Below, one piece after another: positions 1 to 52,589 of a stretch of 52,589 bases of DNA (the first letter of the stretch is position 1; the number at the start of each line of letters is the position of its first letter). The notes beneath the pieces were generated by a model. The model made no database searches. It was not told the origin of the DNA and saw nothing but the letters and a program-made list of their open reading frames with translations. Source of the DNA: Chrysophaeum taylorii. Lineage: Eukaryota > Sar > Pelagophyceae > Pelagomonadales > Pelagomonadaceae. The stretch lies in the NCBI GenBank assembly GCA_029834535.1, contig JAQMWT010000583.1, positions 1 through 52,589 of the forward strand. Direction: 5' to 3'. Both the position numbers and the translations under genes were made by a program.

Positions 1-633
1 GGTATGTCGAAGCAGAGAATCAGGGCGAGCAAGTACGTTGGGGGCCTTGGCGCGCGACGTTGTCGGGGCAGTGATGCACCCGGTGAAAGCAATTAGCACG
101 TTCTTTGGCATTGAGATATTCGGTGGATCCGTGTGCGAGGGACTTACGAGGATGGATGAGCGGGAATGTGCCGTTTGCGCCGAACATCGAACTTGAGTTC
201 GGTGTCTAAGGCAGTGAAGGCGGTGCGTTGTCATCCTGGTGCGCAGCAGGTCACTTGGAGGTGCATCCTCATTATCACGAGTAGCGAGAGTATCTTCGTA
301 GGACGAAGATATATAGTTTAACGACATTTCGGTCAAGCAGCTGCTGGAAATAGACATCATAAAAGACTGTGCCAAAGACAGATCGGCAACGAGAGCAAGG
401 TGCTTGTACAGAGTACTGTATTACCCAACGAGCCGTATTGCATGAGCATGTCAGCAAAGGTCATGGCGTAGAGACAAGAGGAAGTTCCTGTTGTTTGGTG
501 TGGTTGTTAGCACGAATCAACTCCGGTCAGGTGGGGTAGCGTAATTTCCCGTTGCAGGGGTCAGTAAAATGATATTGGCATACCCTCGGACGGTGGGCAA
601 TGGAGCATGCATGGAGTGGATTTAGAGCCGAGT
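1..633 (-). pseudogene. methyltransferase tail, linker and start of integrase, left copia copy
   Basis: This segment aligns with 15330-16078 of the plus-strand copy. It holds the stretch after the methyltransferase, a copy of the 21-bp SLNY motif at 314-334, and then the beginning of the integrase zinc-binding region. Compared with the plus copy it has an extra G in the CACCGGG stretch near 77-83. That changes the frame in which the His pair of the integrase zinc finger is read. The rest of integrase and RT lies outside the window. Confidence 0.75.
314..334 (-). other. 21-bp SLNY motif, site B of left copy
   Basis: Read on the minus strand, GACCGAAATGTCGTTAAACTA is identical to the site at 15739-15759. 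It lies between the methyltransferase region and integrase. Confidence 0.8.
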
Positions 634-2341
634 TGCGGTCTTCCACGAAGGTACCCTATATGCGACTATGAGATTAGTGGTGATCTTCCAGAGCAAAATG
701 AGAATCCTTGTAGTCGAATGTTGTCGGTGGCCTTGCAGGTAAGGCAGCCAGGCATCTGAAAGAGCTGGACAAGAGCTTTTGTATGGCAGTGTCATAGGTG
801 GCAGCGGGCAACTTGGGGAAGGGCTTGGACTAACTAACTAACTTCAGACCTCTCCCGAGCATGGGAGCCAGGCCGGACCGGCAGGAGCCGGTACGGAATC
901 ACAGAGGAAAATCACGCAGTTGGGGCAGAGCGACGGACGTGTTGGTCCACGAACAATCGACCTGTCCGTCGCGTTCTGCCCAACCGAGCGAACCCCATCC
1001 CAGCGCGGACTTTCCGGGTGCTAACCGGCCAGCCCGGGAGGCGAGCAGGGCTTGGACTATCCACAAGTAACCCATAAACGGCTCCAAATATATGGACCCG
1101 TCGCGGTCGCGGGGAATGTCGGAAGCAGTGAACGTATACGTGCTTCCAAACACGTCAATAGAAGCATGATATTTGGTGGTGGCGTTCTCTATGGTGAGGT
1201 TGCCGTCGGAATGGTGGCCACCAGTTAAGAAGTAGGAGTTGTGTGATGTTGATGAGGTTGTAAGTAATAACCTGTGTGACGGTTGGTTAGTTTCGAAAAC
1301 GGTTATGTAATAGGACACAGGAGTGGGTGAGTTAGTATGTAAGCTTGCGAACACGTTATAGAGGATTGTAAAAATCTTGGCGTGTATAGGATGTGTTGCA
1401 TTGGGTAATGGCTCCATAGAGGAGCGTTTAAAGCACAACTGATATTAAGTACACTCGGGTTGAACATAGTGAGTACGTTGCTCGTGAGCCTGTTGTGAGT
1501 GAAGGCGAAGTAGTAACATATTGAGGGATTCAAGGTCAGCCATAGTAAGCTGAACAGAACCTGTGCGAGAGTAAGGTGCGAACGTTTTAGGAACGGGGAT
1601 ATATGGTGGATCGGGGAACACCCGGATCCAGTCTTTGGATACGTGTTTAGGTAGCCAAAGGCGCTTGGGGATAGCTTGTAGATCATCTACGATCTTTAGG
1701 AAGGGGCGTGGATGGAGGATAGGCCACGACAATATTTTAATTGGTCCAGTAGAATACCTGCGTGTGATGCATATCCATCTTTCTCTAGATTGGTAGTCGC
1801 CACAGAGGTAGGTCGGGAGCCTATCAACAACATCGACACAGTAATCAAGCGTTGCATGAATAAGATTGGCCACTGTGATGTGGTCTTGATGACAGTACTT
1901 ATGTGGATGCGTCATCTCAGCCAGTAGTACCAAGGGCTGGAATAACTTGATGACGGACAACATGCTGTCGAAAAGAGAATCGTCCAGCAGGCTGTGTAAG
2001 TCTTCTGTCTTATGCTGTTTTAGTAAATTCCTGTTGGTGCAGGGAGGAGTGATCTCAATTATATCACATAGAATGTGCGCCTTTCCTCTGGTGAGATTAG
2101 GGAAGATGGTTAATAAAGGCGGGGAGAGATTCAAATAATAATACAGTAGGAAACGGTGGCGTAACATACGAACAAGCGTATCATCAGACTCAACAACAAC
2201 TTTTACATTGATATTTAAGCCTAAGTCATTAGTGGCTTGAGACAGGAACGCCGGAGTTGACAAACCAGAACAAAGTAACATGACAGAGGGTTTGCGGAGA
2301 TTGGACTCTTGTGAGAGAAACACTGGGCGTGAAAGTAGTCA
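634..2341 (-). pseudogene. C5 cytosine DNA methyltransferase domain, left copia copy (broken)
   Basis: This follows the in-frame TGA-CTA at 2341-2336. Motifs of the C5 methyltransferase family can be read in order. Motif I (MLLCSGLSTPAF) lies near 2262-2286, and the acidic ribose contact (VVVESDD) follows. The catalytic PPC has its Cys codon at 2039-2041. The Glu of motif VI is in LLAEM, and motif VIII (QSRERW) is near 1780-1793. Motif IX is read as LTCKATDNIRLQGF at 702-743. Motif IX falls in the same frame as the upstream part once the retroposon at 833-1046 and one copy of its 13-bp target duplication are subtracted (227 bp). Damage includes a TAA at about 1440, a TGA in the motif IX approach, and indels near 2130-2160. 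Confidence 0.82.
833..1046 (-). mobile_element. Retroposon (SINE-like or 5'-truncated LINE) inserted in the left copia copy
   Basis: The 214-bp insertion is flanked by a perfect 13-bp target duplication, agggcttggacta, at 820-832 and 1047-1059. Read on the minus strand it ends with a small hairpin (CTCCCATGCTCGGGAG), then GAGGTCTGAA and a (GTTA)n tail, the usual 3' end of a target-primed retroposon. Related copies lie at 9251-9618 and 22403-22639. It interrupts the methyltransferase sequence. Whether the family is a SINE or only the 3' end of a LINE cannot be told from these copies. Confidence 0.85.
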
Positions 2342-2480
2342 AGTTAATGGCTGCGTATTTTGCTGAACAAACTTGTTCTGTTTCCGAAGATTGAGAACCA
2401 AAGGGCGAATCCACGGCGATCTGGTAAAACTCTTTGGAGTAGGTAGTTGTAGTATGCCAGTAGATCCCTGTTTCATGGTA

Positions 2481-5098
2481 TCACTTGAGGGGAAATGCGA
2501 GGGAACGAAGTTCGAGTTGCTTGTCGCGAGCGATGTTGTAAGTGAGACAAGGGAGAGCAGGTAAATTAGCTGCTATGTAGTGTATGGGGATACGTACATC
2601 TTTGTCTATGCGGCTCGTGACAGCGCTGAGCTTTGGCTCAGCTCGATCATTGAACACAGTGGTCAGGTTCGTCTGGTTCCACTCGAGCATGCTCAGGATA
2701 GCGAGATGTCGGTCATGCACTGGCTGAAGACATAAAGCGAAGTCGATCTTAACATAGCCAACTTGTGGATGATCTGGTAGGGGAACAACAATGTTACGTG
2801 TTAACATCATGTGTGAGGCACGTTGCTGTCCTGTGGCCGTTTGAATAACAATCGGCGCATATTTGGAGTCCAGTGGAATTATGTGATTGGGTATTGCAAA
2901 ATCGTAAGTGGACATCAATGAGATGGTAGCACAAGAGTCAAAATATAGAAAAGAACAATGTGGAGGGACACTGTTTACCTTCATGTAGTTGGTGAGGAAG
3001 GCGTTTTCCGAATGTGGGCAAGTAGTGGAGAGTCTGGCGGTAAAGAAGTTCTTCAGCAATAACAGATTCGTTCGAATAATGATCGGTTGAATAGGTGGTG
3101 ATGGCTCGTCAGCCTCATCAGCCATGCCGTGCTTTTCGTCAAATGACGATAGAGAGGTGTGATCAGCATCCCTTTTGGTTTCGGCTTGTGACGGTAGGTT
3201 GAGGGCAGATTGGACCTGTGAAGATAGCGAGGACAATAACGCTGGTGGTAAAGCCGAGATGGCAGAAGCCGTAAAGAGGTTAGGCACGGTATTGTAAGGA
3301 TTACCCTGTGTGTTTGTAGTAGGAGGCGTTGCCTTTGGGGTGGGAGCAGTAACAACAGTATGGTGTTGTGGCTCCACGTAGTTTAACGACTTTTCGGTCG
3401 AGGATAGATGAACGTCTACATCATAAATGATGTCTTCTGCAAACATGAGCTGTTCGTTTAGACGAAGTAAACTACTGTTGTCCTCAGTAGATGTTGTTGA
3501 CAGGATATCGGCTGATTGTAGCAAAGTCTCAAATAACTTGTTGATATTATGTTGTAGCTGAGCCGTCGTATCATTATCTGTCACATGCTTCGTGAGTTCG
3601 CTACACTGTTCTCGCAGGGTGTTTAAGGTGTGGTTTGTTCGATCTAATAATTTCATGTTAGACCGAGAGGACCTGTCAAAAGTGCGGGGGTAAATTGGAC
3701 GGTCATGGGACTGTTTGGCAGTTTTCTTGGTGACGTAAGAATCACCAGGACGATAATACGATAAATCGCTGCGAGAGAAAGGCAGGCGAGCATCATTAGA
3801 GTTACGCAAGCGTCTAGCATTAAACGTGGAAGATGTACCAGGTTGGGACGAAGTGATGAAGGCGAGTGTGTTAGCAGTTTGAGTCAGACTTTTGTCCGAT
3901 GAGTCCAAAGTATGTGTAAGGAGTAACTTTGGCTTTGGTTGAGATGATAAACCTTCGACATAGGGTTGCCAAGAAACAGGGCGTTCTAAGCGTCTTTTGT
4001 TCGACCCATTTGATACTACATTGTATAGGTCTAATGCGTATTCTAAAATGTAGCTAGGGTTGGTAGGGTGACACAATCGTTCAGCTTCTGGCACAGGCCG
4101 AGATGAAGATCGGGTTTCATACATATAACACCAATCTACCCAACCACGATCGTAACGATTGTTGCTGGTATTATCGGCATAATGCCGATGTATCTCTTCA
4201 TAGATTTTTCTACAAAGAGTGCCAAAGTCGAATTGAAGGTCAGTCTCTTCCTGGTTAAGTTGGTAAGAGATTTGCCTAAATGCTAGGACAGCTTCGATAA
4301 ATACATGGACATACCAGTTAGGATTATAAACAACAGAGTTAAATTGCTGTTTCAAATAGGACACATCAGTAGTCGTAACAGACTCGTAGTGACTAAAGGC
4401 GATGAGCATAATGGCTCGAGCCTTGTTGGGTAAATAACTTTTGTCATATACCTCATTGATGGCGGGCCAGGCCGCAAGTGCTGGTTTTCCAACACTTTCA
4501 AGATTGAAGTAAGTATGCAAGAATGTAGCATACGTGTTCTGATAAGTGTGCCAGTCAGCAGCAGTTAACGAAAACATAGTAACAGGGGCACGAACACGGG
4601 TGTCGAAAGCTAATGCCTTCGGGTGCGCGCGATTTAAGATTCGTTCCTCTTCTAAGAAACGAGCGTTGATTTCAGGACGTAATGCCTTGACTTCATAGTC
4701 GTAACAGACGGTAGTTAGCTGAGCTACTTCTGCATCAGGTAAGTGGGGGAAAGCTTCGTTGGTGAAATGCCATTCCTGATACTCAGGGGGTAACTCATCA
4801 ACAGCTAAACGGAGATCAGCAGCCCTATCGGTCTTCCATTCCAGGAAAACGCGATCGAGAATTTGATTCCGGAGGATTTCGTAGTCCTTGCATGGCCGAG
4901 TATATGCTTCATACGAGTCGTACTCGAGGAAAGCATCGGCATGACTGGACCGTAACACTTGATTTGCAAGGATACCTTGCGAGTCTGAAGCTGAAATCGA
5001 TTTCCATCGTTAAGAAACTCAACTACAGGAGCTTCGAGCTTCAATATATCCGCACCTGTGATCGCCTTGGGTGCGGCTCGTGCTGCGTGTTCTGCCAT
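2481..5098 (-). pseudogene. gag-protease, left copia copy (broken)
   Basis: This is the structural protein fused to the aspartic protease. The probable start is the ATG at 5098. A 14-base deletion near 4960, relative to the other copy, breaks the frame, and from 4958 an 825-codon frame stays open. The gag part has no recognisable CCHC knuckle. It ends in a Ser-Leu-Asn-Tyr motif (3379-3399), and the protease follows with its active-site Asp in the string FDSCATISLMS, where copia proteases normally have DSG or DTG. A TGA at 2481-2483 replaces a CGA of the other copy. Two single-base deletions then follow, so the frame is lost before the methyltransferase part. Confidence 0.85.
3379..3399 (-). 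other. 21-bp SLNY motif, site A of left copy
   Basis: GACCGAAAAGTCGTTAAACTA on the minus strand is identical to 13090-13110 of the other copy. It sits between gag and protease. Confidence 0.8.
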
Positions 5099-5627
5099 AG
5101 CAGTTGACGGGAAACCGGTGGGTTCAGTCACGCAGTTGACACTGTCTAGACATTCCAAGGGGGTCTGTCTATCGGTGTCTATGTACACTCATCGATTTTT
5201 CGATGGAAAATGTGTCTATATGACGACTGTGCAAGCTGTGAGTCCAGAGTAGTGTCGCTAAGCGTAGTCAGTCAGGCAGCTGGTTAGTTTTGGTGCTCTC
5301 AAGGAGCTTGTTAAGTGCATTGCCATGGAATGTACGAGTGGACGTACCCAAAATATTCCATAACATGTGTGCAAGAGTACAGGTTAGCCAGTTACACACA
5401 CATCAACATTGACATGACACTACGATACTATGTATGAACAGGTGTACACAAGGTTACACGATCACGTGTGCAAAAAATGTATTATATACAGCCCAATAGT
5501 AATGGCGTTGTATTTACAAGTGTGTTTACGTGTCGAGGCTGAGCCGGCGCGGTAACGGCCCAATACCCATAGGTTACGTGCACGTTTTAACACATGGTTT
5601 CTCAGGGACCCGCCTGGGCCCATAACC

Positions 5628-5944
5628 TGCAGAGCATTAGCAAGCAGTGGTAAGTCACCTGGGAAACCATCCCGTCTCATCGTGAACGTCTGGAAGTATT
5701 TAATTCGGGGAATGAAAAAAAGGTATGTTCCCTATATCCTCAGAACACGACAGGCGGCATCTAGAACTACACGAAAAAGGTAAAGTGTATAGTGCTACAT
5801 ACCTCGGGACGCGCTAGACCATGATGATGAGCGTAGGCACAAATCAGAGGACTATTTGATTGTGTAGAAAGGAAGAAGAAGGGTAAGGAAGAGATCACGT
5901 TCTCAACGGACGGATAAGGGTAAGAGGCAGGAGATTTCTCTGCA
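5628..5944 (-). repeat. 5' LTR of left copia copy
   Basis: The LTR is 317 bp and is bounded by the 7-bp inverted repeat TGCAGAG...CTCTGCA, the same ends as the LTRs of the plus-strand copy. It aligns along its whole length with 10545-10857. The partner 3' LTR lies outside the window, so its age and target duplication cannot be judged here. Confidence 0.9.
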
Positions 5945-6363
5945 GTCAGTAATCAAGTCGCGGAGAGTCTCCGCGACGCGCGGCGACAGGCGTCAATTCT
6001 ACCCCGGCGCCCCTCGTCTGAAGAAACGCGTTGTGATTCTGATCCTGCGCGCCAGGGCGTAGGGACTACTACTAGCCTACGCCTCAAGCACTGGGCTCGT
6101 TTCCCAAGGCTCAAGACGAAGGAGATGGGGAAAATGACATAACTCTGCGCTAGCAGCAGCACAAGAGTACGATTCACGAAGCTCTCGTTCTACCCACCAA
6201 ATATCAGTATCGTTTCATTAGCATTAAAGGTGACCGCCGGGATCCGAGATGAAATGCGCACCATGAGAGGAGGGGACCAAGAAGAAATCACGAGCGGCGT
6301 CGAGACGCGATTCCGATGTGCGTTCTCGCGCGACTGGGTAAGTTGTTTTCAGCGCAACAAAAT
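5945..6363. other. Gene-poor spacer
   Basis: No coding region was recognised. A short GC-rich inverted repeat (cgcggagagtctccgcg) lies at about 5958-5974. The segment joins the end of the left copia LTR to the 3' end of the gene at 6364-7857. Confidence 0.5.
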
Positions 6364-7857
6364 TTAGGAGGAAGGCGGTGCTGCAGGGGATGAAGTGTCG
6401 GCTCCGGAATTTTTCTTGCGGGAAAACATCTTGAAGGTCTTGCGTTTTTTAGCAGCTTCTTGGGGAGGATGGTCCTCCTCGTCGCGATGGTCTTCCGATT
6501 CTTCGTGGCTACTACCCTCGTGGCCCTTGCCGAAGACGGTGCTCTTGGCGCCAGCGCCGGCGGCGACGACCCCACCACCCACCGACTTCCCGGCGTTGAC
6601 GACGCCGCCGCCGACGGAAGCCACGCCGCCCACGACGCCGCCACCCACGGACTTGCCGGCGTTCTTGAAGCCGGACGCCACCCCCGAGATGCTGCCGCTG
6701 GTAAGGCCCTTCATGATATCCTTTCCTCCTTGGGCAACCCCGCCCACGACCTTGCCGCCGCCACCAACGACGCCGCCGAGAACGTCCCGGGCCGCGCCGG
6801 TGCCGCCCTTGACGATGGATCCTCCCGGAACGTAGCCGGCAATCTTGTCGACGCCGTCGAAGGCCTTGCCCGCGACGCCAGTGGCGAGGCCCCCTGCGCT
6901 GTTGAAGGCGCCGCTGACGAGATCGAGAGAGGAATTGGCGATCGTCCGCAGCACGATGCCGTTGAGCCACTTGATGAGGCTCACCTTGCTCTGGAAGACC
7001 TTGATGTCGACGGTTTCGTCGTCCAAGACGATGGCGGGAACGATTGGCCGGACGCCGAGGGCGCCCGCGGCCTTGACCTCGATGGCCGACTTCTTGATGC
7101 GGCACACGAGACCGAACCGAGACTCGCCTCCCGGGGCGGCTGCCGGCGCCTGCTGGGGTTGCTCCTCCTTGTCCGGCGGCGGCGGCGTCCCGGGCTCTTC
7201 TTCTTCTCCGGCGAGTTCCGTTAGGAGACGATTCAAATTCGTATCTTTGAACTTCATGTCGTAGGTGATCAGATTGACGTCGAGCTTCTCGAGCACGACT
7301 TCGAGATCCACGGCCGTCAGCTGCTGTTTGGGCGTCTTGGCCAACTTGGCCGTGAGCCTCAAATTGTCGAGGCTCACGATATCCTCGGGATCTCCCTCGG
7401 GCCGCAGCCCAAAGTTCGACACGCACACCTCGCACTGCTTGTTAGCCACCTTGCCGTCGATCTTCAACTTCTTCAGGACGCACTTCTTTTCCTTGAGCTT
7501 GTCGACCGCGACGTCGACGATCTGCTCTCGAAACATCCAGGCGTTCCCGAGAACGCAGGCGACAGGTGCGACCACGTGTCGCACGATACCCATGATGATC
7601 AACGCGATACCCAACCACACGCGCCACGCGAGCACCACCCAAAACACCATGTGAAGCAAGAAGAAGACGAGCTTAAACACGCTCACCACGCTCAGCAGCA
7701 GCGTCACGGCCGTGAACGCGAGCCACCGCGGATCCTTTTCCATCACGGCGGCCTTGAGCTTCGCCACCATCGTCTCCTCGCCTTCTTTCGCCTCCTTCGT
7801 CTCCTCCACCTTCGCCGGCGACTCCTTGCCCATTTCCTTGTGTTGGCTTTTCGGCAT
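6364..7857 (-). CDS. Membrane-anchored protein with Gly/Val-rich tail, unknown function
   Basis: The likely product is 497 residues from the ATG at 7857. The frame is open further upstream, but that stretch is not coding-like. Residues 1-40 are charged. About residues 45-105 hold two or three hydrophobic segments, separated by few charges, that would anchor it in a membrane. Residues 110-330 are mixed alpha/beta with two basic, strand-rich blocks divided by a Glu/Pro-rich linker. The alternation is reminiscent of AsmA/VPS13-like lipid-transfer proteins, but I would not claim homology. About residues 335-450 are a Gly/Val/Ser repeat region (GGGVVGGVASVGG type) that could form an amphipathic, lipid-facing surface. 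The tail is charged. This is the only host gene between the two inverted copia copies. Confidence 0.7.
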   Translation of the reverse strand: MPKSQHKEMGKESPAKVEETKEAKEGEETMVAKLKAAVMEKDPRWLAFTAVTLLLSVVSVFKLVFFLLHMVFWVVLAWRVWLGIALIIMGIVRHVVAPVACVLGNAWMFREQIVDVAVDKLKEKKCVLKKLKIDGKVANKQCEVCVSNFGLRPEGDPEDIVSLDNLRLTAKLAKTPKQQLTAVDLEVVLEKLDVNLITYDMKFKDTNLNRLLTELAGEEEEPGTPPPPDKEEQPQQAPAAAPGGESRFGLVCRIKKSAIEVKAAGALGVRPIVPAIVLDDETVDIKVFQSKVSLIKWLNGIVLRTIANSSLDLVSGAFNSAGGLATGVAGKAFDGVDKIAGYVPGGSIVKGGTGAARDVLGGVVGGGGKVVGGVAQGGKDIMKGLTSGSISGVASGFKNAGKSVGGGVVGGVASVGGGVVNAGKSVGGGVVAAGAGAKSTVFGKGHEGSSHEESEDHRDEEDHPPQEAAKKRKTFKMFSRKKNSGADTSSPAAPPSS

Positions 7858-8047
7858 AAAAAGAGCCTGGTCTGACCTTGATAAGGATAACGTTCTATCA
7901 CACCCTTCAAGCCCTTGGCAATATAAGAAACTGGCTTTCTGGGAATTCCATCTCGAAAACGAGGAAAGACATGACATACGATGACCCGTTAAAAAAGAAA
8001 ACCTACCGTTAATTTTTAGAATTCATTCGGTCGAAGAGCAAGGGGGT

Positions 8048-8131
8048 AATGTACTTAAATCCATCCCCTCGATGTGTGTAAATGTCGACTGCTAAGAGGC
8101 CCCTCGATGTACTTAAATCCATCCCCTCGGT
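8048..8131 (-). repeat. Tiny non-LTR retrotransposon 3' tail between short direct repeats
   Basis: The string atgtacttaaatccatcccctcg occurs at 8048-8070 and again at 8109-8131. Between the copies is aaatgtcgactgctaagagg, the reverse complement of the 3' end of the non-LTR family at 35591-36641. This looks like a severely 5'-truncated insertion with a 23-bp or longer target duplication. Confidence 0.55.
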
Positions 8132-9173
8132 TGAAGCGCCGGTTCTTTCAAAAAATTAAATTAGTGTCGACTTGCTGTGCGCGAGAGCTCTGTGAGTCGG
8201 CGTCTCACCAACCCGCGACTCCTTCGCGTTAAAACAACAACAACAACGGGGCAATCGATCGTCAGCGCGTGATTGAGAGTGCTGCGCCGCCAGGGTTGTT
8301 GTTATTGTTGTTGTTGTTGTTGTACATATTTGAGGCGCTCGCACGCGCCACAAGTCGTCGACGTCTTTCAAGACGATGTTGGTAATGGACAACGAGCAAA
8401 AGTCAGCAGTACGCACGTGCATCTGCGCTGCGTGGGCTCCTCCTTATGGCTGGCATAACCTCGATCCAGTCTAAGCTGATCCGCTCGAGATGCACCGTCT
8501 GTTTCTCGCCAGAAAGAAAACTCGTGGACGGGGGCGGCGTCCGCGCAGGGCCTGCGGACTTTTCTCTTTTGTGTGCGCGCGTTGGCGTCCACAGTACTGC
8601 AGGCGCCGACGGCAGAAGCCGACAGGCCGCGGAAGAGAGCGCATCCGTGGACAGCGGTGGGCCTACTAAAGACGCAGACATTCTCCCATAAGCTTCCTTC
8701 GCATGTTACGGCGGCTTGCACCACGAGTCGGCGGAAGATTTCGTCGGCCCCGACAACGAATCGTCTCTCTGCCCTATCGAATCTCTTAAATCGCGGTGCG
8801 TGAAAAGAGTGGGGTGTCGACGACGACGAAAGAGACCGGCTGGCATCGTATACTTTGCCGAAATTGAATCTCTACTCGCATACGGACACGAGACATCTTC
8901 GCCATGGACGTGTCTGCCGAAAAGCTGAGACATCTTCAACTCCGATAGGCTGGCTTGAACGCTCGGATGAGGCGGGCGAAGCCCGCTACCGCAGGATAAA
9001 ACGAGCACGCCAGCGCTCGCAACCACAACAAGTCCGCATGACACCTAGGGCCCACGGGTGGCATGTACGAAGGTCTCGAGGCGGCTAGCCATCAACCTCG
9101 AAGGAGTTGTCATCATCGCTGACATTGCTGGGTTGGGAAAACGACGAGGGATGCGAGGAAGAAGGAAGAAAAG
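8132..9173. other. About 1 kb without a supported gene
   Basis: Many short overlapping frames exist on both strands, but none shows a recognisable domain or coding-like composition. The region contains inverted trinucleotide tracts, (AAC)n near 8231-8246 and (GTT)n near 8295-8322, that could pair into a hairpin. Confidence 0.5.
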
Positions 9174-9695
9174 GACGTAGACGAGAGGCCCAACCTCGAT
9201 TCCCGCGTGAAGACGAGTGCGAAGCGTGAGAATATGACGACGTGTAGATAACTAACTAACTAACTTCAGACCTCTCCCGAGCATGGGAGCCAGGCCGGAC
9301 CGACAGGAGCCAGTCCGGAATCACGGGCCTGTAGACGAGGGGCGCCGGAAGGTGGGTCGGCGGAGAGTGATCATCAAGCTTGTCGCCATGCGACGAGGAG
9401 ACCGCGATGTGACTGACAACCAACTCGTCGATAACCTTCCGTCTGCGCCCCCCGGCCATACCCCGTCCCACTGCGAACGTTCCAGCTGCCAACCGGCCCG
9501 CCCGAGAGGCGAATAGGTGCCAACCTACGCCGGGAGGGCGGATGCCCTCGCAAGGCTCAGGATTCATGAGGCACCGTCCTCCATCGCAACCATGCGGTCG
9601 GCGATCAGGGAAAAAAAAGACGTAGACGAGAGGCCCAACCTCGATTCCCGTGTGAAGACGAGTGCGAAGCGCGAGAATATGACGACGCGTAGATA
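9174..9695 (-). mobile_element. Retroposon copy 2 with 77-bp flanking direct repeats
   Basis: 9174-9250 and 9619-9695 are a 77-bp direct repeat with about three mismatches. The 368 bp between them hold a member of the retroposon family at 833-1046: on the minus strand it ends in the same hairpin, GAGGTCTGAA and (GTTA)n tail. A run of eight A bases touches the right-hand repeat. The simplest reading is an insertion with an unusually long target duplication. A frame at 9256-9804 crosses both repeat and insertion and is not a gene. Confidence 0.7.
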
Positions 9696-10477
9696 GTGTT
9701 GCAATAGCACGCGGAATCGTGTTCCCCAAGGTTGCGGCTGAGACGAGGCAGCTAACAGCATGCACACCAGGCGACGCTGGTTGACGACCTCGATTGTGCA
9801 GCAAAAACAGAGCCTGACGTCGTGACCCTCGACGATAATTACCGGTGCCTCGATGTCCTCGCAGCAGCGCGACTCGAGTTTGGTTAGATGCGGCGCGACT
9901 CCAGAGCGAGATCGATTATCTCGACAACACCTGGGAACAGGTCGGCTCAGAGGCCGTATCGCATCCTGCGCAGAAGTTTCCGCTAACCGTCTTCCCGTAA
10001 GAGCCGCGCTCCTCGACGGCAATGTTTACGATCACTGTGGAAATGTTTCAAACAAACGACTCGAAATTCCGTTGAGCAGTCAAAGTTGCGAATGCAATCG
10101 TGTACAAGTCTGACCGCCGCTCTGTGGACCTGGGGTTCTAACTTGCTTGGTTGCCGGATCGTCGGGGCGCTCGCTTGGTCGCCGTTATGGTCTAGCTTGG
10201 GCACTTGCCGACGGCGCTTTTTCGACTAGCGCAACCTCACACTGCGTCCTGTGCTTCGGTGGCGATTAAAAGGGCGCGGCTGTGCGCGGAGTCGGGGAAG
10301 ACGAGCTGGTCCAATCAAGCCAAAACCATGTGGCAATTTTATGATTGATTTGATTTTTGAGTTGACTATGCATTGGCATATATTATCACGCTATCGGTGT
10401 GTCGTGCGGTGCCGTCGCATGACGCAGAGAACTGCTTGAGCATCTGCTCTAGTGCCTGGCTTGTGAAACGCTGGATA
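9696..10477. other. Spacer without a supported gene
   Basis: No recognisable coding region, RNA gene or repeat was found here apart from the left member of the 58-bp repeat that begins at 10478. Confidence 0.5.
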
Positions 10478-10535
10478 GGATTTAGTGAAGGATGAGGAAT
10501 TCGAACATGTTTACATTCATCCAAGTGAGTATGTT
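10478..10535 (+). repeat. Left member of 58-bp direct repeat flanking the copia element
   Basis: This matches 22340-22397 at 55 of 58 positions. It ends 9 bases before the 5' LTR, while the right member starts exactly at the base after the 3' LTR. Confidence 0.85.
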
Positions 10536-10544
10536 TCGAACGTG

Positions 10545-10857
10545 TGCAGAGAAATCTGCTGCCTCTTACCCTTATCCGTCCGTTGAGAACGTGATCTCTT
10601 CCTTACCCTTCTTCTTCCCTTCTACACAATCAAATAGTCCTCTGATTTGTGCCTACGCTCATCATCATGGTCTAGCGCGTCCCGAGGTATGTAGCACTAT
10701 ACACTTAACCTTTCTCGTGTAGTTCTAGATGCCGCCTGTCGTGTTCTGAGGATATAGGGAACATAACCTTCATTCCCCGAATTAACCTTTCCAGACGTTC
10801 ACGATGAGACGGGATGGTTTCCCAGGTGACTTACCACTGCTTGCTAAATGCTCTGCA
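10545..10857 (+). repeat. 5' LTR
   Basis: The LTR is 313 bp and starts TGCAGAG and ends CTCTGCA. It contains the putative promoter and polyadenylation region, but I cannot point to a certain TATA box. Confidence 0.92.
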
Positions 10858-11378
10858 GGTTATGGGCCCAGGCGGGTCCCTGAGAAACCATGTGTCAACA
10901 TGCACGTAACCTATGGGTATTGGGTCGTTACCGCGCCGACCTAGCCTCGACATGTGACACGCTTGTCAATATATCGCCATTACCATTGGGCTGTATATAA
11001 TATCTTTTTGCACACGTGATCGTGTAACCTTGTGTGCACCTGTTCATAGCATCGTATTGCCATGTTAATGTTGATGTGTGTGTAGTTGGCTAACCTGTAC
11101 TCTTGCACACATGTTATGCAATATTTTGGGTACGTCCACTCGTACATTCCATGGCAATGCACTTAACAAGCTCCTTGAGAGCACCAAAACTAACCAGCTG
11201 CCTGACTGACTACGCTTAGCGACACTACTCTGGACTCACAGCTTGCACAGTGGTCATATAGACACATTTTCCATCGAAAAATCGATGAGTGTACATAGAC
11301 ACCGATAGACAGACCCCCTTAGAATGTCTAGACAGTGTCAACTGCGTGACTGAACCCACAGGTTCCCCGTCAACTGCT
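10858..11378 (+). other. Element leader between LTR and gag
   Basis: This is 521 bp of non-coding leader, mirrored at 5099-5627 in the left copy. A TGGGCCCAGGCGGGT stretch begins 5 bases after the LTR where a primer-binding site should lie. I could not match it to a tRNA 3' end with confidence. Confidence 0.6.
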
Positions 11379-13089
11379 ATGGCAGAACACGCAGCACGAG
11401 CCGCACCTAAGGCGATCACAGGTGCGGATATATTGAAGCTCGAAGCTCCTGTAGTTGAGTTTCTTAATGAGGGCAACCGCTTTCAGCTTCAGAACCGCAA
11501 GGTATCCTTGCAAATCAAGCATATCAAGCAATTACTACGGTCCAGTCATGCCGATGCTTTCCTCGAGTACGACTCGTATGAAGCATATACTCGGTCATGC
11601 AAGGACTACGAAATCCTCCGGAATCAAATTCTCGATCGCGTTTTCCTGGAATGGAAGACCGATAGGGCTGCTGATCTCCGTTTAGCTGTTGATGAGTTAC
11701 CCCTGAGTATCAGGAATGGCATTTCACCAACGAAGCTTTCCCCCACTTACCTGATGCAGAAGTAGCTCAGCTAACTACCGTCTGTTACGACTATGAAGTC
11801 AAGGCATTACGTCCTGAAATCAACGCTCGTTTCTTAGAAGAGGAACGAATCTTAAATCGCGCGCACCCGAAGGCATTAGCTTTCGACACCCGTGTTCGTG
11901 CCCCTGTTACCATGTTTTCGTTAACTGCTGCTGACTGGCACACTTATCAGAACACGTATGCTACATTCTTGCATACTTACTTCAATCTTGAAAGTGTTGG
12001 AAAACCAGCACTTGCGGCCTGGCCCGCCATCAATGAGGTATATAACAAAAGTTATTTACCCAACAAGGCTCGAGCTATTATGCTCATCGCCTTTAGTCAC
12101 TACGAGTCTGTTACGACTACTGATGTGTCCTATTTGAAACAGCAATTTAACTCTGTTGTTTATAATCCTAACTGGTATGTCCATGTATTTATCGAAGCTG
12201 TCCTAGCATTTAGGCAAATCTCTTACCAACTTAACCAGGAAGAGACTGACCTTCAATTCGACTTTGGCACTCTTTGTAGAAAAATCTATGAAGAGATACA
12301 TCGGCATTATGCCGATAATACCAGCAACAACCGTTACGATCGTGGTTGGGTAGATTGGTGTTATATGTACGAAACCCGATCTTCATCTCGACCTGTGCCA
12401 GAAGCTGAACGATTGTGTCACCCTACCAACCCTAGCTACATTTTAGAATACGCATTAGACCTTTACAATGTCGTATCAAATGGGTCGAACAAAAGACGCT
12501 TAGAACGCCCTGTTTCTTGGCAACCCTATGTCGAAGGTTTATCATCTCAACCAAAGCCAAAGTTACTACTTACACATACTTTGGACTCATCGGACAAAAG
12601 TCTGACTCAAACTGCTAACACACTCGCCTTCATCACTTCGTCCCAACCTGGTACATCTTCCACGTTTAATGCTAGACGCTTGCGTAACTCTAATGATGCT
12701 CGCCAGCCTTTCTCTCGCAGCGATTTATCGTATTATCGTCCTGGTGATTCTTACGTCACCAAGAAAACTGCCGGACAGTCCCATGACCGTCCAATTTACC
12801 CCCGCACTTTTGACAGGTCCTCTCGGTCTAACATGAAATTATTAGATCGAACAAACCACACCTTAAACACCCTGCGAGAACAGTGTAGCGAACTCACGAA
12901 GCATGTGACAGATAATGATACCACGGCTCAGCTACAACATAATATCAACAAGTTATTTGAGACTTTGCTACAATCAGCCGATATCCTGTCAACGACATCT
13001 ACTGAGGACAACAGTAGTTTACTTCGTCTAAACGAACAGCTCATGTTTGCAGAAGACATCATTTATGATGTAGACGTTCATCTATCCTC
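11379..13089 (+). pseudogene. gag of copia element (one-base frameshift)
   Basis: This is a structural capsid-type protein. The likely ATG at 11379 gives a product starting with MAEHAARAAPKAITGADI. A one-base deletion in a C run at about 11704 (acccc here, accccc in the left copy) breaks the frame. It is then open again from before 11912 through the protease. The latter part has a heptad-like helical stretch (residues around the LLDRTNHTLNTLREQ string). No CCHC zinc knuckle was found. The module ends at the SLNY site at 13090-13110. The family is assigned from position and from the downstream protease rather than from a gag motif. Confidence 0.78.
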
Positions 13090-13110
13090 GACCGAAAAGT
13101 CGTTAAACTA
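13090..13110 (+). other. SLNY site A (gag | protease)
   Basis: GACCGAAAAGTCGTTAAACTA encodes T-E-K-S-L-N followed by Y, in frame with gag-protease. It is one of five near-identical copies in this element. Confidence 0.8.
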
Positions 13111-14152
13111 CGTGGAGCCACAACACCATACTGTTGTTACTGCTCCCACCCCAAAGGCAACTCCTCCTACTACAAACACACAGGGTAATCCTTCCAATAC
13201 TGTGCCTAACCTCTTTACCGCTTCCGCCATCTCGGCTTTACCACCAGCATTATTGTCCTCGCTATCTTCACAGGTCCAATCTGCCCTCAACACACCATCA
13301 CAAGCCGAAACCAAAAGGGATGCCGATCATACTTCGCTATCGTCATTTGACGAAAAGCACGGCATGGCTGATGAGGCTGACGAACCATCACCACCTGTTC
13401 AACCGATCATTATTCCAACGAATCTGTTATTGCTGAAGAACTTCTTTACCGCCAGCCTCTCCACTACTTGCCCACATTCGGAAAACGCCTTCCTCACCAA
13501 CTACATGAAGGTAAACAGTGTCCCTCCACATTGCTCTTTTCTATATTTTGACTCTTGTGCTACCATCTCATTGATGTCCACCTACGATTTCGCAATACCC
13601 AATCATATAATTCCATTGGACTCCACATACGCTCCGATTGTTATTCAGACGGCAACAGGACAACAACGGGCATCACACATGATGTTAACACGCAACATCG
13701 TTATTCCCCTACCAGATCATCCACAAGTTGGCTACGTTAAGATCGACTTCGCTTTATGTCTTCAACCAGTGCATGACCGACATCTCGCTATCCTGAGCAT
13801 GCTCGAATGGAACCAGACCAATCTTACCACCGTGTTCAACGATCGAGCTGAGCCAAAGCTCAGCGCTGTCACGAGCCGCATAGACAAAGATGTACGTATA
13901 CCCATACACTATGTAGCAGCTAATTTACCCGCTCTCCCTTGTATCACTTACAACATCGCGCGCGACAAGCGGCTGGAACTTCGCTCCCTTGCATTTCCCC
14001 TCAAGCGATACCATGAAAACAGGGATCTACTGGCATACTACAATTACCTACTCCAACGAGTTTTACCAGATCGGCCGTGGATTAGCCCTTTGGTTCTCAA
14101 TCTTCGGAAACAGAACAAATTTGTTCAGCAAAATACGCAGCCATTAACTTGA
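13111..14152 (+). CDS. Retrotransposon aspartic protease module
   Basis: This module cleaves the element polyprotein. It is the continuation of the open gag frame and ends at a TGA (14150-14152). The active-site Asp is at 13550-13552 in the string YFDSCATISLMS. Copia proteases have DSG or DTG followed by A-S/T, so the third residue here is Cys instead of Gly. The left copy has the same Cys, so it is a family feature rather than decay of one copy. A Pro/Ser-rich linker precedes the domain. About 190 residues follow the active site up to the stop. The next codons continue in the same frame into the methyltransferase. Confidence 0.8.
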
Positions 14153-14155
14153 CTA
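14150..14155 (+). promoter_or_regulatory. Candidate stop-codon readthrough site (TGA CTA)
   Basis: The gag-protease frame ends in TGA followed directly by CTA, and the same frame then runs into the methyltransferase (PVFLSQESNLRKPSVMLL). The left copy has the same TGA CTA at 2341-2336. UGA-CUA is a known leaky stop context in plant and animal viruses and in some cellular genes. Readthrough here is inference. Confidence 0.5.
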
Positions 14156-15738
14156 CTCGCACGGCCAGTTTTTCTCTCACAAGAGTCCAATCTCCGCAAA
14201 CCCTCTGTCATGTTACTTTGTTCTGGTTTGTCAACTCCGGCGTTCCTATCTCAAGCCACTAATGACTTAGGCTTAAATATCAATGTAAAAGTTGTTGTTG
14301 AGTCTGATGATACGCCTGTTCGTATGTAACGCCACCGTTTTCCTACTGTACTATTATTTGAATCCCTCCCCGCCTTTATTAACCATCTTCATCTAATCTC
14401 ACCAGAGGAAAGGCGCACATTCTATTGTGATATAATTGAGATCACTCCTCCCTGCACAAACAGGAATTTACTAAAACAACAAAAGTCGGAAGACTTACAC
14501 AGCCTGCTGGACGATTCTCTTTTCGACAGCATGCTGTCTGTCATCAAACTACTCCAGCCCTTGGTACTACTGGCTGAGATGACGCCTCCGCATAAGTACT
14601 GTCACCAAGACCACATCACAGTGGCCAACCTTATCTATGCGACTCTTGATTACTGTGTCGATGTTGTTGATAGGTTCCCGACCTACCTATGTGGCGACTA
14701 CCAATCTAGAGAAAGATGGATATGCGTCGCACGCAGATATTCTACTGGACCAATTAACCTATCATCGTGGCCCATCCTCCATCCACGCCCCTTCCTAAAG
14801 ATCGTGAATGATCTACAAGCTATTCCCAAGCGCCTTTGGCTACCTAACCACATATCCAAAGACTGGATCCGGGTGTTCCCCGATCCTCCATACATATCCA
14901 TTCCTAAAACGTTTGCACCTTACTCTCGCACAGGTTCTGCTCAGCTTACTATGGCTGACCTTGAATCCCTCAATATGTTACTAGGTCGCCTTCACTCACA
15001 ACAGGCTCACGAGCAACGTACTCACTCTGTTCAACCCGAGTGTACTTACCATCAGTTGTGCTTTAAACGCTCCTCTATGGAGCCATTACCCAATGCAACA
15101 CATCCTATACACGTCAAGATTTTTACAATCCTCTATAACGTGTTTGCAAGCTTACATACTAACTCACCCACTCCTGTGTCCTATTACATAACCGTTTTCG
15201 AAACTAACCAACCGTCACACAGGTTATTACTTACAACCTCATCAACATCACGCAACCCCTACTTCTTAACTGGTGGCCACCATTCCGACGGCGACCTCAC
15301 CATAGAGAACGCCACCACAAAAAAAATCCACTCAATGCTTGCTCCATTGCCAACCGTCCGAGGGTATGCCAATATTATTTTACTCGATCCTCGCAACGGG
15401 AAATTACGCTACCCCACTCGACCGGAGTTGATTCGTGCTAACAACCACACCAAACAACAGGAATCTTTCCTCTTGTCTCTACGCCATGACCTTTGCTGTG
15501 ACATGCTCAGCAATGCTCTGCCTGCCGGTACGTATAGCACTCTGCACAAGCACCTTTCGCTCATCGTCGCCGATATTAAATCCCTTATGTTGGACCCTAC
15601 CTTCCAACATACTGCTGCCGTGACGAAGAAATCCTATGTATCCAATTTCATGACCGTTGACCAAGCCTCCACCACGTGCAGCACAGATCCCTTGTCTTTG
15701 GCACAATCTTTTATGATGTCTATTTCCAGCAACTGCTT
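14153..15738 (+). pseudogene. C5 cytosine-specific DNA methyltransferase domain within pol
   Basis: It would transfer methyl groups from S-adenosylmethionine to cytosine C5 in DNA. Family motifs are in the right order. Motif I MLLCSGLSTPAF starts at about 14210. VVVESDD holds the acidic ribose contact. ITPPCTNRN has its catalytic Cys codon at 14453-14455. LFDSMLSVIKLLQPLVLLAEM contains the Glu of motif VI at about 14575. Motif VIII is YQSRERWICVARR at 14699-14730. A long variable, target-recognition-like stretch follows. Motifs IX-X are missing because about 300 bp are deleted near 15320; the left copy still has RLQGF. A TAA near 14326 breaks this copy. The domain lies between protease and integrase, where copia elements normally have nothing of this size. 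Confidence 0.85.
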
Positions 15739-15759
15739 GACCGAAATGTCGTTAAACTA
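15739..15759 (+). other. SLNY site B (methyltransferase | integrase)
   Basis: GACCGAAATGTCGTTAAACTA encodes T-E-M-S-L-N then Y, in the same reading frame as site A. Confidence 0.8.
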
Positions 15760-17460
15760 TATATCGTCGTCCTACGAAGATACTCTCGCTACTCGTGATA
15801 ATGAGGATGCACCTCAAAGTGACCCTGCTGTGCACCAGGATGACGACGCACCGCCTTCCACTGCCTTAGACACCGAACTCAAGTTCGATGTTCGGCGCAA
15901 ACAGCACATTCCCGCTCATCCATTCCTCGTAAGTCCTCGCACACGGATCCACCGAATATCTCAATGCCAAAGAACGTGCTAATCGCTTTCACCGGTGCAT
16001 CACTGCCCCGACAACGTCGCTGCCAAGGCCCCCAACGTACTTGCTCGCCCTGGATTCTCTGCTTCTGACATACCATATCGCGACTTATGCACCGACTGCA
16101 TCGCACACAACAAGCGCCACCCGCACAAGCATTTCAATGCGACCAAGCCTTCTTTTGAGCAAACCCACAAAGCCGGTGAAGTCTGGGCGTGCGACGGCGG
16201 CTATGTGACCATCCCATCCGAATGGGAGGCTTCACACATATCATCGTCTTCAAGGAACTCATTTCGAAATTTCTCTTGGTGTACTTTACACGCACCACCA
16301 ACGCCACGGAGTTCACTCAAGCTCTGGATTTTGTGTATGACTTCTGTCGTACACAACTCAATGTGCACATGCGCACCCTCTACTCCGATGCATTCAAGCC
16401 TTACTTTAGCCAGCACATTACCTCCCCGTACCGCGTCGATAAGGGCATTCAACTCATTGCCTTCCCGCCGTACATGCACCACTTTAACTTTGAAGTTGAG
16501 TCTGCCATCGGTTTCATCGCCTCCGCCTCCTCAACTCGCCTTCGTTCTCTCCTTAATGCTCACTATCGTGGCGCCAAGATCGTGGAACCCGCTATCATGT
16601 TCCCATGGGCGGTGATACACACCGTTCAAAGCTATAACCTTCTCCCGAACGCCACGCTCGAGCGCATTCATCATGCTATTCTGAGTCCGCAACAGCTACT
16701 CTACAACCAACTCAGCACTCCCCAACACGATATGCTCAAGATTTTTGGCGCTGAATGTTACCTCCTATTGGAGCCCCATGAACACCACAAGTGGGAACCG
16801 TGCCGCCGCAAATATCTGTATCTCTGTTGCGCCAACGCACAAAACCCGCTCGTCTCCCCACGCGTCGACCATCTCGCTGACGTCGTCCTCAACCCTGAAA
16901 ACGGACAAATTCGTGTTTCGTCCAAGCTGCAATTCCTCTACATGTTGCAGCATCCTACTCCTGATCCTGAACTAGCTCCTCCGCCACACGCTCCTTCCGC
17001 GCCTTTCTCGCTCACACCCCACACCACTATGCAAGACCATGTCATTCAGAGGGGGACAACTCTCATCCTCAGAGGGGGCACTCCCCACCTCCTTCAGCTC
17101 CTCCTTCTTCGTCCCCTACTCCGGCCTCTTCTCCATCTTCTGACGCTACCGCCGACGAATCTGGCTCTATGTCACCGCCGCCCTTGCTTCCTTCTTACAA
17201 AGACCTTTTTGCACAAGATGACCTCATTCTTGTCCCAGGTTCCAAACAGCCCAACACCCGCAAGGCCACTTCTATGAAAACTATCCGAGCCCGGTTACAA
17301 GCGTCTACTATTGGTGCTTACAAAGCCGCTGGTGGCAAGCTCGCCGATTTCCGCTGGGATCTTCGCCACCACTTTCTTACGTTCAAGTCTCCCGCCCTCT
17401 CCGCCCTTCATCTCCGTGGTGGTATCCTCTGGTCTGCTATCTGCTCAGAGGGGAACATGC
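15760..17460 (+). pseudogene. Copia integrase (broken)
   Basis: This is the DDE integrase that would insert the element cDNA. The N-terminal zinc region shows His residues near FHR/HHC at 15985-16010 and CTDC at about 16090. The catalytic triad can be read as the Asp of WACDGGYV (about 16190), the Asp of LYSDAFKPYF (about 16388) and the Glu of NFEVESAIGF (about 16498). The third motif lacks the usual N-G-x-x-E-R pattern. A TAA at 15980 and a frame change at about 16220-16230 break it. The C-terminal part carries the copia-type segment with NPLVSPRVDHLADV, followed by a Pro/Ser-rich linker towards RT that changes frame again near 17040-17460. Confidence 0.85.
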
Positions 17461-17461
17461 G

Positions 17462-19789
17462 TTGTTAGCTCGTCTTCTTCTCCCGTTGCGCACTGACTTA
17501 CTTGCCCGCTACCCGCACGTCGATGGTTACTTCGCCCACGCCAAGTGCGCATCCAGCATCCCAGCTGCAACCTTTTTAACTGCTGATGGTTCACCTACGT
17601 GCCCTATTCCTCAGCCCCTTTTATCTGCGTTCACTGAACACGCTGCTGCCTTCGGCACTTCTTCCTTACAATATGCACTTACGTACCTGGCGCCGACCAG
17701 CTTTATTGATCACAACTCATCCGAGTTTGGCGCTACTTCTGCATCTCTGGCTGACTTGGAGGAATACCTTCTGGTCTCTACAGAGTTTATCACCCAGGTC
17801 TTACGTACCGACCCTACTATCCATATCCAACTGGAATCTGCCCCTACTACTCCTACTGACGCTGTTTCCGCTTATCCCGAAGTTGCGCACACTGCCTCGA
17901 CCGCAACGTCGCTAAACTATAATTCACCAGCCACTGTTGGTCCTGACGAATATAAGGTCCAAGAAGCGGACGTTTCCATTGACGAATATAAACTTAAGTG
18001 CCTCCACGGTTTGTCGCCTGAAAACAGGCACGCCTACCTCAAGGCCATCGCCAAGGAACTCCACGACATTATCCGCTTTGGCTGCTTCAAACTTTCCTTA
18101 CCCGACGGTGTCTCTCGTCCTATTGACAGCAAGATGGTGCTGAAGATTAAAACAGACTCTGCAGGCAAATACGTTAAGCACAAGGCTCGCCTCGTACTAC
18201 GTGGCTTCCTAGCATCTCTTGGCGCCGATTTCTTTGGTACCTTCAGCCCCATGGCCACTATGACCGCAATCCGGGTACTACTAGCTATTGCAGCATACAA
18301 GCAATTGCCTGTCTACCATGCAGACGTCCCGAACGCCTTCGTTCAGTCTGACATCGATGCCAATGTCTATGTTCAGTTACCAGACGGCATCAAGCTTATC
18401 GACCCCGATGACGCTAAGTACAAGGGCCGACGTCTACCGAAACTGCTGAAGTCACTTTATGGACTTCGGCAATCACCATCCCTTTGGAACAAAGAGATAG
18501 ACGGCTTCTTCCGTAGCCTTGGTTACAAACGCCTGCATTCGGACTCTTGCCTATATGCTCGAGTATCCGCACATGCTAAGTTCGTCGTATGCAGTCTGTC
18601 TGTAGACGACATTGTTATTGTGTCCAATGACGACCCTCTTCGTACTGAATTACAGGATGCCCTCCACAAACGGTATGCTGTAGAGCAGTTTGAACCTGTC
18701 CATACCCTCCTAGGCATGCGTGTGTGTCGCACATCTGACGGCTCCATTTCTCTGGATGTGCAAGCCAAGCTGGATGAACTCTTCGCTGATCACCCAGTCT
18801 TGCAGCAACTGACCCCGCTTAAATATCCTATGTCATCGTCCTTCAAGTATAAAGATGGCACTCCCAGCACTGAAACAGAGTTGTACATCAACTCGCACTT
18901 TGCCACCCTCCTTGGCAAGCTGGTGTTCATGCAAGTTGCCTGCAGACCTGACTTCTCGCAAGCCTTGGGCAGATGTTCGCGTGGTATGCATGCACCCACA
19001 TATGTTCACGTCCAAATGCTAGAGCATTTGCTTCGCTACCTCAAGAAGCCGGAAAACCGCTCACTTCGCCTCTGGTTTCACCCTAAAGGTAATGCCATTG
19101 AAGCTCACCTTCGCACTGTCTCCGCTAATCGAATTGATCTATCCACTGTGGTCGACTACCAACCACAGGATGTATCTACTGGACAGTTTGACCCCTTAGT
19201 TGCCATGGTTGACGCTGACAATGCCCCTTCCTTAGCACAGGAAGATAGGAAATCTACCACCGGGTTTGTCTTCTATCTTTTCAACTGCCTTATTGGTTGG
19301 AAAAGCAAACTTCAACCGATTGTCTCCTGCTCAACTCACGAAGCTGAGTTGATTGCCCTCAGTATTTGTGCTGATGAAGCTGTTTGGCTACGCAAGCTGC
19401 TGTTGGAACTCTCCTTTGTCGTCAACCCCACCTTCTACGTCAACAATGCTAATGGTGAGAACACCGCTGACCCTGTTGACTTCGATGACAATGACAACCC
19501 AATTGCTGAAGATATGCGCTTCATCAGAAGCCTACCTCTCTTGTCTGACAATGCTGCCGCTGTTCACACCTCTAATAACCCAGATGGGTCCTCTCGATCC
19601 AAGGCACTGTCGACCAGATGGTTTAAAATCCGTGAGTACATATCGCTTCAGAAAATACGAGTCCATCATGTTCCCGGCAAGCTGAACGTGGCGGATGGTT
19701 TTACAAAGCCACTTGCTGCTGAGTTCTCCACCTTTCGCTCTCTACTCGGTATGCATCATGCCTCTGACGACAATCCTTTACAGGATTGA
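17462..19789 (+). CDS. Copia reverse transcriptase and RNase H
   Basis: This 775-codon open frame was part of a polyprotein; it opens on TTG and has no start of its own. The first 145 residues are linker. The SLNY site C follows at 17899-17919, then RT. RT motifs include KHKARLVLRGF, TFSPMATMTAIRVLLAIA, YHADVPNAFVQSDI (first Asp), LYGLRQSPSLWNKEI and LSVDDIVIVSND at about 18600. The catalytic pair is SVDD where most copia elements have YVDD. RNase H follows with the Asp of EDRKSTTGFVFYLF (about 19243), STHEAELIAL, LSDNAAAV and HHVPGKLNVADGFTKPL. The frame ends at TGA 19787-19789, right after the RNase H end. Confidence 0.93.
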   Translation: MLARLLLPLRTDLLARYPHVDGYFAHAKCASSIPAATFLTADGSPTCPIPQPLLSAFTEHAAAFGTSSLQYALTYLAPTSFIDHNSSEFGATSASLADLEEYLLVSTEFITQVLRTDPTIHIQLESAPTTPTDAVSAYPEVAHTASTATSLNYNSPATVGPDEYKVQEADVSIDEYKLKCLHGLSPENRHAYLKAIAKELHDIIRFGCFKLSLPDGVSRPIDSKMVLKIKTDSAGKYVKHKARLVLRGFLASLGADFFGTFSPMATMTAIRVLLAIAAYKQLPVYHADVPNAFVQSDIDANVYVQLPDGIKLIDPDDAKYKGRRLPKLLKSLYGLRQSPSLWNKEIDGFFRSLGYKRLHSDSCLYARVSAHAKFVVCSLSVDDIVIVSNDDPLRTELQDALHKRYAVEQFEPVHTLLGMRVCRTSDGSISLDVQAKLDELFADHPVLQQLTPLKYPMSSSFKYKDGTPSTETELYINSHFATLLGKLVFMQVACRPDFSQALGRCSRGMHAPTYVHVQMLEHLLRYLKKPENRSLRLWFHPKGNAIEAHLRTVSANRIDLSTVVDYQPQDVSTGQFDPLVAMVDADNAPSLAQEDRKSTTGFVFYLFNCLIGWKSKLQPIVSCSTHEAELIALSICADEAVWLRKLLLELSFVVNPTFYVNNANGENTADPVDFDDNDNPIAEDMRFIRSLPLLSDNAAAVHTSNNPDGSSRSKALSTRWFKIREYISLQKIRVHHVPGKLNVADGFTKPLAAEFSTFRSLLGMHHASDDNPLQD
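17899..17919 (+). other. SLNY site C (integrase | RT)
   Basis: GACCGCAACGTCGCTAAACTA encodes T-A-T-S-L-N then Y, in frame with RT and located just before the RT domain. Confidence 0.8.
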
Positions 19790-20197
19790 AGATGCCTAAC
19801 CCTAGTGACCGCAACGTCGTTAAACTAGCAAACTAGCCCTGGCCCTACCTTCTTTTGCCACATTTTTTTGTACGTGTCGTGTGAGTGTCACTCATGTCTT
19901 TTTCTTGGCACTCCCGTGGCCGTGGCCGTGGCATCTCTCCAGTCGTTCGAAGGACAATTCCACGCTCGCTCTCCACGGCCGAGCCTTCTCCCAAGTTGGT
20001 TCACAAGCGACAACCCATAACCACTGTCACTCCTACTACCTCCCAGGCTGCTACTGTTTCACCGACACCAGCTGAGCCTGTTTTACTACAATCCTAACAT
20101 TCCAGGATGGCCTCAACATGGATTTTACCCTGATTGAACGAGGATTCTCTCTTTTGAGAGCTTCCGTACTCCTGCTACGCCCTTTCTCTCTTCTGTT
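19790..20197 (+). other. Spacer between RNase H and extra ORF, with SLNY site D
   Basis: 19808-19828 (GACCGCAACGTCGTTAAACTA) is the fourth copy of the 21-bp motif. It is identical to site C except for one base, but its SLN codons are in a different frame from RT and end in TAG. A short basic frame with Arg-Gly repeats (19885-20097) lies in the spacer. Several stops interrupt all frames, so this part has probably decayed. Confidence 0.6.
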
Positions 20198-21871
20198 ATG
20201 CGAGCGGAAATCTCTACGGCACTCAACTCGATATATGAATCTGCTGACTCTTTACTGTTTGTGGAACTTACGACCTTCATATCTATGCGCCTACCCATTA
20301 CTACATTTTGGGAAGCTGCTCCTGCTATTACTTCTATTGGCTGCTACAGAGGCCCCAAACGTGAACGTTTCATCCTGTCATCCTATTGTACGCAGTGTCT
20401 CAACGACTTAGGACAGCCTACATTTCTTGCTTCTACCACATATAATTCGAAGTCACAAGCACCTAGTGAACTCCCCACTGAAGTACTGAGTCACCTCAAC
20501 ACAGATGACCACAAGAAGAATGGTCATATTCCCATCTCAACTATCACCACTAACATTTGTTGTGCTTGTCACAACACCGATCAGGCGCCCATACAACCTA
20601 ACGTATGTGCACGTAATGCTACTTCCTTCCAACCCTCCTGTAATGGGTGCTCAGCCGGTCATATACGCGCAACCATCATACGCACGTATCATTTGCCAAA
20701 GGAGCTACATGTTCTCTTGACCAGAAATCTAACGCAACACTCGTCACTTGCTCATTTAGTCTTATCAGTAACCGATGCAGCCACAGACTCCACTACTCAA
20801 TTACCATTGGCACTGGATCTTCGGCTTATTACTCAGATGCACCTGGAGCATCTTAACTTTCTTGTAACGCTCGAGCGAACACAAGCTCGTAAAACTCAGG
20901 CTATGTTCAAGCCCACCAAATACCACCATGTGATTCATACTGTTATCCAATCGTGGGTACAACACCTTGACGACTACGTATCATCCTCAGACGATACAAA
21001 GCCGCCATCACTCTTGAATGTAATGTTCGGTTCCACCTATACTTCGGCCGAACGTCAAGACTTTCTGCACTTCCTAAACACGAAATACCCCTCACTTGCA
21101 CAGCATGTGTTGACCGAAATGTCATCTAACTACTCACTTCCCTCATCAGAATCTACTCTGGAAATGTCTTCGCCATCGACACACCCTGCTCCTTCTGCCT
21201 CGCCTGATGATGTCGATGCAATGCGTCAACAAGTCGAACAACTCCAGGAAACTCTTCGCCTATATATTCGCAAGGTCAACACCCTTAGCGCTGAAAATCT
21301 ATCTCTGCACACAGATCTACAGGCAGCCATTGCTTCAATTACCTCCCTGGAAAACCGGCTCTTTCCTCCTACAGCCAATGCACACGTGCTGCTTGTAACA
21401 CTGTTCAAGATCACAGAGCTACTGTCTCGCTTAACGCTAACAGCTCATGATCAATATGCCGCCAACCATTCCTCCACGGACGATCACCTCCATCATCTGC
21501 GTGATAAGTTGCTCTCGCGTATTCAAAGCATTCCCTTCGCATGTGAATCGGAAGACTCTTCTATCTTCTCGGATCCGTTCGCTGAGTCCAACTTCTTGGA
21601 AAACCGACTGGACACACAACAACTTGACTCACTAGTGCCATCCCTACTGAATGCTTTACTTGCACTCACGTTTCGTATGGTACCACACCACTCTACTATT
21701 GGCGTTCACCGCCTGACAGCAGAAGCTGACGAAGACGATACCGATATCCTCGAACCAGTAACGTCCACTACCTCAGATAGCTTTAACACACTGTCTGTCG
21801 TACCTGTGTTTCGTAATGCTCTGTTCAAAAGCGTCAAGTCGACTCTCAGCTCCACCAAGTCCAAGCCCTAA
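20198..21871 (+). CDS. Extra element ORF downstream of RNase H: Cys-rich and coiled-coil protein
   Basis: The 557-residue frame with an ATG start is in the same reading frame as gag-protease and RT. Residues about 65-155 hold Cys pairs (YCTQC, CCACH, CNGC) of zinc-ribbon character. At 21112-21132 a diverged SLNY motif (T-E-M-S-S-N-Y) splits the protein. Beyond it, residues about 345-400 form a clear coiled coil (MRQQVEQLQETLRLYIRKVN and following), then a helical, acidic tail. Copia elements of the usual kind end with RNase H. Some plant elements carry an env-like ORF here, but this one has no signal peptide or membrane segment. Function unknown; it may be a nucleic-acid-binding or second structural protein. 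Confidence 0.75.
   Translation: MRAEISTALNSIYESADSLLFVELTTFISMRLPITTFWEAAPAITSIGCYRGPKRERFILSSYCTQCLNDLGQPTFLASTTYNSKSQAPSELPTEVLSHLNTDDHKKNGHIPISTITTNICCACHNTDQAPIQPNVCARNATSFQPSCNGCSAGHIRATIIRTYHLPKELHVLLTRNLTQHSSLAHLVLSVTDAATDSTTQLPLALDLRLITQMHLEHLNFLVTLERTQARKTQAMFKPTKYHHVIHTVIQSWVQHLDDYVSSSDDTKPPSLLNVMFGSTYTSAERQDFLHFLNTKYPSLAQHVLTEMSSNYSLPSSESTLEMSSPSTHPAPSASPDDVDAMRQQVEQLQETLRLYIRKVNTLSAENLSLHTDLQAAIASITSLENRLFPPTANAHVLLVTLFKITELLSRLTLTAHDQYAANHSSTDDHLHHLRDKLLSRIQSIPFACESEDSSIFSDPFAESNFLENRLDTQQLDSLVPSLLNALLALTFRMVPHHSTIGVHRLTAEADEDDTDILEPVTSTTSDSFNTLSVVPVFRNALFKSVKSTLSSTKSKP
21112..21132 (+). other. SLNY-like site E inside extra ORF
   Basis: GACCGAAATGTCATCTAACTA differs from site B at 3 of 21 positions and encodes T-E-M-S-S-N then Y, in frame, between the Cys-rich and coiled-coil halves. 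Confidence 0.65.
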
Positions 21872-22020
21872 GACACCCTGTTACACTCTTGATGCCTCTT
21901 ATGTGACCTCTGAGACCATCAAGACTGTATTCTCCTTCCTTTCTTTTTTTCTTTCTTTCTTCTTCATCATCATCTTTCTCAAGAGATGCTCTACAGTCGC
22001 ACCTTGCGCTTAAGACATCT

Positions 22021-22028
22021 CGAGGGGG
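22021..22028 (+). other. Polypurine tract
   Basis: cgaggggg lies directly before the 3' LTR, the expected primer for plus-strand synthesis. Confidence 0.75.
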
Positions 22029-22339
22029 TACAGAGAAACCTGCTGCCTCTTACCCTTATCCATCCGTTGAGAATCTCTTCCTTACCCTTTCTTCTTCCTT
22101 TCTACACAATCAAATAGTCCTCTCATTTGTGCCTACGCTCATCATCATGGTCTAGCGCGTCCCGAGGTATGTAGCACTATACACTTAATAACCTTTCTCG
22201 TGTAGTTCTAGATACCGCCTGTTATGTTCTGAGGATATAGGGAACATAACCTTCATTCCCCGAATTAACCTTCCAGACGCTCACGATGAGACGGGATGGT
22301 TTCCCAGGTGACTCACCACTGCTTGCTAAATGCTCTGCA
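22029..22339 (+). repeat. 3' LTR
   Basis: The LTR is 311 bp and aligns end to end with 10545-10857. It starts TACAGAG (one change from TGCAGAG) and ends CTCTGCA. Confidence 0.92.
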
Positions 22340-22397
22340 GGATTTAGTGAAGGATGACGAATTCGAACATGTCTACATTCATCCACGTGAGTATGTT
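22340..22397 (+). repeat. Right member of 58-bp direct repeat
   Basis: It begins at the first base after the 3' LTR and matches 10478-10535 with three mismatches. Confidence 0.85.
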
Positions 22398-22402
22398 CCT
22401 GC

Positions 22403-22639
22403 AGGTTCGCAGTGGGACTGGGTATGGCCGGGTGGCACAAACGGAGCGTTATCGACGAGTTGGTTGTCGGTCACGTCGCGGTCTCCGCGTCGTATGGCGA
22501 CAAGCCTGATGATCACTCTCCGCCGACACCCCTTTCGGCGCCCCTTGTATACAGACCCCGGTGATTCTGGACCGGCTCCTGTCGGCCTGGCCAGGCTCCT
22601 ATGCTTGGGAGAGGTCTGAAGCAAGTAAGTAAGTAAGTT
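22403..22639 (+). mobile_element. Retroposon copy 3
   Basis: This is a plus-strand member of the family at 833-1046 and 9251-9618. It has the terminal hairpin-like sequence, GAGGTCTGAA and an (AAGT)n tail. It directly abuts the 58-bp repeat beside the copia element. No target duplication of its own was seen. Confidence 0.7.
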
Positions 22640-24118
22640 AGGGTGACTGTGTTAATTAAGCGCGTAATTGATTCGTCACATGGTTGATTCGAACGTGTTG
22701 CATTCGTGATTGCTGTCAGAAACTCATGCGAAACGATGTTCTAGGTGTAGTACGGAAAACAACATTTCAACAACCTTGCTGAACAAACCATGCATCTTGA
22801 GTTAATCGGCGGGGGTCAATTGTGATGTGTCACCCGAAATCCAAATGAAATCAACAAGATGATAACGTGTCTACGGCGGCGATTGCGGCGCTCAGGTCAT
22901 CGTCGAGCAGTGTCGCAGTTAATGATACGAACCTCTGGGCTTCAAATTCTGTGGGAGACATCCATCAGTAGGTCGTCGGAAGTTTGGAACTTGCGGTAAG
23001 AACGGCGACTGGTGGCGCAAACACTCACGCGGTGCGTCGGGGACGTCGAAGTGTCTTTCCTTCTTCTCGAACGACACAGCCAAAAACCAGGGGACAATAC
23101 GCGGCGCGTCGCCGTGCGACCGATCATTTCACGACCTTCCCTTTCCGGGACTGATATGACTCGCATGCCTCTACGCTTCGACTGACGGCTGCCACCGCGC
23201 GAGTATTTCGGTTTCGCAGTAGAGGAGCTGTAAAGGCCACGGTTCCTCGGACCTGTACGTTCCCCTCTCGGCCCCGCGCACGTCCTCGGCCACCTCGACT
23301 TGAACACCCAAGCTGGCGACGCTCAGCGCAAAGTCGACGACTCTAGGCACGATGCCCTTGGCGCCTTAACTACCGCATCGCCGGGGACGCCGTCCACATG
23401 GTCTCCAACCTTTAAGACAACCACAAAAACGTAAACCACACAAAAAACGAGCGCGCGTTCTGTTGCACACGTTCCAAAGTGAATAATCTGCGAGGGCGTG
23501 ACAAAGGGCAGCGAGGTCGCATAACCTTTCCCGCCACCTTCCCCGCAAAAATAAGGTTCATTTATCATAAACCCGCCGTAGCCTCTTCGGGCACGTTGGT
23601 TGGTCGACGACGCCGGAGATAAAGAAAAGTACGCGCCCTGTGACACCGACCCGCCTGCTCTCGAGAATACAGGTGTGCCCCTTTCATATTATCACTAACT
23701 AAAAAATTCCTGTGTGTGGAGACCCCCCCCCCCCCGCCGCTGCGATGGGCCTGCTGCATCACCCCGCATGGCATATTCGCGCATTCATCATCCTAGCGTA
23801 TAGTGGGCCCTTGGTAGACGTCAAGATCGCCTGCCGAGTTCGAAGTTTCTTAGGCAGGTGGAGGTGGTCCACGGCCACCGCGCGAAGAACGAGCAGGTCC
23901 GTCCCCTAGGGAGTGCGAGAAGAGTGACCATCGATCGATAGGTAGCGCAGTCCCGAAGAAAGGGCAACGGAGCGGCTGCATCCATCGCCTTTTTTCTTAT
24001 AGGCGAGGTGAGCTGTTGTTACTCCCATCACCCCTTGTTCTTCGCGACCGCGCGACCACCCCGGAGGCAGCTGCTATCTGTGCCGGAAATTTAGTAATCG
24101 ACGAAAAAAGCAGGAGCG
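22640..24118. other. About 1.5 kb without a supported gene
   Basis: Scattered short frames on both strands lack recognisable domains. A run of 13 or so C bases lies at about 23722-23735. The last 150 bp are the 5' flank of the Rab GDI gene. Confidence 0.5.
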
Positions 24119-25546
24119 ATGGAGGAGGCGGACGCGCAGACCGTCGAGGAGAATGCCCCCGTTGCGGCGTTTCCGTGGCTGCCCGAGGGGTGCGAAGCGA
24201 TGGCCGACGGAGAATACGACGCCATAGTGATGGGTACCGGGCTGAAGGAGTGCATAATGTCGGGGCTGTTGTCGACGATGGGGAAAAAGGTGCTCCACGT
24301 GGACCGGAACAACTACTACGGCGCGGATTCGGCGTCGTTAAACTTGTCAAACCTGTACGCCAAGTTCAACGGCGGCGCCGAGCCACCCCAGCAGTTCTAC
24401 GAGGCGTTGGGCCACAACCGCGACTTCAACGTGGACCTGATTCCCAAGTGTATCATGGCTTGCGGGAAGCTGGTGAAGATGCTGCTGCACACCAAGGTGA
24501 CGCGATATCTCGAGTTCAAGTCCCTCGACGCGTCGTACGTGTACCGGAACGGAAAGGTCTACAAAGTTCCGGCAACGGCGACGGAAGCCTTGAGCTCGTC
24601 CCTATTGGGTCTTTTCGAGAAGCGACGATTCCGCAAGTTTCTCATGTACGTTGCCAACTACGAACACGGGAACCCGAAAACCTACGAGGGTCACGATCTC
24701 ACCAAGGAGACGATGAACGAGTTGTACGAAAAGTTCGGGCTCGAGAAAGCTACGAGAGAATTTGTCGGGCACGCGATGGCTCTCCGCCTCGACGACAAAT
24801 ATCTCGACGAGCCCGCGCTCCCCGCGTTCGAGGCGATCAAGCTCTATTGCTATTCGCTCGACCGCTACGGCAAGTCGCCCTACATCTACCCCATGTACGG
24901 CCTCGGCGGCCTGCCCGAAGGCTTCTCCAGGTTGTGCGCGATCCACGGCGGCACCTTCATGCTCAACCGCTCGATCGACGAGGTCTTGTTCGACAAAGAC
25001 GGCAAAGCCTGGGGCGTGCGGGGAGGCAATCAGGTCGCCAAGGCCGACATCGTCCTCGGCGACCCCTCCTACTTTCCTAACAAGAGAACCAAGGTCGGCC
25101 GCGTCGTCAGGTCCATCTGCTTTCTCTCTCACCCAATCCCCAACACGAACAACGCCGAGTCTCTCCAGATCATCATCCCGGCTGCCCAGGTCGGCCGCAC
25201 CCACGACATCTATGTCGTCATGGTCTCCAATTCGCACCAAGTCACCGCCCCGGGGAAGTATGTCGCGATCTGTTCGACCACCGTCGAGACCGACAATCCC
25301 ACCACCGAGCTCGAGCCCGCGCTCGCCATCCTCGGGTCGATCATGACCAAGTTCGACGACGTCGTTGACCTCTACGAGCCCGCCAATGGCGACGGTTCCC
25401 AAGACCACTGCTTCATCTCAACGTCCTTCGATGCCACCTCCCACTTCGAAACCACCTCTAACGACGTCCTCGACCTCTACTTCAAGGTTACGGGCGCGCG
25501 CCTCGACCTCACCATCAACGCCGACTCCACCAAGGGCGACTACTAA
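24119..25546 (+). CDS. GDI1: Rab GDP-dissociation inhibitor
   Basis: It extracts prenylated GDP-bound Rab GTPases from membranes and keeps them soluble in the cytosol for recycling in vesicle traffic. The frame gives 475 residues, but the family normally starts at the M in MADGEYDAIVMGTGLKE. That ATG is at 24200 and would give 448 residues, the usual GDI length. Both ATGs have a purine at -3. Seen: the FAD-like dinucleotide fold signature DAIVMGTGLKECIMSG, HVDRNNYYG, the Rab-binding YMYPMYGLGGLPEGFSRL-type segment (here YPMYGLGGLPEGFSRLCA) and the SICFLSHPIPNTN segment. The full GDI architecture is present without introns. REP proteins share the fold but are longer. Confidence 0.96.
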   Translation: MEEADAQTVEENAPVAAFPWLPEGCEAMADGEYDAIVMGTGLKECIMSGLLSTMGKKVLHVDRNNYYGADSASLNLSNLYAKFNGGAEPPQQFYEALGHNRDFNVDLIPKCIMACGKLVKMLLHTKVTRYLEFKSLDASYVYRNGKVYKVPATATEALSSSLLGLFEKRRFRKFLMYVANYEHGNPKTYEGHDLTKETMNELYEKFGLEKATREFVGHAMALRLDDKYLDEPALPAFEAIKLYCYSLDRYGKSPYIYPMYGLGGLPEGFSRLCAIHGGTFMLNRSIDEVLFDKDGKAWGVRGGNQVAKADIVLGDPSYFPNKRTKVGRVVRSICFLSHPIPNTNNAESLQIIIPAAQVGRTHDIYVVMVSNSHQVTAPGKYVAICSTTVETDNPTTELEPALAILGSIMTKFDDVVDLYEPANGDGSQDHCFISTSFDATSHFETTSNDVLDLYFKVTGARLDLTINADSTKGDY

Positions 25547-26537
25547 CTCACACCCCTCTGCGCATGTGTCCTTCCTCTCGCTCTCTGTCTCTTCTTCGAC
25601 GGCAATCTCGTCTCCTTTTCTTCTTGGTTTATTCCCTACGACAAAATAAAACAACTCGCGACAACAACAACGACGACGACAAAAACGTGCGGTGCTTTCT
25701 TTCTTTCTTTCTTTCTTTCTTTCCTTCCACGTTTTTCTCGCATCTGCCTGCCGTTGTGTAATTGAATTAACGCTCTCCCTGCTCTATCGCGCGTCCAGAA
25801 TCTGAGCATGCCAGGTCTTCCTTCCTCTCTTCCTATCGGCGGCGGCGGCGGCGGCGGCGTGATGATTGGGCTCGTCTACGTTTGACCCCCACGAGTAGAC
25901 GAGTAGTACACTGCAGCGCGGCACAACATTGCACCTGCTGCTCGATGCTGCTGCTGCCGCTGCTGCTGCAAACGACGCCGGCCGGTTCGTCCACACGTCA
26001 AACGCCGGCCGTCAAGTTGCCTGCGGAACAAGAAAGCAGCGGCGTGGGTCGTCCTGCGCGAAGAAGAAGCAGCGCATATGCGAGAGCACGCGCCGGAGCT
26101 CGAGACGCCGCGGTGTAAGGCCATCGAACACAGAACGCGCGCTTTGTTGTTCTACGAGGCCGCGTCACAAAACGAAGCGAAAAGGATCGAGCGGTGCGCA
26201 CATCCGCGACGACCAGGTCGTCGCGTGAACACAGACCACCCAGCTCTGCGCTCGCTTTGAAAAAGAAAGAAAGCTGTGCAATCAAAAGGCCTAATGACCA
26301 CAGTTCGCGATCGGGATGCGATGCGCCCTTGCGCGCGACGACGATGGTGTACCTACCTACCTCAGGGCCATAACATGTACGCCGCCAATCTCATGACACC
26401 CATGACGGCAGTGGCCACCACCACCTGCGAGGGTGCGCCACTCCGGATGAGACGGACGGACGCTCTGGTAGTCAGTCTTGGAAGAAAAGCAAAAACCGTA
26501 GAGGTCCGATTCGACTTTTAGGAAGGAAGGAGGAAAA
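25547..26537. other. Intergenic region with simple repeats
   Basis: It contains aaaataaaa (about 25640), (GAC/AAC)n, (CTTT)n at 25697-25722, (GGC)n at 25838-25859 and (CTG)n near 25945-25970. No gene is supported; the frames on both strands are low-complexity. Confidence 0.55.
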
Positions 26538-27926
26538 ATGCGAAACGGATCGAGCAGTAGGCCGTCGAACGGACGGAGAATAATGATGATGTTGATTGGG
26601 GTGTTGATGCTTCCAGGAGTGGAGGCGGAGAAGCGGGTGACGCGCGTGACGCGCCCCGAGTTGAACCTCATCGACAGTCCCGTGATTCCCGGGGAGCGTA
26701 AGTGGGGCATCTTTAAGCGCAAGTTCGGCAAGTCGTACGCGAGTCCCGAAGAGGAGGCGGCGGCCTTCGCGGCGTTCTTGGAGAACGACGCCGCCATCGT
26801 CGCCCACAACGCCAAGCCCTCGAACTACAGCCTCGGGCACAACGCGTTCTCGGACATGAGGTGGGCGCAGTTCCGCGAGGAACGCATCGGGGGGTATCGT
26901 CCGCGAGAGAGGACGCGCGAGCCGCCGCCGCGCCGGAACGCGAACTCGACTGTTCCGGATTCGATCGACTGGGTCGCCCTCGGGGCCGTGACGGGGGTCA
27001 AGGACCAGGGGAGCTGCGGGTCGTGCTGGGCATTTTCGACGACGGGAAGCCTCGAGGGCGCGTATCAGATCGCGTCGGGGAAGCTCGTGTCGCTGAGCGA
27101 ACAGATGCTAGTCGATTGCGACACGAAAGACGACGGGTGCGAGGGCGGTCTGATGGACGACGCGTTCGCCTGGATCGATGCCAACGGCGGGATCTGCGCG
27201 GAGGCGGACTACTCGTACGCGGGCGTGGACGAGTCTTGCTCGGCGTCTTGCGTCGACGTTGTCTCGCTTACTTCTTACGACGACGTCGCGGAACTCGACG
27301 AGGAGGCGCTCAAGGAGGCCGTCGCGCAGCAGCCCGTCTCGGTGGCCATCGAGGCCGACAAGAGCGTGTTCCAGTTATACTCGAGCGGCGTCCTAGACTC
27401 GACGGCCTGCGGAACATCGCTGGATCACGGCGTTTTGATCGTCGGCTACGGCACCCTGGACGACATCGACTACTGGAAAGTAAAGAATTCCTGGGGCGCC
27501 TCGTGGGGCCTTGATGGTTACGTCCTCATTGCTCGCGGCGAGAACGTGTGCGGCATTGCCGCCGAACCATCCTACCCCTCCGTGGCCGCCGACGCGACCT
27601 ACGGCGCCGCCGCGTCGCACTACGGAGACCCCTACGCGGGTACCTGCTTGTCGGACGAGATAACGATCACCATCGAGGGCGTCTCGGGCGAAATCTGTGC
27701 CCCGACCTGCTCGATATTCTCCCCATGTCCGACCGACGTCCCCTCGGGCGTCGTCGCGACGCCCGAGTGCGCGCTCGAGGACGTCTCCTCCGGCCAGTCC
27801 TACTGCGCCCTCATCTGCTCCTCCACAACCGACCTCCAAGATCTCCGCGCTGGAGACTCCCAGTGCGGCACCGACGCCTCCTGTAAGTCCGTCTCGGGCG
27901 TCGGCGTCTGCACCTACGATTCCTAG
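26538..27926 (+). CDS. Papain-family (C1A) cysteine protease with Cys-rich C-terminal extension
   Basis: This is a secreted or vacuolar endopeptidase. It has 462 residues: a signal peptide (about 1-30, hydrophobic core MMMLIGVLMLPG), an I29-type inhibitory prodomain (about 55-120, with the FSDM element) and a mature domain from about residue 139. The oxyanion Gln157 and catalytic Cys163 lie in KDQGSCGSCWAFS, the catalytic His297 in LDHGVLIVGYG, and Asn317 in KNSWGASWG. The CEGG element and disulfide Cys residues of cathepsin L-like enzymes are present. After residue 350 comes an approximately 110-residue extension with ten Cys, which the core family lacks. It resembles granulin-bearing plant proteases in placement, but its Cys pattern is not a granulin. 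It has no introns. Confidence 0.95.
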   Translation: MRNGSSSRPSNGRRIMMMLIGVLMLPGVEAEKRVTRVTRPELNLIDSPVIPGERKWGIFKRKFGKSYASPEEEAAAFAAFLENDAAIVAHNAKPSNYSLGHNAFSDMRWAQFREERIGGYRPRERTREPPPRRNANSTVPDSIDWVALGAVTGVKDQGSCGSCWAFSTTGSLEGAYQIASGKLVSLSEQMLVDCDTKDDGCEGGLMDDAFAWIDANGGICAEADYSYAGVDESCSASCVDVVSLTSYDDVAELDEEALKEAVAQQPVSVAIEADKSVFQLYSSGVLDSTACGTSLDHGVLIVGYGTLDDIDYWKVKNSWGASWGLDGYVLIARGENVCGIAAEPSYPSVAADATYGAAASHYGDPYAGTCLSDEITITIEGVSGEICAPTCSIFSPCPTDVPSGVVATPECALEDVSSGQSYCALICSSTTDLQDLRAGDSQCGTDASCKSVSGVGVCTYDS

Positions 27927-29014
27927 TCGACCTCCGCAGCCACCACTCTTCTGTCCATACCTTTCTTCTTCTTCTTCTTCTTATTCTGGGGCTTTTACTT
28001 TTTGTGCACTCCGTTCGGCGCCCTCTTTTTATGAATGAATGATCCAATATTCGTCGATATCCCGTCGCGCGTATTTAGTCTAAGTTCGTTAGCCGGCACC
28101 CTCCCCGCATTACCGCTATCCAGCCAGCTCTACCCCCCCCCCTCGAGAGCGCCCTTCGTCATCATTCTCCACCCGTGTCGCCGTCGCGCGCGCGCGCTCC
28201 CATTTTCCTCTTCTTGGGTATCGTTCGTTCGTTCGATCGATCGTTCGTTCGATCGTTCGTTCGTTCGTTCGTTCGTTCGTTCGTTCGTTCGTTCGTTCGA
28301 GATGCCATCAGCACTGTAATTGATTGCCATCGTTGACTGCTGAACATTTTTTTCCGGCGCCCGTCACCCGACGTTTTTTTTTTTTGCGCCGAAGAAGGAC
28401 CGTGTTCTATGTTATTCGATATGTTCGAAGTATGTTCCAGTAGCAATCATCGACTTGTTCTACTGGTGATCGATAGCGATTAAATCCACACCCCCGTCGC
28501 ATTGCGCATTCAACCTCCATAAAATTAAAACTAGAGGGAACAATCGGGAGTATGATACAACAAACTTCGGTCTTTCACGCTGGGTTTGCCTCACGCGCTC
28601 CACCGGGGTGCTTGCGAATCCGCGCTACAACAGTCCGTGGAAGCGAGATGATGCGACGAACCTCGACTTGCTGAAGTCGAACCGGGCGTTGTTCGACGAC
28701 ATCCTCGCAGCCGGTTTCGAAGGGCGCGTAACTTCGACCCCGCTCCAAATTCGTCACGGCGCGAAGAGGCGCTGGCATATGATTCGTCGCCATCTCGATG
28801 CAGTCGCATCGAGCAGCCATATCCCCCGTGCGCATGGCCACAATCCGGCAGGTGGCGGCTGGTCGCCTCTTCTCCCGGACGACTGTGCATATTACGATTG
28901 TGAGTGAGGGCGGCAAACAAAGTAGCGAGAACCGAGCACTCAGATAGAAAAGAAGAGACCAAATAGAAAAGCAGGAGACCGTCATGCGCGCAGGGCGACG
29001 AGCGGTGGTGTTGC
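27927..29014. other. Intergenic region with tetranucleotide repeats
   Basis: It holds (CTT)n at 27965-27983, an almost pure GTTC/GATC tract at 28222-28299, and poly-T near 28374-28385. One plus-strand frame at 28608-28907 is open but starts on GTG and matches no family known to me. Confidence 0.5.
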
Positions 29015-29277
29015 TCATGACATCGCGAAGGAGCCGGCCATCCTCTCCTCCGTGAGACGGTTGTACCTCTGAGCGACCGCCGCCAAGTCGTTGGCGCAGA
29101 TTGGTATGATGTCCTCCATGATTTCAAAGAGAACGCTGTATTGCTCCCAATTGTATCCGGAACCGCGCTCGTCACGTCCGCGCCCGCCGCCGCGTTTCTT
29201 CCGCCCGCGGTGTTTTGCTCGGCATTGGCGTCATTTACCTCCTCCTCGTCGTTGTTGATGTCGTCGCGCTCTCTCAT
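29015..29277 (-). CDS. Possible small SANT/Myb-like (DUF6818-like) protein with a 41-nt intron
   Basis: From the ATG at 29277 an acidic N-terminus (MRERDDINNDEEE) is encoded. Removing 29198-29238 (GTAAAT...GGAAG on the minus strand, 41 nt) joins it in frame to KRGGGRGRDERGSGYNWEQ. That stretch resembles the basic lead and first helix of the SANT-like domain found in transposon-derived proteins of oomycetes and pelagophytes. The sequence then continues through EIMEDIIPICANDLAAVAQ to a TGA at 29015-29017, for about 73 residues in total. If the intron is not real, this is a frameshifted fragment. The domain call rests on pattern recognition only. Confidence 0.35.
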
Positions 29278-29549
29278 TTCAACCTCCAACGGCTACTTTT
29301 TTTCCCCTAGAGGCTCGAGAGAGGTAGGTGACTGCAATCAATGTGACGTTGTTATCACAATACCCACGTTATTAATTAGACAAAACTGACGTGTGCATGA
29401 CAACAAAGTTTGTACGTTTGCAAGTCACGTATACCACCAGGGTCAGCGTTCACATCAGTCAAGTCAACGGAGAGGCAAGAAGAAGGAATTCGCGTCGAGG
29501 AGAAGAAGGCACAAGGCAAGCAGAAAGTTGCGGAAAGAATCGTTCGAAG

Positions 29550-30395
29550 ATGATCGAAGCTGTTGCTGTTCCGGCGGTGGTTGCGGTTCCGGCCGAGGAG
29601 GAGGGAGAGGTGGTCGGCGAGGCCGTGGCCCTGCGCACGATTGCCCACGGGAAGCACGCGTTGTTGCCGGGCGTGTACGCGGTGGAGCTTAAGGGGCGGA
29701 AGAAGGTGGATGCCGAGCTGCGGGCGATGCTCGAGCGATGCGAGGCCGTGGGTGAGGCGGAGGCGGTGGTGGCCGCCGCGAGCGGGCCGGCGGCGGCGGC
29801 GGCGGCCGTTGCCGAGCGCCGAGCAGAGCTGGAAGCGAAGGGAGTCCGGGCGTACGCGTGCGAACGGGTGTCTGAGACGGCGAGGCGCGCGTGGCTCGAA
29901 TTTGTGGATGTCGAGGCCGCACCGAGCTACGTCGCGCAGTTCGACGTTTTGAGTCTGGGGCCTGCGAGCATAGAGATTCCGTATTTTACGGTCAAGTTTC
30001 CTCGGGGCGTGTACGTCGAAGTGCTTTGCCAACGGGCGCCGCGCGCTCGGCTCAAAAACGAGACCCCCGAGGATATCCAGCGCCTCATCCTGCACAAGGA
30101 CCTCGCTGCCGAGTACGCGGATCTCGTCGATGCGTGCCTTGCCACCGAGTACAAGGTCGGCGCCAAGTGGGACCCCGCCAAACTCGGCCCCGTCATCGCA
30201 GCCCAGAGGCCCGTCTTTCTCGCCAAGGACGTCGATCTCCATCTCTCCTACAAGATCCGCTGCGGGGGCGCGGGACTCTCCCCGAACGACAGGCTCCACG
30301 TGTGGTTGGAATTTGTCGATGTTCTCCTCCAGCCGAATTACGTCCCCCAACGCGGGTTCCGCAAGCGACGAGGGAGAGGATGTGAAGTCATGTGA
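29550..30395 (+). CDS. Unknown protein with two WLEFVDV motifs
   Basis: The likely start is the ATG at 29550, with A at -3, giving 281 residues. The N-terminus is Ala/Val/Glu-rich. An Ala-rich stretch and a helical ERRAELEAKG segment follow. The motif W-L-E-F-V-D-V, followed by a Pro and a Tyr-Val, occurs twice (about residues 115 and 255), suggesting a duplicated beta-rich unit. The last two codons and the stop fall in the first unit of the 45-bp minisatellite, so the original C-terminus may have been different. I do not recognise the family. It converges with the gene ending at 30450. Confidence 0.65.
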   Translation: MIEAVAVPAVVAVPAEEEGEVVGEAVALRTIAHGKHALLPGVYAVELKGRKKVDAELRAMLERCEAVGEAEAVVAAASGPAAAAAAVAERRAELEAKGVRAYACERVSETARRAWLEFVDVEAAPSYVAQFDVLSLGPASIEIPYFTVKFPRGVYVEVLCQRAPRARLKNETPEDIQRLILHKDLAAEYADLVDACLATEYKVGAKWDPAKLGPVIAAQRPVFLAKDVDLHLSYKIRCGGAGLSPNDRLHVWLEFVDVLLQPNYVPQRGFRKRRGRGCEVM

Positions 30396-30591
30396 CATCA
30401 CATTTTATTTTGTTGGTCGAGGATGTGGAGAGTCATGTGACATCACATTTTATTTTGTTGGTCGAGGATGTGGAGAGTCATGCGACATCACATTTTTTTT
30501 TGTTGGTCGAGGATGTGGAGAGTCATGTGACATCACATTTTTTTTTGTTGGTCGAGGATGTGTAGAGTCATGCGATTTTTTTTGTTGGTCG
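30387..30591 (+). repeat. 45-bp minisatellite, about 4.5 units
   Basis: Units start gtcatgtgacatcac at 30387, 30432, 30477, 30522 and 30567 (last one partial). The period is a multiple of three. It lies between the stop of one gene and the 3' end of the opposing gene, and both frames run into it. Confidence 0.92.
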
Positions 30592-31127
30592 TCCGTCGTC
30601 TCTCTATGGCGGCGGCGGGAGGGGGGGGTGGTCCCGGGGACGCGGGAGGGGGGGGTGGTCCCGGGGACGCGGGCGGCGGGTGTGCGGGAAACGGCGCCGT
30701 GCTTGGCTGCGAGCGCCCGCCGAGCCTCCTCCGACATCCGCCGTCTCACGAGGAGCTTCTCGTGGCGCCCCTCGGGCGCGCTGAGGTGAAGCTGGTAGCT
30801 CGGCGCGCCGGCGGCGCCAGCGGCGTGCTCCCCGGTGCGTTGTTGTTTCTCAGCAAACCACGTCTTGAGCGACACGGGACCCGGCCTCGGCGGTGGCGGC
30901 GCGGAGTCCTCCTCGAACCGCATGCTCGGCTCGGTGCGGCGCTTCCCGCCGAGTCGCAGCCACGATGTCGCAGCCGAGACGTCGACGTTCGCTTGAGAGA
31001 TGAGCCCGGGCACCGACGCGAGCGAATCTCGACCGTCGACGTGCTTGCGTCCAGCCTTGGCGAGCGGGTTCGCGCGCTTCGACTGGGCCCGAAGAGGCCG
31101 CGTGTCGAACTCCTTTCTAGCCATCAT
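30450..31127 (-). CDS. Basic, proline-rich unknown protein
   Basis: The first ATG is at 31127, giving 225 residues. The N-terminal half is rich in Lys/Arg (MMARKEFDTRPLRAQSKRAN). A segment MRFEEDSAPPPPRPGPVSL is followed by KTWFAEKQQRTGEH. A helical RRRMSEEARRALAAKHGA stretch precedes a low-complexity tail that contains two copies of RVPGTTPPS. The tail ends with the 15-residue repeat coded by the minisatellite. The family is not recognised. Its start is only 55 bp from that of the glycosyltransferase on the other strand, so the two may share a promoter. Confidence 0.6.
   Translation of the reverse strand: MMARKEFDTRPLRAQSKRANPLAKAGRKHVDGRDSLASVPGLISQANVDVSAATSWLRLGGKRRTEPSMRFEEDSAPPPPRPGPVSLKTWFAEKQQRTGEHAAGAAGAPSYQLHLSAPEGRHEKLLVRRRMSEEARRALAAKHGAVSRTPAARVPGTTPPSRVPGTTPPSRRRHRETTDDQQKKSHDSTHPRPTKKNVMSHDSPHPRPTKKNVMSHDSPHPRPTK
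30610..30676 (+). repeat. G-rich 32-bp tandem duplication
   Basis: gggaggggggggtggtccc followed by ggggacgc is repeated twice. The G runs could form a quadruplex. On the minus strand it codes the RVPGTTPPS repeats. Confidence 0.7.
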
Positions 31128-31182
31128 CAGCAACCGCCGGGTTCAAGCAAGCATAAGGTCCGTTGATTGTTCGGCGCTTAAA
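31128..31182. promoter_or_regulatory. 55-bp divergent promoter interval
   Basis: It separates the start codons of the minus-strand gene (31127) and the plus-strand glycosyltransferase (31183). No clear TATA box was seen. Confidence 0.4.
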
Positions 31183-32412
31183 ATGGGCGCGGCGCTGTGC
31201 CTCGAGATGGCGATCGTGGTGCCGAGGCACAACGCCGCGCTGAGTCTCGCGGAGGTCCGCGCGGCCGGAGGACTCGGGGTCGACGTGGCACTCTCGACGA
31301 GCCGCGATGCGTTCGACGCGGCCTACGGGAACGCATCGCTGCGCGTATGCGTGAACGGGACCACCACCGCAGGGTCGCTGTGGGTGCCAGCGGAAAGACT
31401 CGCTCCCGGGCGCAACTGGCTGCACGTCGAGCTGCGCGGTGACGCGGGGCATGTCGAGCGCGCGACGGCGCCGGTTGCGGTGTTGGTGGACGAGGAAGAA
31501 GAGTTGCCGCTCGGGCTAACGGGCGTCTTGCCGCTCGCCATCGACGACGCCCACCGCGCTCTGGTCCTCCTCGCATCGCTTCGCGAATGCCCGACCGCAC
31601 TTTCGGAAATTCTGGTCATCGTCCCCGACGCCCAGCTCTTCGCTCTGCGCGAGCTCGAGACGGACCACCCCGTCCCGCGGCGCGTCGTCAAAGAGTCAGA
31701 TCTTATCGGGGCCGTCGGCCCGCACTGGCCCAAGTACGCCCTACAGATGGCCCTCAAGCTCCTTGCCGCCAGGATCGTGCGTACGGACTTTTACCTCACG
31801 CTCGACGCGGACGTCGTAGCGACCACTCCGCTGTGCGGGGCCCGGGTCCTCGCGAGACTGCTACCGAGAGGACGCGGCGCCTTTTCCCCCGAGCCAAGGG
31901 CAGTCCACCCGCACTGGTGGGACGCATCCGCGGCGCTCCTCGGTCTGCCGCAAAAATGGTACTCAGACGCGACGTTTGGCGTGACGCCCGCCGTCCTCTC
32001 CACCCCCGGGGCCCTCGCCGTCCTCGACCTCGTCGCCTCGCGGTTCCGCGACAACAACACCGAGTGTTGTTGGCGCGGTGCCTGGGTCGAGAGCTGGGGG
32101 CCCTCGCTCTGGTGGAGCGAGTATACCTTGTACCGGCTGGGCCTCGACGCGCGCGGCCTCTTCGACGCGCTCCACGCGCCGCGGCGCCTACTTTGTGAAG
32201 CAGTTTGGTTTCCGTCGCAGCTCCCGTGGAACGCGACGGCGGCCTTCGCAGACCCTGACTGCGTCTTCTCCCTCGTACAGTCGACGGCCGCGGCGCCGGT
32301 AGCGGCAGTCGCGACGAGAGTCCACTCCGAAATCGTCAGGTCCGCGGCGCCGGTAGCGGCAGTCGCGACGAGAGTCCACTCCGAAATCGTCAGGTCCGCG
32401 GCTTCTTCCTAG
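31183..32412 (+). CDS. DUF6492-type putative glycosyltransferase
   Basis: The likely start is the ATG at 31183, giving 409 residues. After an N-terminal beta-rich stretch, residues about 115-380 look like a GT-A fold enzyme. HWPKYALQMALKLLAARIV is followed by TDFYLTLDADVV with a DxD at residues 208-210, the metal and nucleotide-sugar site. Further features are WWDASAALLGLP, FGVTPAVLS and WSEYTLYRL, all in the order seen in DUF6492 proteins. The sugar and acceptor are unknown. The C-terminus carries a tandem duplication of 18 residues (54 bp, 32296-32403). It overlaps the CCCH gene tail to tail by 23 bp. Confidence 0.75.
   Translation: MGAALCLEMAIVVPRHNAALSLAEVRAAGGLGVDVALSTSRDAFDAAYGNASLRVCVNGTTTAGSLWVPAERLAPGRNWLHVELRGDAGHVERATAPVAVLVDEEEELPLGLTGVLPLAIDDAHRALVLLASLRECPTALSEILVIVPDAQLFALRELETDHPVPRRVVKESDLIGAVGPHWPKYALQMALKLLAARIVRTDFYLTLDADVVATTPLCGARVLARLLPRGRGAFSPEPRAVHPHWWDASAALLGLPQKWYSDATFGVTPAVLSTPGALAVLDLVASRFRDNNTECCWRGAWVESWGPSLWWSEYTLYRLGLDARGLFDALHAPRRLLCEAVWFPSQLPWNATAAFADPDCVFSLVQSTAAAPVAAVATRVHSEIVRSAAPVAAVATRVHSEIVRSAASS
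32296..32403 (+). repeat. 54-bp tandem duplication
   Basis: Two perfect or near-perfect copies encode APVAAVATRVHSEIVRSA at the end of the glycosyltransferase. The second reaches into the convergent CCCH gene's stop region. Confidence 0.85.
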
Positions 32413-32749
32413 CGCGACGCAGCAACTCGTCGTTGGCCTCGCGCATCGTCGCGATCTGCGCGCGGAGTCGCTCGGCTTCGGTCGGCTCGCGAAGCGCTCT
32501 CTCGAGCGTCGCCTTCCGCTGCTTCTCTTCGGCGATAGCACGCTTGAGCCGCTCCACCTCCTCCTCGCGAGGTGCCGCGGCAATGGCGGCGGCGGCCTCT
32601 TTCTTTTTTTTTTCTGCGGGCGTCGTGCGTCCGTGGGCGAAGCGGCAGTCGTCGCCGTTCCGACACCCGCTGGGCGACCCGAAGAAAGCGCACTTTGCGT
32701 AGGGCGCCGTCGGGTCGGCGAAGAGCATGTACTTGGCGCAACGAACCAT
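32390..32749 (-). CDS. CCCH zinc-finger and coiled-coil protein
   Basis: This small protein of 119 residues probably binds RNA. One zinc finger fits C-x8-C-x5-C-x3-H exactly (CAFFGSPSGCRNGDDCRFAH, about residues 20-39). A Lys-rich and Ala-rich linker leads to a coiled coil of about 60 residues (EEEVERLKRAIAEEKQRKAT and following), and the tail is basic. Its start is 32 bp from that of the ubiquitin protease on the other strand. Its 3' end overlaps the glycosyltransferase coding end. A single finger plus coiled coil is typical of many algal CCCH proteins, and no specific role can be named. Confidence 0.8.
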   Translation of the reverse strand: MVRCAKYMLFADPTAPYAKCAFFGSPSGCRNGDDCRFAHGRTTPAEKKKKEAAAAIAAAPREEEVERLKRAIAEEKQRKATLERALREPTEAERLRAQIATMREANDELLRRARKKPRT

Positions 32750-32781
32750 ATACTTACTTAAACCCTCTCTCGAGAGGGAGG
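32750..32781. promoter_or_regulatory. 32-bp divergent start interval with palindrome
   Basis: Only 32 bp separate the ATG of the CCCH gene (32749) from that of the ubiquitin protease (32782). The interval holds the 10-bp palindrome ctctcgagag, a possible shared control site. Confidence 0.4.
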
Positions 32782-33744
32782 ATGCTCGTCTTCTTGCTTG
32801 CAGTGGCGTCCGCGGGTCCGCCGCGGGTCCGACAGTTCGGCGGAATCCGGAACCAGGGCAACACCTGCTACCTGAGCTCGCTCCTCCAGACGCTCTACCA
32901 CGCCGAGCCCTTCCGCCAAGCGGTGGTCGAGGGTCAGCAGTGTCGGGGCTGGTTCCGCCGGCGACCCCCCCTCACGACGCGGACGGCGCTCGCGGGGGTG
33001 TTCGCGCAACTCGCGAAAAACCAGACGGCAGACACCTCGCGCCTGACGCGCGCGTTGCGCGTCGATCCGCGCCAGCAGCAAGACATTCAAGAATACGTTC
33101 GGATTCTCTTCGCCGCGCTCGCCGGAGACGACGTGAGCCTCTCGGCCTACGAGGGCGAGGCCGAGACCTACCTCGAGATCACGCCCGAGGAGGTCGAGGC
33201 TCTCGGTCGCGAGGTCACCAAAACGAGAACCGAGCCCTTCCTCGATTTATCCCTCGACCTTCGTCCGACGCTCCGCGACGCCGTCGCCGCTTACCTAACC
33301 CCGGACGTCCTCGACGGCGACAACAAGTGGAAGACTCCGGACGACGGCTACCGCGCTGCGCTCAAGGGCTATCGCTTCACCTCGCTTCCAAAATTCCTCG
33401 TCGTCCACCTCAAACGCTTCGCTTACGACTTCGAGAGGGACCGCGTCGCTAAACTTCCGGACCCCCTCTCGTTTCCCCTCGAGTTCGATGCCCAAGAGTA
33501 CGGCATGGCCGCCACCAAAACCACCTTCCGCCTCCACGCGGTCGTCATCCACGTCGGCGATGCTCTCGCTGGACACTACTACGCTTTTGTCGACCCCTAT
33601 TGCGACGGCCGCTGGCTCCGCTTCGACGACCACACCGTCAGGCCCACCGACATTAAGCACGTCTTCATGGAGGGCCGCGGCACCCGTATCGGTTCCGCCT
33701 CCGTCGGCGCCTACCTCCTCCAGTACAAGCAAGTCGACGCCTAA
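32782..33744 (+). CDS. Ubiquitin-specific protease (USP/C19) with N-terminal signal peptide
   Basis: This cysteine protease removes ubiquitin from proteins. It has 320 residues. The Cys box FGGIRNQGNTCYLSSLLQTL has the catalytic Cys at residue 29. A QQQDIQEYVRILFAAL segment follows, then the LPKFLVVHLKRFAYDFERDR strand region, and the His box is ALAGHYYAFV with His264. The Asp is in WLRFDDHTV (281-282). No CxxC zinc-ribbon fingers are seen, as in USP7-like enzymes. The first residues MLVFLLAVASAGP read as a cleavable signal peptide that ends just before the catalytic domain, which is odd for a cytosolic or nuclear enzyme. An upstream in-frame extension is not coding-like. Confidence 0.93.
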   Translation: MLVFLLAVASAGPPRVRQFGGIRNQGNTCYLSSLLQTLYHAEPFRQAVVEGQQCRGWFRRRPPLTTRTALAGVFAQLAKNQTADTSRLTRALRVDPRQQQDIQEYVRILFAALAGDDVSLSAYEGEAETYLEITPEEVEALGREVTKTRTEPFLDLSLDLRPTLRDAVAAYLTPDVLDGDNKWKTPDDGYRAALKGYRFTSLPKFLVVHLKRFAYDFERDRVAKLPDPLSFPLEFDAQEYGMAATKTTFRLHAVVIHVGDALAGHYYAFVDPYCDGRWLRFDDHTVRPTDIKHVFMEGRGTRIGSASVGAYLLQYKQVDA

Positions 33745-34467
33745 TCTTCTATAATCACCTGCGCGCAGCCGCGACGACGACGACGACCTTATGCTCGCTC
33801 CTCTATTATGATAATTATGATCCAAGGTCACTCTTATTTTTTTTCTTTCTTCCTTCCTTCATCAGAGGGGCGCCGGGCGCCCTTTGCTTTCAACAACAAA
33901 CCCTTATTCTCGGTGCCCGACGAAACGAAACGAAACGAAACGAAGCGAAGCGAAGCGAAGCGAAACGAACCACGCGCTCTCTGTGCTGCTTCTCCCAGGG
34001 GGGCTGACTGCCATAATAATAATAATTATTATTGCTAGTATGGTTGGCTCAGAGAGCCAGAATGGATGATCGCACAAAAGAAGAAGAGAAACGCGAAAGA
34101 AGAGAATTAGTGGCCGGCGCGGCAGGGCCTTTGGTTGTTGTTGAAAGTACATAACGCAGCGTTCAAGTCAGAAGCGCTTCGAGATCAAGGAGGTAGGACG
34201 GAGGAAAGGAGGACGAGCAAGATGGGAAACAGTCAGCCAATCCATCAAAACGAAAAAGAGAGGATCAGAGGAAAGAGAAGCGAGAAGAAGAAAGAAACGA
34301 AGAACTAGGAGACAGAAAAGAGAAAGCAGCCTCAGTCCTTCGTCGCAATGATCCGATTCTTACTCGTTGTCGAACGGGGGGTTTTCTTCATCGTTCTCTT
34401 TCTTCCCCTCATCCTGGCGAGGAAGTGCTGGCGTCTGCGTCTGCACGGTGTTTACTGGGTGGCCTTC
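33745..34467. other. Intergenic region with pentanucleotide repeats
   Basis: It holds (GAAAC)n/(GAAGC)n at about 33921-33969, an AT palindrome (ataataataattattatt) near 34014-34033, and purine-rich stretches at 34190-34330. No gene is supported. Confidence 0.6.
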
Positions 34468-35424
34468 TCATGGTGCGACTTGTTTTTGTTGTCCGGGTCC
34501 TGCCTTCCCTTCGTCGCCAATCGTGTATTCACGAGTACCGTCCAAGTCATCAAGTTGGATGACAAAGAGGATGGCAACGGAGTTCAGGATGAACTCCATA
34601 TTATTTTGACTTTCGCTCAGGATGAGGGGGAGGAAAGTGAACAGAATAGTGGCGGCGACCAAGTTGACGACGCAGCAGAAGAAGAAGCGGATCCAGGCTT
34701 GCCAGGTTGGAAGGTCATCGACAATAAGGCTGTCGTTGGTATCGTCCTCGGCGTCCTCGTCCCTTTTGATGAGACTCCTTGTTTCTGTGTCGGCAATAAA
34801 GTACAAGTCGCGACGCCGAAAGCGATTGTGCCGGTAGCAGAGCCAAAAGATTGCCGACGCCTTGCCCTGAAGATTTAGTTGTCGCCTGACATAGGTCATG
34901 TTTATAACGAGGCCGGCGTAATAGTTCTTAAGCTGGGGTCCGTGGAGGGCGATGTGCATCGACGAGAGCCGAACAATGAGAAGCACGAGCAACAGGACCT
35001 GGGCGATGCCAATCGGAAGAACGCGCAGGTAGAACCGTGCACTCGGATCGTCGAAGACAGACGCCGCGCGGAGTTTTGTCTTAGACGTTCCTTTTGTCTT
35101 AGATTTTGCCATCAGATAGAAGTATGCGGGTCCGCCGACGAAAGCGAACGTCACGAATGCCACGACTACGATCCATGCCTTCCCGCGCTGGCTCGCGTGG
35201 TGCAGCAGTAAGAGAAATCCCAGATGCTGCGGAAGACTGAAACACAAAAACCAGAGTCCTATGAGGTGCTCCGGAAAAGATATCGGCCCGCCTCCTGTCG
35301 ATCCTTCTCCTTTCTCTTTCTCCTTCCGGCTGATGCAGAACTTGCAAAGCGCGCATGACCACACGCAGCAGCCACACGAACTGATGACGAACAAGATCAA
35401 TGCGAAGCGGACGACGCCCTCCAT
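34468..35424 (-). CDS. Polytopic membrane protein, unknown
   Basis: The first ATG is at 35424, giving 318 residues. About five or six hydrophobic segments are visible: residues 5-25 (Cys-rich end), 55-75, 85-105, about 140-160, and two near 250-290. A basic, Ser/Thr/Lys-rich loop (AKSKTKGTSKTKLRAASV) and an acidic loop (DEDAEDDTNDSLIVDD) lie on the probable cytosolic side. The C-terminal FILNSVAILFVIQLDDLDG resembles the end of large stramenopile channel-like membrane proteins, where a similar N-x-x-A-x-x-F-x-x-x-x-D-D string is common. Transport function is therefore possible but unproven. It stands alone between repeats. Confidence 0.75.
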   Translation of the reverse strand: MEGVVRFALILFVISSCGCCVWSCALCKFCISRKEKEKGEGSTGGGPISFPEHLIGLWFLCFSLPQHLGFLLLLHHASQRGKAWIVVVAFVTFAFVGGPAYFYLMAKSKTKGTSKTKLRAASVFDDPSARFYLRVLPIGIAQVLLLVLLIVRLSSMHIALHGPQLKNYYAGLVINMTYVRRQLNLQGKASAIFWLCYRHNRFRRRDLYFIADTETRSLIKRDEDAEDDTNDSLIVDDLPTWQAWIRFFFCCVVNLVAATILFTFLPLILSESQNNMEFILNSVAILFVIQLDDLDGTREYTIGDEGKAGPGQQKQVAP

Positions 35425-35590
35425 CTCAGCCTTAGGTTGGATGAGAAGTTGCAACAATCTCAACAGCGACGACGCGGTTGTTCCCCGAACAGTCGCCGAC
35501 GTGTCCGACCGACCGTCTAAAAATTAAACACTCGTGTTCGGTTGAACTTCAACTTGAAGCTTTTTTAATTAGTGCGGCAAGGCCTTTCGG

Positions 35591-36641
35591 TCTTTAAATG
35601 TCGACTGCTAAGAGGGGGGTGTGTGTGGGGAGCATGAAGGATGTGGGTGGGTTTGTGGGGTACGAGGGATGTGCCTGACGGGCGGAGATAAGTACGCGGG
35701 ACCTAGTCGGGGTCATCGCCGAGGCGTGGGGCAGGCGAAGAGAGGACGGGCCCCGCCCGTAGGTCGTACGCATGCTGCCGCCGGACGTATGTGCGACGAA
35801 GGGTGACGTCCTGCTGGGATCGGGCGGCCTGGGTGGGGTTCCCCGAGGCGGCGACATGGGTGAGGGCGGTGAGGGCACAGCGAGCCCGGCCTAATGCGTC
35901 GGCGATCCCCCACTCACGGTAGATGCGGCGAGTTTGGGCCGCCTTTGCCTCTGTGAAGTTGGCGCAGCCGCTTGTCACCCAGGTTCGCGCAGCGATGCGC
36001 TCTGCGCATGTTTGGGCGAGAGCGTGGCACGCCGCGCTGGCCTCACCGAAGGCACCAAAGACGAGGCCGGCGACGGTGCCGTAGCTACGTAGCCGCTGTT
36101 CGACAGGGCCCAAGAAGCCAGGCGGTGGTGCTGTGCCCGGCTGGGGGATGATGGCGTCGATGCCGCGGGCGTGAGCGAGGTATTCGGAGTGGACTTGCGC
36201 TGCGCGCCGATCGACAGGCGACGGGTGGGAGGGATGGAGGGCGTGGGCGGTGTACAACGAACCCCAAGCGAGGATTTTGATGTCGTAGAGTTGCTCCTTG
36301 TTGTCGAGCGTGGTGAGGATGTCTGGGACGACTTGACGTCGGGCGAGATTGCCTCGGTACCTGCCGTAGAGGCGCGTGCGAATGGCAGGGGCGACGACGT
36401 CAGCAAAGATGCCGAAAACCTCGGACAGGGCTGGGATGCCGGCCTCTTTGACGCTGCAGTGGACGCAGTCGAGCTGGCCGTCATGCCAGGTGGTCCGCGC
36501 TCCTCCGCGGTTGACAAGGTTGGCCTGCGTGAGAAGCACCTTGCCGTGAGCGTCGAGAACGACGTCAGTGCCCAGAATGCGAGTGCCCACGAGGCCCAAA
36601 CAAGCTGGAGAGGGGTAGCCAAAGTACTGGGCACACATCTC
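35591..36641 (-). mobile_element. 5'-truncated non-LTR retrotransposon
   Basis: The insertion is flanked by an 11-bp target duplication, aggcctttcgg, at 35580-35590 and 36642-36652. On the minus strand it carries the end of an ORF and a 3' UTR, and finishes CTTAGCAGTCGACATTTAAAGAC. Other 3' ends of this family occur at 8085, 36797-36926 and three times at 51975-52473. The 5' end is cut at 36641, which is why the ORF appears to begin there. Confidence 0.85.
35703..36638 (-). pseudogene. C-terminal part of non-LTR retrotransposon protein, nuclease-like
   Basis: This is a 311-codon remnant of a longer polyprotein. The ATG at 36638 is an accident of the truncation. A Cys-rich segment (WHDGQLDCVHCSVKEAG) comes first. 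A stretch PDILTTL...YDIKIL follows, with Asp and Asp-x-Lys placed as in PD-(D/E)XK endonucleases, and then VDRRAAQVHSEYLAHARGID and VFGAFGEAS. In R2/CRE-like elements such a nuclease follows RT and nicks the target, so this is the probable role. RT itself is missing. The assignment to the PD-(D/E)XK fold is by eye. Confidence 0.6.
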
Positions 36642-36796
36642 AGGCCTTTCGGCCGGTTGAAAGTATTATTGCTACTTAGTATACAGTTTCAGAAACAGCA
36701 GAAACTATATATAACACAGTCGAGCCGCGCGTAAGCAGTCTTGCGTCCTATAGGTAATTTCTCTTTCTACAAGTAATAACTTACGCCCCTGTTGTT

Positions 36797-36926
36797 GTCT
36801 TCGCCTGCCCCACGCCTCGGCGATGACCCCGACTAGGTCCCGCGCACTTATCTCCGCCCGTCAGGCACATCCCTCATACCCCACAGACCCACCCACATCC
36901 TTCATGCTCCCCACACACACCCCTCT
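36797..36926 (+). repeat. 3' end fragment of the same non-LTR family
   Basis: The last coding bases and 3' UTR of the element at 35591-36641 are present in opposite orientation. It stops at cccctct where the Helitron 3' end sequence begins. Confidence 0.8.
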
Positions 36927-36927
36927 G

Positions 36928-37930
36928 TTGTGCAGGCCAGTAAGTTCACCTGGTCCCAGTAATAAGCGTACCTGGTCCCAGTAACAAGTTCACCCTGTCC
37001 CAATCTCTAACCCCACATTCACTTGATCCCAAATCTCAAACCCCACAAAGTTTTGTGCTGTGCTGACTTCGACTGCGGTCCCTCGCAAACACTCGCCTTC
37101 AAGCGCAGGCCGGTAAGTCCACTTGGAAGCACCAAAGCTTAAATAAACCCTTTAGTTCTGCGCTCAATTCGACCCGGTCCCTCGCAAACACAGGTCCTTC
37201 TAGTGGTGTTCCACTTCTTCGTTCTTTGTTCAGCACGCGTGAGTCGGTGCTGCGGCCTGCTGAGGTCTGAACCCGACGACTCTGCTGCAAGAGAGAGGGC
37301 GGCTACCCGAAAACCTCGCCGTAGACGACAGTACGCGTGTAGACGCCGAGAAGGGGCTTATCGGTATAGCGCAGCACGTGTGCGATAGGGTGGAGTCGTC
37401 GACCCCGAAGACGATGTCCTCGGGCTTGCCGCCTCGGCAGAGTAGAGCCACCACGTATGCGCTGGCCGTGGCAGAAGAGAGGCTTGGGCAAGAGGATGCC
37501 GACCTTGCTTGAGGCGCCTGGCCCTGGCTCTTGTCGATCGTTTTGGCGTAGGCGGGCCTTAAGGGAAACTGGTTGGAGGAGCCTCGGTGAGACGATACGA
37601 TCGATGATGTATCGGGTGCCGTGGCAGTGGCCGTGCGACGGTCGAGATCGCGAAGACTTTAAGCTCGCGCTCAAAGTCGAAACGCCGTTAATTGTCAGGG
37701 AGTTAAGAAACTCGAGAGGAAAGAGCGAGGCATCGCTTCCGAACCAGGTCGTCGTCCGAACAGAGCTCGGGGGCCTCGTCCCCGGGAAAAAAAGGCCGCG
37801 GTCATGCGCGCGTTGACAGCATCGACGACATCGTTTCGGTGGGGCGTGAGAATGGCGCGCCATCGCGGGTCGTGAAAGTCGTATGCGAGGTCGCCGTAGA
37901 CGGCTTGGACCTTATCAATCACCCGAAGAG
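36928..37930 (-). mobile_element. Helitron remnant with Pif1-type helicase C-terminus
   Basis: Read on the minus strand it encodes, in broken frames, the end of a Helitron Pif1-like helicase. Recognisable pieces are DKVQAVYGDL, RAILTPHRNDVVDAVNARM, FLNSLTINGV, NGTR-like HGTRYIIDRI and VGILLPKPLFCHGQ. The frame is disrupted between them. Beyond the helicase end come degenerate copies of the ccagtaagttcacctggtc repeat, and the outer end is ggcctgca. Its 5' junction differs from that of the two right-hand copies. It is non-functional. Confidence 0.75.
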
Positions 37931-38093
37931 CTTCGTACTTTGGTCAATCACCCGAAGACCTGTGTGTTGAATCACCCAAGAGCTTTGCACTTTGGTCAAC
38001 ACCTTCTCTTCGAGAGGGCTAATTTTTCACCAACGCAAGAGAAGCTTAGGAAATCCAAAGCAAGAGAAGCTTAGGAAAACAACAAAGAAACCC

Positions 38094-39488
38094 ATGCTGA
38101 CCACACAGGCGCTGGTCGCCGCCTTGAGCAGTCGTGGCTGGGAGGTTCTTGTAGGACGACTGCAATGGAGCGAGATGGGGATCATTTCGAACCCCCAAGG
38201 CGCTTATGGAGTGTACCGTTTCGACCAACCTGAAAGATTTCCGGCGGACGGCGACAGTTTTTGCGACTGCATAGAATCCAACAACGTGTCGATATCGGAA
38301 GCGTGCCAAGCGCTCGGCCCAAACATAAATTTCAGCGGCTTTAGCCCCGAGACGGTATGCGGCGGCTCTTTTGTTCTGGGTCCGTCTGACGCCGTCGTTT
38401 GGATTGGCGAGGATCCGCCGCCGGCGAGGTACTTTGGCCTGCAAACAAACGTCAACGCGCGCTTCGACGTCGACGGAGATCGCGGTCTCGGTATCTGGTA
38501 CCCAGAGATGGCGCCCGGGGACGCGCTCAACGACCTCACGCTGCCCGCTCGGGCGCGAGTTGTGGCGAGCACCGCAGACGCGACGACCGCGGCTCTCGCG
38601 CGCGAAATCGCCAACGCTACGATCGAGATTTTGGACTCGACGACCATCCGGTTCTGGAACAAGAGCACATCCCTAAATGACCAACGGTTTTGGGCGGCGC
38701 CGCCCGACGCGCTCAAGATGATCGCGCGATTCTCCTCGGCGGCTAATAGCTCTCGCGCCGACGAGTACCTCTCCAAGTCCCAAGGCGTCGCGCTTTTGCT
38801 TCGCTCGCCCCCAAACACGCCCTTCGACCCCCTGCCACCGCCACCGCTGAGACCGCGCGCGTCGACAGCCCTGCCGTCGAGCAATCTGACTGCGCTCGTC
38901 GAGGGCATCGTCGACGCAGTACCGTACGACCTCGCGCTCGCCCTGAACATGACACCTGGCAACATTGACGACCCCATGCCATTTCTTAACTACACTCTCC
39001 AACAAGGAGCGTCGTCTCACTACAAGACGCGCGATTGCTGGTACGCGGCGGCCGGCGCAACCGCGCACGAAACGGTCGTCCCTTTTGGCGACCTCGTCGT
39101 CGTCGTCGGACTTGCCGCGACAACCGGCCTCAACGTCTCGACCTACGACAACGTCGCGCTGTCGGCCGAGAACTACACGTGCTTCGCCACACAATCCAGA
39201 GCGGCGTGCACTCCAACGCACGACTATGTCACCGCGGCCGGCTCGACCGCCCTGTTTGACGGAGCCGACGCCCAACTATTCGCCGTTGCGTGGGCGCGAA
39301 ATTGCTCTCAAACTCCCTGGGCCGCGCTTCCGCAAGCATGCATCGACGTTTCTACCGCCGTCGTCCCATCGAACGCCAACGTTTCCATTATCTATCGCGC
39401 CTACTTGAACCCTGCAACCAAAGTAGGCCCTGCAGACGCCGACATGCACCCTGTTCCCACTGTCCTGGCCTTCGCGAGCCGTCACTAA
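38094..39488 (+). CDS. Unknown Cys-containing, heavily N-glycosylatable protein
   Basis: From the ATG at 38094 (family-independent choice: a purine, A, is not at -3 but coding signal begins here) the product is 464 residues. It has about 11 N-x-S/T sequons and paired Cys residues (DSFCDCIES, ETVCGG, RDCWYAAAG, TCFATQSRAAC, CSQTP, QACID), so it looks extracellular or lumenal. A classic signal peptide is not obvious at this start. An upstream in-frame ATG at 37992 adds 34 basic residues. A Pro-rich linker lies at about residues 242-258. No family was recognised. It lies just after the Helitron remnant, whose tandem repeat (caatcacccgaaga) may supply part of its promoter. A TAA is followed by taaaaa. 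Confidence 0.65.
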   Translation: MLTTQALVAALSSRGWEVLVGRLQWSEMGIISNPQGAYGVYRFDQPERFPADGDSFCDCIESNNVSISEACQALGPNINFSGFSPETVCGGSFVLGPSDAVVWIGEDPPPARYFGLQTNVNARFDVDGDRGLGIWYPEMAPGDALNDLTLPARARVVASTADATTAALAREIANATIEILDSTTIRFWNKSTSLNDQRFWAAPPDALKMIARFSSAANSSRADEYLSKSQGVALLLRSPPNTPFDPLPPPPLRPRASTALPSSNLTALVEGIVDAVPYDLALALNMTPGNIDDPMPFLNYTLQQGASSHYKTRDCWYAAAGATAHETVVPFGDLVVVVGLAATTGLNVSTYDNVALSAENYTCFATQSRAACTPTHDYVTAAGSTALFDGADAQLFAVAWARNCSQTPWAALPQACIDVSTAVVPSNANVSIIYRAYLNPATKVGPADADMHPVPTVLAFASRH

Positions 39489-40898
39489 TAAAAAGAGTTG
39501 GGCGCCAGGTTGGTTCGCAGGCTTCTTTTTTGTTTTTCTGGACGAGCTCCTGATACATTTTATCAGAGACGTATTAACTTTTGCGTGCGCCGCCGCCGCC
39601 GCCGCCGCCGCCGCAGTATATGAGATTTAATTGGACCTCATCCTCTTGCAGGATGATGCAGCTGGGTCTCGAGCGCGGCCCAAGCGCGACGACGATCTCA
39701 GGTCAGTCGTAGCCACGCTCGACGCGAGCCTATTCACAGATTCTCGCAATCGTGACCTCGCTACTACTGATATCAGACGTCGGTGCGGCTAATAAGTAAA
39801 CCACCCCCGCGGTGCCACCGACATCGCCCGACACTACCGACCGACAACAAATGCCCTCAACAACATTCCCGTCGAAGTGCGTTCGGTGGGGTGGTATGAA
39901 TACCCAGGATTCAAGGATCTCGTGGCACGAATGGCAATGGCATCTCAAGTAGCCGTCGCACTCGGGCTGGACGGCGCTTGGTGGCCTCCAGGATTTCGCA
40001 GGATAATACGCTCTATTTGGCGAATAAAACTGCGCAGTGATTTACGCCACGCTCGGACCCGCCCGTCCGTCTTGGTGTTGGGTCCTCCAGCGGCGCTGGT
40101 GGCGACCGCGTCGTGACCCAGCAGGATGGCGCACTCTTCATCGCTGCTGCTGGCTTGTGGAACCTCAACTGGAGATTTTAAAAAGTCGACGACTGACTGC
40201 TAAGAGGTGGCGATCGGGAGCACGGAAAATCCAATTGGAGTTTCCTCCCTCAATTGTCGTCGCGACAACGGTTTGGGATCCAGTCGGCGAACCGGATTGT
40301 GGTCGTCGCGTCGCGCTCGGGACCGTTGTCGTCATTGAGTAGGGGCGGCATCGGCGCGTTCTCCCTATCTCGCAACGCTATACGGGTCCTGATGCTAGCG
40401 CCACCAGATGCCAACGCACCTGTCACGTCCGCCTAACCAATGCTTTCGTGCATCAACGTCGGAGCTCGGATACCTCGGTCTGTCGGTGGCGTGCTTGCCC
40501 CGGCGCCACTGACTGCAAAAGTGGCCCCATGCGTTGCGTCCCGAACTGCTGCATGCTTGAAGATGCCCACGAGTTCCGCGTTAGGATCGACAACGCGTGA
40601 CGTACGCCACACCCTCCGACTAGAGTTGTCCTCCAGCGCAGTGTTTTGTCTCTCTCGAGATAGAGACGCCCGCGTCGTTCGGGATGGACGAGCTGCGAGT
40701 TGAGCCGCTCGTCTCGTCGACGGGGAACATGCGGTACGCCCCAAACAAAGGAAGGGGACGCCACCACCTCCCAAACGACGAAACTCGGGTGCCTCGTCGT
40801 TTGTCCGCCAGCCCCCGTCCTCGACCACGTCGTGGAGCATCATCGGGAGTCAGTCCCTCCTTCGATATCACCTTCTGGGGCCTGGTCGGGGCATAATT
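39489..40898. other. About 1.4 kb without a supported gene
   Basis: Overlapping frames on both strands have no recognisable domain. A (GCC)n tract lies at 39582-39614. At about 40178-40206 gtcgacgactgactgctaagagg is a diverged piece of the non-LTR 3' end. Confidence 0.5.
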
Positions 40899-41276
40899 TT
40901 AACATAGGTAAACCGCGTAGGCGACGACGACGCAGAATATGCTGTCGTTGACAAAGGTGTCGCTCGCGTAGGTGTCGGTGGTGGGCTCCCAGAAGGTGCG
41001 GCAGCCCATGCGGACACCCTCGCCGCGCTGCTCACCGATGACGACCTGGACCATGTACTTGTACCTCGGGAGCTGAAGGTGCTTGAGGCGCTCTCTAACA
41101 GTGTCCGCGATGGCCTTGGTTTGTTGCTGGACCGTGTCGCCCTGGTACACCTGGCCGGCGAGCTCCTCCTCGAGGACCGATCGAATGATATCCTTCATTG
41201 CGCTCGCCGAGGCCCGCTGCGTGTAGGCGGGCCGCAGGACATCGGGGGACTGGTTGGGAATGGCGTTGGCGGCCAT
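40899..41276 (-). CDS. Tctex1/Tctex2-type dynein light chain
   Basis: This is a dimeric light chain that binds the dynein intermediate chains; this subgroup works in flagellar axonemes and intraflagellar transport dynein. The ATG at 41276 gives 125 residues, the usual length for the DYNLT2/DYNLT2B group. The frame is open further upstream, but the extra 39 codons are Arg-rich and not part of the family. Seen: a disordered N-terminus ending PNQSPDVLRPAY, helices VLEEELAGQVYQGD and TKAIADTVRERLKHL, then the strands YKYMVQVVIGEQRGEGVRMG, RTFWEPTTDTYA and FVNDSIFCVVVAYAVYL. These match the family throughout. The divergent plastid-protein gene starts 187 bp away. Confidence 0.94.
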   Translation of the reverse strand: MAANAIPNQSPDVLRPAYTQRASASAMKDIIRSVLEEELAGQVYQGDTVQQQTKAIADTVRERLKHLQLPRYKYMVQVVIGEQRGEGVRMGCRTFWEPTTDTYASDTFVNDSIFCVVVAYAVYLC

Positions 41277-41462
41277 CGAAACGACGCGAACCCTCCTCAG
41301 TCGTGTCGCGACGACGACACGAGCCCTTATTTTTCTTTTTATTGGTAAGGAAAACAAACAACAACCCCCCCACACACCTTCCAAAACCCTCAAGATCTTG
41401 CGACCTTTTTAATTACAACAACTAACAAAACAAACCCTTGGTTTGAAGTAGTAGTGCGCACG
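41277..41462. promoter_or_regulatory. 186-bp divergent intergenic region
   Basis: It separates the Tctex light chain gene and the plastid-protein gene and must hold both 5' ends. No certain motif was identified. Confidence 0.4.
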
Positions 41463-42902
41463 ATGTTAGTGGTGTTGGGGATGGCGATGATGATGATGAT
41501 GTGTGGGACGGGATTTGTGCCCGTGGCGCAGCGCTTGGGTGTGGTCGTGGCTCGGCGTGCGACGGTACCCGATGTAGACGAGAACGAGGTGCGGCTCGGG
41601 GAACTGATCTTCTCGACCCGCGACCCCCGCATGGAGGTGGCGACGGCCCCAGAACTTTATGGGGATGAGTTTTGCGCCTTCGTGAATGCCAAGGCCGAAA
41701 AGTCGGACGACATCGAGGAGCGGGTGGCGCTCAAGTCCCTGGTCGACATGATCACGCAAACCCGCAAGGCGATCGAAGAGAAGTTGAAGGAAGAAGAGCT
41801 AGAAGCGGCGGCGCAGGAGGAGATGATGAGCGAGATGAGCAGCGAGGTAGCGCCTTTGCCCAAGGCGACCACGACCGCCGAAGTGCTCGCGGCGGCGAAC
41901 AACGCCGTTGGGGGGTCCCGCGTCGAGGCCGTCGAGCCGAGCGCGCCCGTCGCCGTCGAGGCGGGCCTGTCGGGCGATGCGCTGCGAACGTACGACGCTC
42001 TTCTCGGGCGACTCCTCGCCGCGGACGCGGCAGGCGCCCTCGGCACCGAGGTCGAGGCGTCGTTCGAGCAGTGCGACTACGCCCTCCTGACGCTCGCCGC
42101 GTCGCGGCGCGACCGAGCCGAGGACCCGTCGCCTTTGGCGCGCGTGATCGAGGCGGTGAACGCGCTCTCGGCCGAGCGCCTCGAGAGTGCCGCGCAGCGC
42201 CTACAGAGCGTGCTGCGGGCCGGCGGGCCCAAGGAGATGATGCAGAAGATTGTCGAGCTCTCGGCGCGCGGCGCGATCGACACGCCCATGATCGAGCTCC
42301 TCGAAGCGAACCGCCAGCAGGCGGAGGCCGCCGGGCCGGCGGGCGAGCAAGCTGCCGACCTGATGCGCCGCCTCGCCGACAAGTGTCGGCAGGAACTCGA
42401 CCGCCGGGTCGGGGAAAAAGACCCCGAAAAACGGCTCTTGCGCGCCTTGTTGCGCTGCGGCGATGACCTCGAAGCGCGCGACAGGCTCTTGCGACGCGCC
42501 TTCGAACCCCGAGAGGAAATCGAGCTAAGCTTCGACGGGCGCAAGACCGAGGGCGGACCCGACGTCGAGCCCCCAAAGTTCATCGCCGCCTGCTCCAAGC
42601 TCATCGCCGAGTTCGGCAACGTCGACGACGGCACCGGAAAACCCCTCGCCGACTCCATCAGAGCCCTCGCGGAACAGGCCGAGGCCGTCGCGATCGAGTT
42701 GTACGGCGAGACGAACACGCCGCGCGACCAGCAAGACCGCATGTGGAAGGAGGGCACTACATCCGTCTTCGACCTCGAGGCTGCCGAGTTCGCGGCCGAG
42801 TCCAAGGGGGAGCGAATGCCCTGGCAGAACGACCAGTATGACGACATGCTCCCCCCGGGCTTCGACCACGAGACCGGCGTCAAGCGCATCGGCGGATCTT
42901 AG
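41463..42902 (+). CDS. Plastid-targeted protein, unknown function
   Basis: The ATG at 41463 gives 479 residues. The N-terminus MLVVLGMAMMMMMCGTG is a short signal peptide, followed by FVPVAQRLGVVVARRA. The Gly-Phe junction with a basic, acid-poor transit part is the heterokont/haptophyte bipartite plastid signal. The mature part is acidic and alpha-helical, with a helical repeat region (residues about 90-130 and 165-330) and a second block after about 335. The layout resembles uncharacterised chloroplast proteins of plants such as the At4g37920 group, but I am not sure of homology. No enzyme motif was seen. A stroma location is inferred. Confidence 0.78.
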   Translation: MLVVLGMAMMMMMCGTGFVPVAQRLGVVVARRATVPDVDENEVRLGELIFSTRDPRMEVATAPELYGDEFCAFVNAKAEKSDDIEERVALKSLVDMITQTRKAIEEKLKEEELEAAAQEEMMSEMSSEVAPLPKATTTAEVLAAANNAVGGSRVEAVEPSAPVAVEAGLSGDALRTYDALLGRLLAADAAGALGTEVEASFEQCDYALLTLAASRRDRAEDPSPLARVIEAVNALSAERLESAAQRLQSVLRAGGPKEMMQKIVELSARGAIDTPMIELLEANRQQAEAAGPAGEQAADLMRRLADKCRQELDRRVGEKDPEKRLLRALLRCGDDLEARDRLLRRAFEPREEIELSFDGRKTEGGPDVEPPKFIAACSKLIAEFGNVDDGTGKPLADSIRALAEQAEAVAIELYGETNTPRDQQDRMWKEGTTSVFDLEAAEFAAESKGERMPWQNDQYDDMLPPGFDHETGVKRIGGS

Positions 42903-42975
42903 AAGGCACCCCGCATCACAACTAAAAGAACTCTTATCTCTCCCTCCGTCTAGTTATTGTTATTGTATTTATTTA

Positions 42976-44250
42976 TTATTTTTTCGCTAATCTGATCTCG
43001 TGCCGCGACCGCCGTCTTTTCCCGCCGCGGCCGCCACCTCGCGGAGGGGAGGCGGCCGGCTCCTCGGCGGCCGGCTCCTCGGCGTCGATCGCGAGGAGGC
43101 CCGCCTCAACATCGTCGCCGTCCTTCTCCTCTTCTCCTTCTTCGAGGTCGGGCTTTTTGGCGTAGAGGAGGCAGCAGCAGCAGCAGCGGCGGCGGCGCGA
43201 GAAGACGGGAGGCGCGGAGGGAAGCGGCGGCCAAAAAAAAAAAGAAGAAACTCCCGAAAGGCGAACGAGGGCTGGGTCAGCCTGGTGCCAGACGCGGTCG
43301 AGGAGGGCGGCGGTCTGGGGGTCGTAACGCTCGAGTTCGCGGCGATTGTAGGGCTCCCACTTGTTGTACGCCTCCGAGTCCTCGTCCCCGAGGAAGGCCG
43401 TCGAGAGTTCGGCGAAGAATTCGGCCGCGTTCGTGCAGGCGTAGTGACGGGCGCGATCCTCGCCACCCTCGCGATTCTTTACGCGGACGCAGTCGTAGAG
43501 GCGGTCGCGCATCGCGGCCTCGTATCGTTCCCTAATCTCGACGTTGTCGTGGCCTCCGACGAGAAGCTTGTCGTGCGTCGCGTGCGCGAGTTCGTGGATC
43601 AAAACGCCGCCCGCGCCCCAGAGGTGCCGGTCGCGGCAGTAGTCGTCGAGGCGGTAGATGTGCACGCACCCGGCGAGGGATGCGGAAAAGCCGTTCGCCC
43701 GCAGCCACGCGCTACCTTTCGCGGGATGATAGCACGAGTCCCGGAATCGACCCGACTCGAGGTGAACGACAATCCTCTGCCGCCGCAGCGCCCTCGATAT
43801 GCGCCGGGGCAGCCTCGAAGCTGCGGCCTCGCAGTCCCGCCGGAGCACCTCGAGGCGGTCGTCGTTTTCGCACCGCGCGTCGACGTCCACCTCGTATCCG
43901 CCGAATCGACGTCGCCGGTACGTCGAGCGCGCCGGGGCTTCTTCAAACGGCTCGACGCGCGAGGTGCCGTCGGACCGCACGAGGTGCCGCCCAACGACTT
44001 TCGGTCGGTAGTAGACGCGATTCCCGAGGGAAAAGGCGTGGCCGACATAGGTCGATTCCTCGTGTTTCGCATAGGGGGCCACGACGCGCTCGTGCCGCAA
44101 CGATCCGTCTTCCGCGACCCACCGCACTACCAGAGGATGCGCAGTGTCGTTGACGAACTCGCAGGTCACGGCGCCGCCGCCCGCCTCGCTCGCGAGCAAG
44201 GACGTGCTTACGTCGGCGGCACTAGTAGCAGCACCAAGACGATCATTCAT
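42976..44250 (-). CDS. VHL beta-like domain fused to HExxH zinc metallopeptidase
   Basis: The product is 424 residues from the ATG at 44250. Residues about 28-78 read like the beta domain of von Hippel-Lindau protein (CEFVNDTAHPLVVRW, then APYAKHEESTYVGHAF). Residues about 130-330 are a zincin: GVLIHELAHATHD with His219, Glu220 and His223, and a downstream ACTNAAEFFAELSTAF whose Glu277 or Glu281 would be the third zinc ligand, the pattern of gluzincins with an E-x-F-x-E helix. Substrate unknown. After residue 335 the tail is low-complexity (Arg-Cys5 from a CAG tract, acidic stretch, Gly/Arg-rich end), perhaps a repeat expansion. No signal peptide. The fusion suggests a peptidase directed by a protein-binding domain. 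Confidence 0.78.
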   Translation of the reverse strand: MNDRLGAATSAADVSTSLLASEAGGGAVTCEFVNDTAHPLVVRWVAEDGSLRHERVVAPYAKHEESTYVGHAFSLGNRVYYRPKVVGRHLVRSDGTSRVEPFEEAPARSTYRRRRFGGYEVDVDARCENDDRLEVLRRDCEAAASRLPRRISRALRRQRIVVHLESGRFRDSCYHPAKGSAWLRANGFSASLAGCVHIYRLDDYCRDRHLWGAGGVLIHELAHATHDKLLVGGHDNVEIRERYEAAMRDRLYDCVRVKNREGGEDRARHYACTNAAEFFAELSTAFLGDEDSEAYNKWEPYNRRELERYDPQTAALLDRVWHQADPALVRLSGVSSFFFWPPLPSAPPVFSRRRRCCCCCLLYAKKPDLEEGEEEKDGDDVEAGLLAIDAEEPAAEEPAASPPRGGGRGGKRRRSRHEIRLAKK

Positions 44251-44454
44251 CTATCTGGTGTGTATTCTTTTTTGCCGTGCCGTTAAAATAACGGGAACGA
44301 TGACGACGTTGACCGTTTTTTCGTTTCGCCCCAGAATAATATTTTTTTTTTTTTGGAGTAGAATCATTTCTTTTTTCGGCCACAGCTGCTTGGCTCGGCG
44401 TGTCTGTCTGTCTGTCTGTCGGCGACAAGAAATCTTCTTCTTCACTTTGGAGGG

Positions 44455-45375
44455 ATGGACCACGAAATGAAGCGCCGACAAGATCCTACCGCGTGGACGG
44501 CCCAAGGCGTTCGCGAAAACCCGACCGAGGCCTTCGAGTGCCTCAACGTCGAGCGCACGCAGCAGCTGACGCTGCCCGAGATCGTCGTCGTCCCCGAAGA
44601 CCGCGCCGCGGCCTTGGCACTCCTCGGCAAGCTCGGCGTCCCCCAGAACCTCACGCTCCAGCGGCCCGAGTTCTGCGACGTCGTCCGCGACAAGCAAGTC
44701 TTCTCGGACGAGGCTGTCTCGATTCTCGTACGCCTCTGTTCGCTGCGGTCGGAGGGCGACGAGGCCGAGGAAAAAAGCCCCGAATGCCACGAAGCCGCCG
44801 TCCTCACCACCATATCACTCTACCGCGCCGCGCGCCTCCAGTGGCGCAACGAGTACTTCGGCCGTCTCAAAGGCGGACCCCCCGGCACCCCCTGCGAGCT
44901 CGTCTGCGAGCTCGTCGCGGTCGACTTCACGCTCGTCGACTCGGCGTGGTACGACGCCCTCAACATCCTGGGCCCCGTCTCCGCCAGCGTCTTTTGCGTC
45001 GCCTACGATGCCGACTCGCACGCCGAACTCGCACGCACCACCTCGCTCACGGCCGACCTCGCCGCCGCCTGGCCGCCGTTGAATATTGGCCTCGACCCAC
45101 CTTCCGGCATCCTCTTCGCCGTCTACGCCCTCGCCAAGAATGTCAACATATTTATCGGAAAAACCAAGCCCGTCAAGGTCTCCGAACTCAAGGCCGACTC
45201 CTCACCGACCGGGCCCGTCGTTGCCGTTGGCCCCCTCAACCTCCGAGGCCCCGACAACACCACCGCCGGCCGCCTCTTCGGGACGCAAAAGTGGATCCGC
45301 GACCCCGACCTCGGTCACCACCCGCGCGCTGCGCCTTTCTTCCCGGACACCTGCCTCGCTGGATCCTGCATCTAA
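44455..45375 (+). CDS. Unknown protein, 306 residues
   Basis: A single open frame begins at the ATG at 44455 and has strong GC3 coding bias. The N-terminal third is helical and charged (ECLNVERTQQLTLPEIVVV). The middle has CELVCELVAVDFTLVDSAWY, and a beta-rich stretch around residues 180-240 contains FAVYALAKNVNIFIGKTKPV. Three Cys lie close to both ends of the middle block, and the C-terminus is PFFPDTCLAGSCI. There is no signal peptide or membrane segment. I do not recognise the family. It is divergent from the metallopeptidase gene with about 205 bp between starts, which includes (TGTC)n and a poly-T run. Confidence 0.7.
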   Translation: MDHEMKRRQDPTAWTAQGVRENPTEAFECLNVERTQQLTLPEIVVVPEDRAAALALLGKLGVPQNLTLQRPEFCDVVRDKQVFSDEAVSILVRLCSLRSEGDEAEEKSPECHEAAVLTTISLYRAARLQWRNEYFGRLKGGPPGTPCELVCELVAVDFTLVDSAWYDALNILGPVSASVFCVAYDADSHAELARTTSLTADLAAAWPPLNIGLDPPSGILFAVYALAKNVNIFIGKTKPVKVSELKADSSPTGPVVAVGPLNLRGPDNTTAGRLFGTQKWIRDPDLGHHPRAAPFFPDTCLAGSCI

Positions 45376-46177
45376 CTTTCTCTCAAGTGAAGAAGTTGAT
45401 ATCATCCTCGGTCGCCGCCGCCACCACCACCTATCGAAATGTGCATGCTGCCGATCGCCTCACGCGATGGAATTGTGTTTCTTTGGTTGGCTCCTGTAAT
45501 AAACCTGCACTTTCTTCCTTCAGCGACGATGTGCCGGCGCTGGCGGCGGCGGCGGCGCCGAGAGCATTTCGCTGGCCGCTACTCGGAAGCCTGGTCTGAC
45601 TGACGATAATAAGTGTTATAATTGCCATCTTTTCTTCATCCCCATTTTTAAAATTTTAGGCGCCGCGCCATTCATTTTGCCGGTGGCGGTGGTGGTGACG
45701 GGACAAACTCCTTTCGTGGTGGTGGCGTGCTAGGTGGCGACGATCCTGAGAACCATTGGCGACCGAGCGAGCGACAACAACAACTTCAATGTATGCGCGC
45801 TTTTCGCTCATCGTAATAATAATAATAACTTTAATTATTTTGTATTATCGTCGGGTCTGCGAGCGTCCGTTGGAATCGAGGTTATCGATCATGCCCCTTC
45901 GGCCAAAACCGCAACGCGTTCTAAAGTTTCGGCCTCTTGTGTTGCCATTACCTTGACGATAACGACACTCAAGAAGCAATCTCCTTCCACGGGCGATCCG
46001 ATCCGATCCGATCCGATCCTCAAGTCAAGGGTAACTCAAGGACGGCTACCGGAACTTCCCCCCCCCTCCCCAAATGCCGTTCACCTTTGGCCTCCAACAA
46101 TGGCCACACCATCTTAGAATTTCGCCCGCGGCATCGAGCGCTTCCAGCTGGGAAGTCAGTCACATAAGTAGATTGAG
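45376..46177. other. Intergenic region with simple repeats
   Basis: It holds gtaataaacc (possible 3' processing signal at about 45497), (AAT)n near 45814-45830 and (GATCC)n at 45998-46019. No gene is supported. Confidence 0.55.
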
Positions 46178-46432
46178 TCAGGTGCAGCATCTGCGACACC
46201 CCGAAGCACTGCAGGGTGCGGTTGGGTAGCACGGTTGCTCTTCTTCTTCCTCGCCGTTCCCGAAGCGCATGCGCCACGCAACTTTCTCGTCGCCGACCAC
46301 CGTGGCCACGTCGTTAAGGGCAGCGCGCACGTCGTACCGCGGCGGTAGGGCCTCCGACATGGCGATCAGAGCATGGAGGCGCACGTACGTCGATTCCTCG
46401 CTGTCCGTCTCGCTCGGCTCTGCATTCATCAT
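46178..46432 (-). CDS. Possible small acidic protein
   Basis: From the ATG at 46432 there are 84 codons: MMNAEPSETDSEESTYVRLH, then a helical ALIAMSEALPPRYDVRAALN, an acidic run of Glu and a Cys-rich end. It has coding-like composition in the first 60 codons but no known domain. It ends next to the left Helitron and may be the remnant of a longer gene. Confidence 0.3.
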   Translation of the reverse strand: MMNAEPSETDSEESTYVRLHALIAMSEALPPRYDVRAALNDVATVVGDEKVAWRMRFGNGEEEEEQPCYPTAPCSASGCRRCCT

Positions 46433-46509
46433 CCTTCCTGCTTCAGGACACTTGAGCTTTTGAGAAGCCAGCCGACGCAATATTATTGATCATTACCCTA
46501 TTTTTGACA

Positions 46510-47555
46510 TCCTAACTACTAATCGACAGATGTTTGTCTGTCTGTTTGTTTGTTTGTCTGTCTGTTTGTCCCTCGATTTAGGGTAAGGATCAGGTAGGCG
46601 CGAGAGTAAGGATCAGGTAGAAGCGAGAGCCAGACAGTGATCCTCCAAGCCGTCTACGGCGACCTCGCAGACTGTTTCCACGACCCGCGGCGGCTCTTTC
46701 AGCGCGCCATTCTCACGCCCCGTCGAAACGATGTTGTCGATGCTGACAACGCGCGCATGACCGCGGCCTTTTTTTCCCGAAGACGAGGCGTCGGAGTTCT
46801 TTTCGGCCGACTAGGTTGGGTCGGAAGCCGACGCCTCGCTCTTTACGGTCGAGTTTTGAACTCCCTGACAACCAACGGCATGCTGACTTTGATCGCGAGC
46901 TTAAAGTCTTCGCAACCTCGACCCGTCGCACGGCCACTGCAACGGTACCAGATACATGATCGATCGTGTCGTTGTCACCAAGGCTCCTCCAACCTGTATC
47001 CCGTAAGGCCCGCCGACGCCAAACGATCACCAAGAGCCAGGGCCAGACGCCCCGCGAGGTCGGCGTCCTCTTGGCGAAGCCCGTCTTCTGCCACGTCAAG
47101 CTCTACGTGGCTCTCTGTCGATCGGCAACCCCGAGGATATCCTCTTCTGAGTCGACGACTCCACCCTACCCCACACGTGCTGCGCAATACCGATAAGCCC
47201 CCTCCTGGCGTCTACACGCGCACTGTAGGTGAACTTCCTGGGACCAGGTGAACTTACTGGGGTTAGAGATTGGGATTAGGTGAACTTAGTGACCAGGTGA
47301 ACTTACTGAGACCAAGTGCGAACTTACTGGGGCTTTTAGAGCAAAGGGTTTTTAGAGTAAACTCACTCAAAGGTAGGCGGCGCGTGCGGATCGAAGCAGC
47401 TTTGATTGGCGGAGGCGAGAGCGACGAGCTCAAAGGAGTTGGTGTGAGCTAGGTGAACTTACTGACCAGGTGAACTTATATGAAACTTACTGGGAACCAG
47501 GTGAACTTACTGGGGTTAGAGATTGGGACTAGGTGAACTTACTGGCCTGCACTTG
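46510..47555 (+). mobile_element. Non-autonomous Helitron, left of channel gene
   Basis: It starts TCCTAACTAC after an A and ends GGCCTGCACTTG before a T, in line with Helitron 5'-TC starts and insertion between A and T; the 3' end is CTTG rather than the usual CTRR. It contains about 100 bp of 5' end with (TGTC/TGTT)n. An internal deletion junction follows, then about 600 bp of Pif1-type helicase C-terminus in broken frames (AVYGDLADCFHDPRRLF, RAILTPRRNDVVDADNARM, TITKSQGQTPREVGVL), then subterminal repeats. It shares its deletion junction with the copy at 50983-52528. Confidence 0.78.
47228..47548 (+). repeat. Helitron subterminal repeats
   Basis: Multiple copies of ggtgaacttactgg(g)accag, about 19-20 bp, are interspersed with ggttagagattggga. 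The same array flanks the other two Helitron copies (36931-37010, 50990-51330). Confidence 0.8.
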
Positions 47556-47879
47556 TATTCCTAATTCCTTCGAGGAGAGCAGTGCTGCTGACGTCAGCGG
47601 CGGGCTCTCCCCCCCAGCTCCGTTACCCTCGGCGCATCCACTCTACTTCCCTCCGGGCCAGCGCTCGGCGCGGCCATCATTTTTTTGTGCGACATCTTAT
47701 CGCGCCTCCTCCCCGCGGTCTCACTCAACTTGCTGTCCTTCGTTTCGAGACTACCAGGTCGGTATCAACAAAATTATTATTTCGTCCCATTTGGCAGCGC
47801 AGAAAGTGGCCCTCCCACATCAAGAGCCAGAGCGATAATACCGCTCAGAAGATGTTAGCCCGGAGCACACGAGGCCCTA

Positions 47880-50732
47880 CTAGGTCTTTTCGTCGTGCAG
47901 GGGGTGCGCGCAGTTTCCGCGAAGGACGAAGAGGAGGTCGGCGCGGGTCCAGAGAAGGCCCTGCTTTTTGTTTGGAGGGTTAAGCAACTGCCCCTCCGCG
48001 CCGTCATCGCGGTGGAGCTGCTTTCGGAGCCAGCCAACGAGCATGGCAGTCCTGGGGGGCGTGGTCGCGTTGATGAGCGAGGCCGGGCCGTCGGGCGGGT
48101 CTGCTCGGACGCGCTCGGCGAGGTCGTTAAAGCTGAGACGGGCGCCGAGGGCGAGAGAGGCGACGGTAATCTCATCGACGAGCTCGGCCTCGGCGATGTA
48201 GGTTTCGCAGGGCACGGCTTGGAGCTCCGACTTGAACCGGGTTTTGTGCACGCCGACGAGCGCCTGGAGCGCGTCCCAGCAACACAATCCGTTGGCACTG
48301 ACCGAGAGTGCGGCCGTCTCGAGGAAATTGCGGTGAAAGGGAAGGATTGCCGGGCCTTTCTCCGGGCGACGGATCGTTTTACGCTGGTCGTCCTTGCATG
48401 GATGTTCGCCGTCGCAGGGGGGGGATGCGTAGCCGCAATAGACGCGGTGCTCGCGACGTTTCGCGTCGGGGTCGGCGACGACTCGGAGGGACTCGAGGAT
48501 GGTGGACTGCTGAGTTAGGAGGCGCATCGTGAGAACGTCCAGGAATTCGGCAATGATGCGGAGTCGGGGCGCGAGGGTGCGAAGAAGAAAGCATGTCGTA
48601 TACACGCACGAGTCGCCGACCTGAAGGTCCGAGCCGCCCGTTCCGGCGACCTCGTCGTCGATGTCGGCCGCGACGAGCGCGCAGTTCGCGTCGGCCACCG
48701 GCAGCCGCTCGAGATCGTTGATGTCGGTTGGGTAGCCCGCATACTGGCGGACCGTGATGTTGACAAGCGTGTCGGCGAGCTCGCGCTCGCGGCGGCTCAC
48801 GTCCTTCCGCGACAAAGCGTGCGCCTCGCTCCCCGCGGCCACGCACAGGTCGAGCTCGCGCAGCACGTTGGCGGTCGATCGCTGCCATCCGACGACGATG
48901 ATATCCAGCCTCTTGCCCTGCTCTTGCATCTGATTGTCGAGGAACGACGCCGAAACGCGCTGGGGCCGCACGGGCGCGATGAGCGTCTGTTGTTGGTTCG
49001 CGGATACGTTTCGACGAGCGTCGTCGTCGGTAGCATTGTCGTCGTCGTCGCCGCCGCCGCCGGGCAAGATCTTCTTAGTACTTCGCAACATCATCATTGA
49101 CGTCATCATCGAGTCTCCGTGGTGGGTCGCCGCCTCCATTTTGGTGTTGCTTGCCGTCGACCCCCGAGCGGAGGAGCCAGCAGCCGACGACTCGACGAGG
49201 TCGAGGCTGTCCTCGGCGAGGAAGAGGAGGAGCTCCTTGGGACCGACGGGCGTGTTGTCCGGCGGGGCGATCATTGGTACGGATTGAAGCTGCTCTTGTT
49301 GATGTTTGCGAGCAGCGATAGCCTTGGCGACGCTGCCGGCCGACGCGGCCTTGGTGAGCGTGCCTCGGGTCACCGTTCTTCCGGGCATCGGCGCCGCGAT
49401 GCCCAGCAGGAGCGCCTTGGAGAAATGGCGCCGGATGTCACCAAACGTGTCGTACTCCAAAAAAAGCGCCTGGGCCTCGATGGCCATGATGTCACCTCCT
49501 CCGGAACTCGAACTCATGAGCGTCAGGACGGCGCTGCCAACGACGGGATTGTGAATGCAGTACGCGAGCACGAGGTCGATGAAGGTGGTCGCGACGATAG
49601 GAATTGCGGAGCGGCCGCCGAGGGCGCGAACTATCGGAATGCTTTGCATGAGTCGCAATTCGCTGATGAGCGTGCCCGAAATTCCCCCGCGCACGGCGCA
49701 GAGCGCGAGCACGGTCGTGATCGCGTTGTAGTCCGAACGGCGCGGCTGGCGACTCGTCGCGAGCGCTATGACGACCGACGCCGAGTAGACCGATACCCGC
49801 ATGAGGTCGTCGACCTCGAACGGCTTGCCCTGCATGCACACAACGCTCACGTTTGGCCAGCACTCGTGCCAGTGCGGGAACGTCAGCCGGAGCTCGTCGT
49901 ACATCTTATCCTCGTGGATCTCGCCGAGGATGACGATCGTCATGTCGCCCGAGGCCATCTCGCAAAGCTCGCTGCACAGAAACAATGTCCGGTCGGTCCA
50001 TCCCAGCAACACGACGTGGTCGTTTCGAACGATCTTGCCGCGCGTCCGTCGCCACATGCGGAGCCGGAACCGCACGCGGTCGACGATGAGTCCCAACAAC
50101 ACCAAGTTGAAGATGAAGCCGCAAATCGAGAAGAACACGGCGACAGCCTTGGCTGGGGCGCTCTCGCTCGCCGGGATCGCTGTTTGCGTGCCAGGGTCGA
50201 AAAACAGCCCCCAGCTCATCCAGAGCGCCTGCATTACGCCGACCGACGCCGTCCCTTCGCTTCCTCCCGATAATATCCAGCACGCCGAGCCGAGTAGAAT
50301 CAGAAGCAGCGCGACGCCTGCCAACAGAACGAACTGCCCGCGCACATCCCCGAGCAAAAAATCAAAAATATCGTATCGAGCGACCTGGTGCCGCCCGTCC
50401 TTGGCGCTCGCGCTCGCGACGGCCTTGCGCCGCTGGCCCGCGACCTGAGGCGCCCAGCCGAGGTTCGACGCGCTCAGGCTCGCGAGACCGGACGGATCCT
50501 CGAACAGACTGCACGCCGAAGGCTCCGGGCTGTTCCTGCTGTGCTTGCGCGTCGCGCGTGTATTGCCCAGCGAAGATCGCCGTAACGTCTGTGTGCCGAC
50601 GAGAACCGACCGCCTCCGGAAACCGGCCGTGTTCGAGGCGCTCCCCTTCCGCTCCGACTGGCCACGAGTCAAAAGGGACGATGTCGATGACGATTCGTCG
50701 CATTCAGTGCACGCATCGCTTTCTCGAGTCAT
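47880..50732 (-). CDS. CASTOR/POLLUX-type cation channel with RCK domains
   Basis: It is a tetrameric ion channel of the DMI1/POLLUX family, which conducts K+ or Ca2+ in plant nuclear envelopes; where it acts in algae is unknown. The product is 950 residues from the ATG at 50732. The N-terminus (1-120) is Ser/Arg-rich and disordered. Membrane segments lie at about 133-155 and 195-218, with a pore helix and filter between them (GVMQALWMSWGLFFDPGTQTA). The first RCK domain begins with NDHVVLLGWTDRTLFLCSEL at about 238, followed by the family block DYNAITTVLALCAV. A low-complexity insert (about 450-600, Gly/Asp-rich) precedes a second RCK unit starting RLDIIVVGWQRSTANVLREL. Plant members have ADAGNHA-type filters. 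It is bracketed by inverted Helitrons. Confidence 0.93.
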   Translation of the reverse strand: MTRESDACTECDESSSTSSLLTRGQSERKGSASNTAGFRRRSVLVGTQTLRRSSLGNTRATRKHSRNSPEPSACSLFEDPSGLASLSASNLGWAPQVAGQRRKAVASASAKDGRHQVARYDIFDFLLGDVRGQFVLLAGVALLLILLGSACWILSGGSEGTASVGVMQALWMSWGLFFDPGTQTAIPASESAPAKAVAVFFSICGFIFNLVLLGLIVDRVRFRLRMWRRTRGKIVRNDHVVLLGWTDRTLFLCSELCEMASGDMTIVILGEIHEDKMYDELRLTFPHWHECWPNVSVVCMQGKPFEVDDLMRVSVYSASVVIALATSRQPRRSDYNAITTVLALCAVRGGISGTLISELRLMQSIPIVRALGGRSAIPIVATTFIDLVLAYCIHNPVVGSAVLTLMSSSSGGGDIMAIEAQALFLEYDTFGDIRRHFSKALLLGIAAPMPGRTVTRGTLTKAASAGSVAKAIAARKHQQEQLQSVPMIAPPDNTPVGPKELLLFLAEDSLDLVESSAAGSSARGSTASNTKMEAATHHGDSMMTSMMMLRSTKKILPGGGGDDDDNATDDDARRNVSANQQQTLIAPVRPQRVSASFLDNQMQEQGKRLDIIVVGWQRSTANVLRELDLCVAAGSEAHALSRKDVSRRERELADTLVNITVRQYAGYPTDINDLERLPVADANCALVAADIDDEVAGTGGSDLQVGDSCVYTTCFLLRTLAPRLRIIAEFLDVLTMRLLTQQSTILESLRVVADPDAKRREHRVYCGYASPPCDGEHPCKDDQRKTIRRPEKGPAILPFHRNFLETAALSVSANGLCCWDALQALVGVHKTRFKSELQAVPCETYIAEAELVDEITVASLALGARLSFNDLAERVRADPPDGPASLINATTPPRTAMLVGWLRKQLHRDDGAEGQLLNPPNKKQGLLWTRADLLFVLRGNCAHPLHDEKT

Positions 50733-51974
50733 CACCGCCTATCCGACGACGACGACGACGATGACGATGGTACGCGTCGACGAGATAGATATGTCCTGGA
50801 TTTTGTTGCGCATAATTACGGACATCAATCCTAACGCCACCAAAAGAAACACTTTCTTCTTCTTCTTCATTTCTTGATTCCGGCTCAAAGTTTTCAGTAC
50901 TTTTTGGGTAGGGTATTATTGTTGGGTGTGTGTTAGAATCCAAGGTCGACCGACTGCAAGGTTTCTTCTTAATTAAAGTGGACAAGTGCAGGCCAGTAAG
51001 TTCGCCAGTAAGTTCACCTAGTCCCAATCTCTAACCCCAGTAAGTTCACCTGGTCCCAGTAAGTTCACCTGGTCAGTAAGTTCACCTAGTCCAAATCTCT
51101 AACCCCAGTAAGTTCGGCGTAAACCCACTCGTGCTCACACCACTCCTTCGAGCTCGTCGCTGTCGCCTCCGCCAATCTAAGCTGCTTCGATCCGCACACG
51201 CCGCTAACCTTTCAGTTTACTCTAAAACCCCCAGTAAGCTCACCTGGTCCCAGTAAGTTCACCTGGTCACTATATTCACCTAGTCCCAAGCTCAAACCCC
51301 AGTAAGTCCACGTTGTCCCAGTAAGTTCACCTACAGTGCGCGTGTAGACGCCGGGAGGGGGCTTATCGGTATTGCGCAGCACGTGTGGGGTAGGGCGGAG
51401 TCGTCGACTCAGAAGAGCATATTCTCGGGGTTGCCGATCGACAGAGAGCCACGTAGAGCTGGACGTGACAGAAGACGGGCTTGTGGGCAAGAGGACGCGG
51501 ACCTCGCGGGGCGTCTGGTCCTGGCTCTTGTTGATCGTTTGGCGTAGGCGGGCCTTAAGGGATACAGGTTGGAGGAGCCTCGGTGACAACGACACGATCG
51601 ATCATGTATCTGGTACCGTTGCAGTGGCCGTGCGACGGGTCGAGGTTGCGAAGACTTTAAGCTCGCGATCAAAGTCAGCATGCCGTTGGTTGTCAGGGAG
51701 TTCAAAACTCGACTCTTGAGAGCGAGGCGTCGTCTTCCGACCCAACCTAGTCGGCCGAAAAGAACTCCGACGCCTCGTCTCCGGGAAAAAAAGGCCGCGG
51801 TCATGCGCGCGTTGTCAGCATCGACAACATCGTTTCGACGGGGCGTGAGAATGGCGCGCCGAAAGAGCCGCCGCGGGTCGTGGAAATAGTCTGCGAGGTC
51901 GCTGTAGACGGCTTGGAGGATCACTGTCTGGCTCGCGGGCCAACATGATCCTTACCCTAAATCGAGGGACAAAC

Positions 51975-52263
51975 AGTGCCCTCACCGCCTCACCCATGTC
52001 GCCGCCGCGGGGAATCCCACCCAGGCCGCCCGATCCCAGCAGGACGTCACCCTTCGTCGCACATACGTCCGGCGGCAGCATGCGTACGACCTACGGGCGG
52101 GGCCGTCCCTCTCTTCGCCTGCCCCACGCCTCGGCGATGACCCCGACTAGGTCCCGCGTACTTATCTCTGCCCGTCAGGCACATCCATCATACCCCACAA
52201 CCCCACCCACATCTTTCATGCTCCCCACACACACCCCCCTCTTAGCAGTCGACATTTAAAGAC
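51975..52263 (+). mobile_element. Non-LTR retrotransposon 3' fragment, nested
   Basis: This is the last part of the coding region (product ending LSSPAPRLGDDPD in the reference copy) and the 3' UTR of the family at 35591-36641, ending tttaaagac and followed by aaaca. It begins after gggacaaaca, so a short aaaca-type duplication is likely. Confidence 0.8.
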
Positions 52264-52268
52264 AAACA

Positions 52269-52299
52269 ACCCCCCTCTTAGCAGTCGACATTTAAAGAC
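52269..52299 (+). repeat. Very short non-LTR 3' tail
   Basis: cccccctcttagcagtcgac followed by atttaaagac repeats only the last 30 bp of the family. It lies between the two longer fragments. Confidence 0.75.
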
Positions 52300-52303
52300 A
52301 AAC

Positions 52304-52473
52304 AGGGCGAGGCCCGTCCTCTCTTCGCCTGCTCCACGCCTCGGCGATGACCCCGACTAGGTCCCGCGTACTTATCTCCGCCCGTCAGGCACATCCCTCA
52401 TACCCCACAAACCCACCCACATCCTTCATGCTCCCCACACACACCCCCCTCTTAGCAGTCGACATTTAAAGAC
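52304..52473 (+). mobile_element. Third nested non-LTR 3' fragment
   Basis: This 170-bp 3' end of the same family again finishes tttaaagac and is followed by a (AAACAGAC)n tract. Confidence 0.8.
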
Positions 52474-52589
52474 AAACAGACAAACAGACAGACAAACAGA
52501 CAAACGTCTGTCGATTAGGTAGTTAGGACATTGGCGAGCTGCGGCAGGGAAAAGATACCCGCCCTGTGCTCGCTGTTTCTTTCGCGCGC

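Follow-up and report, generated by a model that had tools for sequence, protein, structure and literature searches.

A very divergent C5-cytosine methyltransferase domain, predicted to be active, inside the pol region of a Ty1/copia element of the alga Chrysophaeum taylorii

The window (the whole stretch of 52,589 nucleotides of Chrysophaeum taylorii DNA under study) contains two copies of one retrotransposon. The right copy lies on the forward strand between a 5′ LTR at 10545..10857, whose ends (TGCAGAG...CTCTGCA) were read from the sequence, and a 3′ LTR at 22029..22339, which has a purine run directly upstream; the LTR pair is 93.75% identical (320 aligned columns, 10 of them gaps). A putative primer-binding site, GGTTATGGGCCCAGGCGGG (10858..10876, +), adjoins the 5′ LTR and appears complementary to the anticodon arm of the initiator tRNA, as in copia; GGTTATGGGCCCAGG after this LTR fits the half of the initiator tRNA that copia uses. 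The gag-protease region (11379..14149, +) starts with MAEHAARAAP at 11379, carries the protease stretch DSCATIS at 13544-13576, and has a frame that is broken near 11700. It is followed by a TGA (14150..14152, +) and then CTA, with the same frame on both sides, and by the methyltransferase (MTase) domain (14153..15610, +). Integrase (15983..17277, +) has a CxxC stretch at 16082-16114, the core WACDGGY at 16184-16204 and an SH3-like part; its frame is broken in this copy, and its match to SH3_retrovirus (E 5.8e-5) was below the Pfam cut-off, as were weak rve matches in two related copies (L031 and L055). Reverse transcriptase (RT) and RNase H (17222..19789, +) matched PF07727 (RVT_2) with an E-value of 5.3e-42, RNase H itself (STHEAELIALS, 19331-19363) being identified by eye. 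With integrase before RT, an RT of the RVT_2 type and LTRs, this is a Ty1/copia element (Pseudoviridae).

An additional open frame of 577 amino acids (20138..21871, +) separates RNase H from the 3′ LTR; a Pfam search with it gave no match at E < 0.02, and it has a Cys-rich stretch. The second copy of the element is partial and on the reverse strand (249..5944, −), and is related to the right copy by inverted repeats (I1, I2, I3, I6, I8, I9 and I12) at 94–97%. Just outside the LTRs of the right copy is a direct repeat of 59 bp (94.9%; 10477-10535 and 22339-22397), which exceeds the usual target-site duplication by far. A dispersed repeat, beside and inside these elements, occurs at 9325-9478 and 22405-22558 in mutually inverted orientation; one of its frames reads ASRAGRLA..., and a similar reading is found in the left copy and in one further genomic copy (L032). 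An Rfam search of the window returned nothing at gathering scores.

The original prediction, made from the letters of this DNA, placed a C5-cytosine MTase between the protease and integrase of a copia pol region and listed its motifs. We found motif I (VMLLCSGLSTPAF, 14207-14245), motif II (VVVESDD, 14291-14311), motif IV (EITPPC, 14438-14455, with the catalytic Cys at 14453-14455), motif VI (LLAEM, 14567-14581) and motif VIII (YQSRERW, 14699-14719) on the forward strand of the right copy as claimed; the same motifs recur in the left copy, within 2284-1775 of the reverse strand. The domain order also held, both in the window and in its relatives. The left-copy motif IX that had been proposed, LTCKATDNIRLQGF (702-743, −), fared differently: that copy has decayed at this point, the open copies read otherwise there, and we rejected it. 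Probable motifs IX (GKLRYPTRPELIRA, 15398-15439, +) and X (MLSNALPAGTYSTLHKHL, 15503-15556, +) of the right copy have weak profile support; the register is correct, with a probability of 7% compared with ≤0.4% in 20 shuffles. Nor are the window copies intact. In the right copy a TAA at 14327-14329 interrupts the MTase frame, and ∼0.33 kb of the target-recognition region is missing near 15323-15333. In the left copy motifs I–VIII lie in an open frame of 297 amino acids (1445..2338, −), in which ∼25 residues before motif IV are unlike all relatives, as after a frameshift, and the copy is interrupted further along.

We compared the domain with known MTases through its relatives. A PF00145 profile search, proposed as a check, gave a divided answer: neither window copy matched even at E 1, a related genomic copy (L031) and a short database piece (P0004) gave no match, two relatives scored above the curated cut-off of 22 bits (P0002, 23.0 bits; P0003, 27.0 bits), P0001 fell just below it (20.2 bits) and genomic copy L053 scored 12.8 bits. 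The original prediction had named the lack of such a match as grounds for refutation; because P0002 and P0003 exceed the cut-off, we judged the failure of the window copies to match to be overruled. These relatives were reached in steps. A protein search with L031 found a single relative, P0001, the product of an MMETSP transcript (42% identity over 352 residues), and a profile built from P0001, the left window copy and L053 found P0002 (E 2.7e-91), P0003 (E 1.6e-30) and P0004 (E 2.4e-3). P0003, in which a DTGA protease-like stretch recognized by eye precedes the MTase in one open reading frame, is filed under a Cyanobium metagenome bin and is probably a misplaced eukaryotic retrotransposon contig. 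In hhalign, the family profile matched eight annotated phage and plasmid MTases with a probability of 91.4% (E 9e-7) and with motifs I–VIII in register; among the controls, 20 references with shuffled columns reached ≤0.5% and a reversed one 0.1%.

Other searches were negative or not significant. NCBIfam gave no match to P0001 or L031, the window family by itself retrieved nothing from PDB sequences, and the same search with divergent relatives included put HhaI at the top with an E-value of 0.12, equal to that of DARPins. No relative was confirmed in bacterial and archaeal or in viral contig collections. The best rows of a structural comparison were C5 DNA MTases, whose fold the domain may share. 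Like PF00145 enzymes such as HhaI, HaeIII, DNMT1 and DNMT5, the family has motifs I, II, IV, VI and VIII in order, with Pro-Cys (IV), Glu (VI) and RxR (VIII) in register; unlike them, it reads PC-Thr and A-E-M for PCQ and ENV, its target region spans ∼300 amino acids, and its motifs IX and X are weakly recognized. Among P0001, P0002, P0003, L053 and L031, the invariant residues are mostly in motifs I, II, IV, VI, VII and VIII. A chance resemblance, or an unrelated Rossmann-type domain, is scarcely credible against relatives above the Pfam cut-off, a controlled profile match and conserved catalytic residues, and the domain almost certainly belongs to the C5 MTase family.

In order to see how the domain is distributed, we searched the genome (70,800,356 bases in 697 contigs). 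With the left window MTase as query, 133 places were found, and P0001 added 80 that did not overlap them; as one element (C481) was counted twice and only the best candidates were scored, there are at least about 212 related places. Of 150 RVT_2 places scored (from 1670 candidates), 54 were preceded on their own strand by an MTase place at a distance of 1–5.5 kb (median 3385 bases), compared with none upstream on the opposite strand and none downstream. The prediction that placement would cause the enzyme to be made together with integrase and RT agrees with the relatives, in which a single open frame holds all three; in L031 the pol frame is open for 1691 amino acids, and the protease part of that copy is interrupted.

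The catalytic Cys and both motif VIII Arg, which the original prediction expected in other genomic copies, were kept together with the motif VI Glu in 36/36 distinct genomic places, three of which have an internal stop in motifs I–VIII. Pooled dN/dS over motifs I–VIII was 0.109 in 10 copies and 0.150 in the 36 places, which are mostly the best-scoring ones and so are biased toward conservation. For integrase it was 0.234 (10 copies) and for RT 0.181 (8 copies). The target-recognition region is under looser constraint, with 0.241 for 9 copies and 0.340 for 35 places, and the IX–X region gave 0.129 and 0.253. The MTase motifs and catalytic residues are thus under purifying selection, as judged from these substitution patterns. 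One could suppose that the domain serves Pol structurally or by binding nucleic acid, having kept the MTase fold and lost methylation, as motifs IV and VI are atypical apart from their catalytic residues and single copies go without a Pfam match; this is improbable given the 36/36 retention and the invariance of the same four residues in five relatives, four of which are 29–33% identical to the first. We conclude that the domain is a very divergent C5-cytosine MTase inside Ty1/copia pol, with predicted methylating activity.

The stop codon ahead of the MTase is conserved. In the right window copy gag-protease and MTase-integrase-RT share a frame with one TGA between them. We obtained 41 junction alignments, which, less five repeated fetches and one second alignment, represent 35 places; one further copy (L033), whose junction did not align, is outside this set. 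Within this subfamily TGA was present at the junction in 34/35 places, the exception (L018) having lost it through a three-base deletion, and 27/35 places read TGA CTA. A second subfamily, whose MTase is 48% identical, comprises 80 places; all 22 that were examined had an in-frame TGA, and the next codon was CGC in 21 of them and CAC in one. The frame was traced by translation in the right window copy and in these 22 places; in the other 34 it rests on local junction alignment, mostly gap-free. TGA CTA is a known readthrough context, by a human consensus that may not be the alga's rule, and TGA CGC is not. None of the 22 second-subfamily places has a Met between the stop and motif I, so that a fresh ATG start is unlikely there; in the window subfamily a Met is found just ahead of motif I. 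We infer from this arrangement that readthrough yields a Gag-Pol in which the MTase is the leading part of Pol, and we consider it probable that the MTase is produced in this way as part of Pol.

This copia family is not the only MTase-bearing lineage in the genome. A second copia lineage (B) gave 56 matches with its profile span, ten of which were read (L043-L052); PF00145 matched two of its copies with E-values of 1.1e-9 and 2.4e-8. Its pol runs on into a copia RT (L058, RVT_2 E 9.8e-39), and its MTase also lies between protease and integrase, in one copy (L052) without a preceding stop. Profile–profile comparison of the lineage B and window-family (A) MTases gave 97.5% (E 8.3e-12, 282 columns) and no match between their C-terminal parts (0.2%); A and B share 38% identity in RT and 26% in integrase. 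A single old capture followed by divergence fits the profile match and these identities, and may account for both MTases. A PDB search with lineage B returned an uncharacterized protein (0.1), then a C5 MTase (0.28) and HhaI (0.29). Among 8000 scored candidates from a protein database none matched lineage B at E 1, and its best match in a search against phages was an archaeal-virus DNA methyltransferase (E 3e-5).

A Ty3/gypsy lineage (C) occupies ∼58 places (60 rows, two of which are second pieces). In the one copy read (L057, contig C235) an RVT_1 RT is preceded by a PF00145 match (23.5 bits) that is confined to the motif I end; in profile–profile comparison lineage C matched reference MTases with 81.4% and gave no sign of kinship to the copia MTase (0.4%). 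The genome also has two probable host MTases, a Dnmt2-like gene (L041, contig C634) and a frame of 2086 amino acids with MTase and SNF2 domains, the make-up of DNMT5 (L042/L068, contig C621). The Dnmt2-like protein was considered as kin of the copia MTase and rejected for lack of profile support (0.7%); the DNMT5-like protein has a weak profile similarity to it (17.8%).

We looked for traces of methylation in the element DNA. CpG observed/expected was 0.91 in both window elements and 1.32–1.35 in three stretches of the window taken as host. At codon boundaries, C|G was 0.73–0.90 in four copia pol frames, compared with 1.25 in six pooled presumed host frames, T|G was 1.08–1.35 (host 0.68) and C|A 1.28–1.37 (host 0.90); a gypsy frame gave 1.00 for C|G. 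This mild CpG shortage and the codon-boundary values fit past CpG methylation, with base composition differing between element and host. Differences between copies of the C/T kind, per C, were 0.104 at CG, 0.071 at CA, 0.083 at CC and 0.098 at CT. They are barely concentrated at CpG and lend past CpG methylation little support; the strong CpG mutation signature sought between copies was not found.

The weakness of this signature can also be read as a sign that the enzyme acts on RNA, either the element's genomic RNA or its primer tRNA. Some enzymes with a C5 MTase fold, such as Dnmt2, act on RNA, and in the window family the Gln of the motif IV PCQ is Thr and ENV is AEM. An RNA role was also suggested for SymbioLINE-Dnmt in the discussion of PMC5890265. 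We regard an RNA target as unlikely, as the Gln is present in lineage B, whose motif IV reads TLPCQ, and profile comparison showed no similarity between the copia MTase and the Dnmt2-like protein of this genome.

The explanation that we favor as a whole, with a probability of roughly 60%, is that a copia element captured a C5 MTase, makes Gag-Pol by readthrough and marks its own new copies. A Ty1/copia element would have captured the MTase long ago, and it would have become the first Pol domain, consistent with the order gag-protease/TGA/MTase-integrase-RT-RNase H. Most ribosomes would halt at the TGA and yield Gag-protease, and a minority would read through to give Gag-Pol, so packing the MTase with integrase and RT in the particle. 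There it would methylate cytosines of the new cDNA, or of newly integrated DNA, and the copy would arrive marked. A marked copy might be tolerated or silenced, not destroyed, and its mark may be kept by the host DNMT5-type enzyme. That self-methylation is the role for which the MTase was selected stands at slightly under even odds. Alternatively, the MTase could be aimed at host defence, viruses or rival elements, or could slow its own element. Transposon-borne MTases are discussed in such terms in parts of PMC5890265 and PMC6338049, and three MTase-bearing element lineages share this genome; nothing in our analysis indicates a target besides the element, and we hold this alternative to be improbable in comparison with marking of the element's own copies. 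A broader proposal takes in all three lineages (two copia, one gypsy), each with a C5 MTase and together in some hundreds of places: a single copia capture before the copia split, UGA readthrough in one lineage, and elements that write 5mC on their own copies for host DNMT5 to keep, such that parasites set much of the host methylome. We offer this as a speculation, rather unlikely as it stands.

Retrotransposon-borne MTases have been reported in dinoflagellates and charophytes, as the original prediction stated: De Mendoza and others describe them in Symbiodinium LINE and DIRS elements and in a Klebsormidium gypsy element, and demonstrate de novo CG methylation for some (PMC5890265). The account of KnitGypsy-Dnmt3 from Klebsormidium nitens given there resembles ours in that an LTR element carries a C5 MTase in Pol with key residues kept under purifying selection; it differs in being a Ty3/gypsy element with a Dnmt3, where here a Ty1/copia element has its MTase after a TGA between protease and integrase, in single copies that are beyond the reach of Pfam. 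SymbioDIRS-Dnmt3 and SymbioLINE-Dnmt of Symbiodinium are likewise described as hundreds of intronless retrotransposon-borne MTases of one alga, with several element lineages in one genome; the former is a DIRS element with a tyrosine recombinase and the latter a LINE whose MTases form an orphan lineage (PMC5890265). Our element is an LTR copia element, its RT is of the RVT_2 copia type, and the gypsy or DIRS backbone of the published elements is absent. The suggestion of a similar, possibly independent capture in a heterokont-type alga fits this difference in element class from the LINE, DIRS and gypsy cases.

One sentence of a 2025 paper (PMC12344493) places DNMT3 in 'LTR Copia and DIRS' elements and cites the 2018 work, whose LTR case is gypsy. 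The sentence may be a slip or may refer to an additional case, as neither an alga nor a structure or sequence is given there for the copia DNMT. According to a passage of a review (PMC6338049), stramenopiles have gypsy and DIRS elements that bear methylases. In the open-licence PMC literature, represented mostly by titles and the beginnings of abstracts, we found no MTase-bearing copia element from pelagophytes or any other heterokont algae, no Ty1/copia element with an MTase between protease and integrase or with a conserved stop, and no heterokont genome with three MTase-bearing lineages; the genome paper of C. taylorii (PMC10366177) has no word beginning 'transpos' in its main text. MTase-bearing LINE, DIRS and gypsy elements are already published, and what appears to be new is a copia element whose MTase lies between protease and integrase, its conserved stop, and three MTase lineages in one heterokont genome.

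Cells silence transposons by cytosine methylation. When an element retains, under selection, a methylating enzyme of its own, the question arises of what the element gains, a question that the 2018 report left open for LINE, DIRS and gypsy elements (PMC5890265). The Nanopore and PacBio reads described for the C. taylorii assembly (PMC10366177) might already hold part of the answer, with no further sequencing needed. The copia case, with its conserved stop, ties the MTase to Pol in the particle, and the idea that the cDNA may be marked in advance becomes testable.
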